DNA from: Chryseobacterium arthrosphaerae
GTDB lineage: Bacteria > Bacteroidota > Bacteroidia > Flavobacteriales > Weeksellaceae
Direction: 5' to 3'
NCBI RefSeq assembly: GCF_001684965.1
Contig: NZ_MAYG01000001.1
Location: 1,984,001 to 2,048,000 of the forward strand
DNA: 64,000 nucleotides
Each line of letters opens with the position of its first letter. Within the stretch, counting starts at the first letter, position 1. Both the position numbers and the translations under genes were made by a program. Of this stretch, positions 1 to 64,000 are shown piece by piece. The notes beneath the pieces were generated by a model. It was not told the origin of the DNA. It did no database searches and was given only the letters and a program-made list of their open reading frames with translations.

Positions 1-662
1 GAAACTGTTGCCTGAATACCAAATGTAGGGACAATTTCCGGAAAAAAACTTTTAGGAATTCCATAATGGTTAATGATATCTTCCGAGATGCAGTTGTTCT
101 TAAAATCCCAGAAAATCCCTTCCGATAATCCTTCAATGGTCATTCCTATCTGCCCGGAAAGTCTCATGGCAATGTAATCTCCCGGAAGCATTATTTTGTC
201 TATCTTTTCAAAGATCTCAGGTTCATTTTCTTTTACCCACGCAAGTTTTGATGCGGTAAAATTTCCCGGTGAGTTCAATAGATGGGAAAGACATTTTTCT
301 TCGCCTATGGTTTTGAAAGCTTTTTCACCATAAGGCACAGCACGGCTGTCACACCAGATAATGGAAGGCCTTAAAAGCTTCTGGTCTTTGTCTACAAGGA
401 TCAGCCCATGCATCTGCCATGTGATTCCGATTCCTTTGATATCTTCAGCATGTACCCCAGATTCGTGCATGACAGCTTCGTGTGCCAATTTCAGATTGGT
501 CCACCAGTCAACCGGGTTTTGCTCTGCCCATCCTGGATTTATAGCAGTGATTTTCATTTCTTTTTTGGGAGAAAATTCAGAAGCAATCACTTTTCCACTG
601 GATGCCTCGATGAGACAAACTTTCACAGAAGAACTGCCAATGTCATAGCCTAGTAAGTACAT
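1..662 (-). CDS. xylB: Xylulokinase, FGGY family (N-terminal 220 residues, runs off left edge)
   Basis: The minus strand reads open from an ATG at 660-662 to the window edge and gives a typical FGGY sugar-kinase N-domain. It starts with an actin-like phosphate loop (GYDIGSSSVK, residues 5-14), then a GWAEQNP-DWW segment (44-54) and WQMHG (82-86), the substrate-side motif of xylulose kinases. The family phosphorylates D-xylulose to xylulose 5-phosphate with ATP in the cytoplasm, feeding the pentose phosphate pathway. It begins 15 bp after the stop of the Nudix-type regulator, so the two are probably co-transcribed. The C-terminal ATPase half is outside the window, so another FGGY pentulose kinase cannot be fully excluded. 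Confidence 0.85.
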   Translation of the reverse strand, partial: MYLLGYDIGSSSVKVCLIEASSGKVIASEFSPKKEMKITAINPGWAEQNPVDWWTNLKLAHEAVMHESGVHAEDIKGIGITWQMHGLILVDKDQKLLRPSIIWCDSRAVPYGEKAFKTIGEEKCLSHLLNSPGNFTASKLAWVKENEPEIFEKIDKIMLPGDYIAMRLSGQIGMTIEGLSEGIFWDFKNNCISEDIINHYGIPKSFFPEIVPTFGIQATV

Positions 663-677
663 AATTTTTAAAAAAGG

Positions 678-1403
678 TTATTTGATAAGTTTTGTATTGT
701 TTTTCCTGTAAATTTTAGCATCAAACCTGTAATATCTTGCGGCACGGTGTGATACGTCTTTCTGAATTTCATCCAAAGGAACGATATAGGGAAATGAAGA
801 TATTTTTTTATGGAAATTCTTAATATCAATATTTTTTTCGCTTAAAGCGCTGTAGAGCTGGTAAAGCTGTCTAATCGTAAATCTTTTCGGCAGCAGCTCG
901 AAGATAATGGAGAAATCAGATTCGATCCATTTTCTGATCTCCATGAAAGATTCACTGATAATTTGGTTATGGTCAAAAGGCAATGCCGGAACCTCATCAA
1001 TAGGATACCAGTCTACCGTATCATATTTGGTACTGTTGATCTTATGATCTATTTTGCAGAGGGAAAGATAGGCCACGGTAATGATCCTGTCTATATGATG
1101 CTTGTATTCCTGATCCATCCATTTGATATCATGTACATTGCTTGCTCTCATGGGATCTGCAAAACATTTGAACTGTTTGAGAACCATTTTTTTAATTCCC
1201 GTAAGTTCGTGAAGTACTCTCTGTGCCGCATCATCTACATCCTCGTCGCTGAAAATCAGACTTCCCGGAAGTTTGATCTGCTTTTCCAGCGGAACATCAT
1301 CAACGTGGCGTTGTACTAATAATATATTCAACCGGTTTTCATGGTCAAATCCAAAGACAACACAATCTACAGAGACATAGGTATGGATAAAGTTCTGATT
1401 CAT
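678..1403 (-). CDS. Nudix-domain transcriptional regulator (AraR/NrtR type), pentose operon
   Basis: A 241-residue protein with an N-terminal Nudix fold (about 8-145) and a C-terminal winged helix beginning at FTIRQLYQLYSAL (about 172-240), the architecture of NrtR and of the Bacteroides arabinose regulator AraR. The Nudix box is degenerate: the catalytic R-E-x-x-E-E stretch reads R-V-L-H-E-L, so hydrolase activity is unlikely and the Nudix fold probably senses a ligand. Xylulokinase follows in the same direction, which suggests a pentose or a pentose phosphate as effector. A TATATTTG -7 element (minus strand, 1431-1438) lies 28 bp upstream, and a direct repeat of TAACATT (1412-1428) sits between it and the start codon, a possible autoregulatory site. 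Family assignment is solid; the effector is inferred. Confidence 0.85.
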   Translation of the reverse strand: MNQNFIHTYVSVDCVVFGFDHENRLNILLVQRHVDDVPLEKQIKLPGSLIFSDEDVDDAAQRVLHELTGIKKMVLKQFKCFADPMRASNVHDIKWMDQEYKHHIDRIITVAYLSLCKIDHKINSTKYDTVDWYPIDEVPALPFDHNQIISESFMEIRKWIESDFSIIFELLPKRFTIRQLYQLYSALSEKNIDIKNFHKKISSFPYIVPLDEIQKDVSHRAARYYRFDAKIYRKNNTKLIK

Positions 1404-1430
1404 TAGTTCGTTAACATTTTGGTAACATTA

Positions 1431-1438
1431 CAAATATA
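1431..1438 (-). promoter_or_regulatory. -7 promoter element of the Nudix regulator
   Basis: On the minus strand this reads TATATTTG, a perfect match to the Bacteroidota sigma-A -7 consensus TAnnTTTG, 28 bases before the regulator ATG. I see no convincing TTTG at the -33 position. Confidence 0.5.
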
Positions 1439-2106
1439 AAAATTCATCTGAATAAAAAAAATAAATCTACCATTATCTACTGCTTATCAACACCTTACAT
1501 ATCGAATTTTTATGATATGAATTGTATAAAAAATATGATAAGGTTATCATTGTTTTTACACTTACTGTTTTCATAAAACATATATTCACAATTAATTGCA
1601 ATGTCCCAATATTGAAAAATTGAGCAATTTTTTTTGAATAATTTTTATGATAAGAAGAATCGTAATTTTTTTGTTTTATCTGCATAAAAAAATGTAAAAA
1701 ACACACTTTTCATTATTAAAAAAGAAGCAAATCGTCATTTTTAATTACCATTTTTCATACTCTAACTACAATAATTACGAAACAACCAACCTAAATGGCA
1801 ATATGATATCATAATGTAAACATGAAAAATTTAGAATACAGAGGATAGGCTCATTCGCAATTATTGTAAGATTGCTTACTGCAAATATTTTGGAAAAATA
1901 TCCGGTAAAAAATAAGTATTATTCAATCTGGCTAAGACCAAACCCAATCATCTGCAAAAGTGTTTGAAGATACGTTCGGCGAGATCACAGGACCATCTAT
2001 CAGAAATTTCTGTTAATATTTCTTTAGCAGGAATATAAAAATTTCTGTTACTTTTTATCCGTGATTCAGTTTTTATCAAATTAAATTGTACTTTTGTCAT
2101 TCTATT
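1439..2106. other. AT-rich intergenic region with two ATGATA/TATCAT palindromes
   Basis: About 670 bases without a convincing gene, between divergent operons. It holds two palindromes with the same half-site: ATGATAAGGTTATCAT (1535-1550) and ATGATATCAT (1803-1812). They could be operators for the neighbouring regulator. A 77-codon minus-strand reading frame at 1473-1706 has low-complexity content and is not called. Confidence 0.45.
2089..2096 (+). promoter_or_regulatory. Possible -7 element before the 2107 gene
   Basis: TACTTTTG matches TAnnTTTG but ends only 10 bases before the ATG at 2107, implying a leader of about five bases or a chance match. Confidence 0.3.
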
Positions 2107-2460
2107 ATGCAAAAATTTCTCAGGATCTTTTTTGTTTTTTCTTTACTTCTGATATTTGTCTCAAACGTCAGTGGTGTAAGCATGTGTCTTGATCATGCTA
2201 AACATGCGAAAAGTAAAGTGATCTATAAAAAAGGCTCCAAAGAAGAGAAAATCCCTACCTATTCCCAGGACGACGAATGTCAGTGTGCCCTTCATATGGA
2301 CATGAACAATATTCTTCTTCCCGAACCTTTGAATATGGATTTTGCCATTGATACTACATATGATAATGAAATGCCACAGCCAAAAGCCATTTCGTATCGC
2401 TGTCTTCTTGACTTTTTCAGCTCCAGAGCTCCCCCGGCAACATTTTTCGCAGCAGCTTAA
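2107..2460 (+). CDS. Small secreted Cys/His/Met-rich protein upstream of TonB receptor
   Basis: The protein has 117 residues from the ATG at 2107; a TTG seven codons earlier is open but makes a poorer signal peptide. Residues 1-23 (MQKFLRIFFVFSLLLIFVSN...) form a signal peptide. The mature part has a lysine-rich middle, clustered potential metal ligands (CLDHAKHAK; DECQCALHMDMN) and an end in SRAPPATF. Small exported Cys/His/Met proteins occur next to metal-related TonB receptors in Bacteroidota. It lies 96 bp upstream of a TonB-dependent receptor and is probably part of the same unit. I do not recognise the family with certainty; a metal-binding role is inferred from composition. Confidence 0.65.
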   Translation: MQKFLRIFFVFSLLLIFVSNVSGVSMCLDHAKHAKSKVIYKKGSKEEKIPTYSQDDECQCALHMDMNNILLPEPLNMDFAIDTTYDNEMPQPKAISYRCLLDFFSSRAPPATFFAAA

Positions 2461-2556
2461 TCTATACTGCCCTATTTTCTCTATACAGATTCTGTAGTCT
2501 GTACTGTTATTCCGTGGATACCTGTGTCTTCACGTAATTAAAAAATTCTTTTATTA

Positions 2557-4899
2557 ATGGGTATTTTCTTGCCCGAACATCCTTGTTTCATGATTACCAG
2601 TAAATTTTATTACCCGGGAACAATTCACTGTATTCCCTGCAAGCCGGTGAAGCTTTTAAGTGTAAGCTTTATTACCGCTTCTTCACTTTTTTATGCACAA
2701 TCACATCCTGAAGATTCTTTGTCCACAGTAGTACAAACGGTTGAGATCATCGGAAGAAAGTCTAAAGATTATACTTCCGATTACTCTTTTGCCGCCACTA
2801 AGATTGCGATGAAAAACAAAGACCTTCCTTTAACCCTTAATACCATTACCAAAGAACTGATCACTGACCGTCAGGCCTTTCAGCTTGGTGATGTTATGAA
2901 AAACGTGAACGGGGTCTCTCCTTCCAGCTATTATAATCAGTATAACATCCGGGGAATCAGCCAGAATGAAGAAGGCCAGATTATCAACGGAATGCGGACA
3001 AGGCAATATTATTTTTTACAGCCCATGACTTCCAACATAGAACGTGTTGAGATTTTCAAAGGTCCGGCAAGCATTACAATGTCCAGTGTGGATCCCGGAG
3101 GTACAATTAATATGGTGACTAAAAAACCGTTGCCCTTTTCCCGGCATGAAATCAGTTCATCAGGAGGCAGCTTTGATACTTACCGTGTCACAACAGATCT
3201 TACAGGTCCGCTGAATAAAAGCAAAACCTTACTCTACCGCTTTAACGGAGCTTATCAGAATGCCCAATCGTTCAGGGATCACGTCAAAAACAGCGGTATT
3301 CTGATCTCTCCGTCCCTGACATTTATTCCCAATGAAAAAACGTCCGTGAATGTAGAAATGATTTTCAATGATCTTTACGGAAACCTGGACCGGGGGCAGC
3401 CTATTTTCGGAGCAGTTGCCGGAAAAACAGATTTATACAGCACCCCAAGAACATTGAACCTGGGAGCTCCTGATGATTTTTTTAAAACCAGGGAACTTAT
3501 CCTGATGGGAAGTGTTGCCCATCATTTTAACCGCTCGATTAGCTTTAATGCTTCTTATATGAAACAATACTGGAGAGAAAATCTTCAGGAGCACAGAACA
3601 ACGAATTCTTTTGTTCCTGATATGGATAACAAACCTGTTTCCAGACTTGCAATGATGCAGTTTATCCAGAGAAGACAAAACTGGGCAACGGATAATGTAA
3701 ATGCTTATTTCAATTTTAAATTTAAAACCGGAACTGTTGAGCATCAGGTTTTGACAGGCTATGACGGGCAGATCTGGGAAAAACGTAAAGGTGGACAACA
3801 AAATGCAGCAAGAGGTTTTCTTTTAAAGAACGGAACTGTAGTTGCCTCCTACAATCCTGCAAAAGCATCTGATTATCAAACAGCCAGTTATAACGGAATC
3901 ACGATTCCTAAACCTAATGTCACTCCTTTTGACCTGAATCCGGGAGCAGAAAATTATCAGGGCCCTGATTTTAATACCCTTAATGTGATCTCTCCTCTTC
4001 CTTCTGCTCTTACCACAACACACGCAGCTTACGTTCAGCATCTTTTTACCTGGAAAAAGTTTAAGATATTATCGGGAATCCGCCAGGAATGGTTTCAGGA
4101 TACCACGAATTTTAAAGAAGCCAATGAAACGTCTTTTAAAAACAACAGACTCCTGTACAGATTCGGGATTACCTACAGCATAACTGATAATATCAATTTC
4201 TATGGAACTTACCTTACGGGGTATCAGCCTCAATCCAATACGGTCACTCTGATGCCCAATACCTCTGCCCTAACCGGTTCTGCGGCAAGATTCAAACCTC
4301 TGACTTCAGATCTCAAAGAACTGGGAATCAAGGCACAGCTTTTCAGCAGAATTTCACTGAATCTGGCAGTATATGAGGTTAACCAGAGAAATATCATCAT
4401 CAATGCCAATAACCTGTCAGAACCTGATGAACTTATACAGCGCGGTGCGGACAGAAGCCGTGGATTTGAAGCTGAGTTTTCGGGACACATCTTTCCTCAA
4501 TGGCATATTTACGGAGGCTACAGTTATATTGATGCTAAAATACTGGATGATACCAACCTTGATCTTGTAGGAAAAAGGAAAGAGAATACTTCTAAAAATT
4601 CTGTCAGCATCTGGACCCGCTACAATTTCTCAAATATAGAACTGATCAAAGACTTTGGAATTGGTGCAGGAATGCTTTACCAGAGTTCAAAAGTTCCATG
4701 GTTTACAAGAAGTTTTGAGCTTCCCGCCTATACTACCATAGATGCGGCTTTATACTACAGTCCTGCAAAAACGGTTCAACTCTCTTTTAACCTTAATAAT
4801 ATTACCAATAAGGTCTATTGGATCGGAGCTCAGAATTACCTCAGGCTCTTTCCCGGAGCTCCACGAAATTATTTATTAACTGCTACTTATAAATTTTAA
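2557..4899 (+). CDS. TonB-dependent receptor (siderophore-type)
   Basis: A 780-residue outer-membrane receptor. After a signal region (up to about residue 50, ending in FYAQ) comes a TonB-box-like stretch (VVQTVEIIGRK). The plug domain follows (about 75-190) with KNVNGVSPSSYYNQYNIRG, NGMRTRQYYF, VEIFKGPASI and GGTINMVTKKP, and then a 22-strand-type barrel ending in PGAPRNYLLTATYKF. There is no N-terminal carboxypeptidase-like domain. The plug and C-terminus match siderophore-receptor members (TIGR01783 type), but the ligand cannot be read from sequence. It is followed 3 bp later by an ABC permease, so uptake across the outer membrane is probably coupled to that transporter. An internal ATG at 2590 gives a shorter, equally plausible signal peptide. 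Confidence 0.88.
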   Translation: MGIFLPEHPCFMITSKFYYPGTIHCIPCKPVKLLSVSFITASSLFYAQSHPEDSLSTVVQTVEIIGRKSKDYTSDYSFAATKIAMKNKDLPLTLNTITKELITDRQAFQLGDVMKNVNGVSPSSYYNQYNIRGISQNEEGQIINGMRTRQYYFLQPMTSNIERVEIFKGPASITMSSVDPGGTINMVTKKPLPFSRHEISSSGGSFDTYRVTTDLTGPLNKSKTLLYRFNGAYQNAQSFRDHVKNSGILISPSLTFIPNEKTSVNVEMIFNDLYGNLDRGQPIFGAVAGKTDLYSTPRTLNLGAPDDFFKTRELILMGSVAHHFNRSISFNASYMKQYWRENLQEHRTTNSFVPDMDNKPVSRLAMMQFIQRRQNWATDNVNAYFNFKFKTGTVEHQVLTGYDGQIWEKRKGGQQNAARGFLLKNGTVVASYNPAKASDYQTASYNGITIPKPNVTPFDLNPGAENYQGPDFNTLNVISPLPSALTTTHAAYVQHLFTWKKFKILSGIRQEWFQDTTNFKEANETSFKNNRLLYRFGITYSITDNINFYGTYLTGYQPQSNTVTLMPNTSALTGSAARFKPLTSDLKELGIKAQLFSRISLNLAVYEVNQRNIIINANNLSEPDELIQRGADRSRGFEAEFSGHIFPQWHIYGGYSYIDAKILDDTNLDLVGKRKENTSKNSVSIWTRYNFSNIELIKDFGIGAGMLYQSSKVPWFTRSFELPAYTTIDAALYYSPAKTVQLSFNLNNITNKVYWIGAQNYLRLFPGAPRNYLLTATYKF

Positions 4900-4902
4900 A
4901 TT

Positions 4903-6348
4903 ATGGCTATTTCAAACTTACGGCTGATCGTGGGAAAGACCTGGCGGGATCTGTTTAAAGGAAAACAGAACCTCATCATCACGATCATTGTACTTCTCTT
5001 CTGTATGCTGAGCATCGGCATAGGGTTTACAAAATACACCGGTTCTTTTTCAAAAATAAAGGAATACCGGGAAGAGGTCCGGGAACACTGGGAACACAGG
5101 CCGGACAAGCATCCGCACCGTATGGCCCATTACGGCTTTCTGGTTTTCAGGATCGGCCATCCGTTGAATGTTTTTGACAGCGGATTGGATGATTATCTTG
5201 GAAATGTAATATTCCTGGAAGCCCACAAACAGAATACCGCTAATCTTTCAGAAGCGGGAAGTTCAGGGACATTAATCAGATTCGGAGCTTTCAGCAGTGC
5301 TTTTATTCTGCAGAGCATCGTGCCGCTTATCATTATTTTTCTGGGGTTCGGATTAATTGTACAGGAACGGGAAAGTGCTACATTAAAAATCATCAGTGTA
5401 CAGGGGGCTTCGGGAAGGGATATTATCTGGGGGAAAATTCTGGGGCTCTGGCTGTTTTCCTTATGCTTTCTGGTTCCGGTAATTCCTGTTGTTTCTGTAG
5501 CTGCATTGATGTCAGAAACTACAGGTCCGGGTGATATTTTAATAAGACTGTCATTCATTATGCCGGCTTACATGATCTATTACTTTTTCATCAGCACATT
5601 AATCATTATAGTTTCTGCCAACAGTAAAAGTACTTCTTCAGCATTGATCTGTCTTATCGGTTTCTGGCTTCTTTTCATTATTGTTCTGCCTAAGGGAGTT
5701 CAGTTTGCGGCTCAGAATTTATTTCCGGCTCCTTCCCGGATTGCTTTTGAAACCAATCTGGAAAAAGATATTCTGAAGTCAGGAGACAGCCACAATCCTG
5801 ATGATCCGTATTTCAGGAAAATCAAAGATTCTTTACTGGCCCATTATAAAGTGAAAACAACGGATGAGCTGCCGTTCAACTATGGCGGATTTGTCATGAA
5901 AGAAGGTGAAAAAATAAGTTCACAGATTTATATCAGCCACCAAAAGGAATTGCAGAGCATTTACAACAGGCAGCAAACCCTGACTGATATTTCCGGGCTG
6001 ATCAATCCTGCCATTGCCGTCAAAAACTTTTCCATGATTGCAACGGGTACTGATTTTTTCTCCTACACTCAGTTTCAAAAGCAGGCTGAAAAGTATCGTT
6101 ACGAGATGGCTCAGCATTTAAATGATCTTCAGATAAAACATATCAGCAATATTAAACCTGAAAAAGGCGGTCCCCCGGCTATTATTGGTAAAGATAACTG
6201 GAAGAAGTTTCCCGATTTTAATTACCAATATACTTCTGTCACTGACAGTCTGAAAGCACAGCCAATACCTGCGGCAGCATTAGTATTATGGCTGATTATC
6301 TGCGTTGCTGCCATCGAAATAAGTGGAAGAAAATTAAAATTAATCTAA
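4903..6348 (+). CDS. ABC transporter permease, DUF3526/ABC-2 type (first of two)
   Basis: A 481-residue membrane protein. One transmembrane segment lies at about 22-42. A large extracytoplasmic loop follows, including HPLNVFDSGLDDYLGN, a pattern typical of DUF3526 permeases. A hydrophobic cluster spans about 128-300, then come a second long loop and a final segment at about 458-476. It starts 3 bp after the TonB receptor stop and its own stop abuts the ATG of the next permease, so translation is probably coupled. With the next two genes it would form a heterodimeric permease plus ATPase in the inner membrane. Substrate and direction of transport are unknown. Confidence 0.85.
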   Translation: MAISNLRLIVGKTWRDLFKGKQNLIITIIVLLFCMLSIGIGFTKYTGSFSKIKEYREEVREHWEHRPDKHPHRMAHYGFLVFRIGHPLNVFDSGLDDYLGNVIFLEAHKQNTANLSEAGSSGTLIRFGAFSSAFILQSIVPLIIIFLGFGLIVQERESATLKIISVQGASGRDIIWGKILGLWLFSLCFLVPVIPVVSVAALMSETTGPGDILIRLSFIMPAYMIYYFFISTLIIIVSANSKSTSSALICLIGFWLLFIIVLPKGVQFAAQNLFPAPSRIAFETNLEKDILKSGDSHNPDDPYFRKIKDSLLAHYKVKTTDELPFNYGGFVMKEGEKISSQIYISHQKELQSIYNRQQTLTDISGLINPAIAVKNFSMIATGTDFFSYTQFQKQAEKYRYEMAQHLNDLQIKHISNIKPEKGGPPAIIGKDNWKKFPDFNYQYTSVTDSLKAQPIPAAALVLWLIICVAAIEISGRKLKLI

Positions 6349-7695
6349 ATGAACCGTTATTTATATATTCAATTTTACCGTAACAAGGCATACATCACTG
6401 CATTGCTGTTTTTATTCATAGCTGGATTGACGGCTATTTATACGGGGAAAAAATTTCTGGACAGGAATGAAGATATTATCTCCAAAAGCGGAGCATTTCA
6501 GAAAGAAAGCATTGCAAGAAATACAAAATTTCATAAGGACGATCTGGGACTGACTCTTTATTATATTAAGTTTAATCTGGTGAATGAAACGCCCAAACTG
6601 GCTGCTCTCAATATCGGAATGCGTGATTTGAATCCTTCGATCCAGGGAGTAACCATCCGAAATCTGGAAGAACAGCGCTACAATGCTGATTTTTATAATC
6701 CGGCCAATGCAGCAGCTGGAAATTTTGATTTCAGTTTCGTTATTGTTTTTCTTTTTCCTCTGGTGATTGTGGCCTTTTGCTATAATCTCATCTCTGAGGA
6801 AGAAGAAAAAGGCACCTGGAAACTTTTATCGGTGCAAAGTTCTCATTTGCAGAAGCTTTTAGACCAGAAGATGTTCATCCGGTTCCTGGCCATAACTGCT
6901 GTATATCTTGCTTTAATAATGATAGCATCTGTCTGGATAAAAATACCTTTAGACTCTTATTACATTGCTTTTGCTGGCTGCGGATGGCTTTATATCCTGT
7001 TTTGGTTTGCATTATGCAGATGGATTGTTTCTTTCCGTAAACTGTCGGCCCAGAATGCATTAATTCTTCTTATCATATGGGTGGGTATTAATTTTATTAT
7101 TCCGATGAGCAGCAATATCCTGATTCAGAAGATCTACCCGGTTCATGAGTCTCTAAAAGCTGTGATGGAACAGAGAGAAGGCTATCACAACAAATGGGAC
7201 GAGGCTAAAATACCGACTATGGAAAAATTTTATAGGGCATATCCCCAGTACAGAAACTTTACTGTAGAGGAAAATGATACTTTTACCTGGACCTGGTACT
7301 ATGCCATGCAGCATATGGGTGATCTGGAATCTGCAGAGTCTTCAGAAAAGTATACCGAAAAAATGCAGAAAAGAAATCAGGCCGCAATTTATCTGGGGTA
7401 TCTCCTGCCCAATCTTCACACCCAGCTTACAACAAGCCATCTGGCCAAAACGGATATGAGCAATCATTTGCAATATGCTTCCTCGCTCAGGAAATTCCAT
7501 GAAAAAAAACGTCTGTTCTTCTACCCTCTTATTTTCTCAGGAAAAAATGCAGAGTCTGTCAACTGGGCACAGGAAACTATAGAAGTATACAGCTTTGCTG
7601 CCTCCATCGGGATTATCCGGATATTTCTGCCTTACCTCATTTTCATCGCTTTATTCATCATTCTTTCACAAAATAAATACAGGAAACTATGTTAA
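6349..7695 (+). CDS. ABC transporter permease, DUF3526/ABC-2 type (second of two)
   Basis: A 448-residue paralogue-like partner of the preceding permease: one N-terminal transmembrane helix (about 16-35), a long external loop, a helical bundle at about 125-265 containing the cytoplasmic EEEEKGTWKLLSVQS coupling segment, a second loop, and a last helix at about 420-442. The preceding permease has an equivalent QERESATLKIISVQG segment, which supports common ancestry. Its last 7 bases overlap the start of the ATPase gene. It is likely the second half of the translocation pore. Confidence 0.84.
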   Translation: MNRYLYIQFYRNKAYITALLFLFIAGLTAIYTGKKFLDRNEDIISKSGAFQKESIARNTKFHKDDLGLTLYYIKFNLVNETPKLAALNIGMRDLNPSIQGVTIRNLEEQRYNADFYNPANAAAGNFDFSFVIVFLFPLVIVAFCYNLISEEEEKGTWKLLSVQSSHLQKLLDQKMFIRFLAITAVYLALIMIASVWIKIPLDSYYIAFAGCGWLYILFWFALCRWIVSFRKLSAQNALILLIIWVGINFIIPMSSNILIQKIYPVHESLKAVMEQREGYHNKWDEAKIPTMEKFYRAYPQYRNFTVEENDTFTWTWYYAMQHMGDLESAESSEKYTEKMQKRNQAAIYLGYLLPNLHTQLTTSHLAKTDMSNHLQYASSLRKFHEKKRLFFYPLIFSGKNAESVNWAQETIEVYSFAASIGIIRIFLPYLIFIALFIILSQNKYRKLC

Positions 7696-8384
7696 AAATA
7701 ATCAACCTACATAAAAAATATAACGATTTCACAGCTCTTCACTCCCTTAATCTTGAAGTTAAAAAAGGAGAAATCTTTGCCCTTCTCGGACAGAACGGAG
7801 CGGGTAAAAGTACAACGATCAATATTCTCCTGGGACTTATTAAAGCGACGTCCGGGGATGCTTTCATCAATGACATTTCTGTAAAAAATGAGCCTCAGAA
7901 AATAAAAAGACATCTGGCTTACATCCCCGAAACTGTTCTTTTATATCCATATCTTACAGGGATTGAAAACCTTGATTTTTTCTCCAAAATCGCTGGCTTT
8001 GATTATCAGAAAGATGAACTGTCTGCATTACTGAAACGTACCGGTTTGCAGGAAACAGCTCACCATAAACCATTGGGAGGATACTCTAAAGGGATGCGGC
8101 AAAAAGTAGGAATTGCCATTGCCCTGGCCAAAGATGCAAAGGTACTTCTTTTGGATGAGCCCACGAGCGGACTGGATCCGATAGCTACTGCGGAATTTAC
8201 AGAAATTGTACGTCAGCTGGGCCAAGAAGGAAGAACTGTTCTGATGGCAACCCATGATATTTTCAATGCAGTAAGTGTTGCTACAGACATCGGGATTATG
8301 AAGCAGGGAGAACTTGTACAGAATTTGCCTTCCAAAGAATTTACCGCCCAGGAATTACAGGAGCTGTATATGAAAACAATCTGA
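7689..8384 (+). CDS. ABC transporter ATP-binding protein
   Basis: A 231-residue ATPase with a Walker A GQNGAGKST (about 34-42), signature GYSKGMRQ (about 134-141), Walker B LLLDEPTSGLDP (about 158-169) and a switch histidine in MATHD (about 190). The length is that of a stand-alone nucleotide-binding subunit of the ABC-2/NosF-CcmA group. It overlaps the second permease gene and ends the unit. It should power the two DUF3526 permeases. In other bacteria similar ATPase/permease sets act in metal or copper-enzyme maturation (NosFY); whether that applies here is conjecture. Confidence 0.9.
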   Translation: MLKIINLHKKYNDFTALHSLNLEVKKGEIFALLGQNGAGKSTTINILLGLIKATSGDAFINDISVKNEPQKIKRHLAYIPETVLLYPYLTGIENLDFFSKIAGFDYQKDELSALLKRTGLQETAHHKPLGGYSKGMRQKVGIAIALAKDAKVLLLDEPTSGLDPIATAEFTEIVRQLGQEGRTVLMATHDIFNAVSVATDIGIMKQGELVQNLPSKEFTAQELQELYMKTI

Positions 8385-8411
8385 TCCTGTTTTATCACTT
8401 TCAATGACAGA

Positions 8412-8440
8412 AAAGCCAGATGATCATATCATCTGGCTTT
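8412..8440 (+). terminator. Hairpin terminator after the ABC ATPase gene
   Basis: A perfect 13-bp stem (8412-8424 with 8428-8440, AAAGCCAGATGAT and its complement) closes a 3-base loop, 28 bases after the ATPase stop. The T-run after the stem is short. Confidence 0.75.
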
Positions 8441-8647
8441 CATAATTATATTGCAAACTTTATGGAGACAGAGAAGGCAGGTATTATTTATTACAACCAG
8501 TCATTTAATCTTTTGCCTGTGAAACCCTGAGGACATTTTGGCTATCACAAATGCAATAAAAATACACTAAGCAGTGATATATTATAACCCAATCCGCTAT
8601 ATATAAATAAAAACAAAATCACAAAACTGATATTTTGTAATCTTTGA

Positions 8648-9682
8648 TTACTTCCACAGGATATTTTCCACGACTTTTTTCATACCATTGCATTGATCTT
8701 CATTGGTAAAATACACATATCCAAATTTCTTATCAGGGTCAATCATAAATGAAGAAGTATATCCCAGATTATTTCCTCCGTGCCAATAATTGAGTTTACC
8801 GTTTAACTTTATGACAGCCATACCCAAAGTCCATGAATCAACACCAAAATATTCCCTTATCGGACTGTCTTGATCCAAGGTAACAACAGGTTCAAACATT
8901 TCACTGAAATTCAGTTTCTTGTTCATTAAATGAATCAGGAATTCTGAATAATTACGGGTATTTGCCAATAAACCTCCAGCAGGGTCAAAAGAGCTTCTGT
9001 CTCTTTCGTCTTTTACAAAATGTTTTTTTTGATAGCCGTCTGCAAGGTTTTTCTCCACCTCCGGAGTGATTACAAAATGGAAATCATTCAGCTTTAATTC
9101 TTTTGCAACTTTATTCTGAAAAACAGCATCCAGATTTTTAAATGAAGTATTGCTGAGTTTCGCAATCACTCTGCCAAGATAGACATAAGCTTCACCTGAA
9201 TAGGAGAACTGCTTTCCCGGTTCAGATTGCAATTGCATTTTTCCGGTTTCGCTCCAGTTGGGTAACCCGGTTGTATGGCTTAAAACCATTTTGGCTGTGA
9301 TTTTTTTATACCTTTCATCTTCGATATTATCTGCCGGTAAATACTCAAACAAAGGCCTGTTTAGATCTAATCGTCCCTCTTTAGCTAATTGAAGGACGAA
9401 TAAAGCAAAGACAGGCTTTGATAAAGATGCTGCTTCAAAAAAGGTTGATGGGGTTACCTTTTTCTTCGAAAGGGTATTGGCTACACCCAATCCTTTATTA
9501 AAAACAATTTTTCCATTATTGATAATGGCAATAGACATTCCCTGAACTTGTAATGAATCCATTGCTTTTTTTATTTTTCCCTGAAATTCAGCATCACTTA
9601 ATTGCTTTCCATTAAAGGTTTTAATCTGACCAAAACTGATCCGGCTTATTAAAATAAGTACTAATAATACATATTTTGTCAT
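8648..9682 (-). CDS. Secreted serine hydrolase, beta-lactamase/class C family
   Basis: The protein has 344 residues from the ATG at 9680-9682. That start is preferred over one 38 codons upstream because it begins a clean signal peptide (MTKYVLLVLILISRISFG) and follows an AGAGAG stretch. Catalytic motifs of the serine beta-lactamase/DD-peptidase fold are visible: S-L-S-K (86-89), Y-S-G (161-163) and H-G-G near residue 305. Members include class C beta-lactamases, esterases and D-aminopeptidases. The second motif is YSG rather than the YxN of true AmpC enzymes, so peptidase or esterase activity is at least as likely as drug hydrolysis. It stands alone and is divergent from the TonB receptor gene. 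Confidence 0.85.
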   Translation of the reverse strand: MTKYVLLVLILISRISFGQIKTFNGKQLSDAEFQGKIKKAMDSLQVQGMSIAIINNGKIVFNKGLGVANTLSKKKVTPSTFFEAASLSKPVFALFVLQLAKEGRLDLNRPLFEYLPADNIEDERYKKITAKMVLSHTTGLPNWSETGKMQLQSEPGKQFSYSGEAYVYLGRVIAKLSNTSFKNLDAVFQNKVAKELKLNDFHFVITPEVEKNLADGYQKKHFVKDERDRSSFDPAGGLLANTRNYSEFLIHLMNKKLNFSEMFEPVVTLDQDSPIREYFGVDSWTLGMAVIKLNGKLNYWHGGNNLGYTSSFMIDPDKKFGYVYFTNEDQCNGMKKVVENILWK

Positions 9683-9880
9683 GTTTTTTCTCTCTTTTAT
9701 GGAGTTTTGTACAATGTTTTGCAGCTTGTGAAGGAACTGAAAAGCAAACACGAAATTTTTCATGGTAATTCTGGTTAAATTATCAGCTTTATTCAAGAAA
9801 CTGACGAAAGTTACGATTTAAAACATAAATCCTGTTTCATTTTCCTGACAAAATCCATTTTAATAAAACTAATAATTCCA

Positions 9881-9947
9881 AATAATATATTATTTAGAAT
9901 AAGTAAAAATAACATATCTTTGCACCCGTCATATTCTAAGTAATATG
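9881..9947 (+). promoter_or_regulatory. Promoter with flanking inverted sites, TonB receptor at 9982
   Basis: A TATCTTTG -7 element lies at 9915-9922. It is flanked by TTAGAATA (9894-9901) and its exact complement TATTCTAA (9932-9939). The downstream copy lies inside a dyad CATATT-N6-AATATG (9930-9947), and a perfect palindrome AATAATATATTATT lies at 9881-9894. Such an arrangement suits a repressor that loops over or blocks the promoter; for an iron-type receptor Fur is an obvious candidate, but that is inference. Confidence 0.55.
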
Positions 9948-9981
9948 TAATTAAAAACCTTGTACCGTAGCATTCACAGCA

Positions 9982-12333
9982 ATGAAAATGAACCCATCCA
10001 ATATGGCTAAGATTACAGCCGCTTTTTTATATTTTTCTTATTCGTTATCCTCAAAAGTTTCTGCAGAGGTTCCCTTTATTTCGGAAAATTCCTTCAATAA
10101 ATATTCGTTTCAGGTACAGCAAAAAGGAAATGTAAGCGGTCGTATCGTCAATGCACAGGGGAAACCTTTGGCCAACGTACAGCTTCAGTTAACCGGGATA
10201 GGAAATACCCGGTCTGATAAAGAAGGTTATTTTAAATTTGAAGGGGTAATGTATGGAAAATATGAGCTGGTAATCAGCTTAGAGGGTTTTGAAAGCACAA
10301 CCCGATCTGTTGAAGTGTATGAAGAGCATTACCAATTGACTGAACCGCTTGTCATGCAAATACAAACTGAAAGTCATAATCTGGATGAAGTGGTGGTTAC
10401 GGCGAGCAGGTTGGCAGAACACATTGATGAAGTTCCGTCATCAATAACCTATATTGGTGGTAAGACGCTTGACCAGCAGAGACAGATCAATGATAACCTG
10501 CCTTCTATCCTGATGCAGAAGGTACCCAGCATATCCCCCAGCGAAGAGAGCCAGAATAACTTCATTGCCAAAATCCGTGGACGTAACTTTTTGGTACTGA
10601 TTGACGGTATCCCGCAGTCTACCCCTTTGCGTAACGGCGGACGTGACCTGCGTACTATTGATGCCAGTGCTATAGATCACATTGAAGTCATCAATGGTGC
10701 CACGGCAATGTATGGAAACGGAGCTGCAGGAGGCGTGATCAACTATATTACCAAAAAACCGAAAAAAGGTAAAAAGCTGAGTTCATCCACTTATCTCAAT
10801 AATTCAATGAGCCTTGTAAGACCTTCCAAAACCTATGGCTACAATATCGCACAGGTTTTTTCCGGACAGGTGGGAAAATGGGATTACGTAGTACAGGGTA
10901 AAATGGGCCGTACCGGTGTCATCCGGAGTTCAGATGCGACAATTATAAGCCCTTTTTACGGACTGGGTGAAACTATGTCTTATAATACACTGGCTAAAAT
11001 CGGTTACCAGATTGCCCCTGACCATCATATAGAACTGATGGGGAACTATTACCGCAGCTTACAGGACAGCAAATATGCAGGCACTACTGGTAAGTTCGGA
11101 CAGTCACCGGCAGTTGCCATTCCTTCCGATGTGGTGGCTAATGGCGGTACCCCTTATAACAAAGCATTACATCTGAAGTATGACGGTCAATACGGAAAAA
11201 CAGCTGCCAATCTGAGCTTATATTACGAAGATATGAATACGGTTTTTGAAACGTATAATCAAAACTATTCAGACCACACGGGAGCCAGGCTGAATTTCAA
11301 TACTCCTTTCCAGCTTGGTGCAACTTCCAATATCTCCCTTATTTATGGTATAGACCTGCTGAAAGACCATACGGTGCAGAAAACGCTGAAAGACGAGCTG
11401 GTAACTCCGGATATGAATATGAATAATCTCGCCCTATACGTTCAGAGTAAGGTAAACTTAGGCCCTGACTGGATTTTAAAAGGAGGAATTCGTTATGAAA
11501 ACATCCGGTTTAACGTCGGGGACCTGACCAAAAACGGGAAGCTGACCACCGGTGAAAATAACCGTTCGGATGCTTTTGTATTTAACCTGGCAACACGATA
11601 TAACAAATACAGCTATTTACAGCCTTTCGCTTCCTTTTCACAAGGATACTCAATTGGTGATGTCGGGCTTATTCTACGGAATGGCGTACCTTTGAGCCAG
11701 ATTGATCCTAAGCCTGTTGTCGTCAATAATTTCGAATTCGGGATCAATGGTAAGATGAATGTATGGGACTATCAGCTGACAGGCTATTACAGTACTTCCA
11801 AAAAAGGAACTACATTCGCTGAAACTTCCGTCCCGGGTAATTACGAGCTGAGCCAGGTACCCCAGCGTATTTACGGAGTAGAATTTGTTGCCAACGTTAA
11901 ACCTGTCCGGTGGCTGACAGCGGGTACCGTGCTTGGTTATATGGATGGCCGTCAGGATTTGAAAAATGAAGGACATTTCAAGGACAAGCTGGACAATTCC
12001 ATTATTTCACCTTTCAAAATCAATCTGAATGTTGATTTTAAGTTAACCGAACAGTGGAATGTCTATCTGCAATACCTGCATTTAGGCGGAAGGGATGTGT
12101 TTCCCGCTGAAGCCTATAACTATGGAAAATACCCTATTTCAGGATATAATCTTGTAGATCTGCAGACAAAATATAAGTATCAGAACTTCACGTTCATGTT
12201 TTCTGTCAATAATCTGCTCAATGCCGATTATTATCCCGTACATGCAGAAGTAAGAGGAGCCACCAATGAAGGCCGCTACTATATCAAAGGCTCAGGAACC
12301 GTAGCCAGCCTGGGAATACAATTCGATCTTTAA
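9982..12333 (+). CDS. TonB-dependent receptor with carboxypeptidase-like N-domain
   Basis: The protein has 783 residues. A signal peptide is followed by a carboxypeptidase-regulatory-like beta-sandwich (GNVSGRIVNAQGKPLANVQL to about residue 130), a TonB-box region (LDEVVVTASR), a plug domain (about 145-255, with KIRGRNFLVLIDGIPQ, IEVINGATAMYGNGAAGGVINYITKKP) and a beta-barrel ending in a C-terminal aromatic-type strand (ASLGIQFDL). Known members import iron chelates, haem, vitamin B12 or sugars. There is no SusD partner next to it, so an iron or cofactor ligand is more likely than a glycan. It is monocistronic, with its own promoter and a strong terminator. Confidence 0.88.
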   Translation: MKMNPSNMAKITAAFLYFSYSLSSKVSAEVPFISENSFNKYSFQVQQKGNVSGRIVNAQGKPLANVQLQLTGIGNTRSDKEGYFKFEGVMYGKYELVISLEGFESTTRSVEVYEEHYQLTEPLVMQIQTESHNLDEVVVTASRLAEHIDEVPSSITYIGGKTLDQQRQINDNLPSILMQKVPSISPSEESQNNFIAKIRGRNFLVLIDGIPQSTPLRNGGRDLRTIDASAIDHIEVINGATAMYGNGAAGGVINYITKKPKKGKKLSSSTYLNNSMSLVRPSKTYGYNIAQVFSGQVGKWDYVVQGKMGRTGVIRSSDATIISPFYGLGETMSYNTLAKIGYQIAPDHHIELMGNYYRSLQDSKYAGTTGKFGQSPAVAIPSDVVANGGTPYNKALHLKYDGQYGKTAANLSLYYEDMNTVFETYNQNYSDHTGARLNFNTPFQLGATSNISLIYGIDLLKDHTVQKTLKDELVTPDMNMNNLALYVQSKVNLGPDWILKGGIRYENIRFNVGDLTKNGKLTTGENNRSDAFVFNLATRYNKYSYLQPFASFSQGYSIGDVGLILRNGVPLSQIDPKPVVVNNFEFGINGKMNVWDYQLTGYYSTSKKGTTFAETSVPGNYELSQVPQRIYGVEFVANVKPVRWLTAGTVLGYMDGRQDLKNEGHFKDKLDNSIISPFKINLNVDFKLTEQWNVYLQYLHLGGRDVFPAEAYNYGKYPISGYNLVDLQTKYKYQNFTFMFSVNNLLNADYYPVHAEVRGATNEGRYYIKGSGTVASLGIQFDL

Positions 12334-12439
12334 GCTTATTAAAAAACGAACCAACTGATCATCAGTACTGAATTCTTTGGCAAAACAGACAAAAGTATTT
12401 GTAGTCCGGGAATTATCATTTTGGTACTCAACTTCTATA

Positions 12440-12479
12440 AAACAATAGGCACCCATTTCTCAGCGGGTGCCTATTGTTT
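12440..12479. terminator. Bidirectional terminator between TonB receptor and TPR-AraC gene
   Basis: A perfect 15-bp stem, 12440-12454 with 12465-12479 (AAACAATAGGCACCC and complement), with a 10-base loop. It has A/T flanks on both sides and lies between two converging genes. Confidence 0.85.
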
Positions 12480-12494
12480 ATGCGGACAGAATCT

Positions 12495-14174
12495 TTATTG
12501 TGCTTCTTCTTTTAACTGATTGATAAAATAAGAAGGCGTAAAACCCGTCTGCTGTTTAAAAGCATTCACAAAAACCCTTGGTGTGGCATATCCGCACTCT
12601 TCGGCGAGGGATGCAATTTTATACTCCCTGTACACCGGGTTTTCATAAAGCATCCTGATGATATAATTGATGCGAAGCTCGTTGATATAACTTGTGAAAT
12701 TATGGTTCTTGTAGTTTTTTATAACTTCTGAAAGGTATTTTGTGTTGGTTGAAAGGCTGTTAGCCATCCAGGTAAGGTTTAAATCTGTTCTCAGATATTT
12801 CTTTGAAGTTTCAAATTTTTCAAGCTTAAGAAGCAGAACTTTTGCGGTCTCATCAGTAATTGTAATAGACGGCCTGGTCTTATCATGTGCACTGTCCACT
12901 TTCGGTGGTAACTCGTGTTTATCTGACTGCTTTTCACTATTTAATTTAGCAATTAATTCTTCGTAATTCCTGTGAAGATTTATATTTTTTCTTCTCCAGA
13001 GCAGACTTGTAACGATTGCAGCAAGAAGAAACAGGACTATAATAGTAGTCAGTTGTTTTTTTGAAATTGCCTTATGTTCATTGACCTCATCCGTAACCAT
13101 CTTTTTCATGGTCAAATTAGCAGTCTTTTTCTCTTCGTAATTTAGACTGTCACTGAGAGCCGTAAATTTTTCTCTGTAGAATTCTGCCTTTTCATTATCA
13201 CCTATCTTCAGATATGCCTGAAGAAGATGTTCATAGGTTTGTTTTCTTTCATGAGGAAAAGAATGTTGCTTCTCAAATTTTAATGCATTTGTGGCATACT
13301 CAATTGCTTTTTGATACAATTTTTTCTTAATATATAATTTACTTAGCTCATTGAAAGTTTCAGCTTTTTGTACAGGATCTGTTTTGTATTTCTTGTTTTC
13401 ATAAATATTTTTTGCATTTAAAAGGTACTTCTCTGCCGTTTCAAGATCATTGCGTTTTATATAAGAATAACCTACAGACATCGATAAGTACGCAATCAAT
13501 CCATACTTATCATCAATAGATACTTCCGTATTTTTATCACTTATCGTTTTAGCTACTTCAAAGCCTTTAAGATAATTAGATAAAATCGTATCGCTTATCC
13601 CCGGCTCTTTTTCTTTATTTTCGTAGTATATATTAATATTCTCATAACTAAAAGCTAATTGATGCTTTCTTCGATCTTCATTTTCAATTTGCTTTGCGTA
13701 TCTGATTGCTTCCTCGAAATCTTTTAAACTGGCATCATTTAAGCCTACATATCCTAAGGCTAAAGCACTTCTACGGTAAATACTGGAAATGTATCCATAA
13801 AGATCTCTTTTGGTTTTGGCTGCTATTTTTAATTCGTTTGCCAGGTCTATTGTCTTTTTATATTCACCTTGTCCAAGATAAACAGATGTAAGAGCATACC
13901 CACTTCGGAGTACCCCCCATTCATATCCTACCTTTTTTGACTCTGACATTAGTTTGAGTAATAACTTTTCCTGTTTAGGAGAAGTATAAGTTTTACTTTC
14001 TTTACTATTCTCATCCAGTTGTCTGTCAATAGATTTTTCCTTCGGCGTAGTACCAGATGGTCTATTCTGAGCAAGGGTAATATTAAAAGAGTAAAGTAGA
14101 ATAAAAAGATAAAATGATTTTCTCACACAATGAATGAAACAGAGGAAAAAAAATAAAAAAAATTTTTTCATCAT
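12495..14174 (-). CDS. Membrane-bound TPR sensor/AraC-family regulator
   Basis: The protein has 559 residues. N-terminal hydrophobic signal/anchor (1-36), TPR repeats (about 60-345, for example YKTDPVQKAETFNELSKLYIKKKLYQKAIEYA), a transmembrane helix (about 373-391, TTIIVLFLLAAIVTSLLW), a charged linker, and an AraC HTH domain (about 440-555) ending GYATPRVFVNAFKQQTGFTPSYFI. This is the Bacteroidota arrangement in which a periplasmic TPR domain senses a signal and the cytoplasmic AraC domain binds DNA. It converges on the TonB receptor gene. The target is unknown, although the neighbouring surface-protein genes are candidates. Confidence 0.85.
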   Translation of the reverse strand: MMKKFFLFFFLCFIHCVRKSFYLFILLYSFNITLAQNRPSGTTPKEKSIDRQLDENSKESKTYTSPKQEKLLLKLMSESKKVGYEWGVLRSGYALTSVYLGQGEYKKTIDLANELKIAAKTKRDLYGYISSIYRRSALALGYVGLNDASLKDFEEAIRYAKQIENEDRRKHQLAFSYENINIYYENKEKEPGISDTILSNYLKGFEVAKTISDKNTEVSIDDKYGLIAYLSMSVGYSYIKRNDLETAEKYLLNAKNIYENKKYKTDPVQKAETFNELSKLYIKKKLYQKAIEYATNALKFEKQHSFPHERKQTYEHLLQAYLKIGDNEKAEFYREKFTALSDSLNYEEKKTANLTMKKMVTDEVNEHKAISKKQLTTIIVLFLLAAIVTSLLWRRKNINLHRNYEELIAKLNSEKQSDKHELPPKVDSAHDKTRPSITITDETAKVLLLKLEKFETSKKYLRTDLNLTWMANSLSTNTKYLSEVIKNYKNHNFTSYINELRINYIIRMLYENPVYREYKIASLAEECGYATPRVFVNAFKQQTGFTPSYFINQLKEEAQ

Positions 14175-14355
14175 AAATTAGTTTTTATAGTATTAATTCA
14201 ATATAAAAAAAAACAATCATTCGTAAAAATATTCATATAAAGCTAGTCAACTATTCTCTATAAGTATATTGATATTAAACATTACTTTCTTTAGTTCAAT
14301 GCTTCATGAGCTCTTAGCTGATTGATTTTTCGCTGTTAAATATTTATCATTTGAG

Positions 14356-14363
14356 CAAATTTA
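14356..14363 (-). promoter_or_regulatory. Possible -7 element for the TPR-AraC gene
   Basis: The minus strand reads TAAATTTG, matching TAnnTTTG, about 180 bases before the start codon. The rest of the gene-free stretch 14175-14559 is AT-rich with no other structure that I can support. Confidence 0.35.
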
Positions 14364-14559
14364 ATGAAATATATTTCCCAAAAACACGAATGCCTATTTG
14401 GGATTTTTCTGTTTTAAAACAAAAACCGCAATAATTTTCAAACCATTGATTTTCAGTATAGAATATTTGTAAAACCGCTCAAACAGTACGTGAAACTTTC
14501 CGAATTGTTCCTGTATCGGGCTTGTGTAGATGTTGTGGTAGCTATAATATTGCATCAAA

Positions 14560-15165
14560 ATGAAAACCGATTCTGAAAATAACATGATGAACCAACTCTT
14601 CTCTCTGCATTTCATTGGAGGGGGAAGATTTTTCTTATTGCTCCTGCTGTTCATCAACTTTCAGATCACTCAGGCCGTTTCCAGGCATGATGATACCACC
14701 TCATCAGACAGTTCTACTCCTTCAGCCACCCTATTCATATCAGAAGGTACCGTGGTTTCAGGAATGGAAAAAGTATATATTCCTCAGCCCAAAAAAGAGA
14801 AAACAAGAAAAAAGGCTAAAAGAAAAGAGTCTTCCATATCCGTCAAAGGAAAACAAAAGAAGAATGAAAACCTTTCTCAGCCTGTCAGAAACAGCAATAG
14901 GAATGTATTGATTTTCAGCAGCAATAATCAGTCAGATACCTCCCTGCTGTCTGTTTCTGACAGTGACAAGCAGATTGTCATGCCCAATCAGCATACAATG
15001 AAATTTCTTCTGCCGGATACTGAAAACAAAATACCGGCTTTCATTCATCTATTGGATATTTTTCTGAAAAAAGCACATCATGATCAGTCGTTTTCCAATC
15101 TGAGCTTGTTCCGAAATTTCAACCGCCCGCCACCATTCATCCCAAAGGCTCCCTTCAGTTCTTAG
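14560..15165 (+). CDS. Secreted lysine-rich hypothetical protein
   Basis: A 201-residue protein with a hydrophobic signal segment at about 17-40 (GGGRFFLLLLLFINFQITQAV). A Ser/Thr-rich region follows, then a strongly basic stretch (KKEKTRKKAKRKESS, about 78-92), and it ends in NRPPPFIPKAPF. I do not recognise a family. The proline-rich ending resembles that of the small protein at 2107-2460. It precedes a series of secreted surface proteins in the same direction. A reading frame on the opposite strand (14394-14657) overlaps it; the plus-strand frame is preferred for its signal peptide. Confidence 0.55.
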   Translation: MKTDSENNMMNQLFSLHFIGGGRFFLLLLLFINFQITQAVSRHDDTTSSDSSTPSATLFISEGTVVSGMEKVYIPQPKKEKTRKKAKRKESSISVKGKQKKNENLSQPVRNSNRNVLIFSSNNQSDTSLLSVSDSDKQIVMPNQHTMKFLLPDTENKIPAFIHLLDIFLKKAHHDQSFSNLSLFRNFNRPPPFIPKAPFSS

Positions 15166-15481
15166 GATAGCTTCCATTCTTTATTTCAACGAAAAATTCA
15201 ACAGGGTTCATACTCATTCGCCGGTTTCATCCGATGCGAACAGGAATCATCATTTCCTCACTTGAGCGAAACGCCGGTAATATCCATCTGTATGTTTCAC
15301 AGAATACCCTGGATTGAAATTCAGAAAAACAAGACCAGCTACAATAGAATATTCATTGGTAAAACTTCGGTGAAAATAACGGAGCAATAAAAATCCCCAT
15401 GAATCTAAGCCTCATAGAAAATATTTGAATTAAAAAAACACATCAGGTATCGTCCTGTCATATAATTTAAACCCTTTTAAA
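15166..15481. other. Gene-free stretch before the surface-protein run
   Basis: About 315 bases; no reading frame, hairpin or promoter match that I can defend. Confidence 0.3.
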
Positions 15482-17311
15482 ATGAAAAAAAACACAATTT
15501 TATTATCGATGTTCCTTATTGGCGTGAATGCCTTTGGACAGGTGGGCATTAATACTGCCAACCCGCATCCCAGCGCCTCATTGGAGCTGGCCTCTACCAA
15601 TAAGGCTCTCTATCTGAACAGGGTCGCCAGTACAACGGTGATCAACAATCCACAATCCGGAATGATCATCTATGACCTCACGGATAAGTGCATAAAAGCA
15701 TACCAGGGAAGTCCCGCAGGATGGTCAGGCTGTATTGCAGGAAGCAGCGGACTTACAGGCTCGGTTATGAACCTTAATTGTGCCGGTGCTTATTTTACAC
15801 CAAGCTTTGCAACCGTGGGCCAGGCTTATACCGGAAACTTAACCGTACCCTACAGCGGTGGTAACGGCGGGATATATCCTTCACAAACCTTTACGGTGAA
15901 CGGCCTTACCTTCAACCTTCCCATGGGAGTTTTTGCCACAGGAGATGGCAATGTAGTCTATACTGTCACCGGAACTCCGGCCACTGCCGGAACGACTTCA
16001 GTAAATATTACCATTGGCGGACAGAGCTGTTCCGGAGCCAATGCGATCTCCCTTACGGTGAATCCGGCAACAGGCAATCCCGGCGGCGTATTGCCCGGAA
16101 CCGTTACACTGGCACAGAACAGCCGCTATTGGGTAGCTTCGGCATATGACAACGACTATATGCCTTATACCCAACCCACAACCCCAGCCACCACTGCCGT
16201 CATCAATGCAGATGGCACCCCGGATACCTTGGTGGATGTACAGGGAACCGTTCCTACTACAGGCATCACGGTGTATATCCCGGCTACTGTTACAGGAAGC
16301 GGAGGTACCGTGGCAGCATGGAGCAGCACCGCTACCATTCCGGCAAACCTTACACAGAATGGTGTAGCCACACAGGTAACATTATCCTGGGCAACACAAA
16401 ACCTCACAGCCAGCAATACCTCTCTGGTTGCTACCATAAAAGCGGTTGGAAATGATCTGCTTGCCAAGAAACTGGACCTCAATGCAGGGATAGGAAATAA
16501 TTATCTGGGATTATTGTTGGGAACTTTCCAATACCCTTACAACACATCAGGAGCGCTCACCACTTACCAGTTACGGGATATCCCAGGTATACCGGACCGA
16601 ATGTTCGGGCAGGTGGACAACGCCGGCAAATATGAACATAATTTCCTTTACCTTCCTGTGCAGGCAGAAGACGGCAAAATATGGCTGAACAACAACTTAG
16701 GGGCTAATTATGCCGATATAGACAATCCTTTATTTAACCTTACCCAACAGGCAACTAACCAGAACGATATCAATGCAATGGGATCCCTCTTTCAATGGGG
16801 TAGAAAAGCTGATGGACATGAGCTTATAACAAGAAATCTTAGTATCTCAAGCCAGCCGACTTATAAATATGGAGTGATAACAGGACAGGCACCAACATGG
16901 TCTCCCAATCAACCTAACAGGATAAATTATGCAAGCAGCTTTGAATGGACATCACTTACGACACCCCCACCAGGAAACCGATGGCTGGCATCATCTCCAA
17001 ATAATCCATGCCCCCAAGGCTTCAAGGTACCTATACGAACAGAATGGCAGGCAGTGATCACTGCTTCCGGCAGTGGAGGTATCTATGCAACCAACAAAAA
17101 ACTGAAATTAACCAATGGTGGAGAAGGTAGCGCTCACAGTATTAATACGGGTGTATTCAATACAACAACTGACCACTATATGGTAGCAGATGGTTATTCC
17201 ACTGCTGGTGGCGGTGGTACTTCTCATGTGGACGGAGGCATCGTTTACACCAGCAGCACAGGTAATAATAGTCCTGGTATTGGTGGTTCTGTACGCTGCA
17301 TCCAGGAATAA
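15482..17311 (+). CDS. Secreted surface protein with FISUMP-like C-terminal domain
   Basis: A 609-residue protein. It has a signal peptide (MKKNTILLSMFLIGVNAFGQ) followed by VGINTANPHPSASLEL and the short module NPQSGMIIYDLTDKCIKAYQ (57-76). An Ig-like Cys-containing domain (about 97-195) and further beta-rich segments come next. The C-terminal region (about 390-609), with IWLNNNLGANYAD, WLASSPNNPCPQGFKVPIRTEWQ and SVRCIQ, resembles the Fibrobacter succinogenes major paralogous (FISUMP) domain. There is no T9SS sorting domain. The next gene encodes a shortened paralogue of its N-terminal third. Role unknown, probably cell-surface. Confidence 0.75.
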   Translation: MKKNTILLSMFLIGVNAFGQVGINTANPHPSASLELASTNKALYLNRVASTTVINNPQSGMIIYDLTDKCIKAYQGSPAGWSGCIAGSSGLTGSVMNLNCAGAYFTPSFATVGQAYTGNLTVPYSGGNGGIYPSQTFTVNGLTFNLPMGVFATGDGNVVYTVTGTPATAGTTSVNITIGGQSCSGANAISLTVNPATGNPGGVLPGTVTLAQNSRYWVASAYDNDYMPYTQPTTPATTAVINADGTPDTLVDVQGTVPTTGITVYIPATVTGSGGTVAAWSSTATIPANLTQNGVATQVTLSWATQNLTASNTSLVATIKAVGNDLLAKKLDLNAGIGNNYLGLLLGTFQYPYNTSGALTTYQLRDIPGIPDRMFGQVDNAGKYEHNFLYLPVQAEDGKIWLNNNLGANYADIDNPLFNLTQQATNQNDINAMGSLFQWGRKADGHELITRNLSISSQPTYKYGVITGQAPTWSPNQPNRINYASSFEWTSLTTPPPGNRWLASSPNNPCPQGFKVPIRTEWQAVITASGSGGIYATNKKLKLTNGGEGSAHSINTGVFNTTTDHYMVADGYSTAGGGGTSHVDGGIVYTSSTGNNSPGIGGSVRCIQE

Positions 17312-17319
17312 TAATTTCC

Positions 17320-17351
17320 AAAAGCCACCTGTCTCAGAGGCAGATGGTTTT
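17320..17351 (+). terminator. Hairpin after the 609-residue surface protein gene
   Basis: AAAAGCCACCTGTCTC pairs with GAGGCAGATGGTTTT allowing G-U pairs and one bulged base, followed by TATTT; 8 bases after the stop. Confidence 0.55.
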
Positions 17352-17387
17352 ATTTCAACGTATTCAAACCTAAATAATTTTAATCCT

Positions 17388-17954
17388 ATGAATAAATATA
17401 TAACGCTCATGCTCGTCATCATGGGAAATGTTGTTTTCTCTCAGGTTGGCATAGGCACTTCTACACCCCATACAAGCTCCGACCTTGACCTGGGTGACAC
17501 CAATAAAGCCCTTTATCTGAACAGGGTATCTGATACATCCGTCATCAACGATCCACAACCAGGTATGATGGTCTTTGATGTATCCGAACAATGTGTAAAG
17601 GCTTACCAGGATTCCCCGGCAAAATGGTCCGGCTGCATGGGTTCAGTATCCGGGACTGTTTCCGGACTTACCTGCTCCTCTGCATCCTTCAGCCCTGCGA
17701 CGGCTACCCAGGGAGCGGTCTATACAGGTACACTCACCATCCCTTACACGGGGGGTAACGGAGGAACGTACCCTTCACAAAGTTTTACACAGAATGGACT
17801 TACCTTCACGCTTACGGCCGGAAACTTCAGTATGGGAAACGGAAATGTGGTTTATAATATCAATGGCACTCCCCTCACTTCCGGAACTACTTCTGTGAAC
17901 ATCACGGCAGGAGGACAGAGCTGCAATGGACTGTCATTACCCGTAAATCCATAG
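17388..17954 (+). CDS. Secreted protein, short paralogue of the 15482 gene product
   Basis: The protein has 188 residues from the ATG at 17388; a longer open frame from 17190 overlaps the previous gene and its terminator and is rejected. Signal peptide MNKYITLMLVIMGNVVFS, then VGIGTSTPHTSSDLDL, the module GMMVFDVSEQCVKAYQ and one Ig-like Cys domain with YTGTLTIPYTGGNGGTYPSQSF. This is nearly parallel to residues 20-195 of the upstream protein, including the same Cys pair. It ends where the upstream protein continues into its FISUMP part, so it looks like a tandem duplicate that lacks, or lost, the C-terminal region. Confidence 0.7.
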   Translation: MNKYITLMLVIMGNVVFSQVGIGTSTPHTSSDLDLGDTNKALYLNRVSDTSVINDPQPGMMVFDVSEQCVKAYQDSPAKWSGCMGSVSGTVSGLTCSSASFSPATATQGAVYTGTLTIPYTGGNGGTYPSQSFTQNGLTFTLTAGNFSMGNGNVVYNINGTPLTSGTTSVNITAGGQSCNGLSLPVNP

Positions 17955-17961
17955 AAATAAT

Positions 17962-18009
17962 AAAGGTCACAACTCCCATCAAAAAAAGGAACCTGAGTTT
18001 GTGGCCTTT
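17962..18009 (+). terminator. Hairpin after the short paralogue gene
   Basis: AAAGGTCACAACTC (17962-17975) pairs with GAGTTTGTGGCCTTT (17995-18009) with one G-U pair and one bulge; loop of 19 bases. Confidence 0.5.
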
Positions 18010-18099
18010 AGTTCTTCAGGAATACAGTAAAGCTTTTTGAAAAGAAACTACATCAATAAACACAACATTCATCCATATCAATAAACTTATTTAAAAATC

Positions 18100-18624
18100 A
18101 TGAAAAAACAACTTCTGCCCATGGCAATTCTACTTGCCGCAACGGGTACCGTGAAGTCTCAGGTTGCCATAGGAAAACCGGCCGTCACCAATACATCGGT
18201 TTCCCTTGAATTTGCAGACACGGAGAACCGGGGATTGATACTTCCCTACGTAGAAACAAAGACAGGAATTACGGACAACGGTACCATTATCTATGATACC
18301 ACCGACCACAAAGTAAAATACCTGAAGGATTCCGGTACATGGACTGACTTAAGTGTTGACAACACAGGAACTGCCAATATTTCAATCCAGACCGGCAAAA
18401 CTGAATCCACAAACGCAAAATCGGTCATCGGATCGGCAGCGGCTACAGACACCACACCGGGAATACTGGTTTTATCTGATGCCAACAAGGCGATGATATT
18501 ACCCAAAGTGGCCAGTCCGCACCTCAACATCATTGATCCCGCTCCCGGAATGATGGCCTATGATACCGTTAAACGACAACTTGCTGTATATAACGGCAAA
18601 GTCTGGACTTTCTGGAAACCTTAA
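18100..18624 (+). CDS. Secreted protein with two GxxxYD-type modules
   Basis: A 174-residue protein with signal peptide MKKQLLPMAILLAATGTVKSQ. Two copies of a short module follow: NGTIIYDTTDHKVKYL with GTWTDL (about 59-85), and PGMMAYDTVKRQLAVYNG with VWTFW (about 148-172). A Thr/Ala-rich linker separates them. The second copy ends the protein. The same module is found in both preceding genes and at the C-terminus of the following giant protein. No catalytic motif; a structural or surface role is inferred from the signal peptide and context. Confidence 0.65.
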   Translation: MKKQLLPMAILLAATGTVKSQVAIGKPAVTNTSVSLEFADTENRGLILPYVETKTGITDNGTIIYDTTDHKVKYLKDSGTWTDLSVDNTGTANISIQTGKTESTNAKSVIGSAAATDTTPGILVLSDANKAMILPKVASPHLNIIDPAPGMMAYDTVKRQLAVYNGKVWTFWKP

Positions 18625-18839
18625 ATGAACACCCTATGGAAAAAATGCACTTTTATTAATCCGGTTATTTATAAACATGACCGCTCATTGGCAGGTAGGT
18701 ATTACTATCAGGTTCCCAAAGGCGATATTAAATATTGCCGGTAAAACTACCAATATCTGTATCTAAACCCATGGTCATATTTATAAAAATCACATTACAA
18801 AAACGACATGTCGGAACTCCGGCTAAAAACTATTAAGTC

Positions 18840-21800
18840 ATGAAAAAACAAACCGTCTTTTTCCTCATATTCCTCATTATGGGCAATATGATGATGCTGG
18901 CACAGAACTGCAACATCAATGCAGGAGCCAATGCCGTCATTTGCGGCACCTCGACCAATCTATCGGGAAGCCCGGGCGGCAGTACATCAGGAAATCCTTT
19001 ATGGACCCTGGTATCCAAACCGTCCGGTGCACCGGATCCGGTGATTGTGACCCCCACAGGCTACAATACCTCTGTCACCGGAATGACCTATCCCGGAAAT
19101 TATGTATTCCAGATTGCACAGACCTGTACTACAGGAACGGCCACCTCACAGGTAACCATTACGGCACCGGGAGATGTTTCATCCTTTACTGCAGGACCGG
19201 ACATCACCAACGTTTCCGCCCTTACCGGAACGGCCACCCTGAATGCCGTAATACCGGCAGGGTACACCGCATCGTGGACCTATTATAACATTTTCAATAA
19301 AGAATTTTATAACCAGACCACTACCACGAATGCCACCATGTCCAATACGACAACGGCAACCCCTACCCTTACTCTTACGAAGAAAGCCAATCATGACATT
19401 GATCCGGCTTATCGTGCAGTATTGAGGATAACCTCCATCAACAATCCGAACTGTTGGTATGAAGATGATGCCATCGTAAGGTTCATTCCAAATCCACAAA
19501 TCAGTCTTTCTGCCACCCACAACAGATGTTACCCATCGACGGATCCGAACCGGTACATCAGTTTAAGCGGGACCTCGCCGGTCTTTGCAAGCAATACGGC
19601 CAACTCATCCGGAAATCCGGCATTCGGGACAACGGTTACATTGAATGTCATCAGCCAGCCGGCAGGAGGAAATATTTCATTTTATCAGATAAGAAACAGC
19701 TCGATTTACTTCAATGGTGTAAATGTTACAGGTAGCTATGTATTCACCATGACTGTTACAAATGCGAACGGAACTTATACCACCCCGCAGATAACCTACA
19801 ACTACAATGGTACAGATCCAAAGCCAGTCAGTTTTATTGATGCTTCATACCCTGAACAGATGCAATCTTACCGTGCTGCCGGAAGCGGAGGTGCTGTGTA
19901 TTGCAATATGGCGGGGAAAACAACGCCAATTACCATCTATTTCAAGATCGATCCTTCTGATCCCGCAACAATTACCACTACAGCTGGTAATTCAGGAATT
20001 GCTCCTCCAGGTGGAAATCCTACCCTGGTTTTGAATGGAGCCGGAACAATGAACAGGAATGTAGTGGTAACACCACCTGCCGGAGGCTGGCAAGTGGGAA
20101 CTTACGTTGTGAATATATCAACCAAAAGCGGTACCTGTGGTAACAGCCAGGATTATTACATTCATATTTCGGACGGCAACCGTCCGGGTGTGACAGTTCC
20201 CAACACAACAATATGTTATACGGGATCAGGTATTGTAACGGCAACGGTTCCCCTGCCTGCTGTATACGTAGGAGCGGTCAATACCAGTTATCTTCAGACG
20301 TTTCCGGGTAAATATGACTTTACCCTGATATCTAAACCTGCCGGAGCAGCCAATCCCGTTTACGAATCTGACAATCTCAGAACATTTACCAGTACCTCCA
20401 CCACAATAAGTAATCTGGATAAACAGGGAGAGTATGTGTTCAGGATAAAGGCTGTACCTGACGCAGGAGGAGTGGATCCCAGATTCATTGATAAAGAGTA
20501 TGCCTGCTCAGGAACTTCTCCGGAGGGTACATTCTCCATATTTGTATCTCCACAGGTAAATGCCAATGCAGGATCCAATCAAACTTTGGCAGCAGGGGCA
20601 TCACAAACTTCCCTCAACGGGAACAATCCGGGAGTATCATCTACGGGTTTATGGACTTTAGTTTCAAAACCAGCGGGAGCTTCGGATCCGGTGATTGTCA
20701 ATCCATCTTTGTATAATACCAATGTTACAGGGCTTACCAGTTCAGGAACATATACTTTCAGATGGACTATTACCACGGGTACCTGCAGCAGCTTCAGTGA
20801 CTTAACGGTCAATGTTTCCGCTCCAGCTCCAGGAGGAGTTACCGCAGCAGTCTGGTATAAAGCAGATGCTATTACATCCGCAGACAATACCCTGCTGAAC
20901 CAATGGAATGATCAAATGGGAACAGGATATAACCTTGTACAGGCTACCACTACCCTGCAACCTACTTTTTCCAATCAGAATACCCTGGCTAATTTCAACC
21001 CAACGGTAACGTTCAATTCAACCGGGCATGGCACGGCGCAAGGAGGTTTCATGGCAGCTGATCCGGGAAGTGGAAAGGAAATCATAGACCGTGCAAAAGG
21101 AAGTATCTATATTGCCGGTAAAATGAGCACTCTGGGTGCAGCCGGACTGGCAGGTTTTGACCAGAGCATGGATTATCCGGGATTACACATTTCCAATAAT
21201 GCCACTACAGACAAATTATTGTTTTATACGGCAGGAAGTGGTTATACCACCTTATCCACTAATTTATTTGCAGGCAAAAAGCCTTTTGTAGCAGGTTCTT
21301 CATGGCTGAATGCAGCCGGAGCTACCGCATCAAACCCATTGGCAAAAGTCTGGCTGGATGGCAATGAATCCATTTACAACAATACTCTCGGCAACGTAAA
21401 TACAGGAAATACAGCCCGTATTTTTAGAATAGGTCGTGATACCAATTGGGGAAGCCATGATGGTCAGATGAATGAAGCCATTGTATTTGCAGCTCCACTT
21501 ACAGCGCTGGAAAAAAACCGTGTAGATTCTTACCTGGCTGTTAAATGGGGAACAACCCTTACGGGTGATTATGTAAACTCTGCCAATAATATTGTCTGGA
21601 ATTCTAATCCTGCCTACCAAAATAATATTTTAGGTATTGCAAGGGATAATCTTTCTTCTTTATACCAGAAACAGTCACGAAGTGAAAATCCTGATCAAAA
21701 ATTGGTTATCGGAGCAGGAAATTCATTGGCAAACTCTAATGCAGCAAACACCAATACGTTGACAGAAGGGCAATTCCTGATTGCGGGAGACAATGGCCTG

Positions 21801-24800
21801 AAACAAGAGCTGAAAACATTATTGACCTATACAGCCGGAACCAACGGAGCAGTGAACTCCCGCTTTGAATCCATCTGGAAAGTACAGAATACCGGAAATG
21901 TGGGACAGGTAACTGTCGCATGGCCTAAAGGCGTAAAAAACATGTATTTGGTTCAGTCTTCGGATGCTGTAATTGATGCTACTGACAGCTTTACTCCAAT
22001 GACTACCGAGGTTACCGTAAACGGAGTGGTATACAACACAGCCAATGTTACATTAGCAGACGGGCAGTATTTTACCTTAGCCGGTTATGCTTATGCTCCT
22101 GGTGGTGTATTTTCTGCTGCCTGGTATCGTGCAGATGCTGTTTCAAATTTATTCTCAGATGCTGGAACCACCGTAGCTACAGACAATGCTACCGTTCAGC
22201 AATGGAATGAATTCAACAACAAGCCGTTCTCTCTTCTACAGGCAACAGCAACTTATCGTCCGAAGTTCTCCAATACTGCAACATTAGCAAACTTCAACCC
22301 AACCGTCATTTATGACGGAACTCAAAAATGGCTGCAATATGCCCCGGCAGATGCACAGGGATATATTCTCGACAGAAGTAAAGGTGCTTTATTTTCTGCA
22401 GGAAATACTACAAGCGCAGCATCTTCATTATTTGGATTTGGAGTTGCAGGATCCGCCAATGCAATGGATGATCCCGGGTTGTACAGTTTCACGGGAAATA
22501 AATTTTTATTCTATCCTGTAATAGGTGAATACGATCCTCAAAGTACTTATACCATCAACGGTTCTTATATTGGTGGAGGTACCTGGGAAAATGGTGCAGG
22601 AACAGGAGGAAATAATGCCGTAAATATCACATTAAATGGTTTCCATCAAATATACAACACCAATATTTCGAATGTAAATACTGCTATAAACCGTAATGCC
22701 CTGATGGTAGGAAAAGCAGATGCAGGAGCACAATTAGTGGGACAGCAAAATGAAATGATTGTTTTTGCAGATAAGCTAACAGATGAAGAAGTAAATAAAG
22801 TAGAATCTTATCTTGCTATAAAATACGGGCAAACCCTGAGTAAAGAACAAAACAGAAATTATCTGAGTTCTACGGGTACAGTGGTTTGGGATGGTTCAGC
22901 CAGCAGTTATTATAACAATATCCTGGGTATTGCAAGAGATAATACCTCAGCCCTGCACCAAAAGCAATCACAAAGTATAAATGACGGTCAGAAACTGATC
23001 ATCGGTGCAGGAAATTCATTGGCGAATACCAATATTGACAATACCAATTCCCTGGCAGAAGGACAATTCCTGATGACTGGTGACAACGGTCTTAAACAAA
23101 TCCTGAACACTCCATTGGTGTATACCTCGGGAGCAAACGGAGAGACCAACCATCGTTTTGAAGCCATCTGGAAGGTTCAGAATACCAATGGTGTAGGAAC
23201 CGTGACAGTAGCATGGCCTAAAGGGATAAAGAACCTGTATCTGGTACAGTCTGCCAACCCTGTCTTTGATGCTGCGTCCACTTTCACTCCAATGACGGCA
23301 GAAACTACCGTAAATGGTGTAGTTTACAACACAGCAAATGTGACATTGGCCAATGGGCAGTTCTTTACTTTTGCAGGATACCTGTATGCTCCCGGAGGAG
23401 TTGCCGGATCGGATTTCTGGATCAGGTCTGATGACGCCGGAGACATTGCAGCAGCATGGAAGGATAATTCCATCAACGCCAATGATATCCCTGCAGTAGG
23501 TACATGGACACTTTCCCCAGCGGACAAGGATCATAACTTCCATCCGTTTACTACAGGGTACAGTGCTTCAAAGTTATTCTATAACAATGCATCAACACTG
23601 AACCCAACCAATGGTGAATTGCCTGATGTATCCCATTCCATCTTCTCAGCAGTACGACCTACCTCTTCAGGAACCGGCCGTATCACAGGTATTGATGATG
23701 ATGCAACCTTTGCTTCCGAACCGGGAACTTCAATCGCAAATGGAAAACCAAGGCATTATGAGTATTACAATACCGTAACATCAACAGATTTTTCCTCAAC
23801 CTTCAATATCGGTGTATCCAATATATTCTCATCGATAGCGGATAATTCCGTTGCGAATGGAGGAACATCCACATTCTCAGGAGGTGAAAAAAGATTAGGT
23901 CTGAATGGTACTTATGAAACGACGACCTTCAACAATACCAATAAATTCCAGATTTATGGCCGTAATCTGAGGGTCGGACATGCCGGATGGGATGCCTCGG
24001 GAGCATTCCCTGGAGACATTATGGAGGTCATCTGGTACAAGCGTACACTGACAGCCAATGAGCAGACGAGAGTGAATTCTTATCTTGCCGTAAAGAATGG
24101 GGTTACCCTGAATGAGAATTATCTTTCCACCAGCAGCAATGTGGTATGGGACAGAACCAGCAATACCGGATACAACAACAATATCTTCGGTATTGCAAGG
24201 GACGAGGTAACCGTATTGAACCAGAAACAATCCGGAAGTATCAACACTGGTCAAAAGCTCATCATTTCCACAACAGGACTGGCCGACAACAATGTTGCCA
24301 ATACCACTGGGCTTCCTTCTAACCAGCAATACTTAATGATTGGAGACAACAATCTGAAGCAGGGCCTGAAAACTCCATTAAGCTATTCAGGAGGCTCCAA
24401 TGGTCAGGTGAATTTCCGCTTCGAAGCGATCTGGAAGGCCCAGAACACAGGGAATGTAGGACAGGTAACGGTTGCCTGGCCAAAAGGAATCAAAAATCTG
24501 TATCTGGTACAGTCTCCGGATGAAACGTTCGATACGACGGATAATTTCACTCCAATGACTACGGAAGTGACTATCAATGGCGTGACTTACCAGACTGCCA
24601 ATGTAACACTGGACAACGGGCAGTTCTTTACTTTTGCAGGTTTTGGAGTGGCTCCAGGTGGAGTTGTGAATAATCTTTCCTATTGGTACAGAGCTGATAA
24701 AGATGCCGTCAATACAGGAGACGGAACAGATGTTACAGCATGGACAGACCAGTTCTCAGGAACTACTTCTGCACAGCTGGGAACCAATGCCCTGCCAAAA

Positions 24801-27227
24801 TTCAGGTTGGGTGCTGCCAATTATTTCAACTTCAACCCGGGAGTGAACTTTACCGCAGGAAGCCAGACTCTTGGTAATATCAATGTAAGAACATTCTCTG
24901 AAGATTCTTATGATATGTTTACATTGACCAAAGAAGGGATGGCAAGCGGAGGAGATCATCCGAGCATCTTCAGATCCCTGGTAGATAATGCGTTCCTTAC
25001 CGGAGGTTTACGAAGATGGGATGGTTTAGGAATCGTAATGGACAACAGAATTGAACGACTCTCCAATACCGGTGGAAATACCGATTATTACGGAACTCCT
25101 GCCGGAGCATTTTCCACAACAATTCCGAGCATCATGTACCATACGTTTACAGCGCTTACTACCACCAGGGCCCTTAACGGAGGTGCTAATTTCGCAACGA
25201 CCAATCATTCTGGTACCGGTGTACGAAATCTAAACGGAGGACATTTATTCGGTAATTCACAGTTTGGAGGTAATGGAAGTGATAACCAGGGGTTCATAGG
25301 GAATTTAGGAGAAACCATCATCTACGGTTCAGGTAATCTTACCACTGCTGAACGCAGAAAGGTAGATTCCTATCTCGCCATCAAGTATGGTCTTACACTG
25401 GGACAAGTGAATACTGACCACTATCTTGATACGAATGGAAACACCGTTTGGAATGGTGCTGCCAACACCACGTTCAATAATAACATCTTTGGTATGTCTC
25501 GTGATGACATAGAAGCTTTTGAACAGAAGGTGTCAAAAAGTGTCAATGCGGGAACAATCCTTACAGTGGCTACGGTCAATGATTTTGTTAATCCGAACCA
25601 AAATGCGGCACGTACGGGCTTTGCCAATGACAGGACTTATTTCCTTTTGGGGGATAATGCCAATGTAACCACAACACCTGTAGATGTTACCGTAGGTACC
25701 AATACCTATAAGAGGATTCCAAGAGCCTGGCTGGTACAGGAGAAAAATGCCGATGCAGGAAACGTATTCTTTGAAGCGGACCTTACGGCTTATAACAGCG
25801 GTACATTCAACACCGGATCTGGTATGATGGCTATGCTGATTGCTGATGATGCGGCCTTCACAACCAATGTAACGACAGTGAACGCTACGCTCAATACAGG
25901 AACAAAATGGGTATACCAGCAGAATATCGCTGATGGCAAGTACGTTACATTTGCAAAAATTCCTTGCTACGGCCCTGATACTGATGGAGATGGTGTTCCG
26001 GACATGTGTGACCTGGATAATGATAATGACGGTATATCAGACCTTAATGAAAATTGTGGCGGATATTATTCTGATAATGAAAGCGGACCATGGAAAGGAG
26101 ATACGGCTTCCAATCTGACCGTAACAGCTCCTAACACTTCCCTGCAAACTGCTTCCAGCTTCAATGATAACCTGAATCATTTCTATGTTGACAGCAATGG
26201 GGCTACCAAAAGACTTGTCAGGTTCCACAGCAATAGCTCCGTGAGTATAACTTATAGTTTCTCAACAGGAGTTCCTGCCAGCGAACTTGCTTTCTACATC
26301 GAGGATGTGGACGGTCTTTCAAATGGTTCTTCTTCTGCCAGCTATTCTTTAAAGATCAATGGTGGGGATGTAAATGGCAGACTTGAAAAAGATATGACGA
26401 CCAACTATATGGCAGCCATTCCTTCTGCTGTAATGAACTATGATCCTGTAACGGGAGCCATTTCCTCAACAGGGGCGGTAAATGATCAGTGGATCCTTCT
26501 GAGAGGTGTAGGAAATGACCTTGTGACTTCCATTACTCTTACAAGTAATAATTTTGGTTCGAATGATGCAGTGGCCTATGGCTTATTTGCGCACAAGTCC
26601 TGCGATACCGATGGTGACGGAATTCCTAACCACCTTGATCTGGATTCTGACGGAGACGGATGCCCTGATGCAATTGAAGGAACGGGAGGATTCACAACTG
26701 CCAACCTTACAGACTCCTCATTGCCGGGTGGTAATACGGGAAGCAACTACAACGGAACTGCCGGACCGGTGATCAAGAATCTTGGCAATACTGTCAATTC
26801 CAATGGAATTCCAACCATTGCCAATGCCGGACAGGCCATAGGAAGTTCTCAAAACTTATCTGTTTCAGCCTGTATACCGCCATTCTGCTACAAACCTGGT
26901 GTTACAGCAGGTACCGCATTGGAAACCAAAGCCGGTATCACAGCACTGGGCAGAGCCGGAGCCGGTACAGACAACTGGCCAATGGTAAGAAAAGGTGGAT
27001 GGCTTGCCCTGGAGGCCAAAACCAAAGGTTTTGTTCCGAACAGGGTGAAATTCAATGCATCCAATCAACCTGTTGCAGCTGATGGAGTGACTCCTGTCAT
27101 TACAGCTCCTGTAGAAGGTATGGTGGTGTATGATACCACCAATAAGTGTATGAAGATCTATACTCTTAAAGAAGGTGATGCAACCATGAACTGGCACTGC
27201 ATCACTACACAGACTTGCCCTGATTAA
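18840..27227 (+). CDS. Giant modular surface protein (2795 residues)
   Basis: Signal peptide [22 protein letters not shown]. Ig/PKD-like segments at about 23-105 and 575-655 share WTLVSKPxGAxDPVIV. Four tandem modules of about 420 residues begin near 665, 1087, 1518 and 1937. Each pairs a lectin/laminin-G-like beta-sandwich (AxWYRADAV, [14 protein letters not shown]) with a second part ([23 protein letters not shown], [13 protein letters not shown], [16 protein letters not shown]). I associate this module with DUF8202 from memory. Two calcium-type DxDGDG segments ([19 protein letters not shown], about 2380; [19 protein letters not shown], about 2590) follow, then a C-terminal region ending with [15 protein letters not shown]. 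There is no T9SS domain. Probably an adhesin or stalk protein; ligand unknown. Confidence 0.85.
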
Positions 27228-27254
27228 TAAAAAGCAGGTTGTAATTGATAGTTT

Positions 27255-27286
27255 CTTAGCTCCGGGAAGTAATGTACGGAGCTAAG
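27255..27286 (+). terminator. Hairpin after the giant surface protein gene
   Basis: CTTAGCTCCG (27255-27264) and CGGAGCTAAG (27277-27286) form a perfect 10-bp stem with a 12-base loop, 27 bases after the stop; no T-run. The remaining bases up to 27546 show nothing I can support. Confidence 0.5.
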
Positions 27287-27546
27287 GCTGTCAATTTTAA
27301 ATGAATTGTAACGCAAATCGAATGATGAACTGAATGAAAAAAAACTTAATCAACACTATGATTCAATGCCTTGAATGAATAATACAGCATTGAAAATACT
27401 TAAGAACACTCAGGTAATGAAAATGATATAAAAAAGGTAGTAATACCGCATCAATACTATTTTAACTGAAGGGATTTGTGAAATCAATATCATCTGACTA
27501 TTGGTAACACGCATCATCCTTCTCCCCTTTTAAAGAAACACTGCTT

Positions 27547-27969
27547 ATGAAGTCAAATTTTAGAAATATTCATATTGGAAAATTCATACAGCTACGGGTT
27601 AAAGAAAACAATATTGACATGCCCCGCATCTGTAACTTTATGAAATGTACGGAAACTGAAATTAATGAAATGTACCTCCGGGAAGACCTGCCTACTGATA
27701 TTCTGCTGAGATGGAGCAAGCTGCTTGAATATGATTTCTTCAGAATATATTCCCAACATCTGATCTTATATGCCCCGCCTTCCGCAGCAATCCGGGAATC
27801 CGATGCATCAAAGCTTCCCCGTTTCAGGAAGAATATTTACACTCAGGAAATGATAGATTTTATTTTGGAACTGATAGAAAAAAAAGAAAAGACCAGACGG
27901 CAGATCACAGACGACTATGGAATTCCGTATACTACCTTATGCAAATGGATCGCAAAAAATAATAAATGA
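27547..27969 (+). CDS. Small HTH DNA-binding protein (first of a pair)
   Basis: A 140-residue protein. The C-terminal third (IYTQEMIDFILELIEKKEKT, then RRQITDDYGIPYTTLCKWIAKNN) is a helix-turn-helix of the transposase OrfA/HTH_28 style. The N-terminal part (about 1-80) resembles a Cro-like helical domain (FIQLRVKENNIDMPRICNFM). It overlaps the next HTH gene by 4 bp (ATGA). No transposase catalytic domain is near, so regulator is more likely than IS remnant. I do not know the target. Confidence 0.6.
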   Translation: MKSNFRNIHIGKFIQLRVKENNIDMPRICNFMKCTETEINEMYLREDLPTDILLRWSKLLEYDFFRIYSQHLILYAPPSAAIRESDASKLPRFRKNIYTQEMIDFILELIEKKEKTRRQITDDYGIPYTTLCKWIAKNNK

Positions 27970-28313
27970 CAACATCTCATCTGAAAATGAAAAAAAAGAG
28001 CCAACCAAACTATAAACGAATCTATTCGGATATCATTGATCGGAAATTTCCCCATAAAAAAGCAGAATGCGAAAAATTATTGGGAAAGAAAATGCTTTCT
28101 GCCATGGATATTATGGAACTGAACAACAGAATCTTTGGCACCAGGGATAAAAACATCAAAAAGATGAATCAAAAACTCCGTTCCTACAATGAAGCAGATA
28201 TTCTGCGCATCCTTAATTATCAAAAAAATCACAAGATGAATAATATTCAGATCGCTGAGCACTTTGGCCTGAGCAGGAATACCATGACCAAATGGCGAAG
28301 GATGTTTCAATAG
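27966..28313 (+). CDS. Small HTH DNA-binding protein (second of the pair)
   Basis: A 115-residue basic protein. A C-terminal HTH at about 80-113 (ADILRILNYQKNHKMNNIQIAEHFGLSRNTMTKWRRMF) closely matches the transposase-like/regulator HTH of IS-derived proteins. It starts within the stop of its partner, suggesting translational coupling and possibly a hetero-complex. An internal ATG eight codons in is an alternative start. Function unknown. Confidence 0.6.
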   Translation: MTTSHLKMKKKSQPNYKRIYSDIIDRKFPHKKAECEKLLGKKMLSAMDIMELNNRIFGTRDKNIKKMNQKLRSYNEADILRILNYQKNHKMNNIQIAEHFGLSRNTMTKWRRMFQ

Positions 28314-28347
28314 CACACAATCATCATTAGTTCACAGGGGTGAAATC

Positions 28348-28376
28348 AATAAGGAGTTCTTTCAGAGCTCCTTATT
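28348..28376. terminator. Hairpin between the HTH pair and the small AraC gene
   Basis: AATAAGGAGTTCT (28348-28360) pairs with AGAGCTCCTTATT (28364-28376) with one G-U pair, 3-base loop, followed by TTGT. It sits between converging genes. Confidence 0.75.
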
Positions 28377-28406
28377 TTGTGGATTGATATGATTTATTTC
28401 CGGAAT

Positions 28407-28778
28407 TTATCCTTTGTTCTGCTTACGGAAGCTTCCCGGGGTCTGACCCGTCCGCCTTTTGAAAAACTTCGAAAAGTTAGAAGGGTCATAGGTGAATTTT
28501 CTCGCCACTTCAGCAATGGACACGTCCTCTTTTAATAATATTTCCTTTATTACTTTTATGATTCTTGCATCGTAGAAATAGCTGGGATGACGGCCGAACT
28601 CGTGCTGGATAACATCTATAAGATGTTTATGGGAAACAGCCAATTCTGAAGCAATCTGATTCAGGCTCATAAAATCTGCTGTTTTTGCAGAAAGCACATC
28701 TTCTATATGACGATCTAAAAACCCGAGATATTGCTCTGAAATTTCTTTACTTCTGCTTTTCTTTTTTCTTTCGCTCAT
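28407..28778 (-). CDS. Small AraC-family transcription factor (DNA-binding domain only)
   Basis: A 123-residue protein, essentially a lone AraC domain. The first HTH is around FMSLNQIASELAVSHKHLIDVIQHEFGRHPSYF, the second around VSIAEVARKFTYDPSNFSKFFKRRTGQTPGSFRK, the canonical C-terminal signature. There is no sensor domain; the 20 N-terminal residues are basic (SERKKKSRSKE). It may act with another partner or be controlled at the expression level. It is divergent from the lipoprotein gene at 29126. The region 28779-29125 shows no promoter match I would defend. Confidence 0.8.
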   Translation of the reverse strand: MSERKKKSRSKEISEQYLGFLDRHIEDVLSAKTADFMSLNQIASELAVSHKHLIDVIQHEFGRHPSYFYDARIIKVIKEILLKEDVSIAEVARKFTYDPSNFSKFFKRRTGQTPGSFRKQNKG

Positions 28779-29125
28779 GTTGTATTTTACGCATAGATGA
28801 TCTTAGAAAAACCAGTATTGGTTACTGATCAATAAATGATTGATTACAATATTAATATGAGCATACGACCCCTGCAAACATTATGTATGACGATTTCTGA
28901 ATTATGACCTACAAACAGGGTTTCATCTGTAATATTTTACAAACAAAGGGATTTGATTTTCAATATTTTATATTTTAGGGATATGAAAAGTTGATTCGAT
29001 GTGCCACTGTATGGATCTGTTGTATTTTACTTTCCTGCTTTTGCATCTGATGCTATAATTTTTACAAATACAGGATCTTTTAAAAGAAAATTCGGATTTT
29101 TCCGTTTAATTCTTAAATTTGGCTA

Positions 29126-29578
29126 ATGCAAAAGTATCTTTACCTCATCATCATATCATTTTCTTTTACCGGATGTTATACTTACCAGGTAAAAAAACAG
29201 ACCGCTACAGCTACTGACCAGAAACAGGAGCCTACAAAAGCTGCTGTATTGGCCGATAATAATTCTATGCAGGCGAAAAGCATTCCTGCCCAATCTCCTG
29301 CCCCTGCCCCAATTAATATCCAGGAGAGACTGGCCCCTAATAAGAATGTTAAAATTGACGTTGATGGCAAATCCTATAAAGTAATTGTTGACCGATGGGA
29401 AAGTGACAGTCTGGTTGTACATCCCGTTCGTAATCCTAAAAAGGTTCTGAAATTTCACAAGAATCAGATCAACAGCGAGAAAATTGCGGAAAAACGTTTT
29501 TCACAACCCATAGCAGATATCATTACGGTTACTGCTTACGCCGGAATCGGAGCTTTAATCTGGTTCCTTGTCCGCTAG
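29126..29578 (+). CDS. Lipoprotein with C-terminal membrane segment
   Basis: A 150-residue protein with signal/lipobox SFTGC (Cys17). A Gln/Ala/Pro-rich linker (22-70) precedes a compact beta-rich segment (KNVKIDVDGKSYKVIVDRWESDSLVV), and a hydrophobic helix closes it (about 130-150, ITVTAYAGIGALIWFLVR). A TAAATTTG sequence (29114-29121) ends four bases before the ATG, too close to be a normal promoter for this start. No family recognised; probably an envelope protein. Confidence 0.65.
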   Translation: MQKYLYLIIISFSFTGCYTYQVKKQTATATDQKQEPTKAAVLADNNSMQAKSIPAQSPAPAPINIQERLAPNKNVKIDVDGKSYKVIVDRWESDSLVVHPVRNPKKVLKFHKNQINSEKIAEKRFSQPIADIITVTAYAGIGALIWFLVR

Positions 29579-29604
29579 TTGTTATCACAGATACAATATA
29601 ACAC

Positions 29605-29648
29605 AAAACCCACAGCCATAAGGCTTTTATCCTATGGCTGCGGGTTTT
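29605..29648. terminator. Bidirectional terminator between lipoprotein and fibre genes
   Basis: AAAACCCACAGCCATA (29605-29620) pairs with TATGGCTGCGGGTTTT (29633-29648) with one mismatch, and has T-rich flanks in both directions. Confidence 0.8.
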
Positions 29649-29715
29649 ATATTCAATTAAATCTTTGGGAAAAGTTATTGATTTCTATCTTTCCCGGGAA
29701 TATTTATAAAGCTGT

Positions 29716-32544
29716 TTACCAGATCATCTCAATAGGCTGTTCCCTTTCTGCAATTACTCTCAGTGATCTTGTCACATACAACCTCAGCGAGCAGTGTGCA
29801 TTCACTTTATAGATGGTTTGGTCATATAACCGGATTTCCATCGGATTACCATCCTCGCTAAAGTTATAAATAACTATTTGCTGCTTGGGAAAAATTTCCT
29901 TGAAATTGACAGTCATCTTGATATAGTTTCCAATAATATGGATAAGTCTGTTTCTATCATCAGCTATATCAAGATAGCTGGAAGAACCGAATTCATATTC
30001 ATGCGGATCCAATCTGATGGAATAATCAGATTCGTCATTAATGATTTCATCTGTCAGATTGGCTACCTTACCATTAGGAATAAATACGGTATTAGGATTT
30101 TCATCGTCTGATTTAAAGTTTCCACCGGCTTTTACAGATCCTTCTACGGTGAGCTTATCAGTCTCATTAGCTTTTCTTCCCATTCCGAAATGTTTCCATT
30201 TCCAATGAAAATTCAAACCTTCAAAATCATTATCTGTACCATAATCAGAACCATAAAAATAATATTCTTTTCTTTTTACGGCTACAAATTTTCTCAGCTT
30301 GGCATCTATAATACCTGATTCACCACTACCGGTATGGTTGTCTGCAATTACTAAGCCTGATCCTGTATTAACTGTAAAGTCTGAATTTAACTGTAAACCA
30401 TACTGAGCCATATATTTCCATTGCTCAATATTTGCTGCGGTAAAATCTGCCTGCGTCCAGAATTTATACCAGGGTGTCGTCCAACTTCCGTCAATTCCTT
30501 TTCTGATTTTCAGCATCGGAATACCTGAACCATTAATGCCACTCTGATTGGCAAATGCTAACTGATAGGACGAATCGCCTGTAGAGGCTGCTGTACCATC
30601 CCAGGGAGAGAAAGTCATTATCCCTGCGTAATTTCCGGCGCCTTCCAGGCCGGCACTTGTAGCATTGGCAAAATCAAATCTAACCCGTTTGGGTGTAGAG
30701 TTGGGTGCAATATCATCCGGATTTCTTGAACCGTCTCTTGAGGTTACAAAAAAGTTGGTAAGATTGACAGAATTATTTCCACTGATCGTTAGTAGCTGAC
30801 CGTTTTCACTTTCCGGAGTAGCGCTTAATTGAATCTGATTTTTGTTTACCGCATGGGTTCCCAGCGTTCCGTTCGGTATAACCGGACTTTGCAGAAAACT
30901 ATTGGTATTGGTAAAAGTCTGAACCCCATTCAGTGTGGCATAGTTGGCTAATTGGGTATTTAAAGTAGATTGGGTAATATAACTGGCGGGATTAAAATTT
31001 CCCGTATGGTAAACATCTCTCCAACCTGACCAGTTTGAATTTCCTGATCCTGCTGTAGAACCCCGGAATTTCATTCCTTTTCCTCCTCTCTCAATAGTAA
31101 GTTGCTGCCTGCCATCGGAAGAGTTCAGATTTAAAGTAGTTGTATAATTAAATCCAGATGTCGGGCTTTCCTGTCTGTAAATTCCTGATTCTGTAACATC
31201 CTCTAAAGCAAGTCCGCTTCTTAAATTTTTAAAAGGATTATGATTTCCTTCATGAAATATCGCCCATGACTGAGATCCATCTGCATTTTCTATCCTCGGA
31301 TCCAGCCCGTTAGTTCCTCTGTTAATATAGATTCCACCGCCGGATTTTTTATAGACCTTACCTTCTCCAAAGAAATTGACACCAGAATTATCCTGATTGA
31401 AATTAATATTTCTATCCGAATAAATTCCATTTACATTCAATGTATAGATGCTGCCAACTCCCGGATAATTAAAGTGAGTATTGGTGGCAGATTGAAGTAC
31501 CATATTGGGTAAAGAAGGGTTTCCCAGATACAGATTATCTCCCTGAGAATTCAGCACCTGACCTCCGGTTAAATTATCTGATCCCAATAATCCTATATTA
31601 CCATTTAAAGTTCCATTCTGAGAATACCTGAGGTAAGCGCCATTGTTCTGGCTTCCCGGAACTCTAAACAGAATCTGGTCCCCATAAGTTCCATCCCATG
31701 ATGTAGAGAGTAATTTTTTCTGGTTATACGAATCTCCAACAGTAATTAAATCAGATAGGCCGCCATTGAAATGAATGGTTTCATTCTTAGCATAAAAAGC
31801 TTCTTTTATCCTGGAAAATACAGAGCTGTTGATTTCATAAATTTCAGCAAACGCCAGACAAAATTCCATTGCAGTATCCGGACCATGAACATAAACATGG
31901 CCTCCGTTCCCAAAATTGGTTCCGGTTCCACATATCACTGCTCTCACATAAGTTTCCCATTTACCGGTTCCTGCCCTGGGGGTTAACCAATTCACTGAAG
32001 CATTATCTCCCATGTAGTTTTCAGCATTATTAAATGAGTATCCTACAGGAAGTTTAGCCATAAACTTTTGAATAAATATAGCGTTGGTTCTGGCAATAAA
32101 TCCCAGTATAAACCCACCTAGCCCCGGAGTAGCTCCACCGCCGTTATAATTAAATCTTAACTGCATTCCTGATTTATTCGGAAGATTAGGGGCAGCTTCC
32201 CGGGTCATCGTTACATTACCATTACCCAAATTATTATAAATACCTATACTATTGGTTCCATACCTGAATTCTTCATCTCCGTATAAAGGATAAGCTCCCT
32301 GTAATGCAAGATTAAGTAGAGAAAACGGCCCCATCTGCGGATTAGCCACTGACAGTCTATCCCATCCGGAATATACCGTATTTTGGAAACCTACAGTTTT
32401 AGTAGCATCTATTGTTTGAGTAGTATTGGTGGTGACGTACTCTTTATTATCTAAAGAACCATCAGCCTTTAAAAACTGGGCGGCTGTACCGCCCATTACT
32501 CTATAGCCTTTAGAGGTGTTATAATATGAGTATTTAACGTCCAT
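29716..32544 (-). CDS. Phage tail-fibre-like protein (942 residues)
   Basis: Starts with MDVKYSYYNTSKGYRVMGGT, a short N-terminal module shared with the upstream gene product. The body is a beta-rich repeat architecture typical of tail fibres: IFHEGNHNPFKNLRSGL, DVYHTGNFNPASYI, long Asn/Gly/Ser-rich stretches and repeated xxLNTQLANYATLNGVQ segments. The C-terminus (about 830-942, with VFIPNGKVANL and FKEIFPKQQIVIYNF) is compact and may be a trimerisation or receptor-binding tip. It is the last gene of a minus-strand trio, with 1 bp separating it from the gene before it. No capsid or portal genes are near, so it belongs to a tail-like particle or to a remnant. Confidence 0.75.
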   Translation of the reverse strand: MDVKYSYYNTSKGYRVMGGTAAQFLKADGSLDNKEYVTTNTTQTIDATKTVGFQNTVYSGWDRLSVANPQMGPFSLLNLALQGAYPLYGDEEFRYGTNSIGIYNNLGNGNVTMTREAAPNLPNKSGMQLRFNYNGGGATPGLGGFILGFIARTNAIFIQKFMAKLPVGYSFNNAENYMGDNASVNWLTPRAGTGKWETYVRAVICGTGTNFGNGGHVYVHGPDTAMEFCLAFAEIYEINSSVFSRIKEAFYAKNETIHFNGGLSDLITVGDSYNQKKLLSTSWDGTYGDQILFRVPGSQNNGAYLRYSQNGTLNGNIGLLGSDNLTGGQVLNSQGDNLYLGNPSLPNMVLQSATNTHFNYPGVGSIYTLNVNGIYSDRNINFNQDNSGVNFFGEGKVYKKSGGGIYINRGTNGLDPRIENADGSQSWAIFHEGNHNPFKNLRSGLALEDVTESGIYRQESPTSGFNYTTTLNLNSSDGRQQLTIERGGKGMKFRGSTAGSGNSNWSGWRDVYHTGNFNPASYITQSTLNTQLANYATLNGVQTFTNTNSFLQSPVIPNGTLGTHAVNKNQIQLSATPESENGQLLTISGNNSVNLTNFFVTSRDGSRNPDDIAPNSTPKRVRFDFANATSAGLEGAGNYAGIMTFSPWDGTAASTGDSSYQLAFANQSGINGSGIPMLKIRKGIDGSWTTPWYKFWTQADFTAANIEQWKYMAQYGLQLNSDFTVNTGSGLVIADNHTGSGESGIIDAKLRKFVAVKRKEYYFYGSDYGTDNDFEGLNFHWKWKHFGMGRKANETDKLTVEGSVKAGGNFKSDDENPNTVFIPNGKVANLTDEIINDESDYSIRLDPHEYEFGSSSYLDIADDRNRLIHIIGNYIKMTVNFKEIFPKQQIVIYNFSEDGNPMEIRLYDQTIYKVNAHCSLRLYVTRSLRVIAEREQPIEMIW

Positions 32545-32545
32545 T

Positions 32546-33964
32546 TTAAATATCTTTACGGGTTACTGTTACAGATACAGGATTAGGCAGGGCAGAATCA
32601 AATTCAATATCAATTTTATTCGGATCGGTTAGTTTTATCCTGCCATCTATTTGATAAAAAGTTACGGTATCATACATGACAACATCTACATTTCTGGAGC
32701 CCAGGTTGTGGGTCACCGCTGCAGTTCCGGAAATAGAAGTGGTGTATGATCTTACAACATTGGTTGCTGCAGTCACCCTACCTTTGGCATCCACTGTAAC
32801 CTGATCGTAGGTACCGGCAGCTACTCCTGTTGCCGCTAATGTCAATGCTCCGGTTACATTGGCCGAACCGTCAAAGGTTGTTGTCCATGAAGCATCACCT
32901 GTAGCAGAAATTGTTCTTGGTGTGGTCAGTTTTGCAGCAGATCCGGTTGTATTGATTGCTGCAGTGCCTGTAAGTAATGTTGCAGGAACAGCTGTCACAG
33001 GAACCGTCACATTCCCCGAACCGTCAATAGTCTGTGCAGTTGCGGTAACTCCGGAAAGTGTAATCGTTCTCGGTGCCGTCCATTTTGTAGCAGAAAGAAC
33101 ATTTTTCGCTGCATCTGCTGTGTTATCTACATTCCCTAACCCTACATGGGACTTGTTTAAGACCACAACTCCTGTTAATCCATTGACAGAGTCTACAGCC
33201 CCGGAGGTGATATAAACGAAGGTAGTTCCGGTCCATCGGTAAGTCTTGTTATTGTCAAGAGATACATAAATTTTACCTGTTTCTCCGGCAAGCAGATTGG
33301 TATAAGCGGCTTCTTTGTAAAACTTGCCGTCAGCAACTTTGTAATATCCTTCCAAAACATCATCCACGTAAGATGGCAGCTGAGATGCAGGCACCTGCCC
33401 TGATGCATCCAGTGAAGCCACTCCATTCGCTGTACCTTTTTGTGATAGCGGGATATAATTAGCCAGATCCGCCGAGGTAGGCATAGAGCCCAGAGATACC
33501 GTTATTCCGTTGGTTGTCTGGGTAATTCCTGTCACCACATTCCCTGAACCGGAAGTAGTAACCGGTAAAGAAAACGTAGTCCCTGTCAATGTAAGACCAT
33601 TCCCTGCCGTGTAAGTGGTATCTGTAGACGCTAATGTGATGGTAGTTCCGGATTGGGTCACTGCCATATTAGCACCTGCCGCAAGGGTAATATCCCCGGA
33701 AACCAGAGAACCGGATGCGCCACCTTTTAATCTGGTAATGGTGTCTGGCGTTGTAAATGACCTGTTGGCTGACAAATCATAAGATGTCCCGTTAATTGTT
33801 AAAGTTCGTGTTTTAGGCACATAATCCAGGGGATTTAAATTTCCGTCATGCCAGAAAGAACTGATGGGTCTTGTGCCGCCTCCGGCAGTTAAAATATCAT
33901 TGTCTGTTTTTCCTTCGATTTTGTATCCAACAGAGCTTCGATAATAAGCGTATTTAATGTCCAT
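32546..33964 (-). CDS. Tail-fibre-like protein (472 residues)
   Basis: N-terminal module MDIKYAYYRSSVGYKIEGKT is near-identical in pattern to that of the next gene. It is followed by FWHDGNLNPLDYVPKTRTLTING, a common tail-fibre linker. Most of the middle is Thr/Gly/Ser/Val-rich beta repeats (TVSLGSMPTSADLANYIP, GQVPASQLPSYVDDVLEGYYK). A conserved C-terminal domain (about 400-472, ISGTAAVTHNLGSRNVDVVMYDTVTFYQIDG...) resembles the end of the preceding protein. It is 2 bp from its neighbour on each side or less, so it is an operon. Likely a fibre or fibre-adaptor protein. Confidence 0.75.
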   Translation of the reverse strand: MDIKYAYYRSSVGYKIEGKTDNDILTAGGGTRPISSFWHDGNLNPLDYVPKTRTLTINGTSYDLSANRSFTTPDTITRLKGGASGSLVSGDITLAAGANMAVTQSGTTITLASTDTTYTAGNGLTLTGTTFSLPVTTSGSGNVVTGITQTTNGITVSLGSMPTSADLANYIPLSQKGTANGVASLDASGQVPASQLPSYVDDVLEGYYKVADGKFYKEAAYTNLLAGETGKIYVSLDNNKTYRWTGTTFVYITSGAVDSVNGLTGVVVLNKSHVGLGNVDNTADAAKNVLSATKWTAPRTITLSGVTATAQTIDGSGNVTVPVTAVPATLLTGTAAINTTGSAAKLTTPRTISATGDASWTTTFDGSANVTGALTLAATGVAAGTYDQVTVDAKGRVTAATNVVRSYTTSISGTAAVTHNLGSRNVDVVMYDTVTFYQIDGRIKLTDPNKIDIEFDSALPNPVSVTVTRKDI

Positions 33965-33966
33965 AA

Positions 33967-34806
33967 TTATATTTTTTTGATTGTTAGCTGAATTATATTG
34001 GGAGGTAAAGAATCGAATAACACTTCAATAGTATTGGCATCTATCCGCCTTACCTTAATGGGGACTGTAAACATCGTAACGGTGTCATAGGCATCAATCA
34101 CAAAACTGAATGTATCAAGGTTGTGCTGTATCCTGGAGTCTCCCCTCACTCTCTCTTCGTGTCTGATTTTTTCAGCAGCGGCTTCGTCTTCAATATTTTT
34201 AATTTTATCATATATCAAGTCATTAAGCTGATTCTGATAGGTGACAGCGCCCCAGTTCGAATAGCTTCCTGTCAGCTTGATCTTATCATCAAAGATTCCA
34301 TGCATCACGGTCTCTTTAAGCCATTCTATCTGGGTTCTGTTCTCTTTGATGTAGCTGACGATTTTCTGAATGTCATCAAGATTGACGTCATCAGAAGCAA
34401 GCATTGCATTGATTTCTGCAATATGTTCAAGCATTTCATTATCCTTCGCCTGAAGCATATTCACAAACTCCCTGATCTGCTCTTTTGTATAGACATTTCC
34501 TGCCTCTCCGTCTCCATCCACAGTTGCTGCCCATTTCATTTTTAGCTTTTCTTTCCATTCGGCTACATGGGCTGCTGTAAGATTGGACGCATTAAGTTTT
34601 GCCAGGACCTGATGATGTGCATTTTCATCTTCCAGGTGATCTGCAGACAGTGTTTTCCGGAAGGCTTCCTGCAAGCCCGCCACCTCATCCATCCTGATGT
34701 TTTCGTCTAAATGACGGAATGAAGAAAAGGTCTCCTTAAACTGATGTTCCGTAGGAATATCGCCTTTTTCAAACCAGCTGAAAATTATATTTAAAGGTGT
34801 ACTCAT
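33967..34806 (-). CDS. Fibre-locus first gene: coiled protein with FExGxxPTxxQF motif
   Basis: The protein has 279 residues. N-terminus IIFSWFEKGDIPTEHQFKETFSSFRH carries the motif F-E-x-G-x-x-P-T-x-x-Q-F-x(5)-S-x-R, also found at the start of the three proteins encoded at 58579-61428. A long helical, charged region (about 40-235) follows. A C-terminal beta domain (DAYDTVTMFTVPIKVRRIDANTIEVLFDSLPPNIIQLTIKK) shares VxMYDTVTF-type residues with the end of the 472-residue fibre protein. It is first in the fibre operon. I infer a fibre-attachment or baseplate-side role from the shared motif and gene order; it is not an established family for me. Confidence 0.65.
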   Translation of the reverse strand: MSTPLNIIFSWFEKGDIPTEHQFKETFSSFRHLDENIRMDEVAGLQEAFRKTLSADHLEDENAHHQVLAKLNASNLTAAHVAEWKEKLKMKWAATVDGDGEAGNVYTKEQIREFVNMLQAKDNEMLEHIAEINAMLASDDVNLDDIQKIVSYIKENRTQIEWLKETVMHGIFDDKIKLTGSYSNWGAVTYQNQLNDLIYDKIKNIEDEAAAEKIRHEERVRGDSRIQHNLDTFSFVIDAYDTVTMFTVPIKVRRIDANTIEVLFDSLPPNIIQLTIKKI

Positions 34807-35085
34807 GATTATTGAAATTAGTTTTGATAAAAATTGATGATTCGGGAAATGCCTGCGTGATGACAGGTAACCGCCTTGAATGAAATACAGTATTGTTGGG
34901 GCGATTTTTTGATCTCACCCTTCTTTTATCATTCTATCTTTTACTGAATTACTCATATGATCATCATCAGGAAGACCACATGGCTGTCATTTTTTGCAAT
35001 TTATTTGAGACCAGCAACAGCATTTATATTTTTTCTGTTGGCTCCGTATATATTTTTGCCCCGGTGACGGTTCACATTCTTCAGC
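34807..35085. other. Gene-free leader between fibre operon and 112-bp repeats
   Basis: AT-rich; no promoter match on the minus strand for the fibre operon that I can support. The 74-codon plus-strand frame at 34893 ends inside the repeats and is not called. Confidence 0.3.
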
Positions 35086-35380
35086 GCTCAAATTTCATCT
35101 TTCTTTCGCTCTTATAAAAGTTTTCAGGCCTCTCTATTCTGTAGTTGCAGCAGACTTTACTTTTCTGAAATGGAATGATATTTTCTGTAATTACAGGGCT
35201 CAAAATTCATTGTTTTTTATTTCAAATCCAAGTTTTCCGACCTCTCCATTCTGTAGCTGCAGTAAACTTTATTTTTTTTCGCAACGGAATGATACTTATT
35301 GAATTACAGCGCTCAAAATTTATTATTTTTTATTTCGCATACAAGTTTTACGGCCTCTCTGTTCTGTAGTTGCAGTAGCT
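35086..35380. repeat. Tandem ~112-bp repeat, three units, upstream of fibre operon
   Basis: Units begin with GCTCAAA(A)TTCAT-like sequence at 35086, 35198 and 35311 (the last is shorter). Each carries AAGTTTT, then CCTCTC and the core (T/C/G)xTTCTGTAGTTGCAG. Cores lie at 35135-35150, 35247-35262 and 35360-35375, a spacing of 112 and 113. The same unit recurs at 60470-60547 and 61504-61690. On the minus strand several units contain an ATG followed by a very short open frame. The stretch lies 5' of the minus-strand fibre operon and has no gene. Confidence 0.8.
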
Positions 35381-35555
35381 TATACAAGCAGCCCCATTGT
35401 TTTCAGCCCGGTCATCAGAAAGTGGCATCAGGTTTCAGGCAGATTACTGAGAAATATCAGATGAAATATTATAATAAACTTTCGTATTTTTATAGAACTT
35501 AATCCATTTTTTGCCAACTGAACGTAATGGTAAGGAAGGCCAACACTAGTTATTC

Positions 35556-36071
35556 ATGAAAAAATTAAATCCAGGTTATTTCAAATTCTTCTTTTTCAGA
35601 TATGGTATCATTGTTATTCTTGTTTTTGTGGTATCAATACTGATTTATTGCATCAGCAAAGAGGAAGATGATCCTGTGAAACTGGCTTTTCCCAATATAC
35701 TGGCCCTTCTGTTTTTCATATTGATATGTGTATCAGAATACCGGATGCTGGAAAAAAATCTTCCCCCTGCCGATGTTTTCCTGACAGATGACGGCCTCAT
35801 CATTAACGGAATATCCTACTCTTCCGGGCAAATAGAAGAACTTACCTATATGCCTGTAAGAAACACGCTGAATAAATTTCCGTCGTATTTCTTTGAAATT
35901 AAAACCAGTGATGGCGCCGTTTTTTATTTTCTGGACAGAGACCCGAGCTGGAATGGCGAATCAGCTGTTATGAAATTATTGAACGGGCATCCTCTTTTCG
36001 CTTCAAAAACAAAAAGAAGAGAGGAATCTTCGGAGGGTTTTTCCGTGTTTAAAAAGCAGAAACAGTTGTAA
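35556..36071 (+). CDS. Two-helix membrane protein, unknown
   Basis: A 171-residue protein with two transmembrane helices (about 13-34, GIIVILVFVVSILIYCI; about 44-62, FPNILALLFFILICVSEY). A soluble C-terminal domain follows (about 70-150, with DVFLTDDGLIINGISYSSGQIEELTY and FFEIKTSDGAVFYF) that looks like a small PH-like beta fold, and then a basic tail. The layout recalls bacterial PH-domain membrane proteins, but I cannot name a family. It is monocistronic or co-transcribed with the PhzF-like gene 69 bp downstream. Confidence 0.65.
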   Translation: MKKLNPGYFKFFFFRYGIIVILVFVVSILIYCISKEEDDPVKLAFPNILALLFFILICVSEYRMLEKNLPPADVFLTDDGLIINGISYSSGQIEELTYMPVRNTLNKFPSYFFEIKTSDGAVFYFLDRDPSWNGESAVMKLLNGHPLFASKTKRREESSEGFSVFKKQKQL

Positions 36072-36140
36072 AAAATCAACCCCAAACAAAATATTATTTT
36101 TCATCTTTATTAATTAATTACAGACTTAAATTTTCCCATC

Positions 36141-36929
36141 ATGAAATTAGAATTATATCAGATAGATGCATTTACAGAAGAGATTTTCCATGGAAATCCT
36201 GCCTGCGTTGTTCCATTAAAAAGCTGGCTGCCCGATGAGATCCTTTTAAAAATAGCCCGTGAAAATGCCGTGGCAGAAACAGCCTTCTTTATCGATAACG
36301 GCAATACCATTCATCTGAGATGGTTTACCCCTGAAATTGAAATGGATTTATGCGGACATGCCACTCTGGCTACCGCCCACTGCCTGGCTTCCCTCTTAAA
36401 CTATCAGCACAGCAGAATCATTTTTGAAACCAAAAGTGGTGAACTGACCGTTGATATAAAAGACGGATTTTATTATATGGATTTTCCGTCAAGAATGCCT
36501 GAACCTTCTACCCTTCCGGACACTATTGCCCAGTCTCTCAATATACAGCCAAAAGAAGTCTTCCGGTCAAGAGATTATGTTTTGGTATATGAGTCTGAAG
36601 ACGACATCAGAAAAATCAGTGTTGAAAGATCCGTTTTTGACCTTATCAACCTGGACCCCGGAGGCGTTGTAGTAACAGCAGCAGGTACTGACAGTGATTT
36701 TGTTTCAAGATATTTTACCCCGCAGTCTTCCATTCTTGAAGATCCTGTAACCGGTTCTGCCCACTGCTCACTCATCCCGTTCTGGTCATCAAGATTGGAA
36801 AAAGATACACTTTTTGCCCGCCAGCTTTCTGAAAGAGGCGGCCAGCTTTATTGTGAAAACAAAAATGAAAGGGTAATTGTGGCCGGTAAAGCCAGAACAT
36901 ATTCAATAGGACATCTGTGGATAGAATAA
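36141..36929 (+). CDS. PhzF-family isomerase/epimerase-like protein
   Basis: The protein has 262 residues, the usual length for PhzF/YddE proteins. It has the family start LYQIDAFTEEIFHGNPACVVPL, the catalytic-glutamate region ARENAVAETAFF (Glu about 46), the substrate loop RWFTPEIEMDLCGHATLATAH (about 60-82) and the C-terminal DPVTGSAHCSLIPFW (about 202-216). The fold is a diaminopimelate-epimerase-like double domain. PhzF itself isomerises a phenazine precursor, but no phenazine genes are here and most bacterial homologues have unknown substrates. Confidence 0.88.
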   Translation: MKLELYQIDAFTEEIFHGNPACVVPLKSWLPDEILLKIARENAVAETAFFIDNGNTIHLRWFTPEIEMDLCGHATLATAHCLASLLNYQHSRIIFETKSGELTVDIKDGFYYMDFPSRMPEPSTLPDTIAQSLNIQPKEVFRSRDYVLVYESEDDIRKISVERSVFDLINLDPGGVVVTAAGTDSDFVSRYFTPQSSILEDPVTGSAHCSLIPFWSSRLEKDTLFARQLSERGGQLYCENKNERVIVAGKARTYSIGHLWIE

Positions 36930-37059
36930 TGTACTCTGATCAGACGGAAGGATTGGAGGAAGAACAGTTTTTTTTAAACGCAAAGTTCATTTTTTAGTAT
37001 GCTGAATTTTAGCAGGAAAATGATAGTAATAAATCTTTGCGTTAACTCTTTAGCTTAAC

Positions 37060-37223
37060 CCCGCTGCCGCACGAATCCTTTCGTGTGGTCTAAGCATATA
37101 AACATCCAGCTAATCTAAAGCAAAACTTACGGAATATAATCCTTCAAGATGCTAGAAGATAAAAAACTGTGAGGAAGTTATTGAAGTAAAAACCACACGA
37201 TACAATCGTGCGGTAGCGATGGG
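37060..37223 (+). repeat. ~165-bp interspersed element with hairpin ends, copy 1
   Basis: The left end has CCGCACGA-atcctt-TCGTGTGG and the right end CCACACGA-tacaa-TCGTGCGG followed by TAGCGATGGGA. Each end is an imperfect hairpin and the two ends are inverted repeats of each other. The interior is conserved between copies (TTACGGAATATAATCCTTCAAGAT, GAGGAAGTTATTGAAGTAAAA, each quoted only as landmarks). This is REPIN/MITE-like structure: two REP-type hairpins in inverted orientation with a GTAG at one foot. It bounds the AT-rich island on its left; 36930-37059 otherwise holds nothing notable. Confidence 0.8.
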
Positions 37224-37322
37224 ATTTTTTTATGCATGAACTTCAAAGACTTTTCTCTGAAAGCTTTAAAATTTCCGTAAAAATACTTAGTAATCGTTTT
37301 CAGAAGATTTTTATTTTTGCCA

Positions 37323-37369
37323 TTTACGGAAAACCGTAAAGCCATGAAATAATGTATTTTGTATATTTG
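37323..37369 (+). promoter_or_regulatory. Promoter and palindrome upstream of the island operon
   Basis: TTTACGGAAAACCGTAAA (37323-37340) is a perfect 7-bp dyad around AAAA. A TATATTTG -7 element follows at 37362-37369, 40 bases before the ATG. The same pair, dyad then TATATT(T/C)G at nearly equal spacing, precedes the small gene at 55652. Confidence 0.6.
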
Positions 37370-37409
37370 AAAAATGCATGTTTGAAGCAAAATTAACACT
37401 CCTAAAACC

Positions 37410-38540
37410 ATGAATAAGTTAAATATAAAATCAAATTTATTAGATCACTCTGAAGCTAAGGTCAGATTACTGGGAGAATATTTAAAAAGATACTTAAGCA
37501 TTATAAGTAATGACGGATTTACTGAAAAAATTTATATCTATGATCTTTTCTGTGGACAAGGCAAATATGAAAATGGTGGTTATGGAAGTCCATTAGTAGC
37601 ATTAAAAAATGTTAGAGATATTTTTTTTAGTGTTATTAATCAAAAAGATTCTAAGCTTCCAAAAATAGATTGTTTTTTTAATGACATTGAAGAAATGAAA
37701 ACTATTATTCTTGAAAATGTTATTAAAGAAAAAAAACTACATTATCCAAATATTGGTAATTTAACTATTACCAATAATGATTATAAAGATGAAATAAAAA
37801 TTTTAAAGAATAAATTTAGAGAGTATAAAAAAGAAAAGGCTTTTGTTTTTATAGATCCTTATGGTTATAAAGAATTAAAAGCTAATGATATTAAAGAATT
37901 GATAGGAACACATAAAAAAAGTGAGATTTTATTATGGCTTCCTATACAATTTATGTATCGATTCGCAGACAAAGAAGCACCAGATGTTTTAAAAACTCTC
38001 ATTTCTGATCTACAAATTAATGAAGAAGTAAAAATATTAAATAATGTTTGGGATTTTATTTATTCTTTAAAAAAAGGATTTCAAAATTATTTAGGGAATG
38101 ATTATTTTGTTGATAATTTTACTCTTAAGAAAGAAGAGAATACAGTTTTTTGTTTGTATTTCTTTACATCACATATCAAAGGATTTGAAAAAATGTTAGA
38201 GTCCAAGTGGGAAATTGATGCAGAAGAAGGAAGAGGATGGGAATATTCTGGCAATACTCCCTCATTATTTTTTGACCAAAAGACTAATAGATTGGAAGAA
38301 CTTTTAAAGATATTTTTAAAGTCTGAAAGAAAATTTAATTATGATTTGTATGAGTTTACTCTCCAAGCTGGCTTTCTAACTAAACATTCAACTGAAATAC
38401 TAACAGACTGGCAAAATCGTGGTTTATTGGAAGTAGTTGTAACAGATACAAATTTACAAGCTAGAAAAAGATCATTTTATATAAAATACTTTAAAGCTGG
38501 TACAAAAGATAGAAAAAAGGTCTACTATATTTTAAAATAA
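37410..38540 (+). CDS. tcmP: Three-Cys-motif partner protein (TcmP family)
   Basis: A 376-residue protein. It begins [19 protein letters not shown], followed by [25 protein letters not shown] (about 42-66), which resembles the SAM-binding motif I of Rossmann methyltransferases. [12 protein letters not shown] (about 146-157) occupies the position of a D-P-x-x catalytic/structural motif. The family (TIGR04474 type) is defined by its constant association with a three-Cys Gp37/Gp68 protein, and exactly that gene follows 10 bp downstream. Biochemical role is not established; a nucleic-acid-modifying enzyme is my inference from the motifs and company. Confidence 0.85.
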
Positions 38541-38550
38541 CAATACAATA

Positions 38551-39276
38551 ATGGCACAATCTAGTATAGAATGGACAGAAATGACTTGGAACCCTACGAC
38601 AGGCTGTGATAAGATTTCAGCAGGTTGTAAATTTTGCTATGCCGAAATCATGTCCAAGAGACTACAGTCAATGGGTATCGAAAAATATAAAGATAATTTT
38701 GAGATCAGAACACATGAAGAAGCCTTAAAAATCCCCTACACTTGGAGGAATTCTAAGGTTGTATTTGTAAATTCGATGAGTGATTTATTTCATAAAGATA
38801 TACCTCTTGATTTTATAAAGAAAGTTTTCAAAGTAATGAATAATAATCCTCAACATGTTTTTCAAATTTTGACAAAGCGCGCAGAAAGATTATTAGAACT
38901 CCATGCTGAACTGAAATGGACTCATAATATTTGGATGGGAGTTTCTGTAGAAAATGAGAAAGTAAAAGGACGAATTGATTATTTAAGACAAACAAATGCG
39001 AGAGTTAAATTTCTATCATTAGAACCTTTAATTGGACCATTACCAAATTTAAATCTTGAAAGAATTGACTGGGTCATTGTTGGGGGCGAAAGTGGTCATA
39101 AGCCAAGACCAATTGATGCAGATTGGGTTATAGATATTCAAGAGCAATGTGAAAAAAATGAAGTGGCTTTCTTTTTTAAACAGTGGGGAGGAAAAAACAA
39201 AAAAGCAAGTGGTCGTATTCTAAATGGAAGAACCTATGATGAAATGCCTGAAATTGAATTACAACGTAGTGTATAA
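38551..39276 (+). CDS. Gp37/Gp68 family three-Cys-motif protein (DUF5131)
   Basis: A 241-residue protein. The N-terminus [15 protein letters not shown]6-C-x2-CYAE (Cys19, Cys26, Cys29) is the hallmark three-Cys motif. It is followed by [46 protein letters not shown] and [14 protein letters not shown], all standard blocks of the phage Gp37/Gp68 family, and FFFKQWGG near the end. The three Cys and the barrel-like block pattern suggest an iron-sulphur or radical-SAM-like protein, but the spacing differs from the classical CxxxCxxC. It pairs with the upstream TcmP protein. Confidence 0.88.
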
Positions 39277-39391
39277 AAACTAAATATTATTTTTTGATAT
39301 TATAAATTACATCAAAGCATATTCATTTCAATAAAACAAATGGGATTAATATCTTTTCCCATTACATATAATTAATAACCAACAAAAAAAT

Positions 39392-40945
39392 ATGGGCGAG
39401 CCTGTTTACAAACTAGAACCACTTTTTAAAACTAAAAACAATTCATCAACCTTAGAAAAGTTTGAAAATACTTTAACAGAAGAACTACTCTTCGCAATTT
39501 GTTCACCAATTGGTTCTTTAAAAGAAAGAGTTATTGAACAATTGAAGTATAAATTAGAAACGGAATATGATTATAAAGTTCACATTATAAAAATGAGTGA
39601 CTTTATTGATGAATATGATTTTTCGCCTGAAGAATTAAACGACATGCCACCAATTCCAAACGGAACTCCTATTTTCAAAAAATATTTTGAAAAAATTAAT
39701 AAAGGCAATATTATTAGAAAATATAACACAAATGAAAGATTAGCCGAATATGCAGTAAAAAAAATTCATATTGAAAGAGTCAAACAAGTAAAAAAAGAAG
39801 ATGGTTCGCATCCAAAATCAACTGATTTTGAATCACAAAGAGTTTGTTATATTATTGATTCAATTAAAACAAAAAAAGAATTATTATTACTAAGAAAAAT
39901 TTATTCCGAGAATTTTTATTCCATCAGTCTCTTTTCTCCACTTAATGACAGAAAATCAAATTTAAAATCAAAAAAATTCGAGGACACTGAAATTGTTCAA
40001 ATAATAGAGATAGATGACAAACAGAAAGATGATTATGGGCAAAATGTGCGAGATGCTTTTGTAGAAGGGGATTTTTTTATTCGGATCTCAAAAGATAATG
40101 TTCCTAAAATAGAACGTAAAATATCGAGATTTTTACATTTAATTTTTGAAACATCAATAGTAACACCTACTATAGAAGAAATTGCAATGTATAATGCAAA
40201 AGCTGCTGCTGGAAATTCCGCCTGTTTATCAAGACAGGTAGGAGCATGCATAATTGATGATAAAAATAATATTCTTTCAATTGGCTGGAATGATGTTCCA
40301 AAGTTTGGTGGTAATTTGTATACAACTGATTCTAGTATTGATCATAGATGTTTCAATCATGAATTTTGTAGTAATGACAAGCAAAAAAGTGACGTTGTAG
40401 ATAATATAGTATCATCAATACTATCAGATTCTCAATTTGAAACATTACAAGAAATACCAAATATTGAGTCATTATTAAGAGAGAATATCATAAATAATAC
40501 TAAGGTTAAAGATTTAATTGAATTTTCAAGATCTGTCCATGCAGAAATGCATGCAATTATACAAGGAGCAGTAACAACAGGAAATAAAATCTTAGAAGGA
40601 AAGCTATTTTGTACTACATATCCTTGCCATAATTGCGCAAGACATATAATCGCTGCAGGCATTAAAGAAGTCTATTATATTGAGCCATATGTAAAAAGTT
40701 TATGTCTTACATTACACGAAGATGCAATGACAGAGAATGAAGATTCTAATGATAAAGTTAAGCTTCTAATTTTTGACGGAATATCTCCTAACAAGTATTT
40801 ATCTTTTTTTACTAATTTAGCCGATAGAAAAAGAAAAGGGGATCTCATAAAAAAGGATCATAAAACTGCGAAACCCAAAAGTAGTAAATCTCTTCAAGCA
40901 CTATCAACTCTAGAAGAACAGGCTGTCTTAACATTAGACTCTTAA
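39392..40945 (+). CDS. Anti-phage-type deoxycytidylate deaminase (P-loop-like N-domain fused to CDA domain)
   Basis: A 517-residue protein. The N-terminal half carries a degenerate P-loop-like segment (LLFAICSPIGSLKERV, 32-47, no GKS/T). The C-terminal half is a dCMP/cytidine deaminase: SRQVGACIIDDKNNILSIGWND, then HAE (His383, proton shuttle Glu385) and PCHNC (Pro411, zinc ligands Cys412 and Cys415). Two-domain proteins of this length and order (AvcD/defensive dCTP deaminases) deplete deoxycytidine nucleotides during phage infection. All catalytic residues are present, so it should be active. An AT-rich 115-bp gap separates it from the Gp37/Gp68 gene; no separate -7 match is evident there. 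Confidence 0.8.
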   Translation: MGEPVYKLEPLFKTKNNSSTLEKFENTLTEELLFAICSPIGSLKERVIEQLKYKLETEYDYKVHIIKMSDFIDEYDFSPEELNDMPPIPNGTPIFKKYFEKINKGNIIRKYNTNERLAEYAVKKIHIERVKQVKKEDGSHPKSTDFESQRVCYIIDSIKTKKELLLLRKIYSENFYSISLFSPLNDRKSNLKSKKFEDTEIVQIIEIDDKQKDDYGQNVRDAFVEGDFFIRISKDNVPKIERKISRFLHLIFETSIVTPTIEEIAMYNAKAAAGNSACLSRQVGACIIDDKNNILSIGWNDVPKFGGNLYTTDSSIDHRCFNHEFCSNDKQKSDVVDNIVSSILSDSQFETLQEIPNIESLLRENIINNTKVKDLIEFSRSVHAEMHAIIQGAVTTGNKILEGKLFCTTYPCHNCARHIIAAGIKEVYYIEPYVKSLCLTLHEDAMTENEDSNDKVKLLIFDGISPNKYLSFFTNLADRKRKGDLIKKDHKTAKPKSSKSLQALSTLEEQAVLTLDS

Positions 40946-40948
40946 AAT

Positions 40949-41197
40949 ATGGATAAAAAAATAACAGATAAGGAATCAATTCAATTAGAATTTGATTTCA
41001 ATTATTCTTATTCATCAGAAAATATGCTTTCTAGTGATAGAACTGTTATTGCTCTGAATCATCGTCATGAAAAGATAAAAAAACAGCATCATAAGATTGC
41101 TCAAATAATAAAAATTGATGATTGTATTAATATAATAAAGAAAAAGAGAGAAACTGAAATAATTAATTTTATTGTTAATAATTCGAAATCTTTTTAA
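40949..41197 (+). CDS. Small protein, unknown, coupled to the deaminase gene
   Basis: An 82-residue, Lys/Ile/Asn-rich protein starting 3 bp after the deaminase stop. No signal peptide, no membrane segment; the second half is helical and basic (NHRHEKIKKQHHKIAQIIK, KKKRETEIINF). No family recognised. Position suggests a regulator, inhibitor or partner of the deaminase. Confidence 0.6.
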   Translation: MDKKITDKESIQLEFDFNYSYSSENMLSSDRTVIALNHRHEKIKKQHHKIAQIIKIDDCINIIKKKRETEIINFIVNNSKSF

Positions 41198-41224
41198 GTC
41201 AAATAAAAATGCTTAAATCTCCTA

Positions 41225-41398
41225 CGCTACCGCACGAATCCTTTCGTGTGGTCTTAGCATATAAACATCCAGCTAATCTAAAGCAGAGCTTACGGAATAT
41301 AGTCCTTCAAAGATTGTAGAATTTATTAAGATAAAAAACTTTGTGAGGAAGTTATTGAAGTAAAAACCACACAATACAATCGTACGGTAGCGATGGGA
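41225..41398 (+). repeat. ~170-bp interspersed element with hairpin ends, copy 2
   Basis: Same structure and orientation as the copy at 37060. Left end CGCTACCGCACGAATCC, right end CACAATACAATCGTACGGTAGCG, with one base change in each arm of the right hairpin and about 10 extra interior bases. It closes the AT-rich island on its right. Confidence 0.8.
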
Positions 41399-41450
41399 TT
41401 CTATTTCAAACAAAAATCTGCGCTATGCATCAATATCGGAGAGAGTTACT

Positions 41451-41458
41451 TATATTTG
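41451..41458 (+). promoter_or_regulatory. -7 element before the 41499 gene
   Basis: TATATTTG, a perfect TAnnTTTG match, 40 bases upstream of the ATG. Confidence 0.45.
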
Positions 41459-41498
41459 AGGCTTAACGGAAATTATAGAATACCCTAACACTTACTAT

Positions 41499-42179
41499 AT
41501 GAAAACAAAACTTAGCTATCTGTTTATTCTGTTATATGTTCTTGTAAGTGGTCAGGAAAAATCTATCATTAATGACCTGAGGTTTTCTAACTATTTCGGG
41601 CATCCCAAAACCATCACAGAGATCATCACTTATTCACCGGATAACATTTATAAAAATATTTCCTATTATGACAAAGAGGGTTTTCTTACGAAAGTAGAAT
41701 ATTACAATGCTATCGGAAGCGGACCTTCTCAGGAAAGATTTATCAATAAAATTATTACCTACAAATCTAAGGACAAAGCCAAACGCTATTTTGAAGCCTT
41801 TAATCCTGGTAATAAGAAGATAGAAACTACAGGTTATTTTGAAAAAGTTTCAGATTCTCTATACAAAAGAGTTTCAAATGATCCTGTTCACAATATATCT
41901 CTTAGCAAGCTGTTTTATTTTGACAAAAATAACCGCCTGATAAAAACTGAAGAAACCGGAAATTTCTTTGAAACCCCGGTTAACAGCACTATTTTTTACA
42001 CTTACATCAATGGAATGAGAAGTGAAACCCTTCTTGAAGATGCCACTAAGCAAAAAAAATCTAAGCTCGTTTATAAGAATGTAAAGCTTGATCCGCAAGC
42101 CAACTCCATTTATGAAGAATTAACAGATGATCAGGGAGCAATACAACAAAAAACAGAAAGAATATTTGAGTATTATTAA
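41499..42179 (+). CDS. Secreted hypothetical protein
   Basis: A 226-residue protein with a signal peptide ending near residue 18 (MKTKLSYLFILLYVLVSGQ). The mature part is rich in short Y-x-N/Y-x-D strands (ISYYDKEGFLTKVEYYNAIG, YFEKVSDSLYKRV, LFYFDKNNRLIKTEE), resembling the YD/RHS-like antiparallel repeats of MORN/YwqK-type secreted proteins. No catalytic motif. It lies between two interspersed-element copies, and its codon use is like the chromosome rather than the AT-rich island. Confidence 0.65.
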   Translation: MKTKLSYLFILLYVLVSGQEKSIINDLRFSNYFGHPKTITEIITYSPDNIYKNISYYDKEGFLTKVEYYNAIGSGPSQERFINKIITYKSKDKAKRYFEAFNPGNKKIETTGYFEKVSDSLYKRVSNDPVHNISLSKLFYFDKNNRLIKTEETGNFFETPVNSTIFYTYINGMRSETLLEDATKQKKSKLVYKNVKLDPQANSIYEELTDDQGAIQQKTERIFEYY

Positions 42180-42221
42180 CCACGCTGGTTCAGCACTTTC
42201 ATAAAAAACATAGAATTCAAA

Positions 42222-42580
42222 TGCAAAGGCTGAAGGTACTTTCTAAGAGCCTCCAGACATTTCAAAAGTATCCGGAAGGATTTTCCCAACTGTCTGCACC
42301 CCCTTCAAAAATAATCTGCAATACTTACCCAAGTGTCCGGATTCATTTACAGAAATATCTCCAACTACTTCCCTGGTCGCTCTGACCACTTAAAGAACTG
42401 TCTACAAACCCTTAGATAAGTGTATTTGACAATGATATCAGTGTGTCCTGAAACCTATAAACCGCCTGCAGACCGTTATCTAACGGGCTCTACCCACTTA
42501 TCATACCCCCTCGAGGGACTTCTGAACCGTCTCTACCCGGTTGGTCAACGGGTTTCATCCCCTTAGGTAAGGGGGTAAAG
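42222..42580. repeat. Degenerate ~22-nt tandem array, about 16 units
   Basis: The plus strand can be cut into consecutive units of 18-25 bases (most 20-24) with the loose consensus nnnnACTTnnnnAAnnGTCT, for example GCAATACTTACCCAAGTGTCC, GACCACTTAAAGAACTGTCT and GGAAGGATTTTCCCAACTGTCT (each at most 22 bases). Later units (42460-42580) are GC-rich and form small hairpins such as CCCCTTAGGTAAGGGG and CCGTTATCTAACGG. No open frame runs through it, and units are too divergent and have no spacers, so it is not CRISPR. It fills most of the gene-free stretch 42180-42839. Confidence 0.65.
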
Positions 42581-42599
42581 AAGAATAGAATGGAATATC

Positions 42600-42766
42600 C
42601 CGCTCCCGCACGAATCCTTTCGTGTGGTCTTTGCATATAAATGAAAATATCTTGTTAATCAAAAACAAAACTTACGGAATATAATCCTTCAAGATTCTAG
42701 AGATAAGAAATTTTTTGAGGAAGTTATTGAAGTAAAAACCACACGATACAATCGTGCGGTAGCGAT
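42600..42766 (+). repeat. ~165-bp interspersed element with hairpin ends, copy 3
   Basis: Same orientation as the copies at 37060 and 41225. Left end CGCTCCCGCACGAATCC, interior TTACGGAATATAATCC, right end CCACACGATACAATCGTGCGG. The interior left of centre differs (ATGAAAATATCTTG in place of the usual ATCCAGCTAATC). Confidence 0.8.
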
Positions 42767-42839
42767 GAAAGTTTTACAAGTTACAGCAAAATCATAATAA
42801 TTAAAATTTCTGTATCTTGGTATCAGTCAACCAATAAGC

Positions 42840-43292
42840 ATGGAAATCATCAATTACACCAACATTTTCAGAGAAAACTGTATTGAAATCTTCAAAAGTA
42901 ATCTGCCTAAGTTTTTTGCTATGGAAGAATTGCCGCTTTACGAAAGCTTTTTAGATCAACATACTGATGAGGACTATTTTGTTGTTCGATCAGGTGGCCA
43001 GATAGTGGGATGTGGCGGTGTTTTTTTAGATGCAAAGAATAACAGGGCGGGATTGTCCTGGGGAATGGTTCATGCAGACTATCATGGAAAAGGAATAGGA
43101 AAGGCTTTTACCCAATACCGGATTGATTTATTAAAAAAGATTTATCCTTCACTCCCCTACACTATTGAAACGTCACAACATACCGCTGAGTTTTATAAAA
43201 AGAACGGATTCAGAACGGTAGAGATTATACAGGATGGCTTCAGTAAGGGAATTGACAGATATACCATGATCATGGAAGTATCCGGAACGTGA
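42840..43292 (+). CDS. GNAT-family N-acetyltransferase
   Basis: A 150-residue protein with the GNAT core. It has the beta strands YFVVRSGGQIVGCGGVFLD, motif A with the acetyl-CoA pyrophosphate loop HGKGIGKAF (about 82-90) and motif B ending TAEFYKKNGFRTVE (about 120-133). Substrate unknown. A TATCTTGG sequence upstream is only a partial promoter match. It precedes another GNAT gene by 89 bp. Confidence 0.85.
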   Translation: MEIINYTNIFRENCIEIFKSNLPKFFAMEELPLYESFLDQHTDEDYFVVRSGGQIVGCGGVFLDAKNNRAGLSWGMVHADYHGKGIGKAFTQYRIDLLKKIYPSLPYTIETSQHTAEFYKKNGFRTVEIIQDGFSKGIDRYTMIMEVSGT

Positions 43293-43348
43293 TGCATTTT
43301 ATGCTTAAATTCGATACCATAAGTTTATTTTTCATCGCCATATTTCAT

Positions 43349-43356
43349 TACTTTTG
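43349..43356 (+). promoter_or_regulatory. -7 element before the second GNAT gene
   Basis: TACTTTTG matches TAnnTTTG, with TTTA 21 bases upstream in place of the usual TTTG; 25 bases before the ATG. Confidence 0.45.
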
Positions 43357-43381
43357 AGAATAAAATAATCAATCACCCGAA

Positions 43382-43870
43382 ATGGAAAATAATCAACATG
43401 AAATACAGCTCAGACCCACAACCATTGCAGATTTAGACACGCTTTTTCAGTTTCAGCTTGATCCTGAAGGCAGACATCTTGCAGCCTTCATGTCACAGGA
43501 TTCTACAAATAAAGAAGCTTACCTGGCCAAGTACACCAGATTACTGGCTGATCCAACGGTCAACAACCAGACTATTATGGCTGATTCTGTGATCGCAGGA
43601 AGTATTGCAAAATTTATCATGGAAGGTGATGCAGAAATCACGTATTGGATTGACAGAGAGTTTTGGGGAAAAGGCATTGCCACAACAGCATTGAAAGATT
43701 TTCTGAAGATTGAAACAACCAGACCTATTTTTGGACGGGTTGCTTTTGACAATTTGGGTTCACAGAAGGTTCTGGAAAATTGCGGATTTGTAAAAATAGG
43801 TACTGACAGAGGTTTTGCGAATGCCAGACAAACAGAGATTGAGGAATTTATTTACAGACTGGAGTCCTAA
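43382..43870 (+). CDS. GNAT-family N-acetyltransferase (RimJ/RimL-like)
   Basis: A 162-residue protein. It starts IQLRPTTIADLDTLFQFQLDPEG and has EITYWIDREFWGKGIATTALKDFL (acetyl-CoA loop WGKGIATTAL, about 94-103) and NLGSQKVLENCGFVKIG (about 124-140). These blocks fit the Acetyltransf_3/RimJ-RimL branch, which acetylates protein N-termini or small amines. It converges on the following minus-strand gene with only 8 bp between stops. Confidence 0.85.
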   Translation: MENNQHEIQLRPTTIADLDTLFQFQLDPEGRHLAAFMSQDSTNKEAYLAKYTRLLADPTVNNQTIMADSVIAGSIAKFIMEGDAEITYWIDREFWGKGIATTALKDFLKIETTRPIFGRVAFDNLGSQKVLENCGFVKIGTDRGFANARQTEIEEFIYRLES

Positions 43871-43878
43871 TGACTTAA

Positions 43879-45057
43879 TCATTTTTCCCTAATTTTTCCG
43901 GCTTCCTCAATATTGTATGTAATTCTGTTATCCAGATGTATTAAAGAGGCAAAAGTATCCTTATATTCATCAAAGATGCTCTTCTCATAATGAACAAGGA
44001 CCGGAAATAACTGGCTGGCCTGATAATGTCTTTTATTTTGTAAGGCATTTTTCATTGCCTGCTCTATTTCCCTGAAAAGTGGTCTGCAGTCTTTCTTCAA
44101 CAGAAATTCCTTGAGATCTGATTCAAAGAAACTGTTGCCATACAGGTCTAAAAGCCGTTTGATATAAGGATATAAGTCCTGTTCGCTTTTGCCATTAAAG
44201 GTCGCAATATACAACGCATTTGCCATCACATCATATACATTATCTTCACCATAGAGCCTGTGGAGTTCAAAATTTTCTTTTCCCGCCCATTTTTCAGTGA
44301 TGAACCGATTGAGGAATTCAAATCCTTCCGGTATAGCCCATGAGACCAGAATAAGCATTGCCTGATAAGCAATATACCGGTCGTAGCTATAAAGAAGTGC
44401 TTTCAAACCTTCTACCCTGTCAGCATTTTTTTGTTCAAGAAGCTGTACTTCGCTCAGGTCATAGCCTTCATATCCTTCTTCATTATAGTAATACAGCAGA
44501 TCATTCTTCTCATTATATCTCCTGATATAATTGAAAGCAAAGATATAATCATTGATCCGGGAGTGAGGTATTGTAATTTCATCCCCAATTTCACCTTCGT
44601 CATGATGAACAATCATAACCTCATTGTCTTTCGCAGTGAATATCAATTTTCCCACCTCAAGTTGAGCATGAGCACCTGTTTTTATTTTTTCAAAAAAATC
44701 ACCCAGTTTTCCTGCCTGCCCAATGCTAATCCTGATCTCCGATATGGAATGGCAATCCCTGATATGATAAACATTTTCCTGTTTTCTGTAATCGATTATA
44801 AAATACCGGTCATATAAAATGACCTTCTCATAGTTTCCTCTTTGTATCATTCTTTCTTCCAACTCAAATGAACCTTGAATAAAGTCAGCATGATCCTCCC
44901 AGCTATTAAAGCAGTTGCGGTGAACATAGTTTCTCACAAAAGAAGCAAGTGGTGAATCCGGATCTGCAATGTAAGGTAATAGCAGAGATTCTTTGAAACC
45001 GCCGATCAGCTCTCCACAAAGTGAGCATCGGGTTATATTTTTAATATAGAAAGACAT
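43879..45057 (-). CDS. CxxC/HxxC protein, orphan paralogue of the putative immunity protein at 62518-63765
   Basis: A 392-residue protein. An N-terminal zinc-finger-like cluster C-x2-C ... H-x2-C (Cys11, Cys14, His46, Cys49 in YVHRNCFNSW), a beta-rich middle (about 60-180) and an all-helical C-terminal half (about 190-390, HEAT-like: YIAYQAMLILVSWAIPEGFEFLNRFITEKW). It aligns along its whole length with the two reading frames at 63211-63765 plus 62518-63153, joined. That pair sits directly after a JAB-domain toxin; this copy has no toxin next to it. Function unknown; immunity is inferred from the paralogue. Confidence 0.65.
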   Translation of the reverse strand: MSFYIKNITRCSLCGELIGGFKESLLLPYIADPDSPLASFVRNYVHRNCFNSWEDHADFIQGSFELEERMIQRGNYEKVILYDRYFIIDYRKQENVYHIRDCHSISEIRISIGQAGKLGDFFEKIKTGAHAQLEVGKLIFTAKDNEVMIVHHDEGEIGDEITIPHSRINDYIFAFNYIRRYNEKNDLLYYYNEEGYEGYDLSEVQLLEQKNADRVEGLKALLYSYDRYIAYQAMLILVSWAIPEGFEFLNRFITEKWAGKENFELHRLYGEDNVYDVMANALYIATFNGKSEQDLYPYIKRLLDLYGNSFFESDLKEFLLKKDCRPLFREIEQAMKNALQNKRHYQASQLFPVLVHYEKSIFDEYKDTFASLIHLDNRITYNIEEAGKIREK

Positions 45058-45170
45058 CGTGTATTGTTCATCGGTTAAATAGTTTTTTACAGCTCTTCCG
45101 GTTGCAGGCTTCTTATGATTTTAAAAAATTAAATATACAATTTATACCCGTGCCATACTCTATAAAAGAC

Positions 45171-45198
45171 AGCGCCACTTAAAAAGATAAGTGGTGCT
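45171..45198 (-). terminator. Terminator of the RCC1 gene
   Basis: AGCGCCACTTA (45171-45181) pairs with TAAGTGGTGCT (45188-45198) with one mismatch. On the minus strand it is followed by GTCTTTTA, about 80 bases after the stop of the RCC1 protein gene. Confidence 0.65.
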
Positions 45199-45279
45199 GC
45201 TTTTACATCCGGATTGATTCAGGAAACCGGGATCAAACCGATTTCAAATCATCTCAGTTTTGCATTCATAGTTTCATAT

Positions 45280-48200
45280 TTACCGTTTGATCACTTTTAC
45301 TGTTTTTACAACCTCATCGGCTGCATTTACTGTAATCAGATAAACTCCAGATACCAATCCGGAAACATCAATGCTTCCTTTAGTATCATTGATCGTCTTC
45401 GTAAGTACCTGCTGTCCTGATGCATTGTAAACCATTACCGAAAGAATCTTACGGTCAAACGAAACGGTCAGGATATCCTGCACCGGATTTGGATAGACTT
45501 TCAGGTGATCTGCCTTTACAGAAACCTCATCAACCGTTAAACCGGCTTTAGCGAAAGCTGAAGCTTTGTTTACAGCCCCACTACCCGTACCACAGGCAAC
45601 AGGTGTAAAGATTTTCTTTTGAACCGTAGTACCGTCTCCTATCTGCCCCCTAAAATTATAGCCGCTGATTGCTAAAAATCCTTGAGCATTGATAGCAAGT
45701 GTATGGTGAGTTCCTGATTCAATGCTTTGCCAATCAGTTGCAGTTCCGATAAGCATTGGTGCAGATCTGTTCGTCTCTGTTCCATCTCCTAATTGCCCCC
45801 AGCTGTTATTTCCCCAGGTCCATAGTGTGCCATCTGTTTTTATGGCAATAACAGAACCGTATTCACCGATTTTAACACTTTTCCAGTTTACTCCTGTTCC
45901 TACCTGAGTCGGAATATTCTTTGGACTTGTGGTTCCATCTCCTAATTGCCCCGAACTATTATACCCCCAGCTCCATAGTGTTCCATCTGTTCTGATTCCT
46001 ATCGAAAAACCGTTTCCTGTATCAACAGTTTTCCAGTTCGTTGCAGTTCCGATTTGAACAGGCGAACTTACTGATATTGTAGTTCCGTCACCTAATTGCC
46101 CTTTGGCATTATCTCCCCAGCCCCATAATGTTCCGTCTGCTTTTATAGCAAGGGTATGAGATTCTGAAGAGGTTACGCTTAGCCAGTCTGTTGAGGTTCC
46201 TATTTGTACAGGTATGCTTTTGTTAACAATTGTACCGTCACCTAACTGTCCAAATCTATTATAACCCCAGCCCCAGAGTGTACCATCTGCCTTTATAGCA
46301 AATGTATGATATTCCCCGGTTGCAATATCTGCCCAGTCTGCTGCGGCTCCTACCTGCATTGGGATATTTCTATTGGCTGTAGTACCATCACCTAACTGTC
46401 CGTAATAATTATCTCCCCAGGTCCATATCGTTCCATCTGCTTTCATCCCTAGTGAAAAAGAAGACCCGGCAGCTATTTTCGCCCAATTATTTCCGGTTCC
46501 GATTCGTGTTGGGGTATTTCTGTTTATTGTAGTTCCATCACCTATCTGCCCTTTGGCATTATCTCCCCAGCACCATAGCGTTCCGTCTGTTTTGAGTCCC
46601 ATTGTAAAATAAGCACCACCACTCACACTTTGCCAACAGCCTGTTTCAGTTGTAGGAAGTGTAGTAAATGAACCTCCCGGCACCCAGATATACGGAGTGA
46701 ATCCACAATTAGATGCTACCCACCAATAGTAAGTAGTGTCAGGTAATAAGTTCGTCAAGTCTGCCGTTGTTGATGTAAAAGGAACACTTCCCTGAATACC
46801 ACCAACCGCTGGACTGGTACTGTAAAGATACACATAGCCCTGACCAGGAGTTACTGTAGCTTCTGTCCAGCTAATAGTAGCCTTTGTAGAAGTAACATTC
46901 GTTGTAGAGGTAACATTGTTTGTTGAAAATGACGTTGTCGGAGGAATACAATATCCAGGACAAGCCATAGGAGTGAAAGTATTTTTATGAACTTTAGTCC
47001 CGTCACCTAACTGCCAGCTATCATTTCGTCCGCAGGATTTCACAAAACCGTCAAACTTTTGTACAAGAATATGGCTTTCTCCGGCAAAAACCCTCATATT
47101 GTCTGAAGAGGAATCTACCTGTGCAGGGGATGTAACGCTTCCTCCGGATGTACCATTACCTAACTGTCCAAAGCTATTGCTTCCCCAGGCCCAAAGTGTT
47201 CCGTCTGCCTTTGTTGCATAGGTAAAACCATTTCCGGCTGCTACAGTCTGCCAGTTGGTTGCAGTTCCTATTTGGATCTGGGTATTTTTTGAAATTGTGG
47301 TTCCGTCTCCCAGTTGCCCCCAGCTATTATAACCCCAGGCCCATAATGTTCCGTCTGTTCTGAGTCCTACCGAATGCTGAGTTCCGGTATCAATACTTTT
47401 CCAGTTGGTGGCAGTTCCAATTTGTGTTGGAATATTTTTTGAAACTGAAGTTCCGTCTCCCAGTTGTCCTGAAGTGTTAATTCCCCATCCCCAAAGTGTT
47501 CCATCCGTTTTTATGGCTAACGTCTGATAATTGGCAGCACGAATGCTTTTCCAGTTCGTGGCCGTTCCTACTTGTGTCGGGATAGTATTTGCATTTGTAG
47601 TTCCGTCTCCCAGTTGTCCATAGCCGTTACGTCCCCATGTCCATAGCGTTCCATCTGTTTTGATCCCTACTGAATGTTCTGCTCCACCGCTAAGACTTTG
47701 CCAGTCCGTTGCAGTTCCTATCTGGATCGGAGCCGTTTTGCTAATTAAAGTCCCGTCTCCTAATTGTCCATATTTATTATCTCCCCATGCCCACAACGTC
47801 CCGTCTGTTTTAATGGCAAGTGTATGTCTACTGCCCACATAAACGTTTTTCCAATTCGCTGAAGTTCCTATTTGTACAGGCACTGATCTCACGTATGTGG
47901 TTCCATCTCCTAATTGTCCTGCTGTATTACTTCCCCATGCCCACAATGTTCCGTCTGTTTTGATCCCTACCGAGTGGTCTACTCTTGTGATAAGGGTTTT
48001 CCAACAGCCTGTAAAAGGTGTGGTCTGAACATCAATCACATTTCTAAAAACCGGCCCCCAAACACCCGTATTATCTTTGATACGGACATTTAGTACATGT
48101 AAGCCATTAGCAGGTAACGTAATTCCGGCATCAGTCAGCTGCTCAAAAGAACTGTCAAAACTGGCGTCAGCAGCTAATAAAGCGGTTCCATTTCCTTCTC

Positions 48201-48783
48201 CCGGATCAGTATCCCAAAAATATTCTGCCTGAGAAATAGCCATTATTGGAGAGGCTGAAGTCTGCTGAACATTAATGACATTGGTAAAAACCGGTCCCCA
48301 GATTCCCATATTATCTTTGATGCGGACACTGAATTTATGCAGACCACCACCCGGTGTGGCAACTCCTGTTTTACTGAGCTGCTCAAAAACACTGTCAAAG
48401 TTTCCGTCAGCAGCCAGTACGGGATTCCCGTTTCCGGCTCCCGGATCTGCATCCCAAAAATATTCTGCCTGAGAAACAGCTATTTTTGTAAATCCCTCAT
48501 TGGACTGAACTTCAATAATATTGGTAAAAACCGGTCCCCAAACTCCCGTATTGTCTTTGATACGGATACAGAATTTGTGTAAGCCGACACCCGGTGTGGC
48601 AATATCTGTTTGGGAAATCTGTTCTACAACATCGTCAAAAGTGCCATCGGCAGCCAGTACCGGAGTTCCGTTTCCTGTTCCGGGATCGGTATCCCAGAAA
48701 TATTCTGCCTGGCTGATCGATACCTGTGCCGGACACAGCATGACCATAAACAGGGCAATTATACTATAGATATAATTTTTCAT
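45280..48783 (-). CDS. T9SS-secreted protein with two RCC1 propellers
   Basis: The protein has 1167 residues. Signal peptide (MKNYIYSIIALFMVMLCPAQ), three repeats of about 78 residues (AEYFWDxDPGxGNG ... LHKFxIRIKDNxGVWGPVFTN, to about 255), seven RCC1 repeats (about 256-605; GTLWAWGxNxxGQLGDGT), a fibronectin-III-like linker (about 609-712; ATISWTEATVTPGQGYVYLYS), seven more RCC1 repeats (about 714-1075) and a type A T9SS sorting domain (about 1095-1167; VYPNPVQDILTVSF ... GVYLITVNA). Seven repeats make one complete blade set, so two full propellers are expected. Secreted or surface-anchored by type IX secretion; ligand unknown. Follows a beta-helix gene by 19 bp. Confidence 0.88.
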   Translation of the reverse strand: MKNYIYSIIALFMVMLCPAQVSISQAEYFWDTDPGTGNGTPVLAADGTFDDVVEQISQTDIATPGVGLHKFCIRIKDNTGVWGPVFTNIIEVQSNEGFTKIAVSQAEYFWDADPGAGNGNPVLAADGNFDSVFEQLSKTGVATPGGGLHKFSVRIKDNMGIWGPVFTNVINVQQTSASPIMAISQAEYFWDTDPGEGNGTALLAADASFDSSFEQLTDAGITLPANGLHVLNVRIKDNTGVWGPVFRNVIDVQTTPFTGCWKTLITRVDHSVGIKTDGTLWAWGSNTAGQLGDGTTYVRSVPVQIGTSANWKNVYVGSRHTLAIKTDGTLWAWGDNKYGQLGDGTLISKTAPIQIGTATDWQSLSGGAEHSVGIKTDGTLWTWGRNGYGQLGDGTTNANTIPTQVGTATNWKSIRAANYQTLAIKTDGTLWGWGINTSGQLGDGTSVSKNIPTQIGTATNWKSIDTGTQHSVGLRTDGTLWAWGYNSWGQLGDGTTISKNTQIQIGTATNWQTVAAGNGFTYATKADGTLWAWGSNSFGQLGNGTSGGSVTSPAQVDSSSDNMRVFAGESHILVQKFDGFVKSCGRNDSWQLGDGTKVHKNTFTPMACPGYCIPPTTSFSTNNVTSTTNVTSTKATISWTEATVTPGQGYVYLYSTSPAVGGIQGSVPFTSTTADLTNLLPDTTYYWWVASNCGFTPYIWVPGGSFTTLPTTETGCWQSVSGGAYFTMGLKTDGTLWCWGDNAKGQIGDGTTINRNTPTRIGTGNNWAKIAAGSSFSLGMKADGTIWTWGDNYYGQLGDGTTANRNIPMQVGAAADWADIATGEYHTFAIKADGTLWGWGYNRFGQLGDGTIVNKSIPVQIGTSTDWLSVTSSESHTLAIKADGTLWGWGDNAKGQLGDGTTISVSSPVQIGTATNWKTVDTGNGFSIGIRTDGTLWSWGYNSSGQLGDGTTSPKNIPTQVGTGVNWKSVKIGEYGSVIAIKTDGTLWTWGNNSWGQLGDGTETNRSAPMLIGTATDWQSIESGTHHTLAINAQGFLAISGYNFRGQIGDGTTVQKKIFTPVACGTGSGAVNKASAFAKAGLTVDEVSVKADHLKVYPNPVQDILTVSFDRKILSVMVYNASGQQVLTKTINDTKGSIDVSGLVSGVYLITVNAADEVVKTVKVIKR

Positions 48784-48802
48784 ACTCTTATATCATTAGA
48801 TG

Positions 48803-49984
48803 TTATTTAGAAAAACCAGATCCGCTGATGTTAAAAGTTCCGCTGGTAACTGTTCTTGGCGTTGAAAGGTAGTTGACCTGAGGTTTATTGTTGTTATTGG
48901 CCGGCCAGTAATTAGCCCAGCTGTTAGAACCACCATAGTGTCCGGCATCGTTTCTGGTCAGGTCCAAATCGGTATATTTTACGGCAGGGTTTCCGGCATT
49001 CAGATTCATACCGGCTACAGTATATGCTACGGTGTCGAAGTTCAGACTCGCAGATCCGGTATTGTCGTTTTGAGTCATATTACCTTCTGTTATAAAAGAA
49101 TTGGTAAATATATTGTAGCTGGCTGCAATGCTAACGGTATTGCTTTTATTTTGAATGCAGGAATTGGTTGCCCCCACCACAAAAGAAGCGGCATTATTCA
49201 TAATGGTAATATTTCCCGGATTTGTATTATTGACTCCCAGGTTGACATAAAATGGTGCGAAATCTGCGGGATAAGCATTATAGACCGTATTGTTGATGAT
49301 TTCGTTAGAGCTTCCGGGTTTGATATTATAAATATAAATACCGGAACAGAAGTTATTGTTAAATTTAAAATTATAATTGGGCTGTGAATTTGAGATAAAT
49401 GAATGGGATACATTGCCATATACCTCAATATCAGATCCTATAGGACTGCTGTCCTGGGTAGCCACCACGGCAATGCTCAGCGCCTTATTGGCAGTACATC
49501 TTCCATGAGAAAACTTCAGGTTTCCACTGATTGTACAGCCGGAAATATTGGTTGTGAAATTGACTTTATCTGTTAAAACATTATGCAGATCACAGTTCAC
49601 AATATTTAGGAAGGTTCTTCCTGTACCAATTGGAAAGGTAGCCTCCACATTATAACTGCCGGAATTTCCTGAACTCAGATTGCTGATCGTAACCGTTCTT
49701 CCTGTAGCCGGATTGATACTCACATTGCCCTGAATGATATATTTGGCATAACTGGTTTCAGAAACAAAAGTCAATGATTTGTTGATTATAATATTTTCTA
49801 CATAAGCCTCTCCGTTCGCTTTGGGCTGAATGATGATACGATCACCGTCTGAGGCCGCTGTAATTGCTGTACTTACGGTAGGATAAGCGCCACCGGCTCC
49901 CCCGTTTCTAACATATAAATCGGCTGCAAAAGCCATAGTACCTGATAAGCCTGTGAAGGCCATGATAAGTAGTTTCTTTTTCAT
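48803..49984 (-). CDS. Secreted beta-helix (pectate-lyase-like fold) protein
   Basis: A 393-residue protein with signal peptide MKKKLLIMAFTGLSGTMAFA and then YVRNGGAGGAYPTVSTAITAASDGDRIII, the usual entry of right-handed parallel beta-helix proteins. Repeated short strands with Asn/Ser turns follow (ITIMNNAASFVV, ISGCTISGNLKF, EIINNTVYNA). The C-terminus (VTSGTFNISGSGFSK) carries no T9SS domain. No catalytic residues of pectate lyases are evident. Probably co-transcribed with the RCC1 gene from the promoter at 50507-50537. Confidence 0.7.
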   Translation of the reverse strand: MKKKLLIMAFTGLSGTMAFAADLYVRNGGAGGAYPTVSTAITAASDGDRIIIQPKANGEAYVENIIINKSLTFVSETSYAKYIIQGNVSINPATGRTVTISNLSSGNSGSYNVEATFPIGTGRTFLNIVNCDLHNVLTDKVNFTTNISGCTISGNLKFSHGRCTANKALSIAVVATQDSSPIGSDIEVYGNVSHSFISNSQPNYNFKFNNNFCSGIYIYNIKPGSSNEIINNTVYNAYPADFAPFYVNLGVNNTNPGNITIMNNAASFVVGATNSCIQNKSNTVSIAASYNIFTNSFITEGNMTQNDNTGSASLNFDTVAYTVAGMNLNAGNPAVKYTDLDLTRNDAGHYGGSNSWANYWPANNNNKPQVNYLSTPRTVTSGTFNISGSGFSK

Positions 49985-50500
49985 AATAGTAATAAAAATT
50001 AATAAGTTTAATATGAGTTATATTTTTTTAAAAAATAGTCCGCCTGTTCCCACTTTCTCCTGCCATTTTTTTTCGAAGCAGAGGATTTATGGTGTAAGGA
50101 ATTAAATCAATGAATCAATATTGAGATAAAAAATATCCTGCCTGATAACAGTAATGCAGCAGCATAACTGACAACATCCATCTTCTCCGGATTTCAATAC
50201 AGGCATTTCGCATCCGGGGCTGAAAGCAAAATCATGGTAATACTTTTCATACCGGATACTCTTCATCTCTGAGGTACGGAAATAATGCGATAACCTTATA
50301 AGGCTTTATAAGACTTGCTGCTCTAAAGGAAATTTTGAGGATTTACTGCTGTTTTAAACTGTCTGAAACAATTCAGTTCTCAGGTATTCGTAAAGATAAA
50401 TACAATGGATTGTTTGTTTTCATGGTCTGATGAGTTTTGAAGTTTGGTTTTTAGTTTTTTATTGAAAACAACATGATCGGTTATAATCATTTTATGTTGT
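49985..50500 (-). other. Long gene-free leader of the beta-helix/RCC1 operon
   Basis: About 515 bases between the consensus promoter and the start codon. It holds small dyads such as CCTTATAAGG (near 50293) but no recognisable riboswitch. Confidence 0.35.
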
Positions 50501-50506
50501 TGATTA

Positions 50507-50537
50507 CAAAAGTATATTTTTATTATGGATCTTCAAA
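50507..50537 (-). promoter_or_regulatory. Consensus promoter for the beta-helix/RCC1 operon
   Basis: On the minus strand TTTG (50534-50537), 19 bases, then TACTTTTG (50507-50514): both boxes and the spacing match the Bacteroidota housekeeping consensus. It lies about 520 bases before the beta-helix ATG, leaving a long leader (49985-50500) without a gene. Confidence 0.65.
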
Positions 50538-50661
50538 TAGGGTATGAAAAATAATATGATTGTCATTTAACTTTTCTTCAAAAAAATTAACTTCTTATTT
50601 TATGATAACAATAATTTATCTAACATTGCAAAAAAACCGTGAAAAACCCAAAAATTTACTA

Positions 50662-51009
50662 ATGAAAAAAGATGAAATAGCCAGACAAAAATTATTTGAC
50701 GGAAATGAAGAAAAATGCCTGCAGGAAGTTTTTGAAATTAAAAATCAAAAAATAAAATTGATTGATCTCTACAATAGTCCTTTAACAGCTTTAAAAAACG
50801 AAATAGATAATACCCGCTTCGACCTCATCGTTAAAGAAAGTCAATTCAATCTGGTCAACAGCTTTACTGAAAAATACATTTCCGAAGATGGACTGGAAAT
50901 TAATTACCTCAAAAACAATGACATGATCTTCCTTTTTTCATACGGAGAATATCAACCGGGAAGGTATATGCTATTTTTAGAGGGGGTCTGGCATTACAAC
51001 TTATCGTAA
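50662..51009 (+). CDS. Small hypothetical cytoplasmic protein
   Basis: A 115-residue protein from the ATG at 50662; the frame is open to an ATG at 50602 and a TTG at 50560, and no ribosome site decides between them. It begins MKKDEIARQKLFDGNEEKCLQEVFEIKNQ and ends in a beta-rich FLFSYGEYQPGRYMLFLEGVWHY. No signal peptide or membrane segment. No family recognised. Confidence 0.5.
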   Translation: MKKDEIARQKLFDGNEEKCLQEVFEIKNQKIKLIDLYNSPLTALKNEIDNTRFDLIVKESQFNLVNSFTEKYISEDGLEINYLKNNDMIFLFSYGEYQPGRYMLFLEGVWHYNLS

Positions 51010-51077
51010 ATAAAAACAGAGATCAATGCTCCATCTCTGATGTCAATTTAAGATCAGGTCACCGTTCAGAATTGCTG

Positions 51078-51749
51078 TTACTTCCAGGAATTCATTTCAT
51101 AATGCAACGCATTTTTTCTCATGTCTTCTATCCTGCCTTCAAGGGCTTCAATACCTCTGCGTAAATAATCTTCCTTTTCAGATTCACTTAAGGTATAGAG
51201 AACATCAAATCCCAGGTTTGACCAGATCACCGGAACAGACAACTGAATAGTACCTTCGTGATCAAAAATATAATATTCCCAATCCTCTTTTTCCAGGATA
51301 TCTCTGTCATTTACCATTTCAATGAACACTTCCAGCCTGTTGGAAGGTATTCCTAAAAAATCAAAAGTGATATAAAATTTTTCATTCCTGGGAACCCTGA
51401 ACGAGATTCCTTTGAAGGATAAGATCAGTTCATTTTCTTCTTCAAAAACCTTGGCAGGTAACTTGAACCGCTGTCTTTCATCGGGAAGCAGTCTATTTTC
51501 AGGAACCGGTTCAGTAGTATACGCAGGTGATATAAAAGCTTTTTCGTAAGCTTGTATTTCCTCATTCTTTGTATTGAACAGTCTTATTCCGTTCCTGGCC
51601 AGTCTGCCGGTATCGTTGGAGAAGTAAAACCTCCGTTCCCCGCCACTATGGTTGGTGATTTCCAAATAGAGTATAAAACGGTTCGCTTCAAGATGATAAG
51701 AAATATCATGTTTCATATTTACAGCATTCATCATAGCTTTATTTTGCAT
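51078..51749 (-). CDS. Hypothetical protein, beta-sandwich N-part
   Basis: A 223-residue protein with no signal peptide. The N-terminal two thirds read as a beta-sandwich (ISYHLEANRFILYLEITNHSGGERRFYFSND, KFYITFDFLGI), and a helical C-terminus contains LSESEKEDYLRRGIEALEGRIEDMRK. I do not recognise the family. Its promoter carries a 20-bp palindrome, so it is probably controlled by a repressor or other symmetric DNA-binding protein. Confidence 0.6.
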   Translation of the reverse strand: MQNKAMMNAVNMKHDISYHLEANRFILYLEITNHSGGERRFYFSNDTGRLARNGIRLFNTKNEEIQAYEKAFISPAYTTEPVPENRLLPDERQRFKLPAKVFEEENELILSFKGISFRVPRNEKFYITFDFLGIPSNRLEVFIEMVNDRDILEKEDWEYYIFDHEGTIQLSVPVIWSNLGFDVLYTLSESEKEDYLRRGIEALEGRIEDMRKNALHYEMNSWK

Positions 51750-51823
51750 TATAGGTTCAGTAAAGGGAAATATCTGGATTCAGAGACCCGTTTTATAGCA
51801 CCGACATTAAGTCAATTTTTTGG

Positions 51824-51850
51824 CAAATGTAAATAAACCCGGGTTTATTT
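51824..51850 (-). promoter_or_regulatory. Promoter of the 51078 gene with a 20-bp palindromic operator
   Basis: The minus strand reads TACATTTG (51824-51831), a perfect TAnnTTTG match 75 bases before the ATG. A perfect palindrome AAATAAACCCGGGTTTATTT (51831-51850) fills the spacer between -7 and the expected -33 position. The remaining gene-free bases to 52072 show nothing else. Confidence 0.6.
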
Positions 51851-52072
51851 CAGCATATTATTTCAAAGTAATTATCTGACTATGAATAAATTTCATTTGT
51901 TTTCATGTTTTAGCTTTTTTAAAATTAAGAAAAATATTGTTTTCACTCTAACGAAAAGAAATCATGATGAAGAATTCCTTTGTGATTTCCTTTCAAAATA
52001 AGAGGTTAAATATCATTTTCAGAGTCTTTAAATGACTAAATTAGCCATGAATTAAAATGCGTTAAGGTTTTT

Positions 52073-54475
52073 ATGAAAAATATATTCTGTCTATTGCTGT
52101 TCTCTGCTGTACAACCTGTACTGGCACAAACTAAATTAGAAAAAGCAATCACCAATCTTGAGGATAATTACGAACAGGAAAAAGTATACTTGCTTACCGA
52201 CAAATCACAATATGCTGCGGGTGACAAAATCTGGTTTAAAAGTTTTGTATTTAACGGCTACAACCGTTCTCCTTTGTCTACCACCCTGTTTGTAGAACTG
52301 TACGGTTCTGATAAAAAACTGATCGACTGGAAAACGGTACTTCTGACCAATGGTGAAGGCAGCGGGGATTTTCAGCTGAAAGAAGATCTTCCAGAACAGG
52401 TATATTTTGTAAGAGCTTACACGCCTTATATGACCAATTTCAGTGAAGATTTTCAGATCGTTAAAACAATTCCTGTCTATAATCCGTCTTCTTCAGAATC
52501 ATTGGTCATCTCCAAAAGTTCCGACTGGTCTGCAAAAGCTTTTCCCGAAGGAGGAAGTTTTATTACCGGCATCCCTACGAAATTTGCCGTAAGGTTATCA
52601 AGCGAAACCTCTTTGCCGGAAAGCTGGTCCGGAAAAATAATCGATGCCCAAAACCCCAATGTTTCTATTACAACGTTTACATCTTTTGATAAAAACGTAG
52701 GAGCTTTTACAATAACACCTGCTTCCGGAAAAAAATACCAGGCCGTCATTCAGGACAATACAGGTAAAAGCAAAACGATAGATCTGCCACAGGCCACAGA
52801 CACCGGACTCCATCTGGATGTGATCAGCTCTAAAGACGGGATAAAATATACCTTAAAAGGCGCAAACCTGAAACAGCAGCTTCAAAATTATAAAATTGTA
52901 GGAACCATCAATAATCATCTTGCCTACAAAGCCAACATCAAGCAACTTACCAATGAAGCATCCAGTCTTATTCCTGTAAAAGTAAGCAACGGGGCTAACG
53001 GGATCTTACAATTAGCCATTTTTGATGAACAGGACAATCTGGTAGCGAAAAGGCTCTGCTTTATAAAACCCGGTGATTTAAAGATTGAGAAAGCAGAAAT
53101 TATAAGCCAGAGTATAAAATCCACACCAAGATCTTTCAACAGTATTGATCTTTCCCCGGAATCTTACTTTAAAAATTATACTGTAGTGGTAAGTGAAGAT
53201 GACGGAGGCAACAAGCCCGAGGAAGAGAATATCCTGAGCGGACTCTGGTTAACAGGAGATTTTACCACAAAAATAGACCGTCCGGCACAGTATTTTTCTA
53301 AAAATGCCAATAGTGAAGCCCTGGACGCCCTGCTTATTTCTGAAAGCTGGAAAAGGTTTGACTGGAATTCCGTGCTCAGCGGTGCTGCTCCTTCTATCAA
53401 AACAGAGTCTCCAAAGTTTCTTTCTTACAGGGTAAAGCCTATTAAAAATAATGCCCTGCTCATCAACAGCAATGTCAATTTATTGTTGAAATTAGGTAAG
53501 AATGAACCTTCCTTCAATCAGTTCAAAACAGATCAGAACGGATATATCTATTTAAATAACCTCAGCAATGATGAGCCTCTGGAAGTTTCAGTATTTGTCA
53601 ATTCAGACACCAATAAAGACACCAATGCCGGTAATCTCTTCGTTACTGTAGAACCATTGGTGAATCCCACACCATTTACAGGCAATCTGCCCGGTACAAA
53701 TTATAAACTGGTAAAAACCGGTGGAAACAAAACCCTGCCTGCAACAATTTCCAAAGCCATCAACACGCAAAAAAACATAAAAAAAGCAGAGAGTGCCGGT
53801 ATACAAATTGAACAGGTAAAATTAACCGGGAAAAAGAAAGACCCAAAAGCAGAATTGGATAAGCTTCTGTCTACCGGTATGTTCAGCTCCAGCAATTCTA
53901 CAGTATTTGACTTCGTGAATGAAGACCAGCATGTCTCCGGATCTGCCAATATATTAGACTGGCTTCAGGGAAGGGCGGCCGGTTTATCATTCCAAAGAAA
54001 CAGCTCGGGAGTCAATGTACCTTATATCCGGGGCCAGCAGGCTAAACTCTATCTGGATGAAGTGCTTACCGACCCTTCGATGATTGCGAATCTTCCTGTG
54101 ATCAATATTGCTATGGTAAAAATTATCAAAGGATCAGGATTGATAGGTGATGCAGTAGCCGTCTACACATTAAAAGGCGATATGAAATCTAAGAATAAAG
54201 AAAAATCAACCCAGAATACCAATAATTCTTCCATTATAAAAGGCTATGACAGACCTTCGGAATTCCTTGTTGAAATGATAGATGACGATTCTCCGGCAAA
54301 AATTGAAAATGATACCCGGGAAACCCTGTACTGGAATCCCAATTTATTCGACAGCGATTATGTGCCGCCAAGAATTAAATTTTTCAACAATGACAGCGCG
54401 AAGCAATATAAAGTGCAGATCATAAGCTTCGATGAAGATGATCATATTCTTTATCAGAATGAAATTTTCAAATAA
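52073..54475 (+). CDS. Secreted MG2-domain protein with TonB-plug-like C-terminal domain
   Basis: The protein has 800 residues. Signal peptide MKNIFCLLLFSAVQPVLA, then an MG2-type macroglobulin domain (about 35-135; VYLLTDKSQYAAGDKIWFKSFVF, PEQVYFVRAYTPYM). Further beta domains follow (to about 570), and then a plug-like segment (about 610-705: ILDWLQGRAAGLSFQR, VPYIRGQQAKLYLDEV, NIAMVKIIKGSGLIGD, AVAVYTLKGD). Proteins combining macroglobulin-like domains with a TonB-plug are common in Bacteroidota envelopes; their function is not settled. There is no barrel, so it is not itself a receptor. Monocistronic with a strong terminator. Confidence 0.78.
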   Translation: MKNIFCLLLFSAVQPVLAQTKLEKAITNLEDNYEQEKVYLLTDKSQYAAGDKIWFKSFVFNGYNRSPLSTTLFVELYGSDKKLIDWKTVLLTNGEGSGDFQLKEDLPEQVYFVRAYTPYMTNFSEDFQIVKTIPVYNPSSSESLVISKSSDWSAKAFPEGGSFITGIPTKFAVRLSSETSLPESWSGKIIDAQNPNVSITTFTSFDKNVGAFTITPASGKKYQAVIQDNTGKSKTIDLPQATDTGLHLDVISSKDGIKYTLKGANLKQQLQNYKIVGTINNHLAYKANIKQLTNEASSLIPVKVSNGANGILQLAIFDEQDNLVAKRLCFIKPGDLKIEKAEIISQSIKSTPRSFNSIDLSPESYFKNYTVVVSEDDGGNKPEEENILSGLWLTGDFTTKIDRPAQYFSKNANSEALDALLISESWKRFDWNSVLSGAAPSIKTESPKFLSYRVKPIKNNALLINSNVNLLLKLGKNEPSFNQFKTDQNGYIYLNNLSNDEPLEVSVFVNSDTNKDTNAGNLFVTVEPLVNPTPFTGNLPGTNYKLVKTGGNKTLPATISKAINTQKNIKKAESAGIQIEQVKLTGKKKDPKAELDKLLSTGMFSSSNSTVFDFVNEDQHVSGSANILDWLQGRAAGLSFQRNSSGVNVPYIRGQQAKLYLDEVLTDPSMIANLPVINIAMVKIIKGSGLIGDAVAVYTLKGDMKSKNKEKSTQNTNNSSIIKGYDRPSEFLVEMIDDDSPAKIENDTRETLYWNPNLFDSDYVPPRIKFFNNDSAKQYKVQIISFDEDDHILYQNEIFK

Positions 54476-54483
54476 TATTATTT

Positions 54484-54524
54484 AATAACAAAGCCTTTCA
54501 GTTTTTCTGAAAGGCTTTGTTATT
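54484..54524 (+). terminator. Strong terminator after the MG2/plug protein gene
   Basis: Perfect 18-bp stem, 54484-54501 with 54507-54524, loop TTTTT, followed by a run of T (to 54529). Confidence 0.92.
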
Positions 54525-54757
54525 TTTTTATACCTCTATCTGATTAAAAAGAAATGAGCCCAATCATACTTCGAATCTCTGCACATTGTCTGGTTTTATA
54601 TTTCTTAGAAATGCCGTTATCAGCAATACAATACAAATCTTTTTTTATCCGTCAGCCGGCCATTACTTTCTATGGTCAGTTCCTGTAAATGAATTAAGTT
54701 TTTAAAGTAAATAATTTGCGTTGAAAATTTTGATACATTCATATCAGAAAATAACTT

Positions 54758-55363
54758 ATGAAAAAATCTCTTCCAATTCTTCTGTTTTTTCTTTCAGGAA
54801 CAATCGGGTTGTATGCCCAAAAAACGGGTGATAAAGATCATTATACCTTCGAAGTACAAAATGAAGAGGGAGATCTGAATAAAGACCAACGCAAAGACAA
54901 AGTAGTGATAGAAATGGATATAAAGGATGAAACCAGGCCATTGAGGGTACAGATATTCCTCTCGCAGCCTGATCAAAAGCTCCATCTCGCAGTTTCTTCC
55001 ACCCAACTCATTGAAAGTGAATACCCGATTGATAAGAAAGGAAAACATAATGGTAATCCCCTTCCGATGTTGATCATTGAAGATGGCAACTTAAAAATGC
55101 TTACTGATATTAACGGCCAGAAAAGCTGCTATGAATTCAGATACCACCAGAATAATTTTGAACTGATTAAAATATCCCGTGTATACTGGAACGGAAAAAA
55201 TACAACCTTTGAAACTGAAATCGATTTATTAGCACAGACCCAGTTACATTTTGAGCAGGAATTAGGCTCAGATGAGATCTTCAATAAAAGGACAAAAAAG
55301 ATCAGAATTGCGTCATTACCCAAAATCCAGGATCTGAGTTTTTCTGATCTGGAGAAATATTAA
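54758..55363 (+). CDS. Secreted hypothetical protein
   Basis: A 201-residue protein with signal peptide MKKSLPILLFFLSGTIGLYAQ. The mature part has a charged EF-hand-like dockerin-style run (EEGDLNKDQRKDKVVIEMDI, about 37-56), typical of secreted proteins that measure D-N-D repeats, and a beta-rich rest (YEFRYHQNNFELIKISRVYWNG). No catalytic motif and no T9SS domain. A small hairpin GCCTCC/GGAGGC (55383-55399) follows the stop. Confidence 0.6.
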   Translation: MKKSLPILLFFLSGTIGLYAQKTGDKDHYTFEVQNEEGDLNKDQRKDKVVIEMDIKDETRPLRVQIFLSQPDQKLHLAVSSTQLIESEYPIDKKGKHNGNPLPMLIIEDGNLKMLTDINGQKSCYEFRYHQNNFELIKISRVYWNGKNTTFETEIDLLAQTQLHFEQELGSDEIFNKRTKKIRIASLPKIQDLSFSDLEKY

Positions 55364-55382
55364 AACTTCCAGGGTAACAAAA

Positions 55383-55399
55383 GCCTCCACAAGGGAGGC
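55383..55399 (+). terminator. Small hairpin after the 54758 gene
   Basis: GCCTCC and GGAGGC form a 6-bp stem around five bases, 20 bases after the stop; no T-run, so weak. Confidence 0.35.
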
Positions 55400-55584
55400 A
55401 GAAAGTGTAAATTTTAGAAATATGAATTTTTCAAGTTGCCAAATATAATACAGGTGCTATTAAATATTTATGATCCTGATCACAAAAAATTCCCGGGAAA
55501 CCGAGGAGAAATTTTTATGCATGTAACTTAGAGTAAATATGAAATTTCGATGTAAAACCGTTACATGAATATAGTTCATAATAC

Positions 55585-55628
55585 TACGGGAAACCGTAAG
55601 GGTTGTGTTTGAAGCGTTTGTATATTCG
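55585..55628 (+). promoter_or_regulatory. Palindrome and -7-like element before the 60-residue gene
   Basis: TACGGGAAACCGTA (55585-55598) is a 5-bp dyad around GAAA; TATATTCG (55621-55628) is one base from TAnnTTTG. A second dyad ATGTAA-N5-TTACAT lies at 55550-55566. The same dyad/-7 layout occurs at 37323-37369. Confidence 0.5.
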
Positions 55629-55651
55629 AACCGAACTAAATATATATAATT

Positions 55652-55834
55652 ATGACAATACAAATTGAATTATCTGACGGAACTTTTGCAGATCTTGATA
55701 CTGCGAATATTATAGCAATCAATGATTTTAGCGGAGCCTGTAGGATTGAAACAGGTGACGGGAAATTTTTAGATACTAAAGCATCATACGAGGATATTAA
55801 AAAACTTTTAGGAGAATACATTGATATAAAGTAG
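55652..55834 (+). CDS. Small 60-residue protein, unknown
   Basis: A short acidic protein (TIQIELSDGTFADLDTANIIAIND ... ASYEDIKKLLGEYIDIK). A beta-hairpin-like N-part is followed by a C-terminal helix. It has its own promoter-like element upstream and a terminator after it, which supports a real gene. It looks like a compact single-domain regulator or partner protein; I cannot name a family. Confidence 0.55.
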   Translation: MTIQIELSDGTFADLDTANIIAINDFSGACRIETGDGKFLDTKASYEDIKKLLGEYIDIK

Positions 55835-55851
55835 GCACAGATTTTCCAGAC

Positions 55852-55885
55852 AAAACAGTCCCCCAGATAATTGGGGGATTGTTTT
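55852..55885. terminator. Bidirectional terminator between 60-residue gene and lysozyme gene
   Basis: AAAACAGTCCCCCA (55852-55865) pairs with TGGGGGATTGTTTT (55872-55885) with one mismatch at the centre of the arm; T-rich on the right. The right arm overlaps the lysozyme stop codon. Confidence 0.8.
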
Positions 55886-56324
55886 ATTTCGCAAAAAACA
55901 AATCAGCTTCCGCTTTCCTTCTCCTGATCAGTCCATTTAAAGTTTTTCCGCCGGCGGTAATGTATTTCTTTGTAAACCAGTTCCGGATCTCCTCTTCGCC
56001 TGCTTTTTTATTGATCAGAGAAAATAAGCCGTCTGATCCTCCGGTATTATAAGTGTGTGATACAAGAGCGTCGAACTGATTCTGGGTCAGTGGTATTTTC
56101 ACTTTGGCATTCACTATTTTTTCATAAGTGGGTAAAACAGCGGAGAATAATTCTACTCCTTTTTCCCTGGTGATGGCCGGATCTTTCATGGTTACTTTCT
56201 TGCCGCCGGGATAATAGGTATTTCCATATCCGATTGTGGGAATTCCTGCAGAATCCAGATAAGGCTGAGCACTGAAGCCTTCAAATGATATAATCAGATT
56301 GATTCCTTTTTGTGATGTTTTCAT
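55884..56324 (-). CDS. T4-type lysozyme (GH24 endolysin)
   Basis: A 146-residue protein. The catalytic triad has exact T4 lysozyme spacing: Glu15, Asp24 and Thr30 in SFEGFSAQPYLDSAGIPTIGYGNT. Later blocks PLTQNQFDALVSHTYNTG and GLIRRRKAEADLF are standard GH24. It cleaves the peptidoglycan glycan strand. No signal peptide, so it needs a holin-like or other release route, or acts inside a tail-like particle pathway. It overlaps the upstream spanin-like gene by 4 bp. Confidence 0.9.
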   Translation of the reverse strand: MKTSQKGINLIISFEGFSAQPYLDSAGIPTIGYGNTYYPGGKKVTMKDPAITREKGVELFSAVLPTYEKIVNAKVKIPLTQNQFDALVSHTYNTGGSDGLFSLINKKAGEEEIRNWFTKKYITAGGKTLNGLIRRRKAEADLFFAK

Positions 56325-56890
56325 TTCTTAAAATATTTATAGGTGAAAAAGAGAAGGATTAAAGTGATTCCCATGATGGTAATAAAAACCCAGGCTGCAG
56401 CATCCAGTCCATTCAGTTTTATATTTTTTGTTTGTTCAGAAATTTTAGCATCCACTTCCCTGATGGCTTCTTTGGAAACAGATTGCCGTGCAGAATCCTG
56501 AATCCTGTTCGCAGATTCCTCTGTTTTAGTTTCCTGTTTTCTGTAGTCACCTTTGGTGTAACGGTTACTGATTGAATATTCTGCCATTCCTTTAATAGAA
56601 ATACTTTGAATGGTGTCGCCGCCTATTACCTGATGAAAAGTAAAAGGGCTGGACGCATCAGATTTACCCTGTATCAACAGATCTCCGGATATCTCATCTT
56701 TACTTTCCTTTACCGATACCTCATCGGATTTACTTTGCACCGACTGTATATTCCGGAAGCCTGAAGAATCGGTTCTTACTTTTTCCTTTTCTTTTGTATT
56801 TTCTTTGTAAGTGGTGGTGATTTTATGTTTACTCCTGCAGCCCATCATGAGACTGCTGAGTAATATCAATAATAGAATTTTTGTTTTCAT
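56321..56890 (-). CDS. Spanin-like lipoprotein with C-terminal membrane helix
   Basis: A 189-residue protein. Lipobox SLMMGC (Cys18), a long charged Lys/Glu/Ser-rich stretch without clear domains (about 20-150), and a C-terminal transmembrane helix (about 165-184, AAWVFITIMGITLILLFFTYKYF). A lipid anchor at one end and a membrane helix at the other is the layout of unimolecular spanins that bridge inner and outer membrane during phage lysis. Together with the overlapping lysozyme gene this makes a lysis cassette; sequence identity to known spanins cannot be judged here. Confidence 0.6.
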   Translation of the reverse strand: MKTKILLLILLSSLMMGCRSKHKITTTYKENTKEKEKVRTDSSGFRNIQSVQSKSDEVSVKESKDEISGDLLIQGKSDASSPFTFHQVIGGDTIQSISIKGMAEYSISNRYTKGDYRKQETKTEESANRIQDSARQSVSKEAIREVDAKISEQTKNIKLNGLDAAAWVFITIMGITLILLFFTYKYFKK

Positions 56891-57055
56891 CGGTTTATTT
56901 TTAGGTTGAGAAATGACATGATTGATGCAGGAAAAGAAAAGTTAAAAGGGCTCAATATCCCTTCGGGCTTCGCTCTTCCTGCTTTCAACCCTTTACATAT
57001 TTGAATTGTTTTCATAACAGATGCTGTAAGCAACAGCTGACTGATTCTGAGTATT

Positions 57056-58366
57056 TTATATGAATATCTTATCTTCTTTTACATATTCTTTCTTAATGCT
57101 TTCCAATAGCATATCCGGATTTACTTTGTAACCAGGACCGTTTGATGCAATTGCTTTTAAGCTGACATCCTGGATGACATTCATGATATTGGAACCGGTA
57201 AGCTCGTATCGTTTTGCAATCTGGTCTATATCAATACCTTCAAGTTGTAATTGTTCCGGGAGGTTTTGCTGCCAGATACGCAGACGCTCTTCATGCTTTG
57301 GATTATTGAATTGTATGCAGCTATGAAAGCGTCGCGTAAAGGCTTTATCCATATTATTCTTAAAATTGGAGGCCAGAATAATGAGTCCTGAGAATGTCTC
57401 TATCCGTTGAAGCAGATAAGAAACTTCCTGATTGGCATATTTGTCATGGGCATCTTTTACAGAGGTTCGTTTTCCGAAGATCGCATCGGCTTCATCGAAA
57501 AATAAAATCCAGTTTTTATTTTCTGCTTTATCAAATAGTTTAGCCAATTGCTTTTCTGTTTCGCCAATGTATTTGGAGATCAGTATAGAGACATCCACTC
57601 TGAACACAGGTCGTTTGGTATATTTCCCTAAAAGGCTGGCTGCAAGAGTTTTTCCTGTTCCCGGTTCACCATAAAACAAAACCCTGAAGCCCGGTTTAAG
57701 TTTTTTCTGCATGCCCCAGTCTTCCATAAGAATATGGCTGCTGTTGTACCATCCTTCAATACTCTGAAGTTCATCTAATGTGGCCTGAGGAAGTATTAAG
57801 TCTGACCACGATCTAAGGGTGTGTATCTGCTCTGCCGGGAAGTCATTGCTCATTTTCGGTAATAATTCCACTCCGAATATGATCTTATTAAAAGCTTCAT
57901 GATGAACATTGATCTGGCTGTTGATGGCTGTATGCTCATGGGTTGAAAAAACAAGAATTTCTTCTTTTATCAGAACCGAATCCGGACCGAGATAATCCAG
58001 TGCGGCCAACCGTTCTGAAATGCTGTCGCCTCCTAAAATATACTGCACAGCCTGAATGGTTGGATTAAAGAGCCTACCGTTATCGTTGGTTGCACAAAAA
58101 TCAAACAGCTCATTACCGGGAAACTCCAGATAAATGCGTTTGAGCAATGATGGGTCTAACCGTGGCACCAAAGCCATTAAAAGAATAACAACTTCCTGAT
58201 GGGTAAGCTCTTTCCCTGAAATATAGTTTCCTAACTGAAAGCCTTCATGGTCATGAGTATTAAATTCAGGAGCTCCTGTATTAAAATCTTCCGAAGAATT
58301 GTTGATACGCCATGTAATAACCTCTTCTAAATGGGTGAATAGTTTTTGTAATTGTTTCGCCTCCAT
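57056..58366 (-). CDS. AAA+ ATPase of contractile-injection-system type
   Basis: A 436-residue protein. An N-terminal helical part (1-180) precedes one AAA+ module: Walker A GEPGTGKT (about 233-240), the ISKYIGETEKQLAKLFDKAE block, Walker B ILFFDEADAIFGKR (about 281-294), AHDKYANQEVSYLLQRIE, sensor ASNF (about 323-326) and the arginine-finger RRFH. The SKYIGETEK, FFDEADAIFGKR and YANQEVSYLLQ blocks are those I know from ATPases of extracellular contractile injection systems (Afp15/PVC15). It is shorter than those (usually about 600-700 residues). Sheath, tube and baseplate genes are not in the window. Confidence 0.82.
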   Translation of the reverse strand: MEAKQLQKLFTHLEEVITWRINNSSEDFNTGAPEFNTHDHEGFQLGNYISGKELTHQEVVILLMALVPRLDPSLLKRIYLEFPGNELFDFCATNDNGRLFNPTIQAVQYILGGDSISERLAALDYLGPDSVLIKEEILVFSTHEHTAINSQINVHHEAFNKIIFGVELLPKMSNDFPAEQIHTLRSWSDLILPQATLDELQSIEGWYNSSHILMEDWGMQKKLKPGFRVLFYGEPGTGKTLAASLLGKYTKRPVFRVDVSILISKYIGETEKQLAKLFDKAENKNWILFFDEADAIFGKRTSVKDAHDKYANQEVSYLLQRIETFSGLIILASNFKNNMDKAFTRRFHSCIQFNNPKHEERLRIWQQNLPEQLQLEGIDIDQIAKRYELTGSNIMNVIQDVSLKAIASNGPGYKVNPDMLLESIKKEYVKEDKIFI

Positions 58367-58578
58367 TGATTTTTTAGTCTTTTTTATTTTGAAAATAGTT
58401 TATACCGTATCTTAAAGACAGGTCTACTGTATTTGTGATTTGTTTAAAGAAACCTCAGCCGGAAAGTAACCTGCATCCGGGTTTTCCATAGGGGTTGAAC
58501 GGGGGAAGTCATCCCATCCGAGAGTTTCTGTTTTAAGAATTGATCTGCACTTGTACAAATTCTTAAGATTATCTTTTA

Positions 58579-59439
58579 TTATTCAGCGATATAGTGATCA
58601 CATTCGATCCTTACATTCCGGCATCTATCTGCATAGCCTCCCAGAACATTCACATTTTTGATCCCTGCATTCAACCAGCCGGTCATCAAAAGTTCCCCCG
58701 TATCGTCATTATACAGCCTGCATTCAATACGTCTATCGTATCCTGTAAGGTCTGCCCTATAATTAAAAGTGAGAAAATCCCCAAGATTATAATGCTCAGT
58801 AACAATGTTTTCATTGGTATATTCATGAGACCAGTAGCCTGCATATATCATATACTCAACAGGTGCTGAGGTTTTATTAACCAACCGGATATTTGTATTA
58901 ATAATATTTACTTTCTCTCTGACGTTAACTTTTTGTATTTCTATCGTAAGCCACTTCCTCTTAAGTTCTCCCATCTCAAAGCCCTCAGGGATTGTAGGTA
59001 AGTTATTTCCAAAAAGCCTCGACATCATGTTAGTATAATCTCCATCTGTCTGGTAGCGAAAATAGTAGTACTCATTTTCACCTAAATTGTTTGCCGAAAA
59101 TTGTTTTGTTGTAATGGTATAAGGTGGCTTACCAAAAAAGTATTGCCTTATGATGTCTCCATTATTTACGCTCACGTCAATGATCTGATCTTCTTCATCC
59201 CCTGATCTCACAACGATTGGAAAATATTCTTCTGCAGGAATATAATTGACATAGGCAACAAACCCGCTCTTTATAGTATTCAAAGTATTGGCAAGCGTTA
59301 TCGTTTCCTTTTTAGTCAGGCCGTCTTGTTTGTGTCTTAAAGAATCTATCAAATCCGAAAACTGATTCTGTGTAGGATATTTACCGGTTTCAAAATAGGT
59401 TTTTAACTGGTCTCGGGTGATTAGTTTATTTTCGTTCAT
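58579..59439 (-). CDS. Fibre-like paralogue C (FExGxxPTxxQF N-terminus)
   Basis: The protein has 286 residues. Its N-terminus has LKTYFETGKYPTQNQFSDLI (about 12-31), then KQDGLTKKETITLANTLN. The middle is a beta-rich region with GKPPYTITTKQFSANNLGENEYYYF (landmark, conserved in all three paralogues), and the end is CRNVRIECDHY. It is third of three tandem paralogues transcribed towards the AAA+ ATPase. The C-terminal beta domain with a repeated WxH/Y and DLTGYDRRIECRLYNDD pattern may bind a surface. Family unknown to me; probable structural component of the tail-like system. Confidence 0.65.
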   Translation of the reverse strand: MNENKLITRDQLKTYFETGKYPTQNQFSDLIDSLRHKQDGLTKKETITLANTLNTIKSGFVAYVNYIPAEEYFPIVVRSGDEEDQIIDVSVNNGDIIRQYFFGKPPYTITTKQFSANNLGENEYYYFRYQTDGDYTNMMSRLFGNNLPTIPEGFEMGELKRKWLTIEIQKVNVREKVNIINTNIRLVNKTSAPVEYMIYAGYWSHEYTNENIVTEHYNLGDFLTFNYRADLTGYDRRIECRLYNDDTGELLMTGWLNAGIKNVNVLGGYADRCRNVRIECDHYIAE

Positions 59440-59590
59440 AATGCTTTATTAATGATGTTTTTCAGCATCATTATTTTTGGTTTTCGATGATTATTTATAG
59501 TATGTTTTTAAACGTTCAGAGCTATCTTTTATCAGAAAAACTTCCTGCTCTTTCTCCTGGGTCTGTGAAGCAGTCTTTCTTCCAATATTT

Positions 59591-60445
59591 TTAATGGGTA
59601 TAGTTACATTCGATTCTGATATTTCTGATTCCTTTTACTTCGTTCCCGCCCATTAGCATATAGTTTTGTCCCGCCTCTAAATTTACTGTCGTTAAAAGTC
59701 TGTTTTGATCTGTATCATAGATGCTGCATTCTACAGACTGTTCTACTCCCCGAAGGTCAGCTTTGAAATAAAAATTAAGAGAATCCCATGCATCATAATG
59801 ATTGGTAACAATGTCTTCAAAGGTAAAAGCATGTCCCCAGTAACTTGCCTGTATGCTGTATTGAACCGGTATGGAAGTTTTATTATGAAACTTAATACCT
59901 GTGTTGACAATGTTCAATCTTTGCCCCATATTCTGTCTGTTTATCTGTAACATCAGCCTTTTACCATTCAGTATTCCCAATACAAACCCCTCAGGAATCT
60001 CTGGCAGAGAATTCCCGATCAATCTGGCAACTGTGGAACCGTCTTCCAGAGAGAAAAATACATGATAGTATTCAGTTTCCCCTAACCCTTCTGCCGGAAG
60101 TTCTTTTGCTTTAATGGTGTAAGGTGCTTTCCCAAAGAAGTACTGTTTTTTATCATTATAGGAGAAATCTTCTATGGTGAGCAACTGGTCTTCTTCATCT
60201 GCCGAGCTTATGGTGAACTGAAACCTTGCACCGTTAAGATTGGATGTGTAATAGGATACGTATGCATTATTAATATATACCCAGTTCAAACTATTGGCAA
60301 TGATTACTGCATCTTTATTGGTAAGGAGATCTCCTTTGAGTTTCAGGGAATCTATCAGATCCGAAAACTGGTTTTCTGTCGGATATTTCCCGGTTTCAAA
60401 ATAAGTTTTCAGTTCCTCCCTTTTGTCTAGTTTATTTTCCTCCAT
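59591..60445 (-). CDS. Fibre-like paralogue B (FExGxxPTxxQF N-terminus)
   Basis: The protein has 284 residues. It keeps the LKTYFETGKYPTENQFSDLIDSL motif, GKAPYTIKAKELPAEGLGETEYY and the GIRNIRIECNYTH ending of its neighbours, with divergence mostly in the middle (residues 70-230). The spacing to its neighbours is about 130-150 bp, so the three genes form one array that arose by tandem duplication and has diverged. Same unknown structural role as the other two. Confidence 0.65.
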   Translation of the reverse strand: MEENKLDKREELKTYFETGKYPTENQFSDLIDSLKLKGDLLTNKDAVIIANSLNWVYINNAYVSYYTSNLNGARFQFTISSADEEDQLLTIEDFSYNDKKQYFFGKAPYTIKAKELPAEGLGETEYYHVFFSLEDGSTVARLIGNSLPEIPEGFVLGILNGKRLMLQINRQNMGQRLNIVNTGIKFHNKTSIPVQYSIQASYWGHAFTFEDIVTNHYDAWDSLNFYFKADLRGVEQSVECSIYDTDQNRLLTTVNLEAGQNYMLMGGNEVKGIRNIRIECNYTH

Positions 60446-60469
60446 AATACTTGATTTAAATTCTGTGTA

Positions 60470-60547
60470 TGCTATATTTAAAGTCCGAAATTCATCTTTT
60501 TTTTATTGTCAGGAAAGTTTTTAGCCTGTGCTATTCTGTAGTTGCAG
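60470..60547. repeat. Single unit of the ~112-bp repeat, between paralogues A and B
   Basis: Carries GAAATTCATCTTTTTTTT and the core TATTCTGTAGTTGCAG (60532-60547), the same as at 35135-35150 and 61661-61676. Confidence 0.7.
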
Positions 60548-60570
60548 TCACTTCCCATGGTATCTTTTTA

Positions 60571-61428
60571 TTATTTTACATTTTCAGAATAACTGCATTC
60601 AATTCTTATTTTTCTGATGCCGCTCACCTGGCCTCCATTAAAAGAGTTCTGGTTTTGCCCCGCAGGCAGGTAAACTGTTGATAAAAGAGTATTATTTTCC
60701 GCATCATAGATTTCGCATTTTACAGACTGACTGATCTTGGTAAGGTCTGCATTATAATAAAAGGCCAGATAGTCTCCGAGGTCATAATGATCGGTAACCA
60801 TGTCTTCATCCCTATATCTGTCACTCCATCCGGAAGCGTCTATTCTGTACCTTACAGGCACTTCTGTTTTATTAACGAACTTCACTTCCGTGTTTAAAAT
60901 GTTTATTTTTTTACCATAATCTACTTTTGAAATCTGTATGGGTAACCCAACACTCTCCAGCTCTCCAAAGTCAAACCCGGCAGGAAGTACTGTCTTCAGA
61001 TTATTGCCGAACAATCTGTAAATGGTATAAGTCTGGTTTAACTGATAGGCCAAACTATAATATTCCGTTTCTCCTAAACTTCCCTCCTGGATTTCTTTTA
61101 CTTTAATCGTATACGGCGCACTTCCTATTAAATACTGTTTATCCAACAAGCTTTTGAAACTGGCGGATGAAATCACCTGATCCGGCTCATCACTCGTGCT
61201 TACAACTATTGAAAATTTTAAGCTTCCTGCATTGCTCAGAAAGAAAGTAACATAGATGTTATCTATAGATGCTAAATTATTGGCAAGGATCGCCAGTTCT
61301 CTTTTGGTCAAAATATCTTCCCTGAGCCGTAAGGAATCTATTAAATCTGCAAACTGGCTTTGTGTAGGATATTTGCCGGTTTCAAAATAGGTTTTTAACA
61401 GGTCTCGGGTGTTTAGTTTTTCTTCCAT
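60571..61428 (-). CDS. Fibre-like paralogue A (FExGxxPTxxQF N-terminus)
   Basis: The protein has 285 residues. It has LKTYFETGKYPTQSQFADLIDSL near the start, LREDILTKRELAILANNL, GSAPYTIKVKEIQEGSLGETEYYS in the middle and VSGIRKIRIECSYSE at the end. First gene of the minus-strand run that continues to the AAA+ ATPase, spanin-like protein and lysozyme. I infer a docking N-terminus and a variable receptor or substrate part, but no biochemical role is known to me. Confidence 0.65.
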   Translation of the reverse strand: MEEKLNTRDLLKTYFETGKYPTQSQFADLIDSLRLREDILTKRELAILANNLASIDNIYVTFFLSNAGSLKFSIVVSTSDEPDQVISSASFKSLLDKQYLIGSAPYTIKVKEIQEGSLGETEYYSLAYQLNQTYTIYRLFGNNLKTVLPAGFDFGELESVGLPIQISKVDYGKKINILNTEVKFVNKTEVPVRYRIDASGWSDRYRDEDMVTDHYDLGDYLAFYYNADLTKISQSVKCEIYDAENNTLLSTVYLPAGQNQNSFNGGQVSGIRKIRIECSYSENVK

Positions 61429-61503
61429 AATACTGCTTTATAATTTATGCTTCTCAGCATAATTAAGTTTGGGTTCAATAATAATGTATGTTATGTTTTA
61501 AAG

Positions 61504-61690
61504 TTGTGAACTCATCCTTTTTTATCCCCGGAAAGGATTTCAGCTTAGTGATTCTGTAATGACAGTAACGCTTAGTTTTAAGAACAGGATGATAATGTCT
61601 TCAATTTCGATGCTCAAAATTCATACTTTTTTTGTTCCTGTGAAAGTTTTTGGACTTCCCTATTCTGTAGTTGCAGTGCTTCTATTTCCG
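61504..61690. repeat. Two tandem units of the ~112-bp repeat upstream of paralogue A
   Basis: Cores GATTCTGTAATGACAG (61550-61565) and TATTCTGTAGTTGCAG (61661-61676) lie 111 bases apart; the second unit starts GCTCAAAATTCAT (61612-61624). Same order of sub-blocks as in the array at 35086-35380. The gene-free stretch 61429-61854 holds these and a terminator at 61779-61810. Confidence 0.75.
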
Positions 61691-61778
61691 GAGTCATCAG
61701 AACCATCACTGCTCGCCTGCCTGTCTGGTAAAAAATATTGAAACCCCGACTAAGCCCAACTCACGCAGGCTTTAATAA

Positions 61779-61810
61779 AAAAGGCCCGGATTATACAATC
61801 CAGGCCTTTT
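61779..61810 (-). terminator. Terminator of the 16-residue-repeat protein gene
   Basis: AAAAGGCCCGGATT (61779-61792) pairs with AATCCAGGCCTTTT (61797-61810) with one mismatch; on the minus strand a T-run follows. It is 45 bases after the stop of the 61855 gene. Confidence 0.75.
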
Positions 61811-61854
61811 ACCATATATCTTAACACTTGCTTTCTTTTCCGTAAAGCAGATGA

Positions 61855-62265
61855 TCACTCCATTTTAAAGAAGAAATACACAACTGCCGCCCATTCTTTT
61901 TCCACTCCCCTGGCATAGCCAATGGTGGAATGACTGCTGTTTTCTACTGTTCCGTCGTCTTTAATGTAACCAATGGTTGAACGACTGCTGTTTTCTACAG
62001 TCCCGTCCTTTTTTACATAACCTACCGTAGAATGGCTTTTGTTTTCGATCGTTCCATCACTTTTGATGTAGCCAATAGTGCTGTGACTTTTATTTTCAAT
62101 CGTCCCATCATTTTTAATGTATCCTACGGTGGAGTGGCTGCTGTTTTCTATGGTTCCGTCACTTTTAATATATCCCTTGGTACTGTGGCTTCCGGATTCT
62201 ATAGTTTGAGCACTTACAGCTAAAAGACCAAACAAAAAGGAACAAATGAATAGTATTTTTTTCAT
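61855..62265 (-). CDS. Secreted protein made of six 16-residue repeats
   Basis: A 136-residue protein. Signal peptide MKKILFICSFLFGLLAVSAQ, then six near-identical repeats of the form GYIKxDGTIENxSHSTx (about 22-118). A short tail ends in AAVVYFFFKME, a hydrophobic stretch that could anchor it or pair with a partner. The G-Y-I-x-x-D-G-x-I-E/V-N pattern resembles a narrow beta-solenoid. A TACTTTTG -7 element (minus strand, 62311-62318) lies about 46 bases before the ATG. Function unknown; repeats this uniform may change number by slippage. Confidence 0.75.
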   Translation of the reverse strand: MKKILFICSFLFGLLAVSAQTIESGSHSTKGYIKSDGTIENSSHSTVGYIKNDGTIENKSHSTIGYIKSDGTIENKSHSTVGYVKKDGTVENSSRSTIGYIKDDGTVENSSHSTIGYARGVEKEWAAVVYFFFKME

Positions 62266-62310
62266 ATTTAAGATTTTAATGAGGTTATTAATTTTGATTT
62301 ATTTGATATT

Positions 62311-62318
62311 CAAAAGTA
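62311..62318 (-). promoter_or_regulatory. -7 element of the 16-residue-repeat protein gene
   Basis: TACTTTTG on the minus strand, a perfect TAnnTTTG match, 46 bases upstream of the ATG; no clear -33 TTTG. Confidence 0.45.
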
Positions 62319-62372
62319 TTGATTATTCTTTTATAAAGATAAAAACTTGTAGATAAAATGATTGAATATGAA

Positions 62373-62424
62373 AACCACACGAAGGATTCGTGCGGTAGCA
62401 GTGGGGAAGGATTCGTGTGGCAGC
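62373..62424. repeat. Half copy of the interspersed element's hairpin end
   Basis: ACCACACGA-aggat-TCGTGCGGTAGC followed at once by a partial hairpin arm GATTCGTGTGGCAGC: the ends of the ~165-bp element without its interior. Possibly a deletion product or a solo REP-type unit. Confidence 0.65.
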
Positions 62425-62451
62425 AAGAAAATATCTTATTTTAATGATAAC

Positions 62452-62490
62452 AAGAAAGCCGTTTTATCAGATAATAAAAACGGCTTTCTT
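62452..62490 (-). terminator. Terminator after the immunity-like genes
   Basis: AAGAAAGCCGTTTT (62452-62465) pairs perfectly with AAAACGGCTTTCTT (62477-62490), 28 bases after the stop of the 62518 frame on the minus strand. Confidence 0.75.
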
Positions 62491-62517
62491 TAAAATTACA
62501 TCAAATTGTATAATATA

Positions 62518-63153
62518 TTAAATGCTTTTTTCAGCTTCTTCTATATTATATACAATTCTACTATCTTCGCTTATTAAAGAACTAAAAATATCTTTGTATT
62601 TGTTAAAAGAATCTTTGTCATAATGAACAATAACCGGAAACAACTGACTTGCCTGATAGTATCTTTTATTTTCTAAGGCAGCCTGTATTGCCTGTTCTGT
62701 TTCTTTTAAAAGCGGTCTGCAATTCTTCTTTAAGAGAAAATCTTTCAGGTTGGATTCAAAAAATTTATCACCATATATATTCAAAAAATGTTTAATATAC
62801 GGATAAAGCTCCTGCTCGGTCTTTCCATTGAATGTAGCAATATATAAGGCGTTTGTAATAACATCATATACATTGTCTTCATTATGGAGTCTATGGGGCT
62901 CAAAATTTTCTTTTTCATCCCATTTTTCAGCGATGAACTGATCAAGCTGCTTAAATCCTTCCGGTATTGCCCAGGCCAATAAAATAAGCATGGCCTGATA
63001 AGCAATATATAGGTCGTCATTGTGAAGAAGCAATTTTAGCTTTTCAACTCTGTCCGGATCAATATTTTCAAGGAGTTGTACTTCGCTTAAATCATATCCT
63101 TCGTTTCCTTCTTCGTTATAGTGATAAAGGAGTTCGTGTATTGGGTTATTCAT
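62518..63153 (-). CDS. Putative immunity protein, helical C-terminal half (separated by one in-frame TAG)
   Basis: The protein has 211 residues from the ATG at 63153. LLYHYNEEGNEGYDLSEVQLLE through YIAYQAMLILLAWAIPEGFKQLDQFIAEKW to NIEEAEKS is collinear with residues 189-392 of the intact paralogue at 43879-45057. It lies in the same frame as the upstream N-terminal half: the 20 codons between are open except for one TAG. It may be translated from its own ATG as a second subunit, or be half of a broken gene. The helical HEAT-like content suits a protein-protein interaction domain. Confidence 0.6.
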   Translation of the reverse strand: MNNPIHELLYHYNEEGNEGYDLSEVQLLENIDPDRVEKLKLLLHNDDLYIAYQAMLILLAWAIPEGFKQLDQFIAEKWDEKENFEPHRLHNEDNVYDVITNALYIATFNGKTEQELYPYIKHFLNIYGDKFFESNLKDFLLKKNCRPLLKETEQAIQAALENKRYYQASQLFPVIVHYDKDSFNKYKDIFSSLISEDSRIVYNIEEAEKSI

Positions 63154-63210
63154 TTTATTAGGTTTTATTGACAGTTCGGTATATAAGAAATATTCAGTTT
63201 CATATATTTT

Positions 63211-63765
63211 CTACTCATTTTGTTGTAATATATATTTTAGAACTACCGTGTAATCATAAATCCGAGAATGAGGAATTGTAATTTCATCATTAATTTTATC
63301 TCTATCGTAATCAGTAACCAAAATATCTCTGTTTTTTATATTGAACATGAGATTTCCAAATTCCAATTTGGTGTTATCTCCATTAAGACCTTTTTCGAAA
63401 AAATCATATATCGTTTTTACTTGTTCGATATTTATCTTTATTTCAAATATTGAATAAAAATCTATAATATGATAAAAACCTTCTTGCTTTTTATAGTCAA
63501 TTATAAAGTATTTATCGTACAAAATTACGTTTTCATAATAACCATCTTGTATCATTCTTTCTCCTAAACCGAATGAACTTTGAACAAAATCATCGTGCTT
63601 ATCCCAATTATTGAAACAATTACGATGAACATAACTTTTCACAAAATGAGTAAAGGTGGAATTTTGATCTGGCAGTGTGTAAGGCAATAATACAGATTCT
63701 TTAAAATTATCTATAACTTTCTCACAGATTGAACATTTAGTTGTTTTTTCAATATATAAAGACAT
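63211..63765 (-). CDS. Putative immunity protein, zinc-finger N-terminal half
   Basis: The protein has 184 residues. The CxxC/HxxC cluster (Cys11, Cys14, His47, Cys50 in YVHRNCFNNW) and beta-rich remainder match residues 1-185 of the protein at 43879-45057. The frame ends at a TAG after LKYILQQNE, exactly at the point where the paralogue continues into its helical half. Its ATG starts 2 bp after the stop of a JAB-domain toxin C-terminus, the usual position of an immunity gene. Either the two halves work as separate subunits or the gene is newly interrupted. Confidence 0.6.
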   Translation of the reverse strand: MSLYIEKTTKCSICEKVIDNFKESVLLPYTLPDQNSTFTHFVKSYVHRNCFNNWDKHDDFVQSSFGLGERMIQDGYYENVILYDKYFIIDYKKQEGFYHIIDFYSIFEIKINIEQVKTIYDFFEKGLNGDNTKLEFGNLMFNIKNRDILVTDYDRDKINDEITIPHSRIYDYTVVLKYILQQNE

Positions 63766-63767
63766 AT

Positions 63768-64000
63768 TTATTTGTTTTTTGGGTTAGACCATCCATAATA
63801 ATTTAGTTCTCTTACCAGCTCTCCTATATCATTAGGGATAGTACTGTGTGTAAATTTCCATATTTCTCCTTCAGTTGTAACCATATAACTATATTTTTGA
63901 TTTAATGAAATTATACCATCAATATCTTGAGGACTTATTAATTTTGCTTGCCCAGTACCCCAATCAAAAGGATGCGAGTGCATTAAAAGTCTATCAGTAT
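63768..64000 (-). CDS. JAB/JAMM-domain toxin C-terminus (runs off right edge)
   Basis: The frame is open from the window edge to a TAA at 63768-63770, so the start lies outside; an internal ATG at 63983 is within the conserved domain and is not the start. RLLMHSHPFDWGTGQAKLISPQDID gives the JAMM metalloprotease pattern H-x-H-P ... S-x-x-D. JAB domains are common C-terminal effectors of Rhs and other polymorphic toxins. The gene that follows by 2 bp is a probable immunity gene. The carrier part (Rhs, VgrG or other) cannot be seen. Confidence 0.65.
   Translation of the reverse strand, partial: TDRLLMHSHPFDWGTGQAKLISPQDIDGIISLNQKYSYMVTTEGEIWKFTHSTIPNDIGELVRELNYYGWSNPKNK

Follow-up and report, generated by a model that had tools for sequence, protein, structure and literature searches.

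Two candidate defence units in an exchangeable chromosomal site of Chryseobacterium arthrosphaerae: a TcmP-DUF5131 pair and an anti-phage deaminase followed by a small protein with a beta-clamp-binding-like motif

The four-gene locus

The window analysed here is a stretch of 64,000 nucleotides from Chryseobacterium arthrosphaerae (contig NZ_MAYG01000001.1, positions 1,984,001 to 2,048,000), in which four genes lie on the plus strand with intervening gaps of 10, 115 and 3 nt, where the initial annotation had placed them. They encode a TcmP (three-Cys-motif partner) protein of 376 aa (37410..38540; TIGR04474), a DUF5131 or Gp37/Gp68 three-Cys protein of 241 aa (38551..39276; PF07505), a two-domain anti-phage dCTP/dCMP deaminase of 517 aa (39392..40945; NF041025) and a small partner of 82 aa (40949..41197), with the beta-clamp-binding-like N-terminal sequence IQLEFDF, that was assigned from the recurrence of motif-bearing open reading frames (ORFs) described below. 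The GC content is 27.5-30.8% in the five kilobases from 37 to 42 kb versus 36.5-39.7% in the two kilobases on each side, confirming the AT-rich island reported previously. A Bacteroidota-like TAnnTTTG promoter box occurs twice in the 179 nt upstream of TcmP and is missing from the 115-nt gap upstream of the deaminase. This distribution is weak evidence for the single promoter that had been suggested for the block; the genes are presumably co-transcribed.

Judged by sequence, the 517-aa protein is an anti-phage dCTP deaminase of the known type and, as initially annotated, a complete one: it scores 468.5 bits against NF041025 (cut-off 400), aligns with the entire model (positions 1-437 of 437) and matches the PADLOC dCTPase model at 8.4e-162. 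The HAE and PCxxC zinc motifs are intact, and H383, E385 and C412, previously singled out as active-site residues, are invariant in all 21 aligned deaminases, as is C415. The TcmP protein scores 134.8 bits against TIGR04474 (cut-off 53), with the three-Cys protein encoded 10 nt downstream; DUF5131 scores 330.9 bits against PF07505, above the gathering score; and the two proteins strongly match the PADLOC models PDC-M30A and PDC-M30B/M41B. The proposed identity of the block as a defence locus is supported by the deaminase, which exceeds the curated cut-off, and by the pair, which corresponds to the PADLOC candidate PDC-M30.

Exchange of cargo and the palindromic repeats

The chromosomal site exchanges cargo: the gene for a 226-aa protein that flanks the block on the right (41499..42179, plus strand) adjoins different cargo, likewise as its right-hand neighbour, in genomes G128 and G153. 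Such differing cargo beside the same flanking gene is compatible with a plain defence island, in which independent genes, the small ORF included, lie side by side with no functional coupling. We give this possibility little credence, given the conserved motif-bearing small ORF behind deaminases of both Bacteroidota and Proteobacteria (see below). In our best reading, two defence units are stacked at this site, namely the TcmP-DUF5131 pair and the deaminase, the latter unit including a cognate small partner; we hold this reading, of compact defence cargo made up of two units on one strand in an exchangeable site, together with the clamp coupling proposed below, at about even confidence.

The initial annotation described the block as a unit bounded by identical elements. 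The window contains three full plus-strand copies of a palindromic element whose ends can base-pair to form a long stem interrupted by an internal loop: the reference copy of 173 nt (37060..37232), a second copy 89% identical to the first (41225..41400) and a third, 86% identical to the first (42599..42775), which lies beyond the claimed unit. Genome-wide, there are 23 matches to the 173-nt repeat, including these three full copies, the others being shorter matches to its ends. Searches with the three copies gave no match at E<=1e-3 across the 17-19 kb that surround the modules of G024, G153 and G074; in the relative G128, homology to which resumes at 41396, near the end of the second copy, there is a single 27-nt repeat end, outside the exchanged interval. 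With the repeats missing around these modules, neither a repeat-bounded unit nor a role of the repeats as borders of the exchanged cargo is supported. The repeats were also considered as integron/attC elements, in view of the stem and of an array that exists elsewhere, at locus L001, a reading that was rejected because no GTT core was seen by eye and related modules lack the elements. With respect to a RAYT/REP origin, the Y1 transposase family is represented at two places in the genome, and the repeat motif is absent from the approximately 3.3 kb around each.

The TcmP-DUF5131 pair and its neighbours

The predicted fold of TcmP is that of an RlmJ-like Rossmann methyltransferase; the protein carries the motifs DLFCG and DPYG and, at its C-terminus, a GMT-wHTH domain. 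Compared with RlmJ, a 23S rRNA m6A methyltransferase, it has DPYG instead of DPPY and the additional wHTH. For DUF5131, a radical-SAM fold resembling spore photoproduct lyase and viperin is predicted, a reading that rests on realignment, Foldseek alone having given no match at E<=0.001. The cysteines of the C19-x6-C26-x2-C29 motif are all retained in 48 of 48 aligned proteins. The predicted barrel is that of the radical SAM superfamily, whereas the CX6CX2C spacing departs from the canonical CX3CX2C cluster motif, for which variant spacings exist. This spacing also sets DUF5131 apart from viperin and spore photoproduct lyase, with which it shares 8-15% identity in the realigned rows, and the likeness to viperin, which synthesises ddhNTP from NTP, is one of predicted fold only. 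Comparison with solved structures by sequence match gave nothing meaningful for TcmP or DUF5131. By predicted fold, both members of the first unit would be AdoMet-type enzymes, TcmP an RlmJ-like methyltransferase with a wHTH domain and DUF5131 a radical-SAM protein; the pair probably modifies nucleic acid or nucleotides and precedes several different defence genes. The combination provides a fold-level hint for a widespread candidate pair that is seen beside several different defence effectors.

Among 173 Chryseobacterium genomes, we identified 12 TcmP-DUF5131 loci, in which the pair is adjacent to a deaminase (4 loci), a ThsA-like protein (2) or PtuAB (1); in raw counts, known defence genes adjoin the pair in 7 of the 12 genus loci; for the phylum, the figure is at least 14 of 42 pairs. 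Besides deaminases, the pair precedes PtuAB, ThsA-like or type I R-M genes, or has no recognised effector. Both the pair and the deaminase are present in 5 of the 173 genomes, within 2 kb of each other in 4 of these, with P ~2e-11 for adjacency under random placement, a value that depends on assumed genome size and distance and includes the non-independent G000 and G024. Viewed from the deaminase side, DUF5131 is encoded nearby in 3 of 80 loci, and beside the deaminase in two loci outside the genus (L019 and L028); it is absent near 77 of the 80 (flanks covered, up to 10 kb) and, at E<=1e-50, from all 3 deaminase-bearing genomes outside the genus in the phylum sample. The association between the pair and the deaminase recurs beyond chance but is not obligate; the co-occurrence anticipated in the initial annotation is supported, and an obligate three-part system is not.

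A single functional system, in which TcmP-DUF5131 would sense or trigger and the deaminase would execute, nevertheless has points in its favour, namely the observed adjacency and, in G000, G024 and G153, a compact arrangement on one strand in which pairs of one kind are followed by deaminases of two different types (517 and 679 aa). Against it, gene order or strand differs in G074, L019 and L028, and in G024 a TcmP of another type accompanies an unchanged set of DUF5131, deaminase and small gene. We consider this possibility unlikely (the alternatives weighed here overlap, so that their probabilities do not add up to 1), and the originally suggested division into sensing and effector arms is unlikely as stated because nearly all deaminase loci lack a nearby DUF5131 and the pair also occurs with other effectors or none.

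The small protein behind the deaminase

The main new result, missed by the initial annotation, which had listed the 82-residue protein 3 bp after the deaminase, is that this gene belongs to a family that accompanies deaminases. In 54 of the 80 deaminase loci, an ORF of 46-107 aa with an N-terminal QLxLxF/QLxLF-like motif starts between -41 and +47 nt from the deaminase stop, overlapping the end of the deaminase gene in 26 of the 54 cases; some small ORF occupies this position in 72 loci. Among 868 other long ORFs used as controls, 268 have a small ORF behind them, and 1 has a motif ORF; the rate in shuffles is 1.2%. The pattern was widened after reading the ORFs from the first pass, in which a narrower pattern (K or R then F required C-terminally) detected 21 of 88 loci (the 80 and 8 extra), and 54 of 80 is accordingly not a blind test; in viral deaminase loci, for which the pattern was fixed beforehand, the motif ORF is present in 4 of 16 and missing in 12. 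The 26 deaminase loci without it include all 8 assigned to gammaproteobacteria; it is also lacking behind the 5 long deaminases examined (679-724 aa) and an E. coli plasmid deaminase, and the similar-looking small ORF of a Pantoea plasmid deaminase (QLELPI) fails the wider pattern. We did not find a deaminase-associated small ORF described in print, although the founding papers on deaminase defence may mention one.

According to the excerpted text of PMC11139829, the beta-clamp-binding consensus is Q-phi-x-[LM]-[FL] or Q-phi-x-[LM]-x-[FL], the clamp pocket accepts both the pentamer and the hexamer form, and LQLELDF is a phage-display peptide. The strict consensus is present in 34 of the 80 loci, and in 54 under a relaxed pattern that accepts F, I or V at position 4 as well; six of the motif ORFs contain the pentamers QLDLF, QLSLF, QLNLF or QLELF. 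The QLEFDF motif of the window, with F at position 4, falls outside the strict consensus and is identical in the 82-aa protein and its three listed homologs. The 82-aa gene is subject to purifying selection (dN 0.15 and dS 0.49 in comparison with G024). Its product gives weak matches to NCBIfam and PHROGs (E 0.005-0.06), which we attribute to chance.

In AvcID, the deaminase is controlled by the RNA antitoxin AvcI, with a minimum length of about 171 nt (PMC10511110, excerpt), and the 115-nt gap upstream of the present deaminase is shorter than that. An AvcI-like RNA in this gap was considered and is not favoured: there is no Rfam match in 36900-42900 (Rfam may not hold AvcI), and four upstream sequences align poorly. 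Judging from its motif, the small protein probably couples the deaminase to the sliding clamp. Its N-terminal QLxLxF-like motif would probably bind the clamp and its C-terminal part probably the deaminase, the activity of which would thereby come under the control of the replication machinery or be brought to it; upon infection, the enzyme would empty the dCTP/dCMP pool, as published for AvcD, with the small protein taking the regulatory part that falls to the AvcI RNA in AvcID. Clamp binding, deaminase binding and control by the small protein are what we infer for the window; by extension, and tentatively, at somewhat less than even confidence, a major branch of the anti-phage dCTP deaminases might be a two-protein, clamp-coupled machine, in which a tiny obligate partner, through a putative DnaN-binding motif, links the depletion of nucleotides to the replisome, replaces the RNA antitoxin of AvcID and responds to replication state rather than loss of host transcription.

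Alternatively, the QLxLxF-like segment could be a linear motif or beta-strand that docks on the deaminase, the small protein being a protein antitoxin that controls the enzyme. The close coupling evident in the 26 overlapping ORFs and the RNA antitoxin of AvcID (PMC10511110, excerpt) are compatible with this possibility, as is the alignment of 53 of the 54 deaminases with a motif ORF past residue 500 of the 517-aa protein, the motif ORF being absent behind 5 of the 6 that fall short. However, it is also absent behind 21 deaminases that do align past this residue, and the alternation of pentamers and hexamers fits the clamp pocket (PMC11139829, excerpt) and would be unexpected for a docking strand; we regard such docking as possible but doubtful. 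The small protein might also be a second toxin that, in addition to dCTP depletion, sits on the clamp and stops replication. Its clamp-like motif and very small size would fit such a role, and a toxin-antitoxin system directed against the sliding clamp has been published (PMC12795458, excerpt), but the tight linkage of the small protein to the deaminase points to a partner, and we consider a second toxin improbable. Because the small partner is conserved and its motif recognisable as that of a clamp binder, the control of nucleotide-depleting deaminases outside the AvcID type becomes directly and cheaply testable.

Compared with known systems, the first unit comprises the same two genes as PADLOC PDC-M30/PDC-M41, which is uncharacterised and listed as a candidate only; the present analysis adds the predicted folds and the interchangeable neighbours (deaminase, PtuAB, ThsA-like, type I R-M). 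The deaminase shares its two-domain architecture, its zinc site and a score above the curated cut-off with the NF041025/PADLOC dCTPase/AvcD group, but is followed by a small motif-bearing ORF where AvcID has an RNA antitoxin. Among clamp-binding proteins, Hda, which carries an AAA+ domain, resembles the small protein in that a short segment at the N-terminus bears a clamp-binding-like motif. In Hda, this motif lies in a disordered N-terminus (PMC11139829, excerpt), whereas the putative clamp binder described here is a protein of 46-107 aa without an AAA+ domain, encoded behind a deaminase.

Gene content and an exchangeable site

The four genes proposed in the initial annotation as a single anti-phage unit are present as described, all on the plus strand, and belong to known types. 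TcmP (37410-38540) passes TIGR04474 and matches PADLOC PDC-M30A; the DUF5131 gene (38551-39276) passes PF07505 and matches PDC-M30B/M41B; the deaminase (39392-40945) passes NF041025 (468.5 bits against a cut-off of 400), matches PADLOC dCTPase, and has residues H383, E385, C412 and C415 that are invariant in 21 aligned sequences; an 82-aa ORF (40949-41197) follows. The block also is the AT-rich island it was taken for (27.5-30.8% GC vs 36.5-39.7% in the 2 kb on each side). By contrast, the elements thought to be identical at both ends are not: the repeat at 37060-37232 recurs at 41225-41400 with 89% identity and, beyond the claimed unit, at 42599-42775 with 86%. It has 23 matches in the genome in all, the three copies included; the short ones match the repeat ends, and many are arrayed downstream of groEL (L001). 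The region downstream of groEL (L001:8680-15570; G000:C1:3055.6-3062.6 kb) contains eight palindromic elements of ~104 nt, which separate units that mostly consist of one gene. Directly after groEL, C. ureilyticum (L007/L141) has a dCTP deaminase and a small gene. A hairpin at 62374-62400 of the window has an end motif similar, with 5 mismatches, to the one in the three repeats.

The site itself is exchangeable. The left-hand neighbour of the block, PhzF, has matches in 83 of 173 Chryseobacterium genomes (E<=1e-60); among 14 of these neighbourhoods, within the stretch examined, the right-hand gene w226 (226 aa; 41499-42179, plus strand) is kept near PhzF only in G128, the closest genome by PhzF. 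Homology of the window to G128 ends at 36985 and starts again at 41396, with a different 3.26-kb cargo lying between PhzF and w226 and one 27-nt repeat end outside the exchanged interval. In G153, another member of the genus, w226 stands behind a TcmP-DUF5131-TcmP-deaminase set, away from PhzF. The suggested comparison of strains shows that cargo differs at the site. The three repeat copies have no match in the stretches of 17-19 kb that surround the modules of G024, G153 and G074; the module does not depend on them. Five Chryseobacterium genomes also have a gene of 173-187 aa with the motif [AS]G[LV]QL[MI]E[TN]F next to exchangeable cargo (L137:10781, L138:5560, L142:9683, L141:11010 and L243, 3179-3700, reverse strand).

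Companions of the TcmP-DUF5131 pair

Within the 173 genomes, the surroundings of DUF5131 in all 24 genomes that carry it at E<=1e-15 (window included) and of all 10 deaminases were read; five deaminases exceed the NF041025 cut-off and five are longer and lower-scoring, short ones (110-194 aa) being left out of the count. The TcmP profile, run on 16 of the 24 loci (the other eight, with 31-37% DUF5131 identity, were inspected by eye), places TcmP upstream of DUF5131 in 12. A deaminase adjoins the pair in four of these: the window; G024, with TcmP of another type (PDC-M41A) and 93%, 91% and 66% identity to the window for DUF5131, deaminase and small gene, respectively; G153, where two TcmPs accompany a 679-aa deaminase; and G074, where the order is reversed. 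The predicted co-occurrence beyond chance is borne out, with both pair and deaminase in five genomes against 0.7 expected (P 1.4e-4, with genome size assumed and related genomes not independent); in four of the five they are adjacent. The association is real and non-obligate. Other neighbours in the 12 loci are PtuA-PtuB (one) and a ThsA-like macro-domain protein (two), and five have no recognised effector beside the pair. Behind TcmP-DUF5131, the ThsA-like protein is accompanied by a 352-354-aa protein (L148:8920-10859, L149:5612-7545), with no PADLOC match for the L148 copy scanned.

Among the best 80 of 168 deaminase loci found, from named genomes, DUF5131 lies within ~2 kb of the deaminase in three (L009, which is the G074 locus; L019, in opposite orientation; L028). 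Across the phylum, 395 evenly sampled genomes include 71 with DUF5131 (E<=1e-50) and five with the deaminase (E<=1e-30); only the window genome (G000) and G024 have both, and none of the three deaminase genomes outside the genus has DUF5131 at this threshold. Of the 74 DUF5131 places listed, three were already covered, 60 of the other 71 were read and 11 left out; the frame was recovered in 59, and 42 are TcmP-DUF5131 pairs, 27 with a same-strand gene within 200 nt. A known defence gene is in the downstream chain of at least 14 of the 42, a count that covers part of the chains, draws six cases from one family (f18), combines eight direct scans with six assignments by similarity, and is uncorrected for general defence-gene clustering. 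Most of these genes encode specificity or restriction subunits of type I R-M; there are also one LmuA-like/PDC-M48B and one weak ThsB-like gene, and one pair has both a phospholipase effector and an HsdS-like gene downstream. In L195:5747-7364, the genes after the pair encode a ThsB-like protein (E 6e-12), a 167-aa protein and a 150-aa protein that is SLATT-like by eye. A Sinorhizobium table of NolR-affected genes, in the excerpt of PMC12445080, lists another TcmP (SMa2243) next to the Hna defence helicase SMa2245.

In our reading, the pair associates promiscuously with defence genes rather than belonging to the deaminase as a fixed part. Of the one three-part module originally envisaged, the association recurs in the genus, but the examined flanks of the other 77 deaminase loci contain no DUF5131, and the pair occurs with other defence genes.

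A small gene behind dCTP deaminases

Although a direct search with the 82-aa protein returned only four similar proteins, itself included, a family is evident from genomic position. An ORF that starts -41 to +47 nt from the deaminase stop, is 46-107 aa long with a median of 65, and has Q[LM]x[LFIVM]x?[FL] within its N-terminal 50 residues is present in 54 of the 80 loci, a count that is not blind because the pattern was fixed after a first look at the ORFs; with the pattern already fixed, 4 of 16 viral loci have such an ORF. Eighteen more of the 80 have a small ORF without the pattern, a few being near-misses, and eight have none at the stop. When the stretches behind 868 other ORFs >200 aa of these loci were treated in the same way, a single motif ORF was obtained (a small ORF of any kind in 268), and residue shuffles reach the pattern at 1.2%. 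The strict beta-clamp consensus, as given in the excerpt of the beta-clamp review PMC11139829, is matched in 34 loci, with pentamers QLDLF (three), QLSLF, QLNLF and QLELF (one each). The window protein has a variant, QLEFDF, with F at position 4, as do the three listed homologues, and purifying selection acts on its gene (dN 0.15, dS 0.49).

The motif ORF is absent from all eight loci assigned by name to gammaproteobacteria vs present in 54 of the 72 others. A Pantoea plasmid deaminase, whose small ORF carries the similar QLELPI that falls outside the pattern, suggests that this absence tracks the branch of the deaminase and not the host. No motif ORF was found behind the five long deaminases examined. 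Long deaminases of 703 and 724 aa (L155:7735-12475, L154:7474-11888) are preceded by a 109-aa gene, MazG-like by eye, and by a large gene resembling a helicase. The latter is identified in L155 as a Schlafen group 3 helicase (PF09848, 4e-57) and in L154 encodes 619 aa; this arrangement is perhaps another deaminase-based defence operon.

The small gene is a candidate partner of dCTP deaminases that we did not find in print in the open literature searched, which excludes the two founding papers. We propose that in this branch its product is a controller or adaptor of the deaminase, joined to the sliding clamp through the N-terminal motif; we infer binding, the direction of control and the trigger. 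TcmP-DUF5131 would be a second unit, probably modifying nucleic acid or nucleotides. The small protein would be the counterpart of AvcI in AvcID where, according to the excerpt of PMC10511110, the deaminase is kept silent by AvcI, which is lost once the phage stops host transcription; the known controller is an RNA, whereas the one proposed here is a small protein.
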